DNA from: a virus
Direction: 5' to 3' (one strand)
Length of the DNA: 33,143 nucleotides
Virus record (IMG/VR): IMGVR_UViG_3300009550_000035
Location: 1-33,143 of that record
Of the stretch, positions 1 to 33,143 are shown piece after piece (position 1 is the stretch's first letter; the number at the start of each line of letters is the position of its first letter). Position numbers and translations under genes: made by a program. The notes under the pieces were generated by a model. The model was not told the DNA's origin and searched no databases. It was given only the letters and a program-made list of their open reading frames with translations.

Positions 1-917
1 CCTGGATCTGAACCATTTCCTACATTAATTACAAAATCAGAATTTTCACTACCATAACGAGCAACCGTATCAGAACCTGTTGAAAGTGTAATAGCCTTAC
101 CTGCAGTATAATTTTGAGACCTATAATCTGTTTGAATATCCAACCCTACTAATTCTTGTAAAGAAGTTGGGTTAGTAGGAATTTTAGGTACACTTAAAAT
201 CAGCTTATCATCTATACCAATACTAATATTAGATAAAGCAGCTAAATTAGCTTGGTGATAATTATCACTAGGGTTTGCCGCCCCACCGTGAAATACTATA
301 GACTTTGCAGTTGAATCTTTTTGGTGTATTAATAATGATGCCGTACTAGAAATTAATTTATTAGCAACATCATCAGGAATTATATAAGCATTCGTTAAAG
401 GTAACCCAGTTAATGCAATAGTTGTTGAAACTGCACCACCTATCATAACTGAAGGAACACCTTCATTTCCTACAGTAGCACCATTTCCTAAACCTATAGG
501 GCCATTATAGATAGCTGTTTGTAATCCTATGGTTGGTGAACCGAAAGTATCTCCAAACCCTCCTCCTGGTCCTTGGGGTCCCATTGGGCCTTCTAAATCA
601 ATAGTTGTAATTACCCATGTGGTTCCATTATATTCCCAAACCATTCCATTAAATTGTAAATAATAATCTCCTTCCAATGGCGTACTCGTAGGTGGCGCCG
701 CAAGCGGAGTTGCACCGGGCGCTGATGTAGAAGAATCCTCATACCATCGTGTACCTTTCGGTCCTCTTCCTCCAGCAGGACCAACTGGTCCTTGAATACC
801 AGCAGGACCAACAGGACCTCCACCATTCAGTAATATTTGATCAAAATTAAAATTGGTCTTATCAACCAACTGGGAAATAGTATCTGATGCTATTATTTCT
901 TGTATAGTGATTGCCAT
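1..917 (-). CDS. Collagen-containing tail fibre protein, 3'-truncated by window edge
   Basis: I read this frame by hand from the ATG at 917 to the left edge: about 305 codons with no stop, so the C-terminus lies outside the window. Residues 1-25 carry the pattern M-A-I-[ST]-x-x-E-I-[IL]-x-[ST]-D, also found at the start of the 214-aa protein at 11726-12370. Residues about 33-54 are a short Pro-rich collagen-like segment (GPVGPAG, GPKG). A W/Y-rich module follows, with GDYYLQFNG...W, a pattern often seen next to collagen-like segments in phage and bacterial fibres. A second short collagen segment (GPMGPQGPGG) lies at about residues 109-118. The remainder is Ser/Thr/Asn/Gly-rich and looks like beta-structured fibre. 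It starts 10 nt after the 1574-aa structural gene, which fits a fibre attached to the baseplate periphery. The exact receptor role is inference. Confidence 0.8.
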   Translation of the reverse strand, partial: MAITIQEIIASDTISQLVDKTNFNFDQILLNGGGPVGPAGIQGPVGPAGGRGPKGTRWYEDSSTSAPGATPLAAPPTSTPLEGDYYLQFNGMVWEYNGTTWVITTIDLEGPMGPQGPGGGFGDTFGSPTIGLQTAIYNGPIGLGNGATVGNEGVPSVMIGGAVSTTIALTGLPLTNAYIIPDDVANKLISSTASLLIHQKDSTAKSIVFHGGAANPSDNYHQANLAALSNISIGIDDKLILSVPKIPTNPTSLQELVGLDIQTDYRSQNYTAGKAITLSTGSDTVARYGSENSDFVINVGNGSDP

Positions 918-927
918 TTGTTTTCTA

Positions 928-3900
928 TTATTTTTTAACTATAGTGACACTGAACCCATATGATTCAGAGAAACCTGTTCTTTTATTATATATTAGCTTT
1001 AAATCAAATGGATTAGTATTTAATGTTTTTGATGCTACATTATTATTAATAGTCAAACCATTTGCTATTTTTTGTGCATCAGTTAGTTCAGCAGTAGAAT
1101 ATGTGGATCCACCTTTAGTTCTACTTGCTAATGTATAAAAATCTACTTTTTCTATTTTGTATAATTTTAATATATTTTCTTTTATGTATTGGGTAACATC
1201 ATCATCTAAAGTTTCTAAATCCCCAAAACCAAACTCAGGTTTTATATACTTTAAAAACTCTTCTTTAATAGGAGTAAACAGATATTCAATTAATCTCTTT
1301 TGATTAAACAAATAAAATGTTTCTATAGGAGCAGACGGCTTTTTCTTTATAGCTCTTATTTGTCTAGTCCCTACTAATTTCTTTATCCTTTTATTAACAG
1401 TTACAGATGCCTGGTTTTGATACATAAATGTACCATCAATTAAACTAGGTTGTCTTATTGCACCTTTTACAAAAGGATCTGGTTTAAATGTATCTAAAAC
1501 AATTCTTTCTGGAACTTTAAGATACTTAGAGCCAAAAAAGGATTTTCTTTCGTACATTGATCTTGTTCCAATAATTTTTTCTATTTGAGATTTATCAATA
1601 CTTTTTGTAAAATAAGCAGGTTCCCAATTAGAAGCAAATGCATAAAAATCTTTATAGTCAATTCCTATTTCATTAATTAGCGGATATAAGCTCGGAAATG
1701 CGCTTTCTCTTGATAATTCTAAAACTGTAGACGGATCTTGTTCATTTACTTTATGATAAAAGAAATTTTGAATCTGTCCAAACTTTGGATCTTTACTATT
1801 AAATTGTGCATTCTTATATTTACATAGTTCCATTACTTTTAATTTATAGGCTGCATCTGGAATATTAACAGTTCCAGTCCCTCCTGTAATTTCATCAAAA
1901 TCCAATTCTTGGTAAGGGTCTCTGAATGATAGTAAAGGTAAAGCATAAGGTGCATAATAACCTGCATGTCTAGCAATTGGAGTTATTCTAGGTTTTCTTT
2001 GTAAAGATAAATCATATCCTACAACATCAGTCAAGTTAAACGCTGTTGGTTTAGCTGGATCTGGAAGTATTCCTATATAGATAGATTTTAATATATCAGC
2101 CTGTGAACGTAATTCAATTCCAAATGTTTGGGCTAAAGTACCATCTGCATTTCTAACCTGTTCTCCGTTGGTATTTATTGTTTCATAAATGATAGATGGA
2201 TTACCTTGATTAACTGCATCAAAAATATTACCAAACGTGGCAGCCGTTAACCTATTTTGGAATTGCTCATAACCACCTTTGCTAATATTATAAGTAGCTT
2301 GTCTTAATTCTTGATTACCTGGGTTTGATAAAGGTAAAGGAGATACGGGGAATGTAGTATTCTTTACAAAATTATTAGCTTTTAAAATTGATTTACTTAC
2401 TACATCGGTAATACCAGTAATACTATATTGATCAGTGCCGATATTAAATTTAATATTTCCAAAATCTCCATTTTGTAAAACTCTAATATCATTTACTAAA
2501 TCGGGTGCTACTCCATTAATATCAGGTTGCCATCTTATTTCATATATACCATCTGAATTAATAAACGAGGTTGCTAAACTTATAGCTCCTCTAACCTGAG
2601 TAGTCTCATATTCATACTCGCCTGTTCCTCCTATAACTGGTTCACAGTCTGCATTTGTTTTAAAATTACTATTAAGTGAATATAAACTAGTCCTATCAAT
2701 TGATCCACTTGGCGCCATACATGGCACATCATAATCAACAGATATTAACATAACAATAGTTTTCCACTTTTCATTTTTAATAAACTTAACTTGAAATTCT
2801 GGTTTATCTGGAAGATTAGGAACTAATATAGCTGAAAATCTATAATCATTTAAAGATCCATTGTTAACATAAGATAATGATCTTGCATTAAAGTCTGCCT
2901 TTTCAGTTCCTATTGCTTTAGGTTTTGCTATAATTCTAACACCTCTTAAAAAAGTTTCAGAGAAATTCTTTTCATCCCCACCTTCAAATCTACCGTATCT
3001 TAGCTGCCTATCAATCAAATTAATAGTTCCACCTGATGTAAATTTTTGAACTATAAAATAATCATTAAAATAATCTTTATTTACATTTTGAAAAGTACCA
3101 GGAACAAATGCTTGGCCTGTTAAAGGATTAGCTTCAATATTATCCGTTGGTGCAGTATCAATATAACTCCAAGAACTTTTAATTGCATCATTACTAAAGT
3201 AATTCGGAAATTCTGATAAGTAATACCATTCATGAGTATAACCACTAGCCTCTTGTATCTTATCCCATTTTGAAGGTGCAAAGTTATTTAAACCAAATGC
3301 TTCATTTACATTCAATCGGTATGGGTGATTTCTTACATCCTTACCATCATTTACCCAACCCCATTTATTAATATATGGAGCAATTCTAGAAACTGCCGCT
3401 TGTGATGTTAAAAAGTTTTCTTCTAATCTAATATACTCACTCTTAATATATTCATCATTAGGATTTTGGTCTTCTGCATCTCCTAATAAACCAATAAGAT
3501 TATAAAACCCACCGTTATCATAAAAGTTTCTAATCTGTGGATTTTTACTTATTCCAGTATAATCAACAAAAGGTGGTGTAGTACTATAAGGTTGTACTGC
3601 TCCAGGTTTTAATTGGTTATAATGAGAATACTCAAAATTTAATTCTCCTTCTTCACTGTATAATGTACTATAAAAATCAAAATCAAAATCTCTTACTTCA
3701 AAAAATGAAAATCTACCAAAAGATGGTTTATAATCTGAATAAAGAGCAACTTGATTAGAACGAGTAACCATAATCTGATTATCATTGCATGTAATGATAG
3801 CATATTTGTCAATATCAGTGTATCCTATAATTTCGTCTAAGCCATTATAAATAGGCTCATCAGTATAAGGAACCCAATCTCCTATAACAGTATAACCTCC

Positions 3901-5652
3901 AGTCGTTTGTACAAAATCACCTGGTACAAACCTATCTTGGTCTCCTAGAGTAACTTTTAATAAACTATTTTGAACATCATTTCCACCAACAAAGTTTTTA
4001 TTTGGATCTGTTATTAAAGTTGCAGGATAAGTTTCGGTCTGATTAAATAATTCAGGAAATGTAGTAGCCATTTTAAAATTTAATCTATTAAAACGAGTAC
4101 CGCTAAATCTTGACTTTACATAAACAGTGCTATCATTATAAGAAGCTACAAAAAATCTTTCATTTTCATCAATACCTTTATTGATAGCAGAGGTTATAGC
4201 TTGTGCTACTTCTTGAATAGTTCCAGTAGGATTAAAGAATCTTTCAAAAGATTTACCAGCTATAGGTGCTAATGTACTGTTTGCAAATATTTCTCCTACA
4301 AAATCATTACCATCATAAAATTTTATAGATGCACCTTCTTGGATATTATCTAATACTTTTATATACATTTGTGCAACACCTGCACGACTGACAACACTGG
4401 CATTAGCAAAAGTATCAGGATCTTTATATCCAGTAAATAAAGATATATCTACTTCAGTGTCAAATAATCTTATTTGATTTTCTCCCCAAGTAGATCCTTT
4501 CTTAATAGTATGAAAATCATCTTCTTTATCCTTTACAAAAAATATAGACTCAACCTCGTCTACTCTTTTAGGTGTCGGTAGGCCTGTTATTGTTTCTGTT
4601 TTTGTAGGATCTAAGTAAAGTAAAATTCCATTTTCATTTGTCATCACAAATGGGGTATTTAAAAATTGAGATACTTCTGTGATATTTGTTATTGTAGGCT
4701 GTTGTGTTTTTTCTACTGAAGTTCCTTTATAAAATGCTTCTCCTGATATATCAAACTTTCCTTCTTCAATATCATTAACATACATCCCAAAATATCTATT
4801 AACAGTATAATCAGTAGCAGTAGGATCATCAAATAAAAATTCTAAATTTAAAAGATTAGCTAAAATGATTCCATTGTTTTGGAATCCTTGTGTAAAAAGA
4901 TACTCATCTTGAATAATAGTAGAATCTTTAGTAATTAAATCCTTATAAGCAAAGTTACCTGCACTAGTAAAACCTCCACTTGCATAAGAAATTCCATTCC
5001 ATAAAATAGGTTCGTCTTTTCTCCAAGTAATATTTAAAGGAACTTCTGGAAATGTTTCTTGGTTTCTATAATTTCTAATATAAGATCCTAAAGCAGTACC
5101 TTCAGTTAAATCAAATGTTTTAATTGCAGTACAATTTTCTAAAACATTTTTATTAAACTCAGCTGAAGTTTGTGCATTTGTAAAATTTTCGTTTGGTGTA
5201 GCAGCCCTAAAGTTATTCACAGCAGCAGGATTATCTAATCTAAAAATTACAAAATAATTAGGGATTTGTTCATTTAACCATAAAGGTGCAAGAGTACCTA
5301 AACTTTCTTCATAACTTTCTGATGCAATAGATCTTGTCCCTGCACAGTAAAACATTTCATATTGATTACCATAATTAGAAAGTATAGCATCATTTTCATA
5401 TTCTTGGAATATTTCATAAGCTGACTCTTTAGGGAATTTACCAAAGTCAAAAAATCTATAAACATCTTGGTCATAGGTACTAGTGCCATCAACTTTAAAT
5501 GCTTTAAATTTCTGAGAAGACAATCTAGTGTTAGCACTAAATGATTCCAGGTAAATATCTGTACCATCTGATACAATCTTTACATTACCTGTTAACTTAG
5601 GATTTGTTCTAACTAAACTATATGATGCTTTATCGAGCAGGTTTTGAGCCAT
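928..5652 (-). CDS. Giant virion structural protein (1574 aa), probably peripheral baseplate or fibre network
   Basis: I do not recognise a named family. The 1574-aa product is rich in Asn, Phe, Tyr, Thr and Gly. It has no signal peptide, no evident membrane segment and no long coiled coil, and looks like a chain of beta-rich modules, as in large tail or baseplate proteins. Towards the C-terminus it becomes more charged and helical, with an Ile/Lys-rich stretch (IKEEFLKYIKPEFG) and a short beta-like end (SYGFSVTIVKK). The ATG at 5652 gives the N-terminus MAQNLLDKAS. It is the last of four giant genes after gp6 and precedes a collagen-containing fibre, so a baseplate-periphery or fibre-anchoring role is likely by position only. 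The gap upstream (5653-5701) is 49 nt and A/T-rich, with no Shine-Dalgarno sequence. Confidence 0.75.
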   Translation of the reverse strand: MAQNLLDKASYSLVRTNPKLTGNVKIVSDGTDIYLESFSANTRLSSQKFKAFKVDGTSTYDQDVYRFFDFGKFPKESAYEIFQEYENDAILSNYGNQYEMFYCAGTRSIASESYEESLGTLAPLWLNEQIPNYFVIFRLDNPAAVNNFRAATPNENFTNAQTSAEFNKNVLENCTAIKTFDLTEGTALGSYIRNYRNQETFPEVPLNITWRKDEPILWNGISYASGGFTSAGNFAYKDLITKDSTIIQDEYLFTQGFQNNGIILANLLNLEFLFDDPTATDYTVNRYFGMYVNDIEEGKFDISGEAFYKGTSVEKTQQPTITNITEVSQFLNTPFVMTNENGILLYLDPTKTETITGLPTPKRVDEVESIFFVKDKEDDFHTIKKGSTWGENQIRLFDTEVDISLFTGYKDPDTFANASVVSRAGVAQMYIKVLDNIQEGASIKFYDGNDFVGEIFANSTLAPIAGKSFERFFNPTGTIQEVAQAITSAINKGIDENERFFVASYNDSTVYVKSRFSGTRFNRLNFKMATTFPELFNQTETYPATLITDPNKNFVGGNDVQNSLLKVTLGDQDRFVPGDFVQTTGGYTVIGDWVPYTDEPIYNGLDEIIGYTDIDKYAIITCNDNQIMVTRSNQVALYSDYKPSFGRFSFFEVRDFDFDFYSTLYSEEGELNFEYSHYNQLKPGAVQPYSTTPPFVDYTGISKNPQIRNFYDNGGFYNLIGLLGDAEDQNPNDEYIKSEYIRLEENFLTSQAAVSRIAPYINKWGWVNDGKDVRNHPYRLNVNEAFGLNNFAPSKWDKIQEASGYTHEWYYLSEFPNYFSNDAIKSSWSYIDTAPTDNIEANPLTGQAFVPGTFQNVNKDYFNDYFIVQKFTSGGTINLIDRQLRYGRFEGGDEKNFSETFLRGVRIIAKPKAIGTEKADFNARSLSYVNNGSLNDYRFSAILVPNLPDKPEFQVKFIKNEKWKTIVMLISVDYDVPCMAPSGSIDRTSLYSLNSNFKTNADCEPVIGGTGEYEYETTQVRGAISLATSFINSDGIYEIRWQPDINGVAPDLVNDIRVLQNGDFGNIKFNIGTDQYSITGITDVVSKSILKANNFVKNTTFPVSPLPLSNPGNQELRQATYNISKGGYEQFQNRLTAATFGNIFDAVNQGNPSIIYETINTNGEQVRNADGTLAQTFGIELRSQADILKSIYIGILPDPAKPTAFNLTDVVGYDLSLQRKPRITPIARHAGYYAPYALPLLSFRDPYQELDFDEITGGTGTVNIPDAAYKLKVMELCKYKNAQFNSKDPKFGQIQNFFYHKVNEQDPSTVLELSRESAFPSLYPLINEIGIDYKDFYAFASNWEPAYFTKSIDKSQIEKIIGTRSMYERKSFFGSKYLKVPERIVLDTFKPDPFVKGAIRQPSLIDGTFMYQNQASVTVNKRIKKLVGTRQIRAIKKKPSAPIETFYLFNQKRLIEYLFTPIKEEFLKYIKPEFGFGDLETLDDDVTQYIKENILKLYKIEKVDFYTLASRTKGGSTYSTAELTDAQKIANGLTINNNVASKTLNTNPFDLKLIYNKRTGFSESYGFSVTIVKK

Positions 5653-5701
5653 TTATCTTTCACTTTTTTTATTTATTCACCAAAGATAAAGTTAAAATAA
5701 A

Positions 5702-8700
5702 TTAAGCTAAAGGTCCTAATCCACCATCCCTATTGGTAAGCTGAACATTTTGTTGTACTCTTGTTTGATTTAATGAAGGTCTTAATCCTGCCACTACTTT
5801 TTCTAAATCATTCAATCCTTTAGCAACAGTAGCCGTTGGGAATACATCAATACTTAATCTATCAGATCTATACTTAGCAGAAATTTCAATATCAAATTGT
5901 ACAACATCTGAATTATTAGGATATAAATCAAAACCAATTCTTTTTGAATAAGTAAGATTAACAGTTGAACCTGTTTCATCCCCGCCTATATTTCCTAATC
6001 CTGTACCTGAAGTAGTTCCAAAATAATCAGTCATTCTGTATTGAAAGACTAAAGGAATACTTAAAGCATTTTGTTGCCCAAATGCTACCACTTCTCTTGA
6101 TTGAATAGAATCACCATCTACTTGTATATTTAAATGATTATCTGAAGATACAAATAAATACGATCCGCAACTTTGTTTACCTAAAGTATATTGATCAAAA
6201 CCGTCAAATGAATTTTTAGCATTTCTATCATAACCACCAGTAACATAACTCGCAGCAGTAGGATCCCAAAGGTTTTGTAAAGCAGCCGTTGTTAAAGAAG
6301 GGCTAGCTTGAAAAGTTTGACCTGAATCAAAAACTAAACCATTTAATGCACCACCTGGGCCAGCTAAATCAATCATATCAGTTAAATTTTCATTTAAATA
6401 AATTGCTTGCTGTTTACCATACTTATTATCTGAGGTTATTGGTGCAAATTTAGATTGTCTGAATACGACAGCACCTGTACCATTACCTGCACTAGTACAA
6501 TCAATACCACCAGCAGGTACAGCTGCAGGTAAAGTATTAGTATCTCCAGTTATTGCAATATATGCATCTCGGTATGCTGTATAGTTAGTTAAGTTAGGGT
6601 GTGCAATAGAAACTTGGACTACATTATCAGTAGTAGGATAACCTCCATTTGTAGTAGGTAATCCAGTAGGCAAGAATCCACCTCCCCAAATAAACTGTGT
6701 TGTAGGATTAGCTACACCAGTATCAGCTGCTGCATTGTAAAAGTTTTCTATAGTATCTAAATTAAAAGTATAATCATTACTATTATTAATATAACTATAA
6801 AAATTACCTTCAGCTGAAACATCAGAAAATCTACTATAAATATATTGATTCTTATTTTGTGTAGATTGATATGGAGGTTGAGAAACCGTTTGTCCATAAT
6901 TTGTAGTTGAAGTAGTATCAGGGTTAGTTAGAAGAATAGGCGTTAAGTCATATTTTCTAATTGTGTTATAATCTTTATCATCACCTCTATAGGTAGCCCT
7001 ACTATCAGATTGATTAGCTGCACTGTTATTTAACCATGAATATGTTGCAGGTAAAATAACCGAACCATTTAATAAATTAGCAAACGATGTAGTTTCTGCA
7101 GGATTTTCAGATTGATTTACCATTCTACTTCTATTACCTGTAACTCTTGCAAGTAATTGTAATGCAGTTTGTGAGCGGTTCCCAATATTAATAAAATATG
7201 TTTTTGAAACAATAGCTCCTCTAGGATCATCTAATCCATCAACTTCCTGAGAATAAAATCCTGCAAATACTTTAGTTACAGCATTCCTTCTTAGGTTAAA
7301 TGTATTACCAGTATCGTCTACTAATGTAGTTTGTAATTCACCTTGCGCACTATTTAGAATTTCTGCAAACAAATCTAATTGATTTTGCATTTCAGTTAAC
7401 TTAGTAAATAAATCAATTGGTGTTTGATTTTCTGATAAGAACCCTGATGCAATTACTGGGCTTGAATGAGCAAAGTAAGTTTCATTAGCAGTAAAAGAAC
7501 TACTTAAGTGAGTAGGTAATCCTATTGATTCTAAATTTTCATTTAAAGAAACTAATGCTAAATCTTCTTGGTTTTGTGCTAAGATAGATTCAAGAGCGCT
7601 ATCCGAACTTAAGTCAGCTGGAAATTCAACTCTTATCGGTGTACTATATTCACTCTCTAATGGATTAGAAGGCCAGCCTGCTTCTGAAATAGCCTTAACT
7701 TCTATTTCTACTTGTTCACCTTTTCTAATAGGAATATCTAATTGATTTATATTAACTGAGTCTGCATTGTCATCATCAATAGGAGCCCATTCATATAAAC
7801 CAGTTATAGTATTTTTTGTTCTTGGTCTTAATACACTATCAACAATAACATAATTAGAAAAAGCCCCTTGGCTAGTTCCACTACCATCTGTATATTTAAA
7901 TTGATCTACAGGATTAGCTGCACCATCAGCAGAAAGATATCTATAACGATACTTAAATTTAATTATATCCTGTACACCAGTTTCTGGAGCAGATCTTTCT
8001 TCAGGCATTGCCCAAAAACCTCTTACTCTATATTTAGGTGTTATACTGCTTACTGAATTATCAGATGCAAAAGAATTAATTTCAGTTACTACTGAAGCAT
8101 ATAATTTAGCCTGAGATGCTCTTTCAGTAATTAAACCTTGTAAAGCATTCTTATCTGAATCTCTTTCAACCTCTGTAGTATAATTTGTTGTTTGTATTTT
8201 AGTTCTGCTTTGACCAATGGCAACATCCAATTCACTTAATGTTGCTTGGATTGTATTTTTTTGATTATTTAAATCTTTTAATTGAACAATAGCATCTGAG
8301 TTACTAACTTGCCCATTAATTAAAGAAACAGTAAAATCATCTGGAGTTAAAACTGGAGTATTAGGTATCAGTCCTTCTCTACTTGTTGGAATCTTATCTT
8401 GTGCAAAAGACAGAAGGTATCTACCAAAGTCAACTGCATTTTGTTGATAATAATCAGCTAATGTTTGTTGATTACCTGCAGAATTAATTGTAGTTAAATT
8501 ATTTGTATAAAATCCACTACCCGGTGACCAGTTTACTGCAGGTATTTTAGAATCCGGATCTATAGGTTTTATAAATGTAACACATCTTTCATTAAAACCA
8601 ACAGTAACATCTACTTCTAAAGTATCACTTAAAGCAGATCCAATTTTTAAAACATCTGCACCAATACTAATAGTTCGGTTACCTTCTTGTAATCTTACAA

Positions 8701-9565
8701 TAACAGAATTAGTACTTGTATCAATTTGTGTAACTGTGTACCTTGTATCTATAGGTGTTGATATGACTTCTAAACTATCACCTACTTTAAGTTGTACAGT
8801 ATCTGGAAAATCAGCTTCAGCATCTGTATAAAATATCTTATTAAGTTTATATAATTTTTGTACTGTTGTTTGTTCAACACCATTTACAGTTTCAGTAACG
8901 CTTTCTTCACCAATTCTTACTACACTAAAATTACCTGAGTATCTTTTATCTCTAGGTGGTAAATCAACAACAGCTTCATCTAAAACATATGATATATTTT
9001 TCTCTACAATTTCTTGTAAAAATGTATCATAGTCAATAGCAGAATTTCCATTATACTGAGATTCAAAAAAGTTAATTTTACTTTGAGAATTAGTATCTAA
9101 AATATATCTTTGGATAATAGCTCGTTCAGTATCAATAGGTGCTTGTCCAGTTATATCAAAAGAAACATACAATAAAGGATTAATCAATTCTTCAAAAAAC
9201 CAATTAGGTTTAATATCAAATTCATTAACTGAATTTATAGCAGTCAAGTCCTGTGCCTCAGTTGGTAACTTAGCTAAAACTAATTTTCTAAAAGTACCAT
9301 CAGCTAATCTAATAGAACTATTACCATCATTAAAATTAGTTATAGTATTAATATTAGTCTGTAGTCGGTCAACAGAATTCTTAAGATATCCAAAGCTTGG
9401 AATAGTAAGCCTAGAATTTGTTCCATCTTGATTCTGTACATTTACAGTTACTGAATCTCGACTGGAAGTAATCGCCTGATTAACTTTCTCAAAGCTCTCC
9501 AATGAATTATTAAAGAGTCTTAACAATTCAGGTAACAGTGTTTGTATGGAATTATTTTCAGCCAT
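5702..9565 (-). CDS. Giant virion structural protein (1287 aa) with coiled coil and Fn3-like domain
   Basis: The N-terminal 30 residues are helical (LLPELLRLFNNSLESFEKVNQAI). Residues about 427-500 form a predicted coiled coil (LKDLNNQKNTIQATLSELD and onward). Residues about 510-650 have the look of a fibronectin type III or Ig-like domain: alternating Tyr/Arg strands (FKYRYRYLSADG), a central W, then VEIEVKAISEAGWPSNPLES before the last strand. The rest is Asn/Thr/Ser/Gly-rich beta material, with a short Pro-poor tail ending NRDGGLGPLA. Fn3/Ig modules are common on the outside of phage tails and often contact sugars weakly. Located between the 704-aa and 1574-aa structural genes, it is most likely an outer baseplate or fibre-holder component. 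The Fn3 call rests on pattern only and no family was searched. The ATG at 9565 is 23 nt from the preceding stop. Confidence 0.75.
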   Translation of the reverse strand: MAENNSIQTLLPELLRLFNNSLESFEKVNQAITSSRDSVTVNVQNQDGTNSRLTIPSFGYLKNSVDRLQTNINTITNFNDGNSSIRLADGTFRKLVLAKLPTEAQDLTAINSVNEFDIKPNWFFEELINPLLYVSFDITGQAPIDTERAIIQRYILDTNSQSKINFFESQYNGNSAIDYDTFLQEIVEKNISYVLDEAVVDLPPRDKRYSGNFSVVRIGEESVTETVNGVEQTTVQKLYKLNKIFYTDAEADFPDTVQLKVGDSLEVISTPIDTRYTVTQIDTSTNSVIVRLQEGNRTISIGADVLKIGSALSDTLEVDVTVGFNERCVTFIKPIDPDSKIPAVNWSPGSGFYTNNLTTINSAGNQQTLADYYQQNAVDFGRYLLSFAQDKIPTSREGLIPNTPVLTPDDFTVSLINGQVSNSDAIVQLKDLNNQKNTIQATLSELDVAIGQSRTKIQTTNYTTEVERDSDKNALQGLITERASQAKLYASVVTEINSFASDNSVSSITPKYRVRGFWAMPEERSAPETGVQDIIKFKYRYRYLSADGAANPVDQFKYTDGSGTSQGAFSNYVIVDSVLRPRTKNTITGLYEWAPIDDDNADSVNINQLDIPIRKGEQVEIEVKAISEAGWPSNPLESEYSTPIRVEFPADLSSDSALESILAQNQEDLALVSLNENLESIGLPTHLSSSFTANETYFAHSSPVIASGFLSENQTPIDLFTKLTEMQNQLDLFAEILNSAQGELQTTLVDDTGNTFNLRRNAVTKVFAGFYSQEVDGLDDPRGAIVSKTYFINIGNRSQTALQLLARVTGNRSRMVNQSENPAETTSFANLLNGSVILPATYSWLNNSAANQSDSRATYRGDDKDYNTIRKYDLTPILLTNPDTTSTTNYGQTVSQPPYQSTQNKNQYIYSRFSDVSAEGNFYSYINNSNDYTFNLDTIENFYNAAADTGVANPTTQFIWGGGFLPTGLPTTNGGYPTTDNVVQVSIAHPNLTNYTAYRDAYIAITGDTNTLPAAVPAGGIDCTSAGNGTGAVVFRQSKFAPITSDNKYGKQQAIYLNENLTDMIDLAGPGGALNGLVFDSGQTFQASPSLTTAALQNLWDPTAASYVTGGYDRNAKNSFDGFDQYTLGKQSCGSYLFVSSDNHLNIQVDGDSIQSREVVAFGQQNALSIPLVFQYRMTDYFGTTSGTGLGNIGGDETGSTVNLTYSKRIGFDLYPNNSDVVQFDIEISAKYRSDRLSIDVFPTATVAKGLNDLEKVVAGLRPSLNQTRVQQNVQLTNRDGGLGPLA

Positions 9566-9588
9566 TATCTAGGTTTCAATTTTATTAT

Positions 9589-11703
9589 TTATTTAATTAT
9601 ATCATATACGAAAGTTAACACTCCTTGCTCTGTACAAATCAGATCAATAATTGGAAGTGTGCTTAATTCCGAATTAGGTATAGTTGCAGCCAATTTACCG
9701 TATGAACCATTATTCAATCTACTCGGTGAATCAGTGTATATTTTTATATCTCTTGATGACATGAGAGGAACATTATTAAATGTTAATCTCATAGTTTGTC
9801 CAGTTTTCCATTGAACACTTGTATCATCAATATAGATTGCCAAATCTCCAGCAGCTTGATTAATAGTATCTAACCTAAGCATATTTGTATAGGTTTCTAA
9901 AGTAACAAATGCTCTCGGATTTACTACATTCAGATTTAACGGTGCAGTAGCTGTAATTGGAACATCTCCACTATCTAATGGTACCATTAACTTATATGCT
10001 TGCACATTATTAGAGATTTGAATCTGGTTAGGAGTATTAGTATTAACTGTTATACCAGTACCTTGTCTAACCACATCAGTATTATATTGTAATGTAGTTG
10101 CTACTTCTCCGTTTGCTAAATTTTGAATTTCATCAGAATTTTTAGCAATCAAATCTAATAATGTAGTACTACTTGCAAATGCTAAAGAAGCATTATCTAA
10201 TTGAGTTTGTAAACTATCAATTTGAGCCTGTAAGAATGCAGAAGTACTAACAGAATTGAGTGTATTTTCTACAGCATTTAATCTTGTTTCAATATCAGTA
10301 AGTTCTAATTGCTGTCTTTGGAATATTTGAGCAGATGTTTGCAACTGAGCAGATGCATCTGAAAATAAGCCCATTGAGAAAGTATTATAATCATTAACAA
10401 TTGTATCAATACCGGCAGTTCCAGGTGAAGCATCAAATCTTAAATTAATTTTAAATCCGTAACTATTACCATTTTGTCCAGTTACACGATTAGGTTTAAA
10501 CTTTGGATATCTTTGAATATAACCACCATCAGTTGTAGGTGTGATATTATCAAGTACTAAAATTCCATATAAATTAGTAGTTGTATTAGCAGAGTTACTT
10601 AAGTCTACCATATCATAATAAACTAACACTGCATTAAATTCAAAAGACTCAGATAAATCAGTACCATTAAATTGTGGAATAGTACTTATAGTTCCATCTG
10701 AAGTTATTTGTTGATAATCATTAGGATTAAAATCAACACTAATACCATCTAATTCACTTCTTAAATAAGCAGACCCTGTATATCCTGTTGGATTATTATA
10801 ATCAGCAGGATATTTTCTAATTTCTGCATTAAGAACACTTGTAAAAGTTGTAGGTTCAGTGAAATAAGAATCTACTGTATTAGGAGGAGTAGTTTCATCC
10901 ATCCAGTTGGCATCTGGATCTGTATAACCTGCTGGCCCTGGTCCTTGTAACGGTTGATCATAATCATACCAAGCTAATATATCCAAACCTTGTGGGTGAA
11001 CGGTCGCAGAGTTCCTTCCCATAATATATTCACTTGTACCTTGTATTTTTAATGAAGGTTGATAATTCGTATCAGATACTGATTCAAAGAGGATAGTGGG
11101 TGTTCCACCTACTTCTGTTGGTACATTAATATATAATTCTGTATAAGCTTCTCCGGCTTTATCTACATTATTTACAATATCAATTTCACCAATATATTTT
11201 ACTACTCTTCTATACTGTCTAGTTCCTGTAGTTACCTCATCTTCCTCAACAAATCTAGGGTCTGTAATACTGGTTGTTTTTTCTAAAGCAGTAGCTTCTC
11301 TAAATCTCATGGCACCACATTCCTTTAACCATTTAAAGAATACCCTTTCTGTAACACTTAGGTTTGTAGTGTTATCATATGATGCATCACTGATAATAAG
11401 TTCTTCTAGATTCAGCGCATAGTTTTGAAGACTTTCAGTAAAATTAACATTAGGGTCACCTTTTAAACCTCCACTCCAGATTGCACCATCTATTGTATCA
11501 AACTGCATATAGTTTTGATACTGACTAAATGTTGTCGGATCCAATCTATCAAAATCTGGTAGATTAAGAAGCACAAACTTAGAAAAGACTAATTTAAGAT
11601 CATCATTATTGAGAGTCCTAGATAAGTCTCTAGCTGCCGAAGAGAACGTGTAAAATGTTCCTCCATCGGCTTGCGGAGTTCTGATTAAGGGCGTTGTTGC
11701 CAT
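9589..11703 (-). CDS. Virion structural protein (704 aa) with trimeric-looking coiled coil, probable baseplate/fibre component
   Basis: Residues about 1-440 look like a globular beta-rich domain set starting MATTPLIRTPQADGG, with a helical patch (AARDLSRTLNNDDLKLVFSK). Residues about 450-530 are a heptad-like coiled coil (FQRQQLELTDIETRLNAVEN, then IDSLQTQLDNASL and LLDLIAKNSDEIQNLAN). A beta-rich C-terminal domain of about 170 residues follows and ends LTFVYDIIK. A head-coiled-coil-knob layout is typical of trimeric baseplate or short-fibre proteins. The sequence has no catalytic motif I recognise. It lies 22 nt after the 214-aa fibre-like gene and 23 nt before the 1287-aa gene. By position it could correspond functionally to the gp8-gp11 group of T4, but I see no sequence similarity that proves this. 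Confidence 0.75.
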   Translation of the reverse strand: MATTPLIRTPQADGGTFYTFSSAARDLSRTLNNDDLKLVFSKFVLLNLPDFDRLDPTTFSQYQNYMQFDTIDGAIWSGGLKGDPNVNFTESLQNYALNLEELIISDASYDNTTNLSVTERVFFKWLKECGAMRFREATALEKTTSITDPRFVEEDEVTTGTRQYRRVVKYIGEIDIVNNVDKAGEAYTELYINVPTEVGGTPTILFESVSDTNYQPSLKIQGTSEYIMGRNSATVHPQGLDILAWYDYDQPLQGPGPAGYTDPDANWMDETTPPNTVDSYFTEPTTFTSVLNAEIRKYPADYNNPTGYTGSAYLRSELDGISVDFNPNDYQQITSDGTISTIPQFNGTDLSESFEFNAVLVYYDMVDLSNSANTTTNLYGILVLDNITPTTDGGYIQRYPKFKPNRVTGQNGNSYGFKINLRFDASPGTAGIDTIVNDYNTFSMGLFSDASAQLQTSAQIFQRQQLELTDIETRLNAVENTLNSVSTSAFLQAQIDSLQTQLDNASLAFASSTTLLDLIAKNSDEIQNLANGEVATTLQYNTDVVRQGTGITVNTNTPNQIQISNNVQAYKLMVPLDSGDVPITATAPLNLNVVNPRAFVTLETYTNMLRLDTINQAAGDLAIYIDDTSVQWKTGQTMRLTFNNVPLMSSRDIKIYTDSPSRLNNGSYGKLAATIPNSELSTLPIIDLICTEQGVLTFVYDIIK

Positions 11704-11725
11704 GTATAGTTTTTTCTTTTAATTA

Positions 11726-12370
11726 TTATGATAATACATATCCTTGTCCACCGACGATATACCAAACACCTACGCCTGATCCATTGTCAATACATAAAAG
11801 ATGTACACTTTCACCAACTTTGTTTAAAGTAATAGTATCTGTTGTTCCTGTTGTTACTAAATTACCTGATATACCTGTAATTCCTACATCACCACTTCCT
11901 TCAGTACAAATAAAGAAAATTTCTTGTCCTATACTTCCACTATAAAGTGATATATCTAATACATCAGTAATGTCAGTGTTTCCAACTCTATACATAGTAT
12001 AAGGTGGAATTGCAGTACTAGTTCCAACACTAATCGCCATTGAAGCTCCCGCTGTAGTATCATTAAGTGTAGTTGGGCTTGTATCATTTCTGAATACACC
12101 ACCACCTGTCATATTTAAATTTCCAGTCATTTTAACATTCGTTAAAATATCAAAAGTACTGGCATTAATATCAAGGAGTATAGTACTCAAACCTACTCTT
12201 AATGCTTCAGTTGAAAGATTGTTTAAATTAGTGATAGTACCTGCTGATGGAGCAAAGTATGTTTCCATCGCATTTATTTCACTAGCAAGAACATTAAAGT
12301 TATCATTAATTACTAACCTCGATCCTGATAAAGAATCGGTTCCTAAAATTTCTGTTACGCTGATTGCCAT
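11726..12370 (-). CDS. Small fibre-like virion protein (214 aa)
   Basis: The N-terminus has M-A-I-S-V-T-E-I-L-x-T-D, then INDNFNVLASEINAMETYF. The N-D-N-F-N followed by a short helix is a common opening of phage tail or head fibre proteins. A closely similar opening is present in the collagen-containing fibre at the left edge. The middle is low-complexity Thr/Asn/Gly/Ser (MTGNLNMTGGG, RNDTSPTTLNDTTAG), suggesting a fibrous shaft. The C-terminal 75 residues (GQEIFFICTEGSGDVGI to WYIVGGQGYVLS) look like a compact beta knob. The start at 12370 is 2 nt from the stop of the 1374-aa gene, so the two are probably translationally coupled. The likely role is a short fibre or a baseplate decoration; the partner is unknown. 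Confidence 0.75.
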   Translation of the reverse strand: MAISVTEILGTDSLSGSRLVINDNFNVLASEINAMETYFAPSAGTITNLNNLSTEALRVGLSTILLDINASTFDILTNVKMTGNLNMTGGGVFRNDTSPTTLNDTTAGASMAISVGTSTAIPPYTMYRVGNTDITDVLDISLYSGSIGQEIFFICTEGSGDVGITGISGNLVTTGTTDTITLNKVGESVHLLCIDNGSGVGVWYIVGGQGYVLS

Positions 12371-12372
12371 TT

Positions 12373-15300
12373 TTATTTTGTTTGTTTTATATTTAAGATA
12401 TTTCTACCTTTTTTATATTTATTCCCATTCGTATCTGTAAGTTCTAATGTTATCATATACTTTCCTGGGTCTTTAAAAAGATATGTTAGATACTTGCTTT
12501 CAGAATATATATCAGCCACTGATGAGTTAGTAGTATTGGTGATAGTCCACTTAGGAGCTTCCTTTCCAACTATCTGACATTTATCATAGACAAACATTGC
12601 CCATGTCATCGGTGGTAATACTTTTCCGTCGTTAATAAACTTAGCTGTACCCCATGTAGGATTGCTAGTTATACTTTGGCTTGACCTATAAATTCTACTT
12701 AAGCAATCTACATTACCACCTATCGGTTCACGCTCAAAAGGTACATATCCTGATGGTGTAGCCGATGTTGCAAATATAGTATCTAATATTGTAGTTGATG
12801 GTGTAACTATCAACTTGCTTATATAGTCAGTATAAAGGGCATGCCCTAAAGGATTCTGTGAAGCAACTAATGCAGGAGTTGATGCCGTCCATTCTGGTGC
12901 TAAAGATCCTGCATAAGGAGTTATAAAATCCCATTCTGCAAAAATTAATAAGAATAAATATTCTCTCATTAATAATGCATTATATTCGTTATTAGATTGT
13001 CCTGGTTGTTGAACATACCCAGAAGTATCAAATGTACCGTTATTAATTGCTTCTGACATTGCAGCAAAAGTTGGACCTGATGGCGATGTTTGGTTAAACA
13101 CTGTAGGGTATGCACCAGGAAAACCAAAAGTAGTTATAGTATGTAAAACATGTTCTATTACTTCGGTAATCTGACTCTTAGGTGCTGTTACTGGAGGTGG
13201 TGTCTCCCATACAAAATCTACATTAGCATTATCATCATTTGTTGCGTCCCACCCTGGTAAAGTTTCTAAGGCCGGCGAATATTCACCCATTCCAACATAT
13301 CCTATTCTTTGAATAGTTTTTTTGGATTGCATAGATTGTAATACTGCTGCTTGTTTATTATAATTAATTCCAGAGGCAGTAGGATCTAATATCATTTCAA
13401 TAGTTCTTGCAACCTTTTCAACAAAACTATCATTTACAGCCGGTGCTCCGCTTATTGCACCAAGTGAAACTAAAGTCATTCCATTTATAGGTAATGATTT
13501 TTCAAAAGGTGGATATAAATTGGTTGCAGCTAATGGCCCACCAAAATAATCAGTTGCATTTCCTGTACCACTAGCACAAACTCTAATACCATCAACATCT
13601 ACTATATCTACAGATTTAAAATTTCCATGTAAACCAAAATATCTAGAAACAGCCTGGACAAACATTGCACTATTTGATGCATTTAAAACTAAATTATATA
13701 CATACTTATTAATAATAGGATTCTTACTTACATTTAATTGAGCAACCGCTTCTGCTAATGTATTAGTAGTTGCATCAAAGTAATGAGTCCCAGTTACACC
13801 GTCTTTATCTACAATCTTTAAATAAGTATTAGGCTTTATTTCACTAAATTGAAAAAATGCAGGTGTATCACCAGTAGTAGCTGTCATCTCCCACCATAAG
13901 TGGTATGCATTATCCCATGTACATAATCTATGATTTAAATTTTTCCATTGATATGGTCCACTAAAACTTGCCTTTCCATTATCTTGAAAGTTTGCCAATT
14001 GAAAATCAGTTGAGGTTCCAATACCAAATGTAGCTAAGATAGCATTAATTCTATCAAGAGAATCATATAAGCTTGGAGTTTCTTCGTCCCATGTTATTTT
14101 TGGAGAAATTGGTAAATCCCATAATGAACCATAATTTTTCCAAGTATACTTTCCTTCACTAACCCAACTATAATCTTTTTTTCTAGATTGATACCAACCT
14201 GAATATTCTACTTCTTTTCCTTCTACACAAATTGCACCTTCTTTAACGGATGAAGAAATATTATTATATAAATCAAATAACTTCATTTCAACATTATAGT
14301 TACCAATGTAAGGTAATGTTATAGGGAGAGTACCATATTGTCCTATAGTTCCTCTGATATTATAATAATATGCCGGGGATACTTCTGATGCATCTTTATA
14401 AATTGTCCATTCAATTTCTGTAAAGTTACCTGCTTCTAAACCATTCCAAGTAAATAAAGATTCTCCTGGTAACTGTATCATTGTAAATTGTCCACCACTA
14501 GCAGGATTGGCTAATGTTACACTTAACTTAAATCTATCAACTTGGTTTCCATATACTCTGATGCACGGGCCTATTTCATTTGTAACCTGAGACCAATCAA
14601 ACCATAACCAAGGGTCGGTTTGTGCAGTCTTTAATACTACGATTTGATTAAATAGAGATGTGGTTATAGTTTGGATAGTATCTCCTGCTACCACAGTATG
14701 AGAAACTCCAGTTCCAGTTCCTGGATCTTTTATTTCATATACATCACCAAGAGCTGCACCTTGTACATTTAAATCAAAGGTAAAGAAATCATTAGCATTT
14801 GTTAATTGATCCCATGTACTATTTACATTATCCCATGTAATATTATTAAAGCTATCATTTGTTAAAGTTACTAAAGCACCAGCCTTAACTCCTGGTTGAT
14901 CAGGTAAACTTCTTGATGATTCACCAGGCTTATACGGTAATGTTCTATTTAAGTTAGGAGCATATCTTGCAAAGTAAGCAGCATAAACTCCAGCCACAGA
15001 TTGTATAGAAACATTTCCACCATCCTGTAATGTACCTAATACACTGTTAGGATCTGGTCCAATTGGTGGAGGTGGTAATACTTGGCCTGGGATATAATCT
15101 ATTATCATATTTTGACCTACAGCAGTTTTACCAGCAGCTAATGGAGCAATGTAAGCATTACAATAATTAATAACGGCTTGCCCAACGATTGCTGCTTCCT
15201 CTAAACAAAAAGAATCAAAAGTTCTTAAATCTTCAATATATGTACATGAAGCTGGGGCAACTTTAAAATCAGTATTAATACCAGCTTTAACTGTATTAGT

Positions 15301-16497
15301 ATCATTCCTACTTATGGTATTAGTAACTTCTAATAAACCAAAATAATCAGCCTCAGCTGTAATACCTTTTATATGAGCATTAAGTGGAAGGTATTCATTT
15401 TCCAATTTTCTCTTTAATCCAAATAACTTAATTAATATCTCTTCTATTGTAAAGTCTTGTAATTCTTCTGTTATTGGTAAATCTTCATCATCATACTTAT
15501 CAGGAACTATTCTATTAATTCTATAAATAAGTTCAAACATACTAGTCTTCCTAAAGTTCTTATTAGGTAATGTTATAGTAAGATCATCAAATTGAACAGT
15601 AGGAGAAAATAAATCTACTTCACTACTTTGAATATATTTACCAAACTGTGGAGAATTAGCATTTACATTTTTCCAAAATTCTTTAAGCTTTAAATTATCA
15701 TATCCAAAAAATTTAATAGCATTTATTAAACCTTTATAAGAACCTATGAAAGGGTAAATGTTACTACCTTCCATCATGATCTCTTTTCTCTTAATATTAA
15801 TTTCTACAAAATCAGGTAATGCTTCTTTAATATTTGTATCTCTAAATACAGAACTATCAGATGCAATAACATTATAACCCATATTCTGAGTCATGACTCT
15901 TAGTCTTTCATCTTCCTCAATACTTTCGGCATATACCCAAAATTCTCCTATAATAGTATTACTGCATTTATCGGTAATGATTAATTTTCTTCTATAAGTA
16001 TTTTCAAATGAAGAAGAAAATGTTATATCAATTTGTAATGCTTCAGATTTTATTTGATCTGTGGTAATAAACCCAGCAGTATCAATTGTTTGATTTTGGT
16101 CATACTGTAAAGGTGCTATTAATTTATCTACCTTTATAAGAGGAGGTCCATCAGGTTCTTGTACCAAAGCTGACTGAGTCCCAGTATTAAAATCTTTATT
16201 GAATTGGAATAAAAATATTTCTGCAGGATCATTAGTTTCCCATGCTACATCCCAATCACACGTCTTACCAGTTACCGGTGCAGCTTCATAGGAGTGTGGA
16301 TAACCATACATAAAAGTTCCACTTGTCTTGTCTATTAATTTTTGTAAAATAAATAACTGACCTACTTCAAATAAATCTATAGAAACTTGAGGCAAGAAAA
16401 TATCACCAGACCACTTATCAGTAGTACTGTCATACTCCATATTGTAATTCTTCCCATGCTTATCGAAGAAATATAAATGTTGCCACTTTTTAGCCAC
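12373..16497 (-). CDS. Giant baseplate wedge protein (1374 aa), gp7-position, with PKD-like domains
   Basis: It lies directly after gp6-like and a small gene, where T4 carries gp7, so a wedge role is likely by synteny; I see no direct similarity to T4 gp7 (1032 aa). The first 330 residues are the most conserved-looking: charged and aromatic, including EALPDFVEINIKRKEIMMEG and SYKGLINAIKFFGYDNLKLK. Two PKD/Ig-like segments are visible. One is at about residues 686-760 (IEWTIYKDASE, then IGNYNVEMKLFDLYNN). The other is at the extreme C-terminus, about 1311-1370 (PKWTITNTT, then GKYMITLELTDTNGNKYKKG). The start codon is GTG at 16497, 6 nt after the preceding stop; the next in-frame ATG would remove about 19 residues. 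A Pro run (LPPPPIGPDP) breaks the middle. PKD modules are common in surface adhesion proteins. Confidence 0.75.
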   Translation of the reverse strand: MAKKWQHLYFFDKHGKNYNMEYDSTTDKWSGDIFLPQVSIDLFEVGQLFILQKLIDKTSGTFMYGYPHSYEAAPVTGKTCDWDVAWETNDPAEIFLFQFNKDFNTGTQSALVQEPDGPPLIKVDKLIAPLQYDQNQTIDTAGFITTDQIKSEALQIDITFSSSFENTYRRKLIITDKCSNTIIGEFWVYAESIEEDERLRVMTQNMGYNVIASDSSVFRDTNIKEALPDFVEINIKRKEIMMEGSNIYPFIGSYKGLINAIKFFGYDNLKLKEFWKNVNANSPQFGKYIQSSEVDLFSPTVQFDDLTITLPNKNFRKTSMFELIYRINRIVPDKYDDEDLPITEELQDFTIEEILIKLFGLKRKLENEYLPLNAHIKGITAEADYFGLLEVTNTISRNDTNTVKAGINTDFKVAPASCTYIEDLRTFDSFCLEEAAIVGQAVINYCNAYIAPLAAGKTAVGQNMIIDYIPGQVLPPPPIGPDPNSVLGTLQDGGNVSIQSVAGVYAAYFARYAPNLNRTLPYKPGESSRSLPDQPGVKAGALVTLTNDSFNNITWDNVNSTWDQLTNANDFFTFDLNVQGAALGDVYEIKDPGTGTGVSHTVVAGDTIQTITTSLFNQIVVLKTAQTDPWLWFDWSQVTNEIGPCIRVYGNQVDRFKLSVTLANPASGGQFTMIQLPGESLFTWNGLEAGNFTEIEWTIYKDASEVSPAYYYNIRGTIGQYGTLPITLPYIGNYNVEMKLFDLYNNISSSVKEGAICVEGKEVEYSGWYQSRKKDYSWVSEGKYTWKNYGSLWDLPISPKITWDEETPSLYDSLDRINAILATFGIGTSTDFQLANFQDNGKASFSGPYQWKNLNHRLCTWDNAYHLWWEMTATTGDTPAFFQFSEIKPNTYLKIVDKDGVTGTHYFDATTNTLAEAVAQLNVSKNPIINKYVYNLVLNASNSAMFVQAVSRYFGLHGNFKSVDIVDVDGIRVCASGTGNATDYFGGPLAATNLYPPFEKSLPINGMTLVSLGAISGAPAVNDSFVEKVARTIEMILDPTASGINYNKQAAVLQSMQSKKTIQRIGYVGMGEYSPALETLPGWDATNDDNANVDFVWETPPPVTAPKSQITEVIEHVLHTITTFGFPGAYPTVFNQTSPSGPTFAAMSEAINNGTFDTSGYVQQPGQSNNEYNALLMREYLFLLIFAEWDFITPYAGSLAPEWTASTPALVASQNPLGHALYTDYISKLIVTPSTTILDTIFATSATPSGYVPFEREPIGGNVDCLSRIYRSSQSITSNPTWGTAKFINDGKVLPPMTWAMFVYDKCQIVGKEAPKWTITNTTNSSVADIYSESKYLTYLFKDPGKYMITLELTDTNGNKYKKGRNILNIKQTK

Positions 16498-16503
16498 TAT
16501 CTT

Positions 16504-16773
16504 TTAATTTATTTTTTGATACCACTTAGGAACTGCAAAGTTAAAATAAATTCTTAGGTATTTAACTTTATTAACATAAAATACCATGATAGGATTCAAG
16601 TAATCTTCCAAGAACGTTTTAAGGTGCCTATTTCTAAACATGTACTTAGACATAGTTTTGTTTAGTAAAGTTTTAGAATAATCATATCCTGTATTTTTTA
16701 CTACCCAACCCTCTTCATATGTAGCTCGGTATAAACTAGGAAATCCTTTTCTATTATTTTTTACTGTAGACAT
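16504..16773 (-). CDS. Small basic protein of unknown function (89 aa) between gp6-like and the large wedge gene
   Basis: I do not recognise this protein. It is basic (many Lys/Arg) and aromatic, with Tyr/Phe/Trp throughout (FPSLYRATYEEGWVVKNTGY, YLRIYFNFAVPKWYQKIN). It has no signal peptide. The ATG at 16773 lies 1 nt after the gp6-like stop. It has one of the few AGGA-like ribosome-binding sites in the window (AAAGGAAAGTAAG before ATG), located inside the 3' end of gp6. The next gene starts 6 nt downstream. The tight packing between two wedge genes suggests a small wedge subunit or assembly factor, but this is inference from position. Codon use looks like its neighbours, so I treat it as a real gene. 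Confidence 0.65.
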   Translation of the reverse strand: MSTVKNNRKGFPSLYRATYEEGWVVKNTGYDYSKTLLNKTMSKYMFRNRHLKTFLEDYLNPIMVFYVNKVKYLRIYFNFAVPKWYQKIN

Positions 16774-16774
16774 C

Positions 16775-18631
16775 TTACTTTCCTTTTATTGTATTAAGCG
16801 TTGGTGTACTTTCTAATCTACCGGTATTTAAACCTGCAGAGTTAGCACCCGTCGCAATTGTAGTTCCTCTGTTTCTTTTAGTTTGATTATACTTTTCTTG
16901 TTGTATTTTGTTATAAAGATTATTAGCAATACCTTCTTTATAGAATACATTAAGTGAACTAATTTTATTAGCTTCTGGTATAGGCTCATAAAAAGTTCCA
17001 TTTCTATCTTTCCAACCACCACGAATAATTGCTAATTCATCATTTCCTATTATAATATCACCAAAGCTATCTAATCCTAATTGAGGATCTTCTCCTTTTT
17101 TCAAAACTATTTTCTTATTCTCTATAAGTACCTTTTGGTCTGTTACTGGATCGGTTCCATAAACAGGTACAAAATAAAATCCGTCTCTAATAGCTTTTTC
17201 ATTTTGCTCAGAAATAAAGAATACATTTACAGAATCAATTCCTTCTACATTTTCAATTATAGAAATAATATCCGACCTTGGAATTCTATCTCTTCTATTT
17301 ACGTTTAAGAAATATTCATCTAGATTTTTTCTTATCTCAATTCTTATAGCATCTTTATCATAATTATCAAACCATCTTACTACTATATTAAGAGCATATT
17401 TTCTAATGATAGGTTGAACTATTCTAGTCTCAGCGGTTACAACTTGTCTTCCACTCTTGTTTAATATTTCATAAGTCATTTCCTTTTCTTGGTCTGTCAT
17501 AGTAAATTCAACTTCAGGTATACTAAAATAATCTAAGTCACTAGTCAATTTCTTTTTAACATCAGGAATTAAAAACAAGTAAATAATGTTATCATCATCT
17601 AAGTATTCATCATTCTTAGTATTATAAGCATCAATGAAAGACCAAAAGTCATACTTACTTAAATAGTAAATATAATTATTAGGATTAGCCAATACAAAAG
17701 AATTACTTGCATAAGGAGCAATTAATCGAGTAAAGGTAGGATCTTCAGAATCAGAACCAAACATTGGATTCCTTGTAATATTCATTGAAAGAATTTCATT
17801 TAAATCTACTTGTTCACCAGAAGAATCTGTTCCAGGATCTGAAAACTTAATATCTAATTGTTTTCCACCAATATTACCAGCCACACCTCTAGTCTTTACA
17901 TAAGTTATTCTAATCCTAGATCCTAATGCAGGCGGTCTACCAAATTGATTATTTCCAAAGAAAACAGATAAGCCACCATTAACACTAGTTTTAATCATAG
18001 CTGCTTCTTCTCCATTATTCATATCATATATTGAATCTACTAATTTCCATTTTTTGCCATCAACAAAACATTCAACTAAATATTGATCCGTAGGTTCTTT
18101 GGTTGATAAGTTAAAACTCTGTAAAGGGTTACCGGATCCTGTAAATGATTGTTCATCCTTTTCACCTTGTATAACCTCAACATTTACAAATTGCTTATTA
18201 CTTTTATCTAATCTAATAAAATCACTATTGAATCTTAAAAAATAAGTTAAACCATTTTGACCTATTTCAAAAGATGCACCATTCATAATTTGAACATAGT
18301 CACCATCAAGAAGGGTAGATGCACTTGTATTTAATCGTAATCCAATTATACCTCTTGCAGATATACCTCTTGTAGGATCATGTCCAGTTAATCTAGATAA
18401 TCCATAAATAGATTCAATATTCCTAGCTCTTGAAATATTCATTTCAGTTGCTACTGCTTCTATATAAAAGAAAATCATTTCACCTAAGTTAGAAACTACA
18501 GTTAGAATTTGACCAAACGGTGAAGCCGGAGTAAATACTTCAACGGCCTGGTCATAAGTTCTCTGGAGGTATTCAAATGAATCCTCAAATAACTCAGTAG
18601 CCTTTAACCTTGTTTTACTAAAAAATGACAT
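16775..18631 (-). CDS. Baseplate wedge protein, gp6-like / baseplate J-like
   Basis: This is the structural core of the wedge that forms the inner baseplate ring around the hub. At 618 aa it is close to T4 gp6 (660 aa). The N-terminal half is helical near the start (QILTVVSNLGEMIFFYIEAVATEMNIS) and then has a J-like core with GRPPALGSRIRITYVKTRG, matching the G-x-P-x-x-G-x-x-I-x-[IV]-x-Y pattern of baseplate J/gp6 proteins. The C-terminal half has YALNIVVRWFDNYDKDAIRI followed by DRIPRSDIISIIENVEGIDS, typical of the gp6 C-terminal dimerisation region, where variable loops are followed by an I-x-x-[IV]-x-G-[IV] signature. The gp25-like gene precedes it by 13 nt, as in T4 (25 then 6). The sequence ends with a polar, Thr/Asn-rich tail. 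Confidence 0.88.
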   Translation of the reverse strand: MSFFSKTRLKATELFEDSFEYLQRTYDQAVEVFTPASPFGQILTVVSNLGEMIFFYIEAVATEMNISRARNIESIYGLSRLTGHDPTRGISARGIIGLRLNTSASTLLDGDYVQIMNGASFEIGQNGLTYFLRFNSDFIRLDKSNKQFVNVEVIQGEKDEQSFTGSGNPLQSFNLSTKEPTDQYLVECFVDGKKWKLVDSIYDMNNGEEAAMIKTSVNGGLSVFFGNNQFGRPPALGSRIRITYVKTRGVAGNIGGKQLDIKFSDPGTDSSGEQVDLNEILSMNITRNPMFGSDSEDPTFTRLIAPYASNSFVLANPNNYIYYLSKYDFWSFIDAYNTKNDEYLDDDNIIYLFLIPDVKKKLTSDLDYFSIPEVEFTMTDQEKEMTYEILNKSGRQVVTAETRIVQPIIRKYALNIVVRWFDNYDKDAIRIEIRKNLDEYFLNVNRRDRIPRSDIISIIENVEGIDSVNVFFISEQNEKAIRDGFYFVPVYGTDPVTDQKVLIENKKIVLKKGEDPQLGLDSFGDIIIGNDELAIIRGGWKDRNGTFYEPIPEANKISSLNVFYKEGIANNLYNKIQQEKYNQTKRNRGTTIATGANSAGLNTGRLESTPTLNTIKGK

Positions 18632-18644
18632 TTACTTTATTATT

Positions 18645-19007
18645 TTAAAAAAGAGCACCAATTACTCTTTGTTCATTTACAAAAATATCAACTAAGCAAC
18701 CATCCCTTTCTAATGTAGAAAAGAAACTTACTTTAGTATTTACATCAAAGCCTGCAAAATCTGGTAAACAGTATGCGGTTATTTGACTATTAATATTATT
18801 TTGTATCGTGTTCTCATTTAATACTAAAGAAAATATTAATTCATCTAAGTTACACCCTACCCCAGGTGCTCCTAAAACATCGCCTTTTCTAGTAAAGAGG
18901 ACATTTTCTATCTTAAGAATTAATTGAGATAAGCTATCACTAACCTCTAAAGTAGCATCATTGAACTTCGGAGCTTCTGCGTCTCTACTATAAATATCTC
19001 TAATCAT
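18645..19007 (-). CDS. Baseplate wedge protein, gp25/GpW-like
   Basis: The protein has 120 aa; T4 gp25 has 132. The segment SQLILKIENVLFTRKGDVLGAPGVGCNLDELIF matches the family pattern: a helix, then [LF]-x-T-x-x-G-[ED]-x-x-x-x-P-x-x-G, then a second helix that starts the sheath-docking core. The region after it (TIQNNINSQITAYCLPDFAGFDVNTKVSFF) fits the second half of the fold. The exact EPR motif often seen in gp25 proteins is not obvious here. In contractile systems this small protein clamps the first sheath ring to the inner baseplate. It sits immediately before the gp6-like gene, the same order as T4. A 60-nt gap upstream contains a copy of the recurrent AATATATAATAAAA motif. Confidence 0.85.
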   Translation of the reverse strand: MIRDIYSRDAEAPKFNDATLEVSDSLSQLILKIENVLFTRKGDVLGAPGVGCNLDELIFSLVLNENTIQNNINSQITAYCLPDFAGFDVNTKVSFFSTLERDGCLVDIFVNEQRVIGALF

Positions 19008-19022
19008 TTAAGAACACTAATT

Positions 19023-19037
19023 TTTTATTATATATTC
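19023..19037 (-). promoter_or_regulatory. Recurrent AATATATAATAAAA motif before gp25-like gene
   Basis: Minus strand reads GAATATATAATAAAA in the 60-nt gap, ending 15 nt before the ATG at 19007. It resembles the extended T4 late promoter (TATAAATA) but is not identical. Function is inferred from repetition in front of several genes. Confidence 0.4.
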
Positions 19038-19067
19038 TCTTTTATTTTAATAGCTTTCAGATTATAA

Positions 19068-19931
19068 TTATCCTGTGAAAAAGTAGTCAACACCTTCATC
19101 ACCTTTAATTTCTTCAACTACTCTATCTACTTCTTCTCTTCCTTCTGAAGAAATCATATCATAATTAATTGTAATATTACCTGGAAGATTAAAAGAGAAT
19201 GTTCCTAAGATTCTAGATAATTGAATTTTAGCCATTCCTATTACATATCTTTGAAATGCTTCATCTTCAAAAAGTGCACAGTCAGGAATTGTAGAAAATA
19301 TTTCAAATATAACAGCTCTCGTTGGTAGCTCTCCTTGAAATCTAAACTTTTTTGTTAATCTATTATAAGTGTAAGATATTTGAGGTAAAAGAACTTGCCT
19401 TGCATTATCCATAAACAATGAATTAACAACATAGTACATTAAATTTTCACTACCGATACCAGCACCATAAACATCATCATAAATAAACTTATCTATAGAA
19501 AAATCTACATCATCAGCATTAAAGCTCATTTGACCAAATCCACCATCTTCTCCACTAAAACCACCAATTTCAAAAACATCATTTACTGCCCATACTCTAG
19601 ATGGCATCTGAACAATACCTCTAGGATTAGCGAGTTGATTTTTATTTGTTATAGTTTCGTTAGATTGTCCAGTCCCAAAAGGTACGCCTTGTTTAAAGTT
19701 TGGTTTAGCCAATGCGCCTGCTGGTAAAGCAATATACATCTGCTCTACACTATCTTCATATATTTTATAAAAATAGTTTTTTGCTCTTTGTATGATATTG
19801 TTTAATTCTTTCTTAGGAACTGTAAACGGTATTTGGCATGCAATAGTAAGATCATCATTAATTATTTTAATTAATGCATCTAAACATGCAGCTTCATCCG
19901 GATCATTACAATAAGTATTCTTATTAGCCAT
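19068..19931 (-). CDS. Virion structural protein (287 aa), probable baseplate component
   Basis: I see no catalytic motif. The N-terminus has three Cys (C8, C15 and C32). The middle is Gly/Phe/Asp-rich (FEIGGFSGEDGGFGQMSF). The C-terminal 70 residues resemble a recurrent pattern in structural proteins of large phages: an acidic residue pair, F-x-x-Y, a helix (VIGMAKIQLSRILGTFSF), LPG, then [ND]-x-x-[ML]-x-S-E-[GA]-x-x-E and a final amphipathic helix (DRVVEEIKGDE). This pattern recall is from general familiarity, not a search. It lies 7 nt after the amidoligase gene and before gp25-like, so it is probably part of the wedge or neck. The ATG at 19931 has no Shine-Dalgarno sequence; its leader is A-rich and overlaps the end of the preceding gene. 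Confidence 0.72.
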   Translation of the reverse strand: MANKNTYCNDPDEAACLDALIKIINDDLTIACQIPFTVPKKELNNIIQRAKNYFYKIYEDSVEQMYIALPAGALAKPNFKQGVPFGTGQSNETITNKNQLANPRGIVQMPSRVWAVNDVFEIGGFSGEDGGFGQMSFNADDVDFSIDKFIYDDVYGAGIGSENLMYYVVNSLFMDNARQVLLPQISYTYNRLTKKFRFQGELPTRAVIFEIFSTIPDCALFEDEAFQRYVIGMAKIQLSRILGTFSFNLPGNITINYDMISSEGREEVDRVVEEIKGDEGVDYFFTG

Positions 19932-19938
19932 ACTTTGT

Positions 19939-21231
19939 TTATATTTTTTCTATTTCAATTATTTCAGTATTTTCAAATCTTGCCATTTTAGTAGCTCTAC
20001 CTTTTCTAAAAATACCACCTTCCATTTCTCCACTGAATACTCCTCTAGGTCCAAAGACATAAGAATCTTTACATATTACATTTTTACTAACATAAGAATC
20101 TTCTATCTTACAATCAGCGGCATCTGTTGCCCCAAATAAGTTGCTTTCAAATAAAGATGAATTTACTAGCTCTGAATTAAAGATATCACAATTTAAAATG
20201 TTACCTTGAATTTTACAGTCTACAATATCAATCCCTTTTATTTCAAAACATCTCATTAGTTCTGCATTCTTTAATTGCATTCTACCAGTATCAGCATCAT
20301 AGTTAATTAAACCTTCTTTTAAACCAGCTAAAGTTAAAAGCTTAAAAAGATCTTCTCTCATTTTAGGATAAAATGTTTCTACAATTTGATCATATGTTTT
20401 AAGATCAACCATTAATTTTATCTTTGGAAATTTTTTCTTAAATGTTTGGTAATCTTTATAAGATTCAACTATACCACTGTGCTTTTCTAAAACAACATCT
20501 AATTGTTTAAGATCTTCATCGGTATATTTAGGATACATTAAAGTTTCATATAATGATAGAACAAAATGTTCTGTTAAATTCATTATTGTATTATACTTCT
20601 TTTCATAATCTTTTCCACCAAGATATCTAAATTCAATATAATTCTTAGGTAACTTAGAAAAGTTTACACCATAATACTTTTCCGATACAAACATATAATT
20701 TTTCCATGAAATTCTTTCAGGAGATGGTTGAGTCATTCCACTTAAAGGAACAATAAATTTTATTGACTTAGCATAAACAGAATCTTTTCTATTAGGAAAT
20801 GCTTCATATATTTTATTCTCATCAAAATTTAATACAAATTTACCAATATCCAAATTTGATATATTTGCAGGAACTCCTAATTTAGATCCATCAAAAGCTA
20901 CATTAATATGAATAGAACATCTTTCATTAGTAGATCCATTTTCACGAATCCATTTTAATGTTTTAGCAATAATAAGTTTGGATTCAACAAACGGCATTGG
21001 ACCGGTAACTAATTCAATCATACCAGTTCCACCTGAATTATCAGGTTCTAATTTAAATGTTTCATCGGAAGGTGAAAAGTCACTATGTGCCTTTTCTTCT
21101 ATTCTTATTTGTTTATTTAAGGTATTTGAAAGACTTCTTTTAACCTCATCTAACCCTTCATTAGCAAAGAATTCAAATTCTAATCCAATCTTGGATGCAT
21201 ATATAGCATTTAATTGTTCGTTGGTGTACAT
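19939..21231 (-). CDS. Glutamine-synthetase-like amidoligase fused to C-terminal pentapeptide repeats
   Basis: Likely an ATP-dependent carboxylate-amine (peptide-bond) ligase of the GS-fold amidoligase family (Amidoligase_2 type). Visible motifs in order: G-L-E-F-E-F-F at residues 16-22 (E18 and E20, predicted metal ligands of the first strand); D64-x-S followed by M-I-E-L-V-T-G-P-M-P at 71-80 (E73, the usual E-[IL]-V-[ST]-x-P motif); C-S-I-H-I-N at 105-110 (H108; many members have H-x-H, here H-x-N); and Y-I-E-F-R-Y-L-G-G at 198-206 (E200, R202). After a helical linker, residues about 335-370 show perfect five-residue spacing of Ile/Leu (CKIQG, NILNC, DIFNS, ELVNS, SLFES, NLFGA), i.e. a pentapeptide-repeat beta-helix, followed by a less regular beta tail to about 410. 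No structural role is apparent. The substrate is unknown: a cell-wall peptide, a small metabolite or a virion protein terminus. The start at 21231 is supported by AGGA 8-11 nt upstream. Confidence 0.8.
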   Translation of the reverse strand: MYTNEQLNAIYASKIGLEFEFFANEGLDEVKRSLSNTLNKQIRIEEKAHSDFSPSDETFKLEPDNSGGTGMIELVTGPMPFVESKLIIAKTLKWIRENGSTNERCSIHINVAFDGSKLGVPANISNLDIGKFVLNFDENKIYEAFPNRKDSVYAKSIKFIVPLSGMTQPSPERISWKNYMFVSEKYYGVNFSKLPKNYIEFRYLGGKDYEKKYNTIMNLTEHFVLSLYETLMYPKYTDEDLKQLDVVLEKHSGIVESYKDYQTFKKKFPKIKLMVDLKTYDQIVETFYPKMREDLFKLLTLAGLKEGLINYDADTGRMQLKNAELMRCFEIKGIDIVDCKIQGNILNCDIFNSELVNSSLFESNLFGATDAADCKIEDSYVSKNVICKDSYVFGPRGVFSGEMEGGIFRKGRATKMARFENTEIIEIEKI

Positions 21232-21244
21232 GTAGTTCCTGATT

Positions 21245-21260
21245 TGTTTATATATTCAAA
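21245..21260 (-). promoter_or_regulatory. Motif variant before amidoligase gene
   Basis: Minus strand reads TTTGAATATATAAACA, ending 13 nt before the ATG at 21231. It shares GAATATATAA with the copy at 19023. An AGGA ribosome-binding site sits between it and the start. Confidence 0.38.
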
Positions 21261-21271
21261 CCAGGAATAGG

Positions 21272-21898
21272 TTATGCTATGTTCATTGTAATCTTACGAT
21301 CACTAACATTCACACTACCAATTTTTACATTTACTTTATCACCTTTAGATAAATCAGCACCCTTTAATTTGGACTTATGAATTAATCCACTAATACCTTT
21401 CTCTAATTCAACAAAAGCACCGTATGAAGTTATTTTAGTCACCTTACCTTCAGTAATCATCATAGGTTTATATTTCTCATCCACACCATCCCATAAATCA
21501 ACTTTAGGTCCTAATTGGCTTAGTATAATTTTTCTATCTGAAATTACCTCTTTAGTCCAAAATGTTATAGAATCACCAGGCTTAATACTTCTATCATCTA
21601 AAGCTTTTTGATATTCTTCACTTAATTCAGCTTTAGGAATCAGACCAGTTAAACATTCATCAAATTCAGCAAATACTCCAAACTTGGTAGTCCCAGTTAC
21701 AAACCCAGTTCTTTGTTCTTTAATTGTTTCATTTAATTTTTCAATTGTTGAAGGAATCATTGTTCTTAAATATTCTCTATGAGAAACTACAACAGTATCT
21801 TTTTCTTTTGAAAAAGTTATCGGCATAACAATTATTTCTTTTCCAACTAATACATTAAAGTCGTGTAATTTATTTAATCCACCTAATGATCCTGGCAT
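21272..21898 (-). CDS. S1-domain RNA-binding protein, downstream fragment of a frameshifted gene
   Basis: From the ATG at 21898 the product is 208 aa, but the same frame stays open upstream to the TAA at 22061-22063 and encodes the start of an S1 domain (STIGFTAKVKELIHGGYWVD). This ATG is therefore almost certainly internal. The fragment holds the end of S1 domain 2 (ends VVVSHREYL), a full domain 3 (GFVTGTTKFGVFAEFDECLTGLIP to KIILSQLG) and a full domain 4 (GKVTKITSYGAFVELEKGISGLIH to KITMNIA). The G-x-V-x-x-I-x-x-[FY]-G-[AV]-F-[VA] and G-L-[IV]-[HP] signatures are clear. S1 domains are OB folds that bind single-stranded RNA; ribosomal protein S1 uses them to recruit mRNA. Joined with the upstream fragment at 22006-22413, the protein would have 380 aa and four S1 domains. 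Confidence 0.82.
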   Translation of the reverse strand: MPGSLGGLNKLHDFNVLVGKEIIVMPITFSKEKDTVVVSHREYLRTMIPSTIEKLNETIKEQRTGFVTGTTKFGVFAEFDECLTGLIPKAELSEEYQKALDDRSIKPGDSITFWTKEVISDRKIILSQLGPKVDLWDGVDEKYKPMMITEGKVTKITSYGAFVELEKGISGLIHKSKLKGADLSKGDKVNVKIGSVNVSDRKITMNIA

Positions 21899-22005
21899 AA
21901 AGCATTTAATTCCTGCAACATCTACCCAATAACCACCATGAATTAATTCTTTAACCTTGGCAGTGAATCCAATTGTAGAATTTCCTATTGCATCTTTTAT
22001 TTCTT

Positions 22006-22413
22006 TTAGCTTAACCTCTTGTATAGCATCGGATATAGAAGCAATAACATCCCCTGTCTTTTATTTGTTTTTATCTTAACATCAATTTCCATCCCAACCT
22101 CTAATTGTTCTACAATATAATCAGGTTCTTTTGTTAAAGTACAATATGCAGTATATTTAGATTCAATATCAATGAGAGCTCTTTCTCTATCTTTAGATAT
22201 GAAAGAAACCTCCCCTCTCGTGGTATAAGCCACGTTATCTTCTATAAGTTTTGTTTTTTGTAAAGTAGGATCTGTAACTCCATACATTGAAAGTACATCA
22301 GCAGCATATGCCTCGTTACACATTAATTTAGTTCCTTCAGGAACTTGTACTTTTACTTTCTTTGTATCAAATGGATCATCACTTAATTGAATTGTGATTT
22401 CTTGTTCAGTCAT
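22006..22413 (-). CDS. S1-domain RNA-binding protein, upstream fragment of a frameshifted gene
   Basis: The frame as read gives 135 aa. The first 118 residues hold an acidic N-terminal extension (MTEQEITIQLSDDPFDTKK) and most of S1 domain 1 (TTRGEVSFISKDRERALID to VGMEIDVKIKTNK). The last 17 residues (RQGMLLLLYPML and on) look unlike an S1 domain and come from an out-of-frame tail. Moving to the -1 frame in the short runs at 22051-22062 continues domain 1 properly as GDVIASISDAI and leads without a stop into the 21272-21898 fragment. The intact gene would therefore span 22413 to 21272. The gene begins after a 95-nt gap that carries a copy of the AATATATAAT motif and an inverted repeat. Phage-encoded S1 homologues are known in large phages. 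Confidence 0.78.
   Translation of the reverse strand: MTEQEITIQLSDDPFDTKKVKVQVPEGTKLMCNEAYAADVLSMYGVTDPTLQKTKLIEDNVAYTTRGEVSFISKDRERALIDIESKYTAYCTLTKEPDYIVEQLEVGMEIDVKIKTNKRQGMLLLLYPMLYKRLS
22051..22063 (-). other. Frameshift site splitting the four-S1-domain gene
   Basis: On the minus strand the sequence reads AATAAAAGACAGGGGATG. The upstream reading frame passes through as N-K-R-Q-G-M and then loses S1 character. The downstream frame has a TAA at 22061-22063 and is S1-like from K-T-G-D-V-I-A-S on. One extra A in the AAAA run (22059-22062) or one extra G in the GGGG run (22051-22054) restores a single 380-codon frame. No canonical X-XXY-YYZ slippery heptamer is present in the upstream frame, so a base missing from the assembly or a genuine inactivating deletion is more likely than programmed frameshifting. 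Confidence 0.75.
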
Positions 22414-22440
22414 TTTTTGTTTTTTATGAGGTTAGTATTT

Positions 22441-22455
22441 GTATTATATATTACG
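22441..22455 (-). promoter_or_regulatory. Motif variant before S1-domain gene
   Basis: Minus strand reads CGTAATATATAATAC, ending 27 nt before the ATG at 22413. It is followed by an A-rich leader with no Shine-Dalgarno sequence. Confidence 0.38.
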
Positions 22456-22460
22456 TGAGT

Positions 22461-22498
22461 AAACAACTATTTATTATTTTACTTATCACAAGTTGTTT
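22461..22498. other. Inverted repeat in the 95-nt gap between the 200-aa gene and the S1-domain gene
   Basis: The arms AAACAACT (22461-22468) and AGTTGTTT (22491-22498) are perfect 8-bp inverted repeats separated by 22 A/T-rich bases. The repeat lies just after the stop of the gene at 22509 and before a promoter-like motif at 22441-22455. No U-run follows the stem on the minus strand, so it is not a textbook intrinsic terminator. It could be an mRNA 3'-end structure, a processing site or chance in A/T-rich DNA. Confidence 0.3.
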
Positions 22499-22508
22499 TG
22501 TTTCATTA

Positions 22509-23111
22509 TTAAATTAAAGTTACCCATGGAAAAACTAATGGAGGAGGTGGGCTACCAGCAGCAGCCAAACCAACCCAAGTACCAGTTACTAATTTTAAAT
22601 GAGCAATAAATGCTACATTAAGAGCAGAACACAATGGATATGTTTTACCTAATTTAAAGGCCGCACCTATAGCAGGAGTTAATGCAATAGTAGCACCAGG
22701 AACCAAAATTTTATTTGTAGTACCTGCCCCACCACCAGGCGGTGGCGGTGCCGTTGCCATTGTCCCTCCAGTCCAATACTTAACAACTGCTTTAGCAGCA
22801 GGTGCCCAGACTGCATTAGGCATTTCACTATTCCATTGTTTTACTGTATAATCGGTCGGGCTTATATTTGCAGTTTGCCATTCCTCTGCTAATTTAAAAG
22901 ATGCTTCAAATCCTAATTGAATAGTTCTAGCTTTTCCTCTTTTTACAACAGGAGCACCATAGGGAGTTTGAACAGCCGTTGCTGCTAAATGATAATTTCT
23001 TCCAATTTCTTTTGCAAGTGGTTTATATGAATAAGTCAAACTCTGATTAGATGCTTGGCTCATCATCCATCCAGGTAAAATAGTCTGAAAGGGTAGTGGA
23101 TTCCAAGGCAT
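22509..23111 (-). CDS. Pro/Gly/Ala-rich protein of unknown function (200 aa) after the spike gene
   Basis: I do not recognise a family. The N-terminus is Pro/Trp-rich (MPWNPLPFQTILPGWMM). A helical middle follows (FEASFKLAEEWQTANIS, then WAPAAKAVVKYWTGG), then a Pro/Gly linker (APPPPGGGAGTTNK). The C-terminal part alternates Ala/Leu/Gly helices and turns (ALTPAIGAAFKLGKTYPLC, NVAFIAHLKLVTG) and ends SPPPPLVFPWVTLI. It is clearly less Asn-rich than its neighbours. Its ATG overlaps the gp5-like stop as TAATG, so it is translationally coupled to the spike. Genes after a spike often encode a tip or a hub partner, but the Cys/His pattern and PAAR motif of known tip proteins are absent. A hub accessory or structural role is inference from position. 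Confidence 0.68.
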   Translation of the reverse strand: MPWNPLPFQTILPGWMMSQASNQSLTYSYKPLAKEIGRNYHLAATAVQTPYGAPVVKRGKARTIQLGFEASFKLAEEWQTANISPTDYTVKQWNSEMPNAVWAPAAKAVVKYWTGGTMATAPPPPGGGAGTTNKILVPGATIALTPAIGAAFKLGKTYPLCSALNVAFIAHLKLVTGTWVGLAAAGSPPPPLVFPWVTLI

Positions 23112-24046
23112 TAGTCTGTAGTGTTTTTAGAACTTAATGAAGGTGCAGCTTTTTGTATAGGTGGACCTGTTGGGCCTCCTGGTGCCGGGTGAATATGAGC
23201 ATCAAATATTTTTGCAAAAGTATCTCCTTTTATTACTGCCTCAGCAGCAGCTTCACCTAATTTAATTCTTGGTGAGTTTATATGCGTTTCAGCACTGGCA
23301 TTTATTTTAGCATTAACACAATTAATTTCAGTATCAGCTGTAGCATTAACAATAAAATTAGTATCGGTATTAATTATAGTATCATTTCCACTATTAACAG
23401 TAAAAACAGCTGAGTGTGTAAATGTTATATTCCCATCATTAAGCATTACAATAGAATCTCCATTTGCATTAATTATATGAACAGAATTATCAGGTTTTAT
23501 ATTAACTGTTGTTGGACCTTCAGTAGTTGTATAGTCCATCATTAAACCTTTTTCTTCTGTAAAGAAAACTTTAATATGCTCACCTTCTCTTTCATTAGTT
23601 ACTTCAGAAACACCATCTTGTAATTCACCCGTTAAACCAAATGCAGTATCATAAATTAATACATGAGAATTTTGATATGAAGGTTCTACTTCAGCTTTTG
23701 TTTCATCTGAAGGATAAATATTTTCATGATAAATTGGTTGATAAAAATTTCCATTGTCAAATGTTATTCTAACAATAGAGCCTAATTTTGGAATTTCAAA
23801 TTTACCACTCCCAGTATTACTACCTCCATACATTAACTGGTGAGGTCGTGACCAAGGTAAAGCAGCAGTGGGAATCTTAAATGCGCTTTGTGGATCTTCA
23901 GGATCTACACGATCATCCATTTTACCATACACTCTAATCTTACACCTTCCTTCAAAGATATCATCATTGGTATCTTCTACGATTCCTACCCATTGTGTAG
24001 ATCGCAAATCATCCGAATTAAAATTTGCTGGATTTACTTTTCCCAT
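23111..24046 (-). CDS. Baseplate central spike, gp5-like OB-fold protein without lysozyme
   Basis: The spike sits under the tail tube and pierces the outer membrane on contraction. Residues about 18-120 form the OB fold: WVGIVEDTNDDIFEGRCKIRVYG, then IPKLGSIVRITFDNGNFYQPIYHE, the usual P-x-x-G-x-x-[VI] and P-[IV]-x motifs. Residues about 185-285 are short beta repeats (SVHIINANGDSIVML, NTDTNFIVNATADTEINC, AETHINSPRIKLG), consistent with the trimeric beta-helix needle. Near the end, IKGDTFAKIFDAHIHPAPGG matches the D-x-H-x-H-P motif of many phage spikes, where the histidines may hold a metal. T4 gp5 (575 aa) carries a lysozyme domain between these parts; here there is none and the protein is 311 aa. 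Start and stop overlap the neighbours as TAATG on both sides. Confidence 0.86.
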   Translation of the reverse strand: MGKVNPANFNSDDLRSTQWVGIVEDTNDDIFEGRCKIRVYGKMDDRVDPEDPQSAFKIPTAALPWSRPHQLMYGGSNTGSGKFEIPKLGSIVRITFDNGNFYQPIYHENIYPSDETKAEVEPSYQNSHVLIYDTAFGLTGELQDGVSEVTNEREGEHIKVFFTEEKGLMMDYTTTEGPTTVNIKPDNSVHIINANGDSIVMLNDGNITFTHSAVFTVNSGNDTIINTDTNFIVNATADTEINCVNAKINASAETHINSPRIKLGEAAAEAVIKGDTFAKIFDAHIHPAPGGPTGPPIQKAAPSLSSKNTTD

Positions 24047-25482
24047 TAATCAAAAATATTTTCGTCGGTTATAGTAGAATTGTTTGGGGGACCTGATGGA
24101 CCAAATGCATTTGTTGAATTTAAACCTTTTCCTACAGGGAGTGCTTCATCAAAAGCTTGATCAGTACCGCTTAATGTATTATTAGGTGGATTAGGTACTC
24201 CTAGTGGATTATCAGCTAAGTTAGTTACAGAGCTTTCATTTCCAAATGTCTCTAATTCGTTTCCTTGAATTGCAGCACCAACAGCAGCATTAATTAAACC
24301 TTGTGGATTTGCAATTGCACCTAGTACTTGATTTCTTAATCCAAAAACATTACCTAATGTAAAACCTTGTATAGCACTGGAGACGGTTCTTCCTACTGCA
24401 TTAATTGCACCTTCAGCTGCATTAGCCAATTGGTCTTTTCCAAACTGTTTAACTTTATCTTTAAAACTAGGATCGGTATTAGCTGGGATTTTACTTGCAT
24501 CCAATTTGTCATTATATCCTGAAAATTGAGAAACATTTTCCATTACACCATAATTCCATTTAATTTGTGTAGTAGCTATATCGCCACCAGTATTAGTAAC
24601 ACCTTCAAATACATTTCCGCTAGCTCCTGCATCCCACATACATTCTGTAAACTTAAAACCAACCTGAGAGGTATTTTCATTTACAAGTTTTTTCGTATCA
24701 TCAGAATCTTGGCTAGGATTTAAAGCCCCTAACCAATTTCTTACTGTTTTAAATTTTCTAATTTCCTGTACATATACATATACATCAAACTTTAATAAAT
24801 TTTTAGGAACTACAAATCTTTTATATCTCGTATCATAAACAGCCATTCTATATAAACTAAACAAAGCAGTTAATTTTAAATCAATGGCTTCAAGACATCC
24901 TATAGTAATACCTTCTTCTCCAGTACTACCAGTATAAGGATCAACATCAAATTGTGTATTTTTTTGCCATGCTTCTAATAATCCTTGTATTGTCTGAAAG
25001 TAATAAGGTCTTGTTTGATTTATTTCTTGTATACCTTGAATAAATGCTTTAAGATATTCTACTCTATTAGCTTCTCCAATTTTTGCCAAATAAGCAACAG
25101 CTGATGGGGTTGATGGAAAATTACCTTGGGCAGATGATGATTCAGATGAAGTTCCACCTAATCCTGAAATTGAAACTTCTCCATCAGCAGTAGGTCTTGG
25201 TCTTTGTGTAGGTGGAACAATTCCACTATTACCCGTAACTGCACCATTAAATAATGGAGAGGTAATATCAAACATTAAACTAAAACCAAGATAAGTAGGA
25301 TCATCTAATGAAGTAACAGCATTATTACCAGAACCATAAGCAGTTGTTGTATTACTAACAAACTTTTTAGCAAACTCATAGCTCTGTGGAAAACTCCCAC
25401 TTCCTAGATATGATCCAAAGGGACCAGCCAATTGAGCCAATGCTTGGCTACCTGCAGGGTTTGCTAAATCTATTAAAGGCAT
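24046..25482 (-). CDS. Baseplate/tail-tube-junction protein with tube-like fold (478 aa)
   Basis: The central region resembles the tube-fold proteins that cap the tail tube on the baseplate (gp48/gp54 position). It has a strand LDDPTYLGFSLMFDITSP at about residues 60-78. A later segment at about 204-245 contains LYRMAVYDTRYKRFVVPKNL followed by FDVYVYVQEIRKF, a [YD]-D-x-x-[YR]-x-R-x-[VI]-x-P-x-N-L-x-x-F pattern seen in tube-like baseplate proteins of large phages. Between them is a Gly/Ser/Thr/Pro-rich loop (about 85-125). The last 150 residues are Ala/Gly/Asn/Pro-rich and low complexity (GNVFGLRNQVLGAIANPQG, NPPNNTLSGTDQAF). Its stop overlaps the spike ATG. The assignment as gp48 or gp54 equivalent is uncertain, because the 597-aa protein nearby also looks tube-like. 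Confidence 0.72.
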   Translation of the reverse strand: MPLIDLANPAGSQALAQLAGPFGSYLGSGSFPQSYEFAKKFVSNTTTAYGSGNNAVTSLDDPTYLGFSLMFDITSPLFNGAVTGNSGIVPPTQRPRPTADGEVSISGLGGTSSESSSAQGNFPSTPSAVAYLAKIGEANRVEYLKAFIQGIQEINQTRPYYFQTIQGLLEAWQKNTQFDVDPYTGSTGEEGITIGCLEAIDLKLTALFSLYRMAVYDTRYKRFVVPKNLLKFDVYVYVQEIRKFKTVRNWLGALNPSQDSDDTKKLVNENTSQVGFKFTECMWDAGASGNVFEGVTNTGGDIATTQIKWNYGVMENVSQFSGYNDKLDASKIPANTDPSFKDKVKQFGKDQLANAAEGAINAVGRTVSSAIQGFTLGNVFGLRNQVLGAIANPQGLINAAVGAAIQGNELETFGNESSVTNLADNPLGVPNPPNNTLSGTDQAFDEALPVGKGLNSTNAFGPSGPPNNSTITDENIFD

Positions 25483-25504
25483 ACTCTTTTATTTTTTATA
25501 TTTA

Positions 25505-26989
25505 TTAGGTCGTTGGAGTAAACTCTCGACGCTTTAATTTTAATCTCATTCTAACTGGTCCTGGTTTGGTTAAAATCCATTCAACTCCAGTTATTACATA
25601 AAACCCAGTTAAGTATTCATTAACAATTCCATTTTCAGAACTTTGGTCATTTTCATCAGGATCACCGCTCCTTGTTTGTGGTGCCTCATCTCCTTCAATG
25701 TCATCATTAGACGGGGCTAATAAAGTATTTTTAATAGGGCTAGCAAATTCTAAAATTTGAACATATATTCTACTGTATCTTACAAGTGCAGGATTAACAG
25801 TATCTAATTCAATAACCATTCCCATTTTATTAATCTCAGAATTATTTTGGTAATTCTGAACTGTAGCATATTGAAACTCAGGATGAACATTATCACCTTG
25901 TGTTCCTAAATACTTATATTTAACTTGATCATTCCGTGGCCCTTCAACTTCACCTTCTATTACTCTACCTTTAGTAGCAGGTATCATACCAGGTGTATCA
26001 TTAGTTAAAGGATCTACAAATTCACTAATCCATTCTTTTGCTTCAAGATCCCAATACTGAGTATATCTTTTATATCCATTTGCTTTACTTATTTCTCCAC
26101 TCTTATTAACAAGTTCATGTTTAGAAATATATCTTGCACCACCTTGCATCTGTATCATATTACTTAAGTAATTAGGAAACTCATCTTCTTGCCCTTCGGA
26201 ACCTTCAGCTCCCATAGTATCTCCAGCATTTTGACTAAATGTTTGGCTAGCCTCTATTGCACCTTCCTGACTAAATAAACGATTAACATCAACCATAGTC
26301 AAATAGTAATAAGGATCAATATAAGATGTAAAGAATGTCTCGTCGCTTAAATAACTATTTGCTACAATATCCTGGATCCAAGTTTCTGTAGTATCATTAG
26401 GATTAGTCCAAGTCATAACATCTGCCGTCTCTTCAACATTAGATGCATAACCTAATTGTAATCTCTCTGCAATATTTAATAATGCATCCCAGCTAGTTAC
26501 TTCTTCTTCATATTCTACATTTTCAGTAAAAAGATTAGGTACATACATTCTACCTAAAACTAAATATTCACTAGCAGAAGCTCCACCTCCTCCACCTACA
26601 GGTTTACAATCTACAATTGTAAAATCTATTCTTATAGGCTTAAATGTAGTTTCATCACCTTGTGATCTAATATTAACTTGGATTAAGTCACCATCTTTAG
26701 GATAAAACCTTGATGTAAAAAATCCGTCTACATCAGCAAATTGAATTTTAATAGTTGGATAAAATGCATCATTTTTTAATGTGAATAAATTTAATCTATC
26801 CATCTGTACATCATATCCATTTATTCTAATATCTGGAACTACCTGAGAAAACTTAGAAGGTTTTTCTTTTATAGTCCCATCATCAGAATTAGTACTATCG
26901 CTTTCTACATCCAATATCTCCATCGGATCTAGTTCTATTGCTGGTTCTATAACCGTTAATATGTTTCTTTCAACTATACTTTCAGACAT
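25505..26989 (-). CDS. Baseplate hub protein, gp27-like
   Basis: It forms the ring joining the spike to the tail tube. At 494 aa it is longer than T4 gp27 (391). An acidic N-terminal stretch of about 45 residues precedes the core. The core has FYPTIKIQFADVDGFFTSRF and GDLIQVNIRSQGDETTFKPI, typical of the tube-like first domain of gp27/VgrG hubs. It then has SWDALLNIAERLQLGYASN and WIQDIVANSYLSDETFFTSY, the helical segment in which these proteins place an [LI]-x-x-[IL]-A-x-x-[LI]-G motif. A Gly run (VGGGGGAS) and a disordered acidic loop (DDIEGDEAPQTRSGDPDEND) are insertions. The last 35 residues form a final beta unit (TGFYVITGVEWILTKPGPVR). The gene lies between gp53-like and a tube-like gene, two genes upstream of the spike, and so fits a hub operon. 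Confidence 0.78.
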   Translation of the reverse strand: MSESIVERNILTVIEPAIELDPMEILDVESDSTNSDDGTIKEKPSKFSQVVPDIRINGYDVQMDRLNLFTLKNDAFYPTIKIQFADVDGFFTSRFYPKDGDLIQVNIRSQGDETTFKPIRIDFTIVDCKPVGGGGGASASEYLVLGRMYVPNLFTENVEYEEEVTSWDALLNIAERLQLGYASNVEETADVMTWTNPNDTTETWIQDIVANSYLSDETFFTSYIDPYYYLTMVDVNRLFSQEGAIEASQTFSQNAGDTMGAEGSEGQEDEFPNYLSNMIQMQGGARYISKHELVNKSGEISKANGYKRYTQYWDLEAKEWISEFVDPLTNDTPGMIPATKGRVIEGEVEGPRNDQVKYKYLGTQGDNVHPEFQYATVQNYQNNSEINKMGMVIELDTVNPALVRYSRIYVQILEFASPIKNTLLAPSNDDIEGDEAPQTRSGDPDENDQSSENGIVNEYLTGFYVITGVEWILTKPGPVRMRLKLKRREFTPTT

Positions 26990-26992
26990 ATC

Positions 26993-27538
26993 TTATGATT
27001 CAGTATTTGTACGATTCCTAGATGGTAAATTTGCTCCTAATTTAATTTTTCCTCCTTCATATATTTTAGCTTCTTGTCCTTGCTGTAACATATTCGGTGG
27101 AATAGGTGCCTTAACACCAGTCTTTTTTGTTTTAGCTTTTTGAATTAATCTCTGAACTCTAGCTTGATCTTTTTCACTTTGCTGTCCAGTATCTACATAT
27201 TGTGCTAATGTAGCACTTGGTCTTTCTGCTGGATTAGGTCTCTTATAAACTAAATCTAATTGATCTAATTTAGGAATAGCTAATATATCTCCTTCTTGAA
27301 TAACGAAAGGATTAAAAATATTGTTAACAACACATATAGCATCTACATATGCACCTGTTCCAAAATAAAGTTGTGATATTTTATCCATACGACCAACCTG
27401 GTCTTGTTGAACATAATGTAAAGCCTTAACACCAAGCTCTCTTCTGTATTTAAAAGAAGGTGCAGTTAAATCAAAATACTGCTGACCTGTTCTTTCATCA
27501 GTTAATTTATTCTTTAATGTAAGAGATTTAATATTCAT
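26993..27538 (-). CDS. Baseplate wedge protein, gp53-like with LysM-like fold
   Basis: The protein has 181 aa; T4 gp53 has 196 and contains a LysM-like domain. Residues about 49-90 read GRMDKISQLYFGTGAYVDAI, then CVVNNIFNPFVIQEGDILAIP, which matches the LysM pattern: a D-x-[IL]-[SA] helix, then a Trp/Tyr position, N-x-I, [NP]-x-x-[IV]-x-x-G-[DQ]-x-[IL]-x-[IV]-P. The preceding residues YFDLTAPSFKYRRELGVKAL fit an N-terminal strand. The C-terminal 80 residues are Lys/Gln/Pro-rich and probably extended. In T4 gp53 joins neighbouring wedges. It starts 14 nt after the 597-aa gene and ends 3 nt before the gp27-like start. The leader AAAGAAGT is only weakly SD-like. Confidence 0.75.
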   Translation of the reverse strand: MNIKSLTLKNKLTDERTGQQYFDLTAPSFKYRRELGVKALHYVQQDQVGRMDKISQLYFGTGAYVDAICVVNNIFNPFVIQEGDILAIPKLDQLDLVYKRPNPAERPSATLAQYVDTGQQSEKDQARVQRLIQKAKTKKTGVKAPIPPNMLQQGQEAKIYEGGKIKLGANLPSRNRTNTES

Positions 27539-27552
27539 ACTTCTTTATTCTT

Positions 27553-29346
27553 TTATGAGTCAATTAACATTTGCGTTAAGTTACTAACATATTCTCCAGT
27601 TGCAGATCCTTTTAAATTAGATGTTGCATTATCGTTACTTTTAATATTAGAAAGTTGTTCATTATTAAATGAATCTGCTGGTGGTTGATTTGTCGATGGT
27701 TGTAAACTACTCGTCCCAACATCTGGCATAGTTCCATAAACTGCAACTTCTTTACCGGCTAAATTTAATACATCATCCACGTTCTGAGCAGATGCATAAA
27801 TTCTACCTTGTCCTGCATTAAACATATTTTCAATATCACCCTTATCTCTAGGCTTACCATGTTTTAAATCTATTTCAAATTTAGCTTCCATTGGAAAATC
27901 ATCATAACCTAACCCTGCCCCTAACGACATGGTTGCATTATCACAAATCATATTACCCATCATTACAATTGGATTTAAAGGATTACCAACAGTTAAATGC
28001 CAATCACCAGTAGGTTCACCACTAATAAAAGCTTTAGTAGCAGTAGTACCTGTAGCTCCACCTACTTGGCTACCTAAAAAGCTACCAAGCATATTTCCTA
28101 ATAAAGTTTTTCCTACAGTCTTTAAACCATCAACAATACTATTGGCATCAAAATTACCATTAGCATCTCCAAACAAACCTTTCATACCAGTCTCAACATC
28201 ATTTACTACACTTCCCATATAACCTGAAAAATTACCATCTCTTAACATGCTAATATCTCCAAATTGACTAGCTACATAACCAGAACTTCCATAATATCTG
28301 TGGCCTCCACCAAAGAACTGAGCATTGTTAGTAGTCATCGTTAACATATTACTAATAATATCAATCATTGCAATTTTAGGATTAACATAACTTAAAGATT
28401 TAAGTTCATATTCAAATCTTATTTTCATATCATTTGAAAATTTCAAACCACGCTCACGAATATTTGTTTGGTTCACTACATTAACAGGACCTAAAACAAA
28501 GTTAGCATAAGTAGTACCTAACCTATCAGCTGTACTAGAACCTGCTCCATTTTGAGCTCTAAATTTTGCACCTGGTGAAACACCTTTGGATGCATCAGCA
28601 ACAGCTCTACCTATTCCACTAATTTTATTATAAAAAGGTTGTTGGGTATAACCTCCTCCACCACTACCAGTGTCTACTGATTCCATGTCAGCTGTCAATT
28701 CTTTATAATTTAAACCGAATGACATTTGTAAAAGATCTTCTAATTGATTACCAGCAGTTTCACCTAAATAGGTTATAGCAGTTACACCAGCTACTTGAGT
28801 ACCATCAGCTACAGTTCCTTCTTTATCTTTAACTTCATACTTATAAATGTTATCACCAACAGCAGTAGGAAACCTTCTAAGTGTAATTAAATGATTCACT
28901 GGAATTTTCTTGTAATATTTAGAATATAAAAAATCCGAAGGCTTATAGCCTATCTTAGGATAATTAGTATCAAAGTAATTTATGATTTTTGGTAATGAAA
29001 CATTGGTAGCATTTTTACCTCCCATCAAAGGATTATCAGCAGTATCTATATACTTATCTTGTTGAGCAGTTTCTAAATTTCCATAAAATCCTTGATAATT
29101 AAATAATGCATACCTATTAGCAATTGAAGAAGCAATTGGTGTTGTAGACATACCGTTAGCCACGGTTGCTGCATCTGGTAAAGCTGTACTTGTATAAAAA
29201 TTTCTACTATAAAGATCCGATACACCTTTAGCAAAACCTGTTGCTTCACCCCCAAAAGGACCAACTAAATTAGAATTAGAAGTATTTTCCTGAGGATACA
29301 TCGCGCTATTTAAGTCGCTTATTGCATTACTGAAATTAAAAGCCAT
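27553..29346 (-). CDS. Tail-tube/baseplate-junction protein (597 aa)
   Basis: The C-terminal part (about residues 445-517) has WHLTVGNPLNPIVMMGNM, then LGAGLGYDDFPMEAKFEIDL and KHGKPRDKGDIENMFNAGQG. This matches a pattern I associate with tube-fold baseplate proteins of T4-like and jumbo phages: W-x-[LV]-T-[IV]-G-N-P, [DG]-x-F-P-x-x, H-G-[KR]-P-R-D, and [ML]-F-N. Such proteins (gp54/gp48 position) cap the baseplate and nucleate the tube. The region before is Gly/Ala-rich (KGLFGDANGNFDANSIVDGL, LLGNMLGSFLGSQVGGATG). The N-terminal 130 residues look extended (ALPDAATVANGMSTT, GGEATGFAKGVSD). No catalytic residue was recognised. Upstream is a 25-nt gap with the AATATATAATAAAA motif, so this gene probably starts the central baseplate transcript. 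Confidence 0.75.
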   Translation of the reverse strand: MAFNFSNAISDLNSAMYPQENTSNSNLVGPFGGEATGFAKGVSDLYSRNFYTSTALPDAATVANGMSTTPIASSIANRYALFNYQGFYGNLETAQQDKYIDTADNPLMGGKNATNVSLPKIINYFDTNYPKIGYKPSDFLYSKYYKKIPVNHLITLRRFPTAVGDNIYKYEVKDKEGTVADGTQVAGVTAITYLGETAGNQLEDLLQMSFGLNYKELTADMESVDTGSGGGGYTQQPFYNKISGIGRAVADASKGVSPGAKFRAQNGAGSSTADRLGTTYANFVLGPVNVVNQTNIRERGLKFSNDMKIRFEYELKSLSYVNPKIAMIDIISNMLTMTTNNAQFFGGGHRYYGSSGYVASQFGDISMLRDGNFSGYMGSVVNDVETGMKGLFGDANGNFDANSIVDGLKTVGKTLLGNMLGSFLGSQVGGATGTTATKAFISGEPTGDWHLTVGNPLNPIVMMGNMICDNATMSLGAGLGYDDFPMEAKFEIDLKHGKPRDKGDIENMFNAGQGRIYASAQNVDDVLNLAGKEVAVYGTMPDVGTSSLQPSTNQPPADSFNNEQLSNIKSNDNATSNLKGSATGEYVSNLTQMLIDS

Positions 29347-29358
29347 AGATGAAGGTTA

Positions 29359-29374
29359 TTTTATTATATATTTA
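29359..29374 (-). promoter_or_regulatory. Motif copy before the 597-aa tube-junction gene
   Basis: Minus strand reads TAAATATATAATAAAA, ending 12 nt before the ATG at 29346 and starting inside the stop codon of the preceding gene. It would place a transcription start at the head of the central baseplate genes. Confidence 0.4.
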
Positions 29375-29935
29375 ACCTAAGCTGTTGAGGTACTTATCAA
29401 TGTTTAAGTTACCTTTTTCAAACTTATCAGCCCAGCCTTTTTTATATCTTGCATCAAATTCTCTAACGCTATCAATAGAGAGTGGACCTTTAAAAAATGG
29501 CCTAGCAGAAATTTCCCTAACTTCTTTTAAATTTTTAGATATCATATAAAGTTGAACCTTTTCAAATAATTCAGATAATCCAACTTTTGTTTTGGTACAC
29601 ATTACAGATTCTACAACAACATAAAATCTTTCTCTATCTTTTTCATTTAATCTTTTCTCTAAAGCATTAGCAGTTTTAAAGTCTTCTGCTTTTAAAATCA
29701 TTTTCCTTGCTCTATTTTCAAACATATGTCTAAAATTCATATCAAAGAAATGTTGTTTAAGAAATCTCATATTATCATAAAACTTAACAATACGAATTTG
29801 ATATAAAGGATTTACGGGATCCCATTTGGAATCTAAGATTTTACCTTTAACCGGGAGAAGTATATTAGGATTAGTATGAGATGCTAATAAGCAGTATACA
29901 TTTTGTCCTTTGTTAAATATCCTATGTGTTTTCAT
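29372..29935 (-). CDS. Basic protein of unknown function (187 aa)
   Basis: I do not recognise this protein. It is rich in Lys, Arg, Phe and Tyr. It begins MKTHRIFNKGQNVYCLLASH and has an SH3/KOW-like beginning (INLLPVKGKILDSKWDP-like turns, PLYQIRIVKFYD). A helical middle follows (NRARKMILKAEDFKTANALE) and the protein ends KGNLNIDKYLNSLG. It has no signal peptide or membrane helix. Its ATG overlaps the stop of the preceding gene by 4 nt (ATGA), so the two are coupled. It is the last of five small genes before the tube-junction gene. A chaperone or assembly factor for the baseplate would fit the position, but the sequence does not prove it. Confidence 0.6.
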   Translation of the reverse strand: MKTHRIFNKGQNVYCLLASHTNPNILLPVKGKILDSKWDPVNPLYQIRIVKFYDNMRFLKQHFFDMNFRHMFENRARKMILKAEDFKTANALEKRLNEKDRERFYVVVESVMCTKTKVGLSELFEKVQLYMISKNLKEVREISARPFFKGPLSIDSVREFDARYKKGWADKFEKGNLNIDKYLNSLG

Positions 29936-30321
29936 TCAAATTCTATTATGTCATCGAATAGCTCGGCAGTACCGTTGACAGTAATATCAGGTGAATGATA
30001 AATTTTGTAAGTAATAGGTTTGTCTGATAACGATTCAACATAAGATTGTATTCCGCCAACAGTTTCTTTATTAAGACTTCCTAAAACATAAAATATTGTT
30101 GTAGAAATATTACGACCTATTGCATTTTGTAACTGTCTCATTAAATAAGATGATACTACTGCATCAGATGGTTCATATTGATAAAAATCGTTTTTTGTAA
30201 GTTTGTTAAATATATCCATATAATTTATACACTCAATACTTCTAGGAACATTACCTAAAAATGTTTTGACACGAAGTGCATCATTAGAGTATATGAAATT
30301 AAATTCTATATGTTCTTCCAT
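29932..30321 (-). CDS. Acidic protein of unknown function (129 aa)
   Basis: No family is recognised. It opens MEEHIEFNFIYSNDALRVKT and ends VNGTAELFDDIIEFE. A middle helix-strand region reads VVSSYLMRQLQNAIGRNIS and TTIFYVLGSLNKETVGG. The alternation of beta strands and helices suggests a small globular alpha/beta protein. It overlaps the preceding gene by 16 nt and the following gene by 4 nt, so its translation probably depends on them. It is a candidate hub-assembly helper (T4 has gp26, gp28, gp51 and others near the hub genes), but this is only an analogy. Confidence 0.6.
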   Translation of the reverse strand: MEEHIEFNFIYSNDALRVKTFLGNVPRSIECINYMDIFNKLTKNDFYQYEPSDAVVSSYLMRQLQNAIGRNISTTIFYVLGSLNKETVGGIQSYVESLSDKPITYKIYHSPDITVNGTAELFDDIIEFE

Positions 30322-30635
30322 TCTTCTAATTTCTTAAGCTCACTCTTAAGTCTTTTTATTTTAAATTCAATATCCTTTTCTGTAGGTTCAAAGTGAGTAC
30401 CCCATTTTGTATCAATATCTAATACTGTTTTATCGAATTTACTACCGACCTCTAATCCGAGATCGTCGCATAAATCAAAAAAGAATCTTTTTATATAACT
30501 ATATTGATTCTTGTCATTTTCATTAACTTCATAAACATCAGTTGAGGTAAAGTGTTCTCTACCTCCACCATGATTGTCATCAATGACTTTTTTGATTACA
30601 CCATTTCTGGCTGGTTCTAAAACTATCTTAATCAT
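30306..30635 (-). CDS. Small protein of unknown function (109 aa)
   Basis: The protein is charged and starts MIKIVLEPARNGVIKKVIDD. It has a short Gly-rich turn (NHGGGREHF) and an aromatic acidic helix (YSYIKRFFFDLCDDLGLEVG). It ends with a coiled-coil-like basic helix (EFKIKRLKSELKKLEEWKNI). No motif is recognised. The ATG at 30635 directly follows the stop of the 128-aa gene at 30636 with no gap. The C-terminal helix overlaps the start of the next gene by 16 nt. It could be a small assembly or regulatory protein. Confidence 0.58.
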   Translation of the reverse strand: MIKIVLEPARNGVIKKVIDDNHGGGREHFTSTDVYEVNENDKNQYSYIKRFFFDLCDDLGLEVGSKFDKTVLDIDTKWGTHFEPTEKDIEFKIKRLKSELKKLEEWKNI

Positions 30636-31022
30636 TTATGATTTTCTTGAGTTTAATTTTTCCCTTAATTCTTTAAAGGTTTTTCTTGCTTCTTTTTTGT
30701 CTTTATGCCAAGTAGATTTATCTTTAATTGTAATAAGAGCTAATGCATCTCTTAACTTATCTATTTCTTTATCTGTATAACCTTCTTCTTTCCAATATGC
30801 TATCTTATCATTTTCTACTTGTTCTAATTTTGCATATATAGATTTTTCAGCAGCTTCAACATTTGCCTCATGTATCTCTTTGCCCTTTTCTCTAGTTTGT
30901 TTACAGATTTCTAACCATTCTTTAAATGGAAGTTTACCTTTCATTTTTAAAATTCCTTGGTATTTCATAGCCGCTCTTCTTTGGCGACGATTAGGTATAG
31001 TTTGATTTGCAGTCTCGCTCAT
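30636..31022 (-). CDS. Basic helical protein of unknown function (128 aa)
   Basis: The N-terminus has a strongly basic patch NRRQRRAAMKYQGILKMKGK. The rest is mostly charged helix (WLEICKQTREKGKEIHEANV; AAEKSIYAKLEQVENDKIAY; KEIDKLRDALALITIK; KEARKTFKELREKLNSRKS). The charge pattern suggests a nucleic-acid-binding, scaffolding or capsid-associated protein, but I cannot name a family. The ATG at 31022 has an A/T-rich leader with the recurrent motif at 31031-31045 ending 8 nt upstream, so it may start its own transcript. No membrane segment is seen. Confidence 0.6.
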   Translation of the reverse strand: MSETANQTIPNRRQRRAAMKYQGILKMKGKLPFKEWLEICKQTREKGKEIHEANVEAAEKSIYAKLEQVENDKIAYWKEEGYTDKEIDKLRDALALITIKDKSTWHKDKKEARKTFKELREKLNSRKS

Positions 31023-31030
31023 ATGATTAA

Positions 31031-31045
31031 TTTTATTATATATTA
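31031..31045 (-). promoter_or_regulatory. Motif copy before the basic 128-aa gene
   Basis: Minus strand reads TAATATATAATAAAA, ending 8 nt before the ATG at 31022. If it is a promoter, the mRNA would be almost leaderless. Confidence 0.38.
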
Positions 31046-31061
31046 CTAGCTATAAAGTGTG

Positions 31062-31592
31062 CTATTCTCCTTTGTACTTGCTCTCAATTAATGATTGTAC
31101 ACTGTTATGTAAACAGTCAGATATTTCATCTTCGGATAATTGATCTAAAATAAATGATTGTAGTATATTATTAACTTCATCTTTATCAAAAGAAGTACTC
31201 ATTAATTCATAAACATCTTTTTGTGGAATATTTACAGGAAATTCTAAAAGAAGCTTTACTTTGCTATTTTTCTTTTGCTTATTAAATAAAACTCTAATAG
31301 GTGAAATTTCTTTTTTAGGAATAGAATCATTTATAGGTGGTGCCGATACATTTAACGGATCTGTACCTAAAGCTTTTGTATTTACAAATTCACCAGCTAT
31401 GTCAGGATCTAATGGCTGCAGGAATTCATCTTTAAGATCTTTTGCTAATCTACCACCTTCATTAAAAGTAATCCATTTTGATCCTTCTTCTTTAATAGTT
31501 ACTACATTACCAGATTCATCTCCTTTAATCCATTGATAGTGTACCTTAGTTTCTACTTCTTCTGAAGTCTCCTTAATATTATCTTTTTGCAT
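31062..31592 (-). CDS. Acidic protein of unknown function (176 aa)
   Basis: No family is recognised. The N-terminal half is polar and Pro/Gly-containing (VHYQWIKGDESGNVVTIKEE; LQPLDPDIAGEFVNTKALGT; VSAPPINDSIPKKEISPIRV). The C-terminal half is a helical, acidic domain (VYELMSTSFDKDEVNNILQS; FILDQLSEDEISDCLHNSVQ). The layout looks like a flexible arm plus a small helical bundle, as in some phage scaffold, chaperone or head-tail accessory proteins. It follows the collagen-like fibre after a 50-nt gap that carries a motif copy at 31604-31619, and it precedes the basic 128-aa protein by 39 nt. The adjacent acidic and basic proteins may interact; this is speculation. Confidence 0.58.
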   Translation of the reverse strand: MQKDNIKETSEEVETKVHYQWIKGDESGNVVTIKEEGSKWITFNEGGRLAKDLKDEFLQPLDPDIAGEFVNTKALGTDPLNVSAPPINDSIPKKEISPIRVLFNKQKKNSKVKLLLEFPVNIPQKDVYELMSTSFDKDEVNNILQSFILDQLSEDEISDCLHNSVQSLIESKYKGE

Positions 31593-31603
31593 TTGTTGTC
31601 TAT

Positions 31604-31619
31604 TTATTATTATACATTA
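31604..31619 (-). promoter_or_regulatory. Motif variant before the acidic 176-aa gene
   Basis: Minus strand reads TAATGTATAATAATAA, ending 11 nt before the ATG at 31592. It is the most divergent of the six copies (G in place of A at one core position). Confidence 0.32.
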
Positions 31620-31642
31620 AATATAATAATTGTTTAAGATTC

Positions 31643-33143
31643 TTATGGAGTACTAAATGTTGTAAGCATTTTTCTACAATGTAAACTATATTCTCTAATA
31701 GTAATTGCAGGGTTACCGTTAGGGTTACGAATTTCCATTGCTACACCATCACCTGGTTTAAAAGTTACATAAGCTCTACCCGTATACCATGCACATTGTC
31801 CAGCTCCACTAATATATCTTACTTCAGCATCTTCCAATGTATTACCACTAAAATCTACAAGATTTAAACGAGCAGATCCACCAGGCAGTGGGCTTGTTGT
31901 TTCGATAAGAACACTAAATGTTGTTTCTACTATTAAATTTCCAGCTGTTTTATTTTTAATAGAATCAGTTTTTCCTGTACCAACACTAAAAGTATCATCA
32001 TGTTCTAAATCATTATTTAATACAGCATCATCAATATATTTAGTTCCATAAATTGGAGTATCTACAGCCAAACCTGTACCGTTAGCAGGAATAGTCTGAG
32101 TACCGGTATTTTGAATAATAGAAGGATCTGTCCAAAGTGTACTTGATCCACTTCCAGTTGCACCTTGTAAACCAATACCTTGTGGACCAGTTCCACCAAT
32201 AAAACCAGTGGCACCTTGGCTTCCAGTAGCACCTATTTTTCCAACTCCTCCTTGATTACCTACAGCTCCTTGAGAACCTTGATTACCTGCAGCTCCTTGA
32301 TTACCATCAGCTCCTTGTTTACCTACAGCTCCATTTGCTCCTTGATTACCTATAGCTCCTTGATTACCATCAGCTCCTTGTTTACCAACTGGACCACCTG
32401 AACCTGTAGCACCTTGATTACCTATATCACCTTTTGCACCAGTTGCTCCTTGTAAACCAGTAGCACCTTGTTTACCTACAAACCCTTGATTACCTACAGC
32501 TCCTTGAGCTCCTTGATTACCTACTGCTCCTTGAGCACCTTGATTACCTGCGGCTCCCTGAGCTCCCTGATTACCTACAGCTCCAGTAGCTCCTTGATTA
32601 CCTTTTACACCTTGAGTACCATCAGCTCCTTGTTTACCTACAGCTCCAGTAGCTCCTTGATTACCTACGGCACCTTGATTACCGGTTGCACCTTGATTAC
32701 CTATAGCTCCAGTAGCTCCTTGATTACCAATAACACCAGGTTCTCCTGTTGCCCCTTCAGAACCTTGTTTACCAATAGCACCTTGATTACCTATAGCACC
32801 AGTAGCTCCTTGATTACCTATAGCTCCTTGATTACCAGTAACACCACTTGCTCCTTGTCCACCTAATGCACCTTGTCCACCAGTAGCTCCTTGTAAACCT
32901 GCAGCACCTTGAGTTCCTGTTGCACCATTACCTCCTTGTTCTCCTTGAGTTCCTGTTGCACCTTGTAAACCAATACCTCCTTGGCTACCTTTTGCACCTT
33001 GAGTTCCTGTTGATCCAGTTAAACCTTGATTACCTACGGCTCCAGTAGAACCTTGTAAACCAGTTCCACCAACTCCACTTGCTCCTTGGCCACCTAATGC
33101 ACCTTGTCCACCAGTAGCTCCTTGTAAACCTGCAGCACCTTGA
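31643..33143 (-). CDS. Collagen-like fibre protein with C-terminal beta domain, 5'-truncated by window edge
   Basis: I read the minus frame from the right edge to the TAA at 31643-31645: 499 codons with no stop and no ATG, so the start is outside the window. The apparent start at 32071 is an internal TTG. Residues up to about position 32150 are Gly-X-Y repeats, about 110 triplets, dominated by [12 protein letters not shown] and G-K-Q. Proline is almost absent (GEPG, GPVG, GPQG only). A few interruptions of the triplet register are visible (for example GVGGTGLQG). The C-terminal segment of about 168 residues (from [10 protein letters not shown] to KMLTTFSTP) has a beta-rich pattern resembling the trimerising C1q/TNF-like or head-fibre knob domains that often cap collagen stalks. 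It is probably a head or tail fibre. Confidence 0.82.
32844..32912. repeat. 69-nt direct repeat, copy 1
   Basis: This segment of the collagen-like gene matches 33075-33143 with a single mismatch (T against G in the CCTTG[T/G]CC stretch). The spacing is 231 nt. The encoded segment includes [15 protein letters not shown]. The second copy reaches the window edge, so the true repeat may be longer. Confidence 0.85.
33075..33143. repeat. 69-nt direct repeat, copy 2 (may continue past the edge)
   Basis: This is the partner of 32844-32912, with one mismatch. Because it ends exactly at the last base of the window, its right boundary is not defined. Confidence 0.82.

Follow-up and report, generated by a model that had tools for sequence, protein, structure and literature searches.

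A predicted amidoligase fused to a pentapeptide-type beta-helix beside the neck and baseplate genes of large aquatic phages

The window analysed here, the whole 33,143-nucleotide stretch of the IMG/VR virus record IMGVR_UViG_3300009550_000035 (positions 1 to 33,143), carries a gene for a protein whose first half is, as judged from profile comparison and structure prediction, a divergent amidoligase of the glutamine synthetase (GS) fold, and whose last 125 residues are, with high confidence from the model, a pentapeptide-type beta-helix. The gene lies amongst neck and baseplate genes, and the best explanation that can be offered, if a tentative one, is that it encodes a late ATP-dependent ligase that would act on a virion or assembly protein. 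GS-fold amidoligases and pentapeptide beta-helices are each known in their own right; what appears to be new is their fusion, its fixed position beside the neck and baseplate genes and its spread through huge phages, none of which was found in the annotation of Pfam, PHROGs and NCBIfam or in the literature searched.

The fusion gene and its invariant residues

The gene is on the minus strand and begins with an ATG in the open reading frame list and its translation. The coding sequence and the residues that define its catalytic half are located as follows.

19939-21231, minus strand: amidoligase–beta-helix fusion coding sequence, 430 aa (open reading frame, alignments, predicted structure)
21172-21180, minus strand: E18-x-E20, predicted metal-binding pair (E-x-E of GS), invariant in 45 sequences
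21013-21015, minus strand: E73 in the ELVTGP motif, predicted metal ligand, invariant in 45 sequences
20902-20910, minus strand: H108-x-N110 (SIHIN), predicted metal/nucleotide-phosphate site, H108 invariant and N110 conserved in at least 90%
20788-20790, minus strand: R148, arginine of the Amidoligase_2-like R....Y segment, invariant in 45 sequences
20626-20634, minus strand: E200-F-R202 (E-x-R motif of GS), E200 and R202 invariant

When 45 representatives of the family are aligned, with identity falling to ~30%, 27 columns are invariant and these include G16, E18, E20, D64, S66, E73, H108, K131, E138, R148, K185, N190, E200 and R202. A sequence-only reading of this DNA had picked out E18-x-E20, E73 (in ELVTGP), H108 (in CSIHIN) and E200-F-R202, all of which are where it placed them and, for the most part, invariant in the alignment; as the motif residues do not change in 45 relatives down to this level of identity, their order is not a matter of chance. 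In GS the order is E-x-E, H and then E-x-R, as it is in the window protein. Judging from motif order and what is generally known of GS, the motif residues would be expected to bind metal and ATP, and the predicted fold together with the invariance implies that E18, E20, E73, H108 and R202 would cluster in space. It is very probable that the fusion protein is catalytically active.

A predicted GS fold in the catalytic half

20527-21231, minus strand: catalytic GS-fold domain, residues ~1-235 (VIA-align to 4bax_A; hhalign over residues 9-221)

On its own the window protein scores 13.8 bits against the Amidoligase_2 profile (PF12224; E 0.054, residues 14-111 only) where the cut-off is 22, so that the profile match anticipated by the sequence-only reading is seen at the level of the family and not of the single protein: a family member ~70% identical to the window protein (L050) reaches 23.5 bits, and gp196 of Agrobacterium phage Atu_ph07, a distant relative, 30.2 bits. 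Comparison of the family with an alignment of seven phage amidoligases, profile to profile in hhalign, gives an E value of 3.1e-8 and a probability of 95% over residues 9-221, with the E-x-E, E-L-V, H-x-N/H and E-F-R of the family falling upon the phage amidoligase motifs. The motif order of Amidoligase_2, G-x-E-x-E, D-x-S, E-[LV]-V, H-x-[NH], R...[YC] and N...E-[FL]-R, is matched, and a GS-fold catalytic domain is predicted to be common to the window protein and to Amidoligase_2 proteins such as gp196 and the gut-phage 'amidoligase enzyme'. Unlike gp196 the window protein has a C-terminal beta-helix, and it differs from Amidoligase_2 proteins in falling below the single-sequence cut-off, in its location in a neck/baseplate cluster and in that no GATase was found in the records.

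In searches of whole phage records the Amidoligase_2 profile missed most family members, and absence by that profile is therefore uninformative. Searching NCBIfam with the fusion protein returned no match, a Pfam scan gave no match to PF00120, and a search of the PDB with the single sequence produced chance-level matches only.

The AlphaFold2 model of the fusion protein, made from the 45-sequence alignment, has a mean pLDDT of 90 and a pTM of 0.81, and its top Foldseek matches in the PDB are glutamine synthetases (E 3.9e-5, probability 1.00). With VIA-align, residues 1-235 of the model superpose on the glutamine synthetase 4bax_A with a Z of 12.3 and an rmsd of 3.6 over 185 aligned residues; the predicted fold of the catalytic domain is thus that of GS (Gln-synt_C, PF00120; Z ~12) at ~10% identity. 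The N-terminal beta-grasp domain of GS is missing, since residue 1 of the model aligns near GS residue 100-140. In BFVD the sole near-full-length match is the unannotated phage protein A0A6J5PQ40 (TM 0.91), after which come proteins annotated 'Amidoligase enzyme', each covering just part of the model. PafA/Dop and GCL are not among the best 50 VIA-align matches, all of which are GS-like chains, a result that does not exclude them. Taken together, the crossing of the Amidoligase_2 cut-off by the family, the hhalign result and the predicted GS fold bear out the earlier proposal of a GS-like amidoligase.

The GS, GCL and GmaS families are GS-fold enzymes with small-amide roles that do not involve the modification of proteins, and GmaS is among the fold matches of the model in both Foldseek and VIA-align. 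Synthesis of a small amide metabolite such as a gamma-glutamyl compound, serving counter-defence or nitrogen metabolism, would be in keeping with this but is very unlikely, as neither a conserved, rigid beta-helix nor coupling over a few base pairs to a neck gene would be expected of a soluble metabolic enzyme, and 6 of 16 of these phage records encode a true glutamine synthetase in a gene of its own.

The presence of that separate Gln-synt_C gene speaks against an ordinary glutamine synthetase AMG. Among the six large records carrying one, the short genes (~330-385 aa) of LR745206, LR756502 and two IMG/VR records (L262, L263, L264 and L265) can be named. Nine 'moraphage' genomes have been reported with GS, the report making no mention of an amidoligase (PMC12619734).

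The connector and the C-terminal beta-helix

20317-20526, minus strand: helical connector, residues ~236-305 (DSSP helices 238-250, 252-257, 261-267 and 281-300)
19942-20316, minus strand: beta-helix, residues ~306-430; five-residue periodicity over 345-381, conserved GxM.GG.FR.G cap (model, alignment, Foldseek)

In the AlphaFold2 model residues 306-430 form strands of ~3 residues at five-residue steps, with pLDDT mostly 93-97 in this block, and the domain is closed by the conserved GxM.GG.FR.G cap. Hydrophobic residues are found at 341, 345, 350, 355, 360, 365, 371, 376 and 381 of the window protein, and across the family columns 345, 350, 355, 360, 365 and 376 are 100% hydrophobic. In the window sequence alone the longest period-5 hydrophobic run is 9, a length reached in 45 of 5000 shuffles. 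The periodicity that had been read as six units with perfect spacing is real, if slightly overstated, as exact five-residue spacing is limited to 345-365, with a step of four from 341 to 345 and of six from 365 to 371, the pattern carrying on with such slips of one residue as far as 381.

Solved pentapeptide proteins are among the Foldseek matches of the model (2o6w, E 2.1e-3; 6fls_A, probability 0.98), which, with the regularity of the predicted structure, upholds the C-terminal beta-helix first proposed from sequence. Relatives match PF13599 with E values down to 5.6e-6, the best scoring 26.8 bits, below the cut-off of 38; PF00805 is matched at 17.3 bits against a cut-off of 20.2, and a search with the family profile gives weak pentapeptide matches. 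Five-residue periodicity and a predicted beta-helix are common to the window protein and the pentapeptide repeat proteins (PF00805/PF13599; Rfr23, MfpA, Qnr), from which it differs in that its helix is short, irregular at two points, closed by the GxM.GG.FR.G cap and under the Pfam cut-offs. The beta-helix half is kept in all representatives except Atu_ph07 gp196.

Between the window and seven relatives pairwise dN/dS is mostly 0.05-0.14 in both halves of the fusion protein, values similar to those of gp6 and the neck gene. Purifying selection on each half is strong, and in most of these pairs the constraint is weakest on the connector. Selection as strong as that on gp6 and the neck gene, together with a position in the morphogenesis cluster, would also suit a tail or neck component, structural or scaffolding, that reuses the GS fold without a need for catalysis. 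This is less probable again than a role in metabolite synthesis, as the active-site motif residues are all invariant at ~30% identity, which is not required of a non-catalytic scaffold.

Genes surrounding the fusion

16775-18631, minus strand: baseplate wedge gp6-like gene (PHROG 219, 1.8e-25)
18645-19007, minus strand: baseplate wedge gp25-like gene (PHROG baseplate wedge, 1.3e-3; synteny)
19068-19931, minus strand: gp13-type neck protein gene, 7 bp downstream of the fusion gene (fold, tblastn, spacing)
21272-22413, minus strand: multi-S1-domain gene directly upstream of the fusion gene (S1, E 7e-25)
23111-24046, minus strand: gp5-like spike/OB-fold baseplate gene (PHROG baseplate/hub, 7.7e-15 and 2.2e-11)
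26993-27538, minus strand: LysM/gp53-like baseplate wedge gene (PHROG baseplate wedge, 1.2e-4)

Genes on the minus strand run in the order LysM/gp53-like, hub-like, D478, gp5-like spike, D200, multi-S1, fusion gene, gp13-type neck, gp25 and gp6. The location in a baseplate operon put forward from the sequence therefore stands in outline, with spike/hub-like genes upstream and gp25/gp6 downstream, and needs amending in that the immediate neighbours are the multi-S1 gene and the gp13-type neck gene. The model of the latter matches the T4 portal-neck-tail complex 9mkb with a Foldseek E of 2.3e-9, the pLDDT of the model being only 70, and in tblastn the protein matches ones annotated as neck proteins in Chryseobacterium MA9V-2 and Tenacibaculum PTm1.

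The neck gene is the closest and most constant partner of the fusion gene in the lineage of the window. Across the marine lineages it is in the locus for all 95 of 95 distinct proteins, nearly always in the same orientation and 2-10 bp downstream, with gp25 present in 94 and gp6 in 90 of the 95 loci. Gene order and strand in the megaphage lineage differ from those of the marine lineages; within 8 kb around the fusion gene a tail-like gene (T597) is found in 23 of 41 cases and the neck gene in 9 of 41, and megaphage fusion genes are often opposite in strand to the tail genes, adjoining DHH or FKBP genes. As these genomes are hundreds of kilobases in length the linkage to neck and tail genes is far above that of random placement, though the members counted share ancestry and so are not independent. 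Lak, Tenacibaculum, Sphingomonas and Flavobacterium phages carry relatives of gp6, from which we infer that the window phage is a Bacteroidota-type large myovirus, consistent with the 'moraphages' of PMC12619734.

In the window only, the multi-S1 gene is split by a frameshift near 22060, the close relatives that were checked having one intact ORF of ~380 aa, and the frameshift is either a sequencing error or a recent mutation. The RimK enzyme is a ribosomal-protein ligase, and an amidoligase beside an S1 gene might in a similar manner modify a translation or RNA-binding protein, be it the upstream phage multi-S1 protein or a host relative. For most members of the marine lineages the multi-S1 gene lies ~40-55 bp upstream, and it is linked in megaphage LR756500; however, in other megaphages it is present but far away, so the linkage is lineage-specific, and this is the least probable of the alternatives considered.

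Some further features of these loci were observed. In the lineage of the window a small conserved gene of 85-92 aa (16504-16773, minus strand) lies between gp6 and a gene of 1374 aa. Another amidoligase gene (L232), in Porphyromonas phage phage018a_AFR5B1, is found between portal/adaptor and neck genes, and thus an amidoligase in the head-tail cluster may recur independently. A collagen-like Gly-X-Y repeat protein, probably a fibre, is encoded on the minus strand at ~32000-33143, running past the end of the window and continuing into the ORF at 31643-32071; this repeat gene accounts for the tandem repeats, whose periods are multiples of 9 bases, and for the plus strand 'ORFs' at 32180-32401 and 32468-32866.

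Distribution of the family

The carriers of the fusion are large marine and freshwater bacterial viruses. In IMG/VR one scan yielded 63 loci with identities of 70-96%, and a profile-led scan matched at least 598 stretches, at least 552 of them encoding a relative; further members, 33-81% identical to the megaphage query, came from a scan led by a megaphage alignment. The full-length protein is present in six uncultured megaphage records of 462-735 kb (LR756500-LR756504 and LR745206) at 32-42% identity, and Atu_ph07 gp196 consists of the catalytic half only. Apart from this distant protein, no cultured relative turned up among the annotated isolates. Amongst 84,980 genomes of bacterial and archaeal species the fusion was found on just two short contigs (4-6 kb), and for this reason it is taken to be a phage family. 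Each of the 13 large records found to contain the fusion gene has a single copy, with further weak partial matches in two records. Two long megaphage ORFs of 692 and 1331 aa (L241 and L242) weakly match the beta-helix part only of the family profile.

A possible role in virion assembly

In the mechanism that we propose, residues 1-235 would act as an ATP- and metal-dependent ligase, in which a carboxylate would be phosphorylated by ATP and the acyl-phosphate then joined to an amine, giving an amide or isopeptide bond, whilst residues 306-430 would provide a rigid beta-helix that holds the enzyme on its partner. It is reasonably probable that the beta-helix is a docking domain. The sequence-only reading had likewise suggested that the tail may dock the enzyme, and that a virion protein, a wall peptide or a metabolite could be its target. 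C-terminal pentapeptide domains are known on assembly factors of contractile machines, namely the DUF2169-PRP and Tvp proteins of T6SS spikes, whose genes likewise belong to the spike cluster of such a machine (PMC11883445, PMC13373197). The N-terminal half of these proteins is a DUF2169/Tvp chaperone domain and not an amidoligase; the likeness is one of layout and not homology, and they may be regarded as a functional precedent for docking.

As the gene is in a virion-morphogenesis cluster, the enzyme would most likely be produced alongside the virion proteins and tag or cross-link a neck or baseplate protein, or another protein present at the assembly stage. Late expression of the fusion gene would be expected; the T4-type late promoter TATAAATA has four matches in the window, fewer than chance, all of which are on the plus strand and none on the coding strand. 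Gene adjacency alone is no proof of a shared substrate, and in the megaphages strand and neighbours vary. That the substrate is a virion or assembly protein has, in our view, somewhat less than an even chance of being correct, and a search for a specific acceptor peptide found none. A narrower version, in which the ligase docks by its beta-helix on the nascent neck or baseplate of huge phages and makes the isopeptide or amino-acid modification of a virion protein an integral part of tail or neck assembly, is unlikely. No precedent for amide modification of a phage injection machine was found in the literature searched.

Peptidoglycan is the proposed target of other phage amidoligases, which are usually encoded together with GATase, ATP-grasp and a gamma-glutamyl cyclotransferase in a peptidoglycan-modification cassette (PMC5498523). 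The fusion protein might in the same way modify the cell envelope, as for the phiEco32/RIO-1 cassette, putting unusual amide links on wall peptides, for instance to block superinfection, with the beta-helix binding a wall or membrane partner. This would follow published proposals for phage Amidoligase_2 proteins (PMC5498523, PMC10580990), and one component of the cassette, gamma-glutamyl cyclotransferase, was found in 4 of 11 large records. However, the cyclotransferase genes lie at distances of tens of kilobases, are never adjacent and are missing in several records, the related ligase PF14395 was not found above its cut-off, and the GATase PF13522 was found in none of 14 large records, among them five megaphage records of 462-735 kb, with the control positive in 14 of 14 genomes. 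Furthermore the fusion gene is in a structural cluster and not in a cassette. A phage-encoded amidoligase is common to the window lineage and the phiEco32/RIO-1 cassette, the window lineage differing in that no GATase was found, no cyclotransferase is adjacent and the neighbourhood is another one. Because the linkage to neck and baseplate genes is stable and the docking domain rigid, the reading in which a virion or assembly protein is modified is ranked first, and modification of the envelope, which is unlikely, second.

Gamma-glutamyl cyclotransferase-like genes are present in megaphages LR745206 (two copies) and LR756502 (L258 and L259), and these are not near the amidoligase.

Significance

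Large aquatic phages, including those with genomes of 462-735 kb, carry beside their neck and baseplate genes a single-copy and strongly conserved enzyme, for which no functional annotation was found in the libraries searched. If it is the cell envelope that is modified, this would represent a phage route to envelope modification that does without the usual GATase partner. If virion proteins are modified, the particles of huge phages would mature in part by an enzymatic step for which structural and proteomic work has so far had no cause to look.
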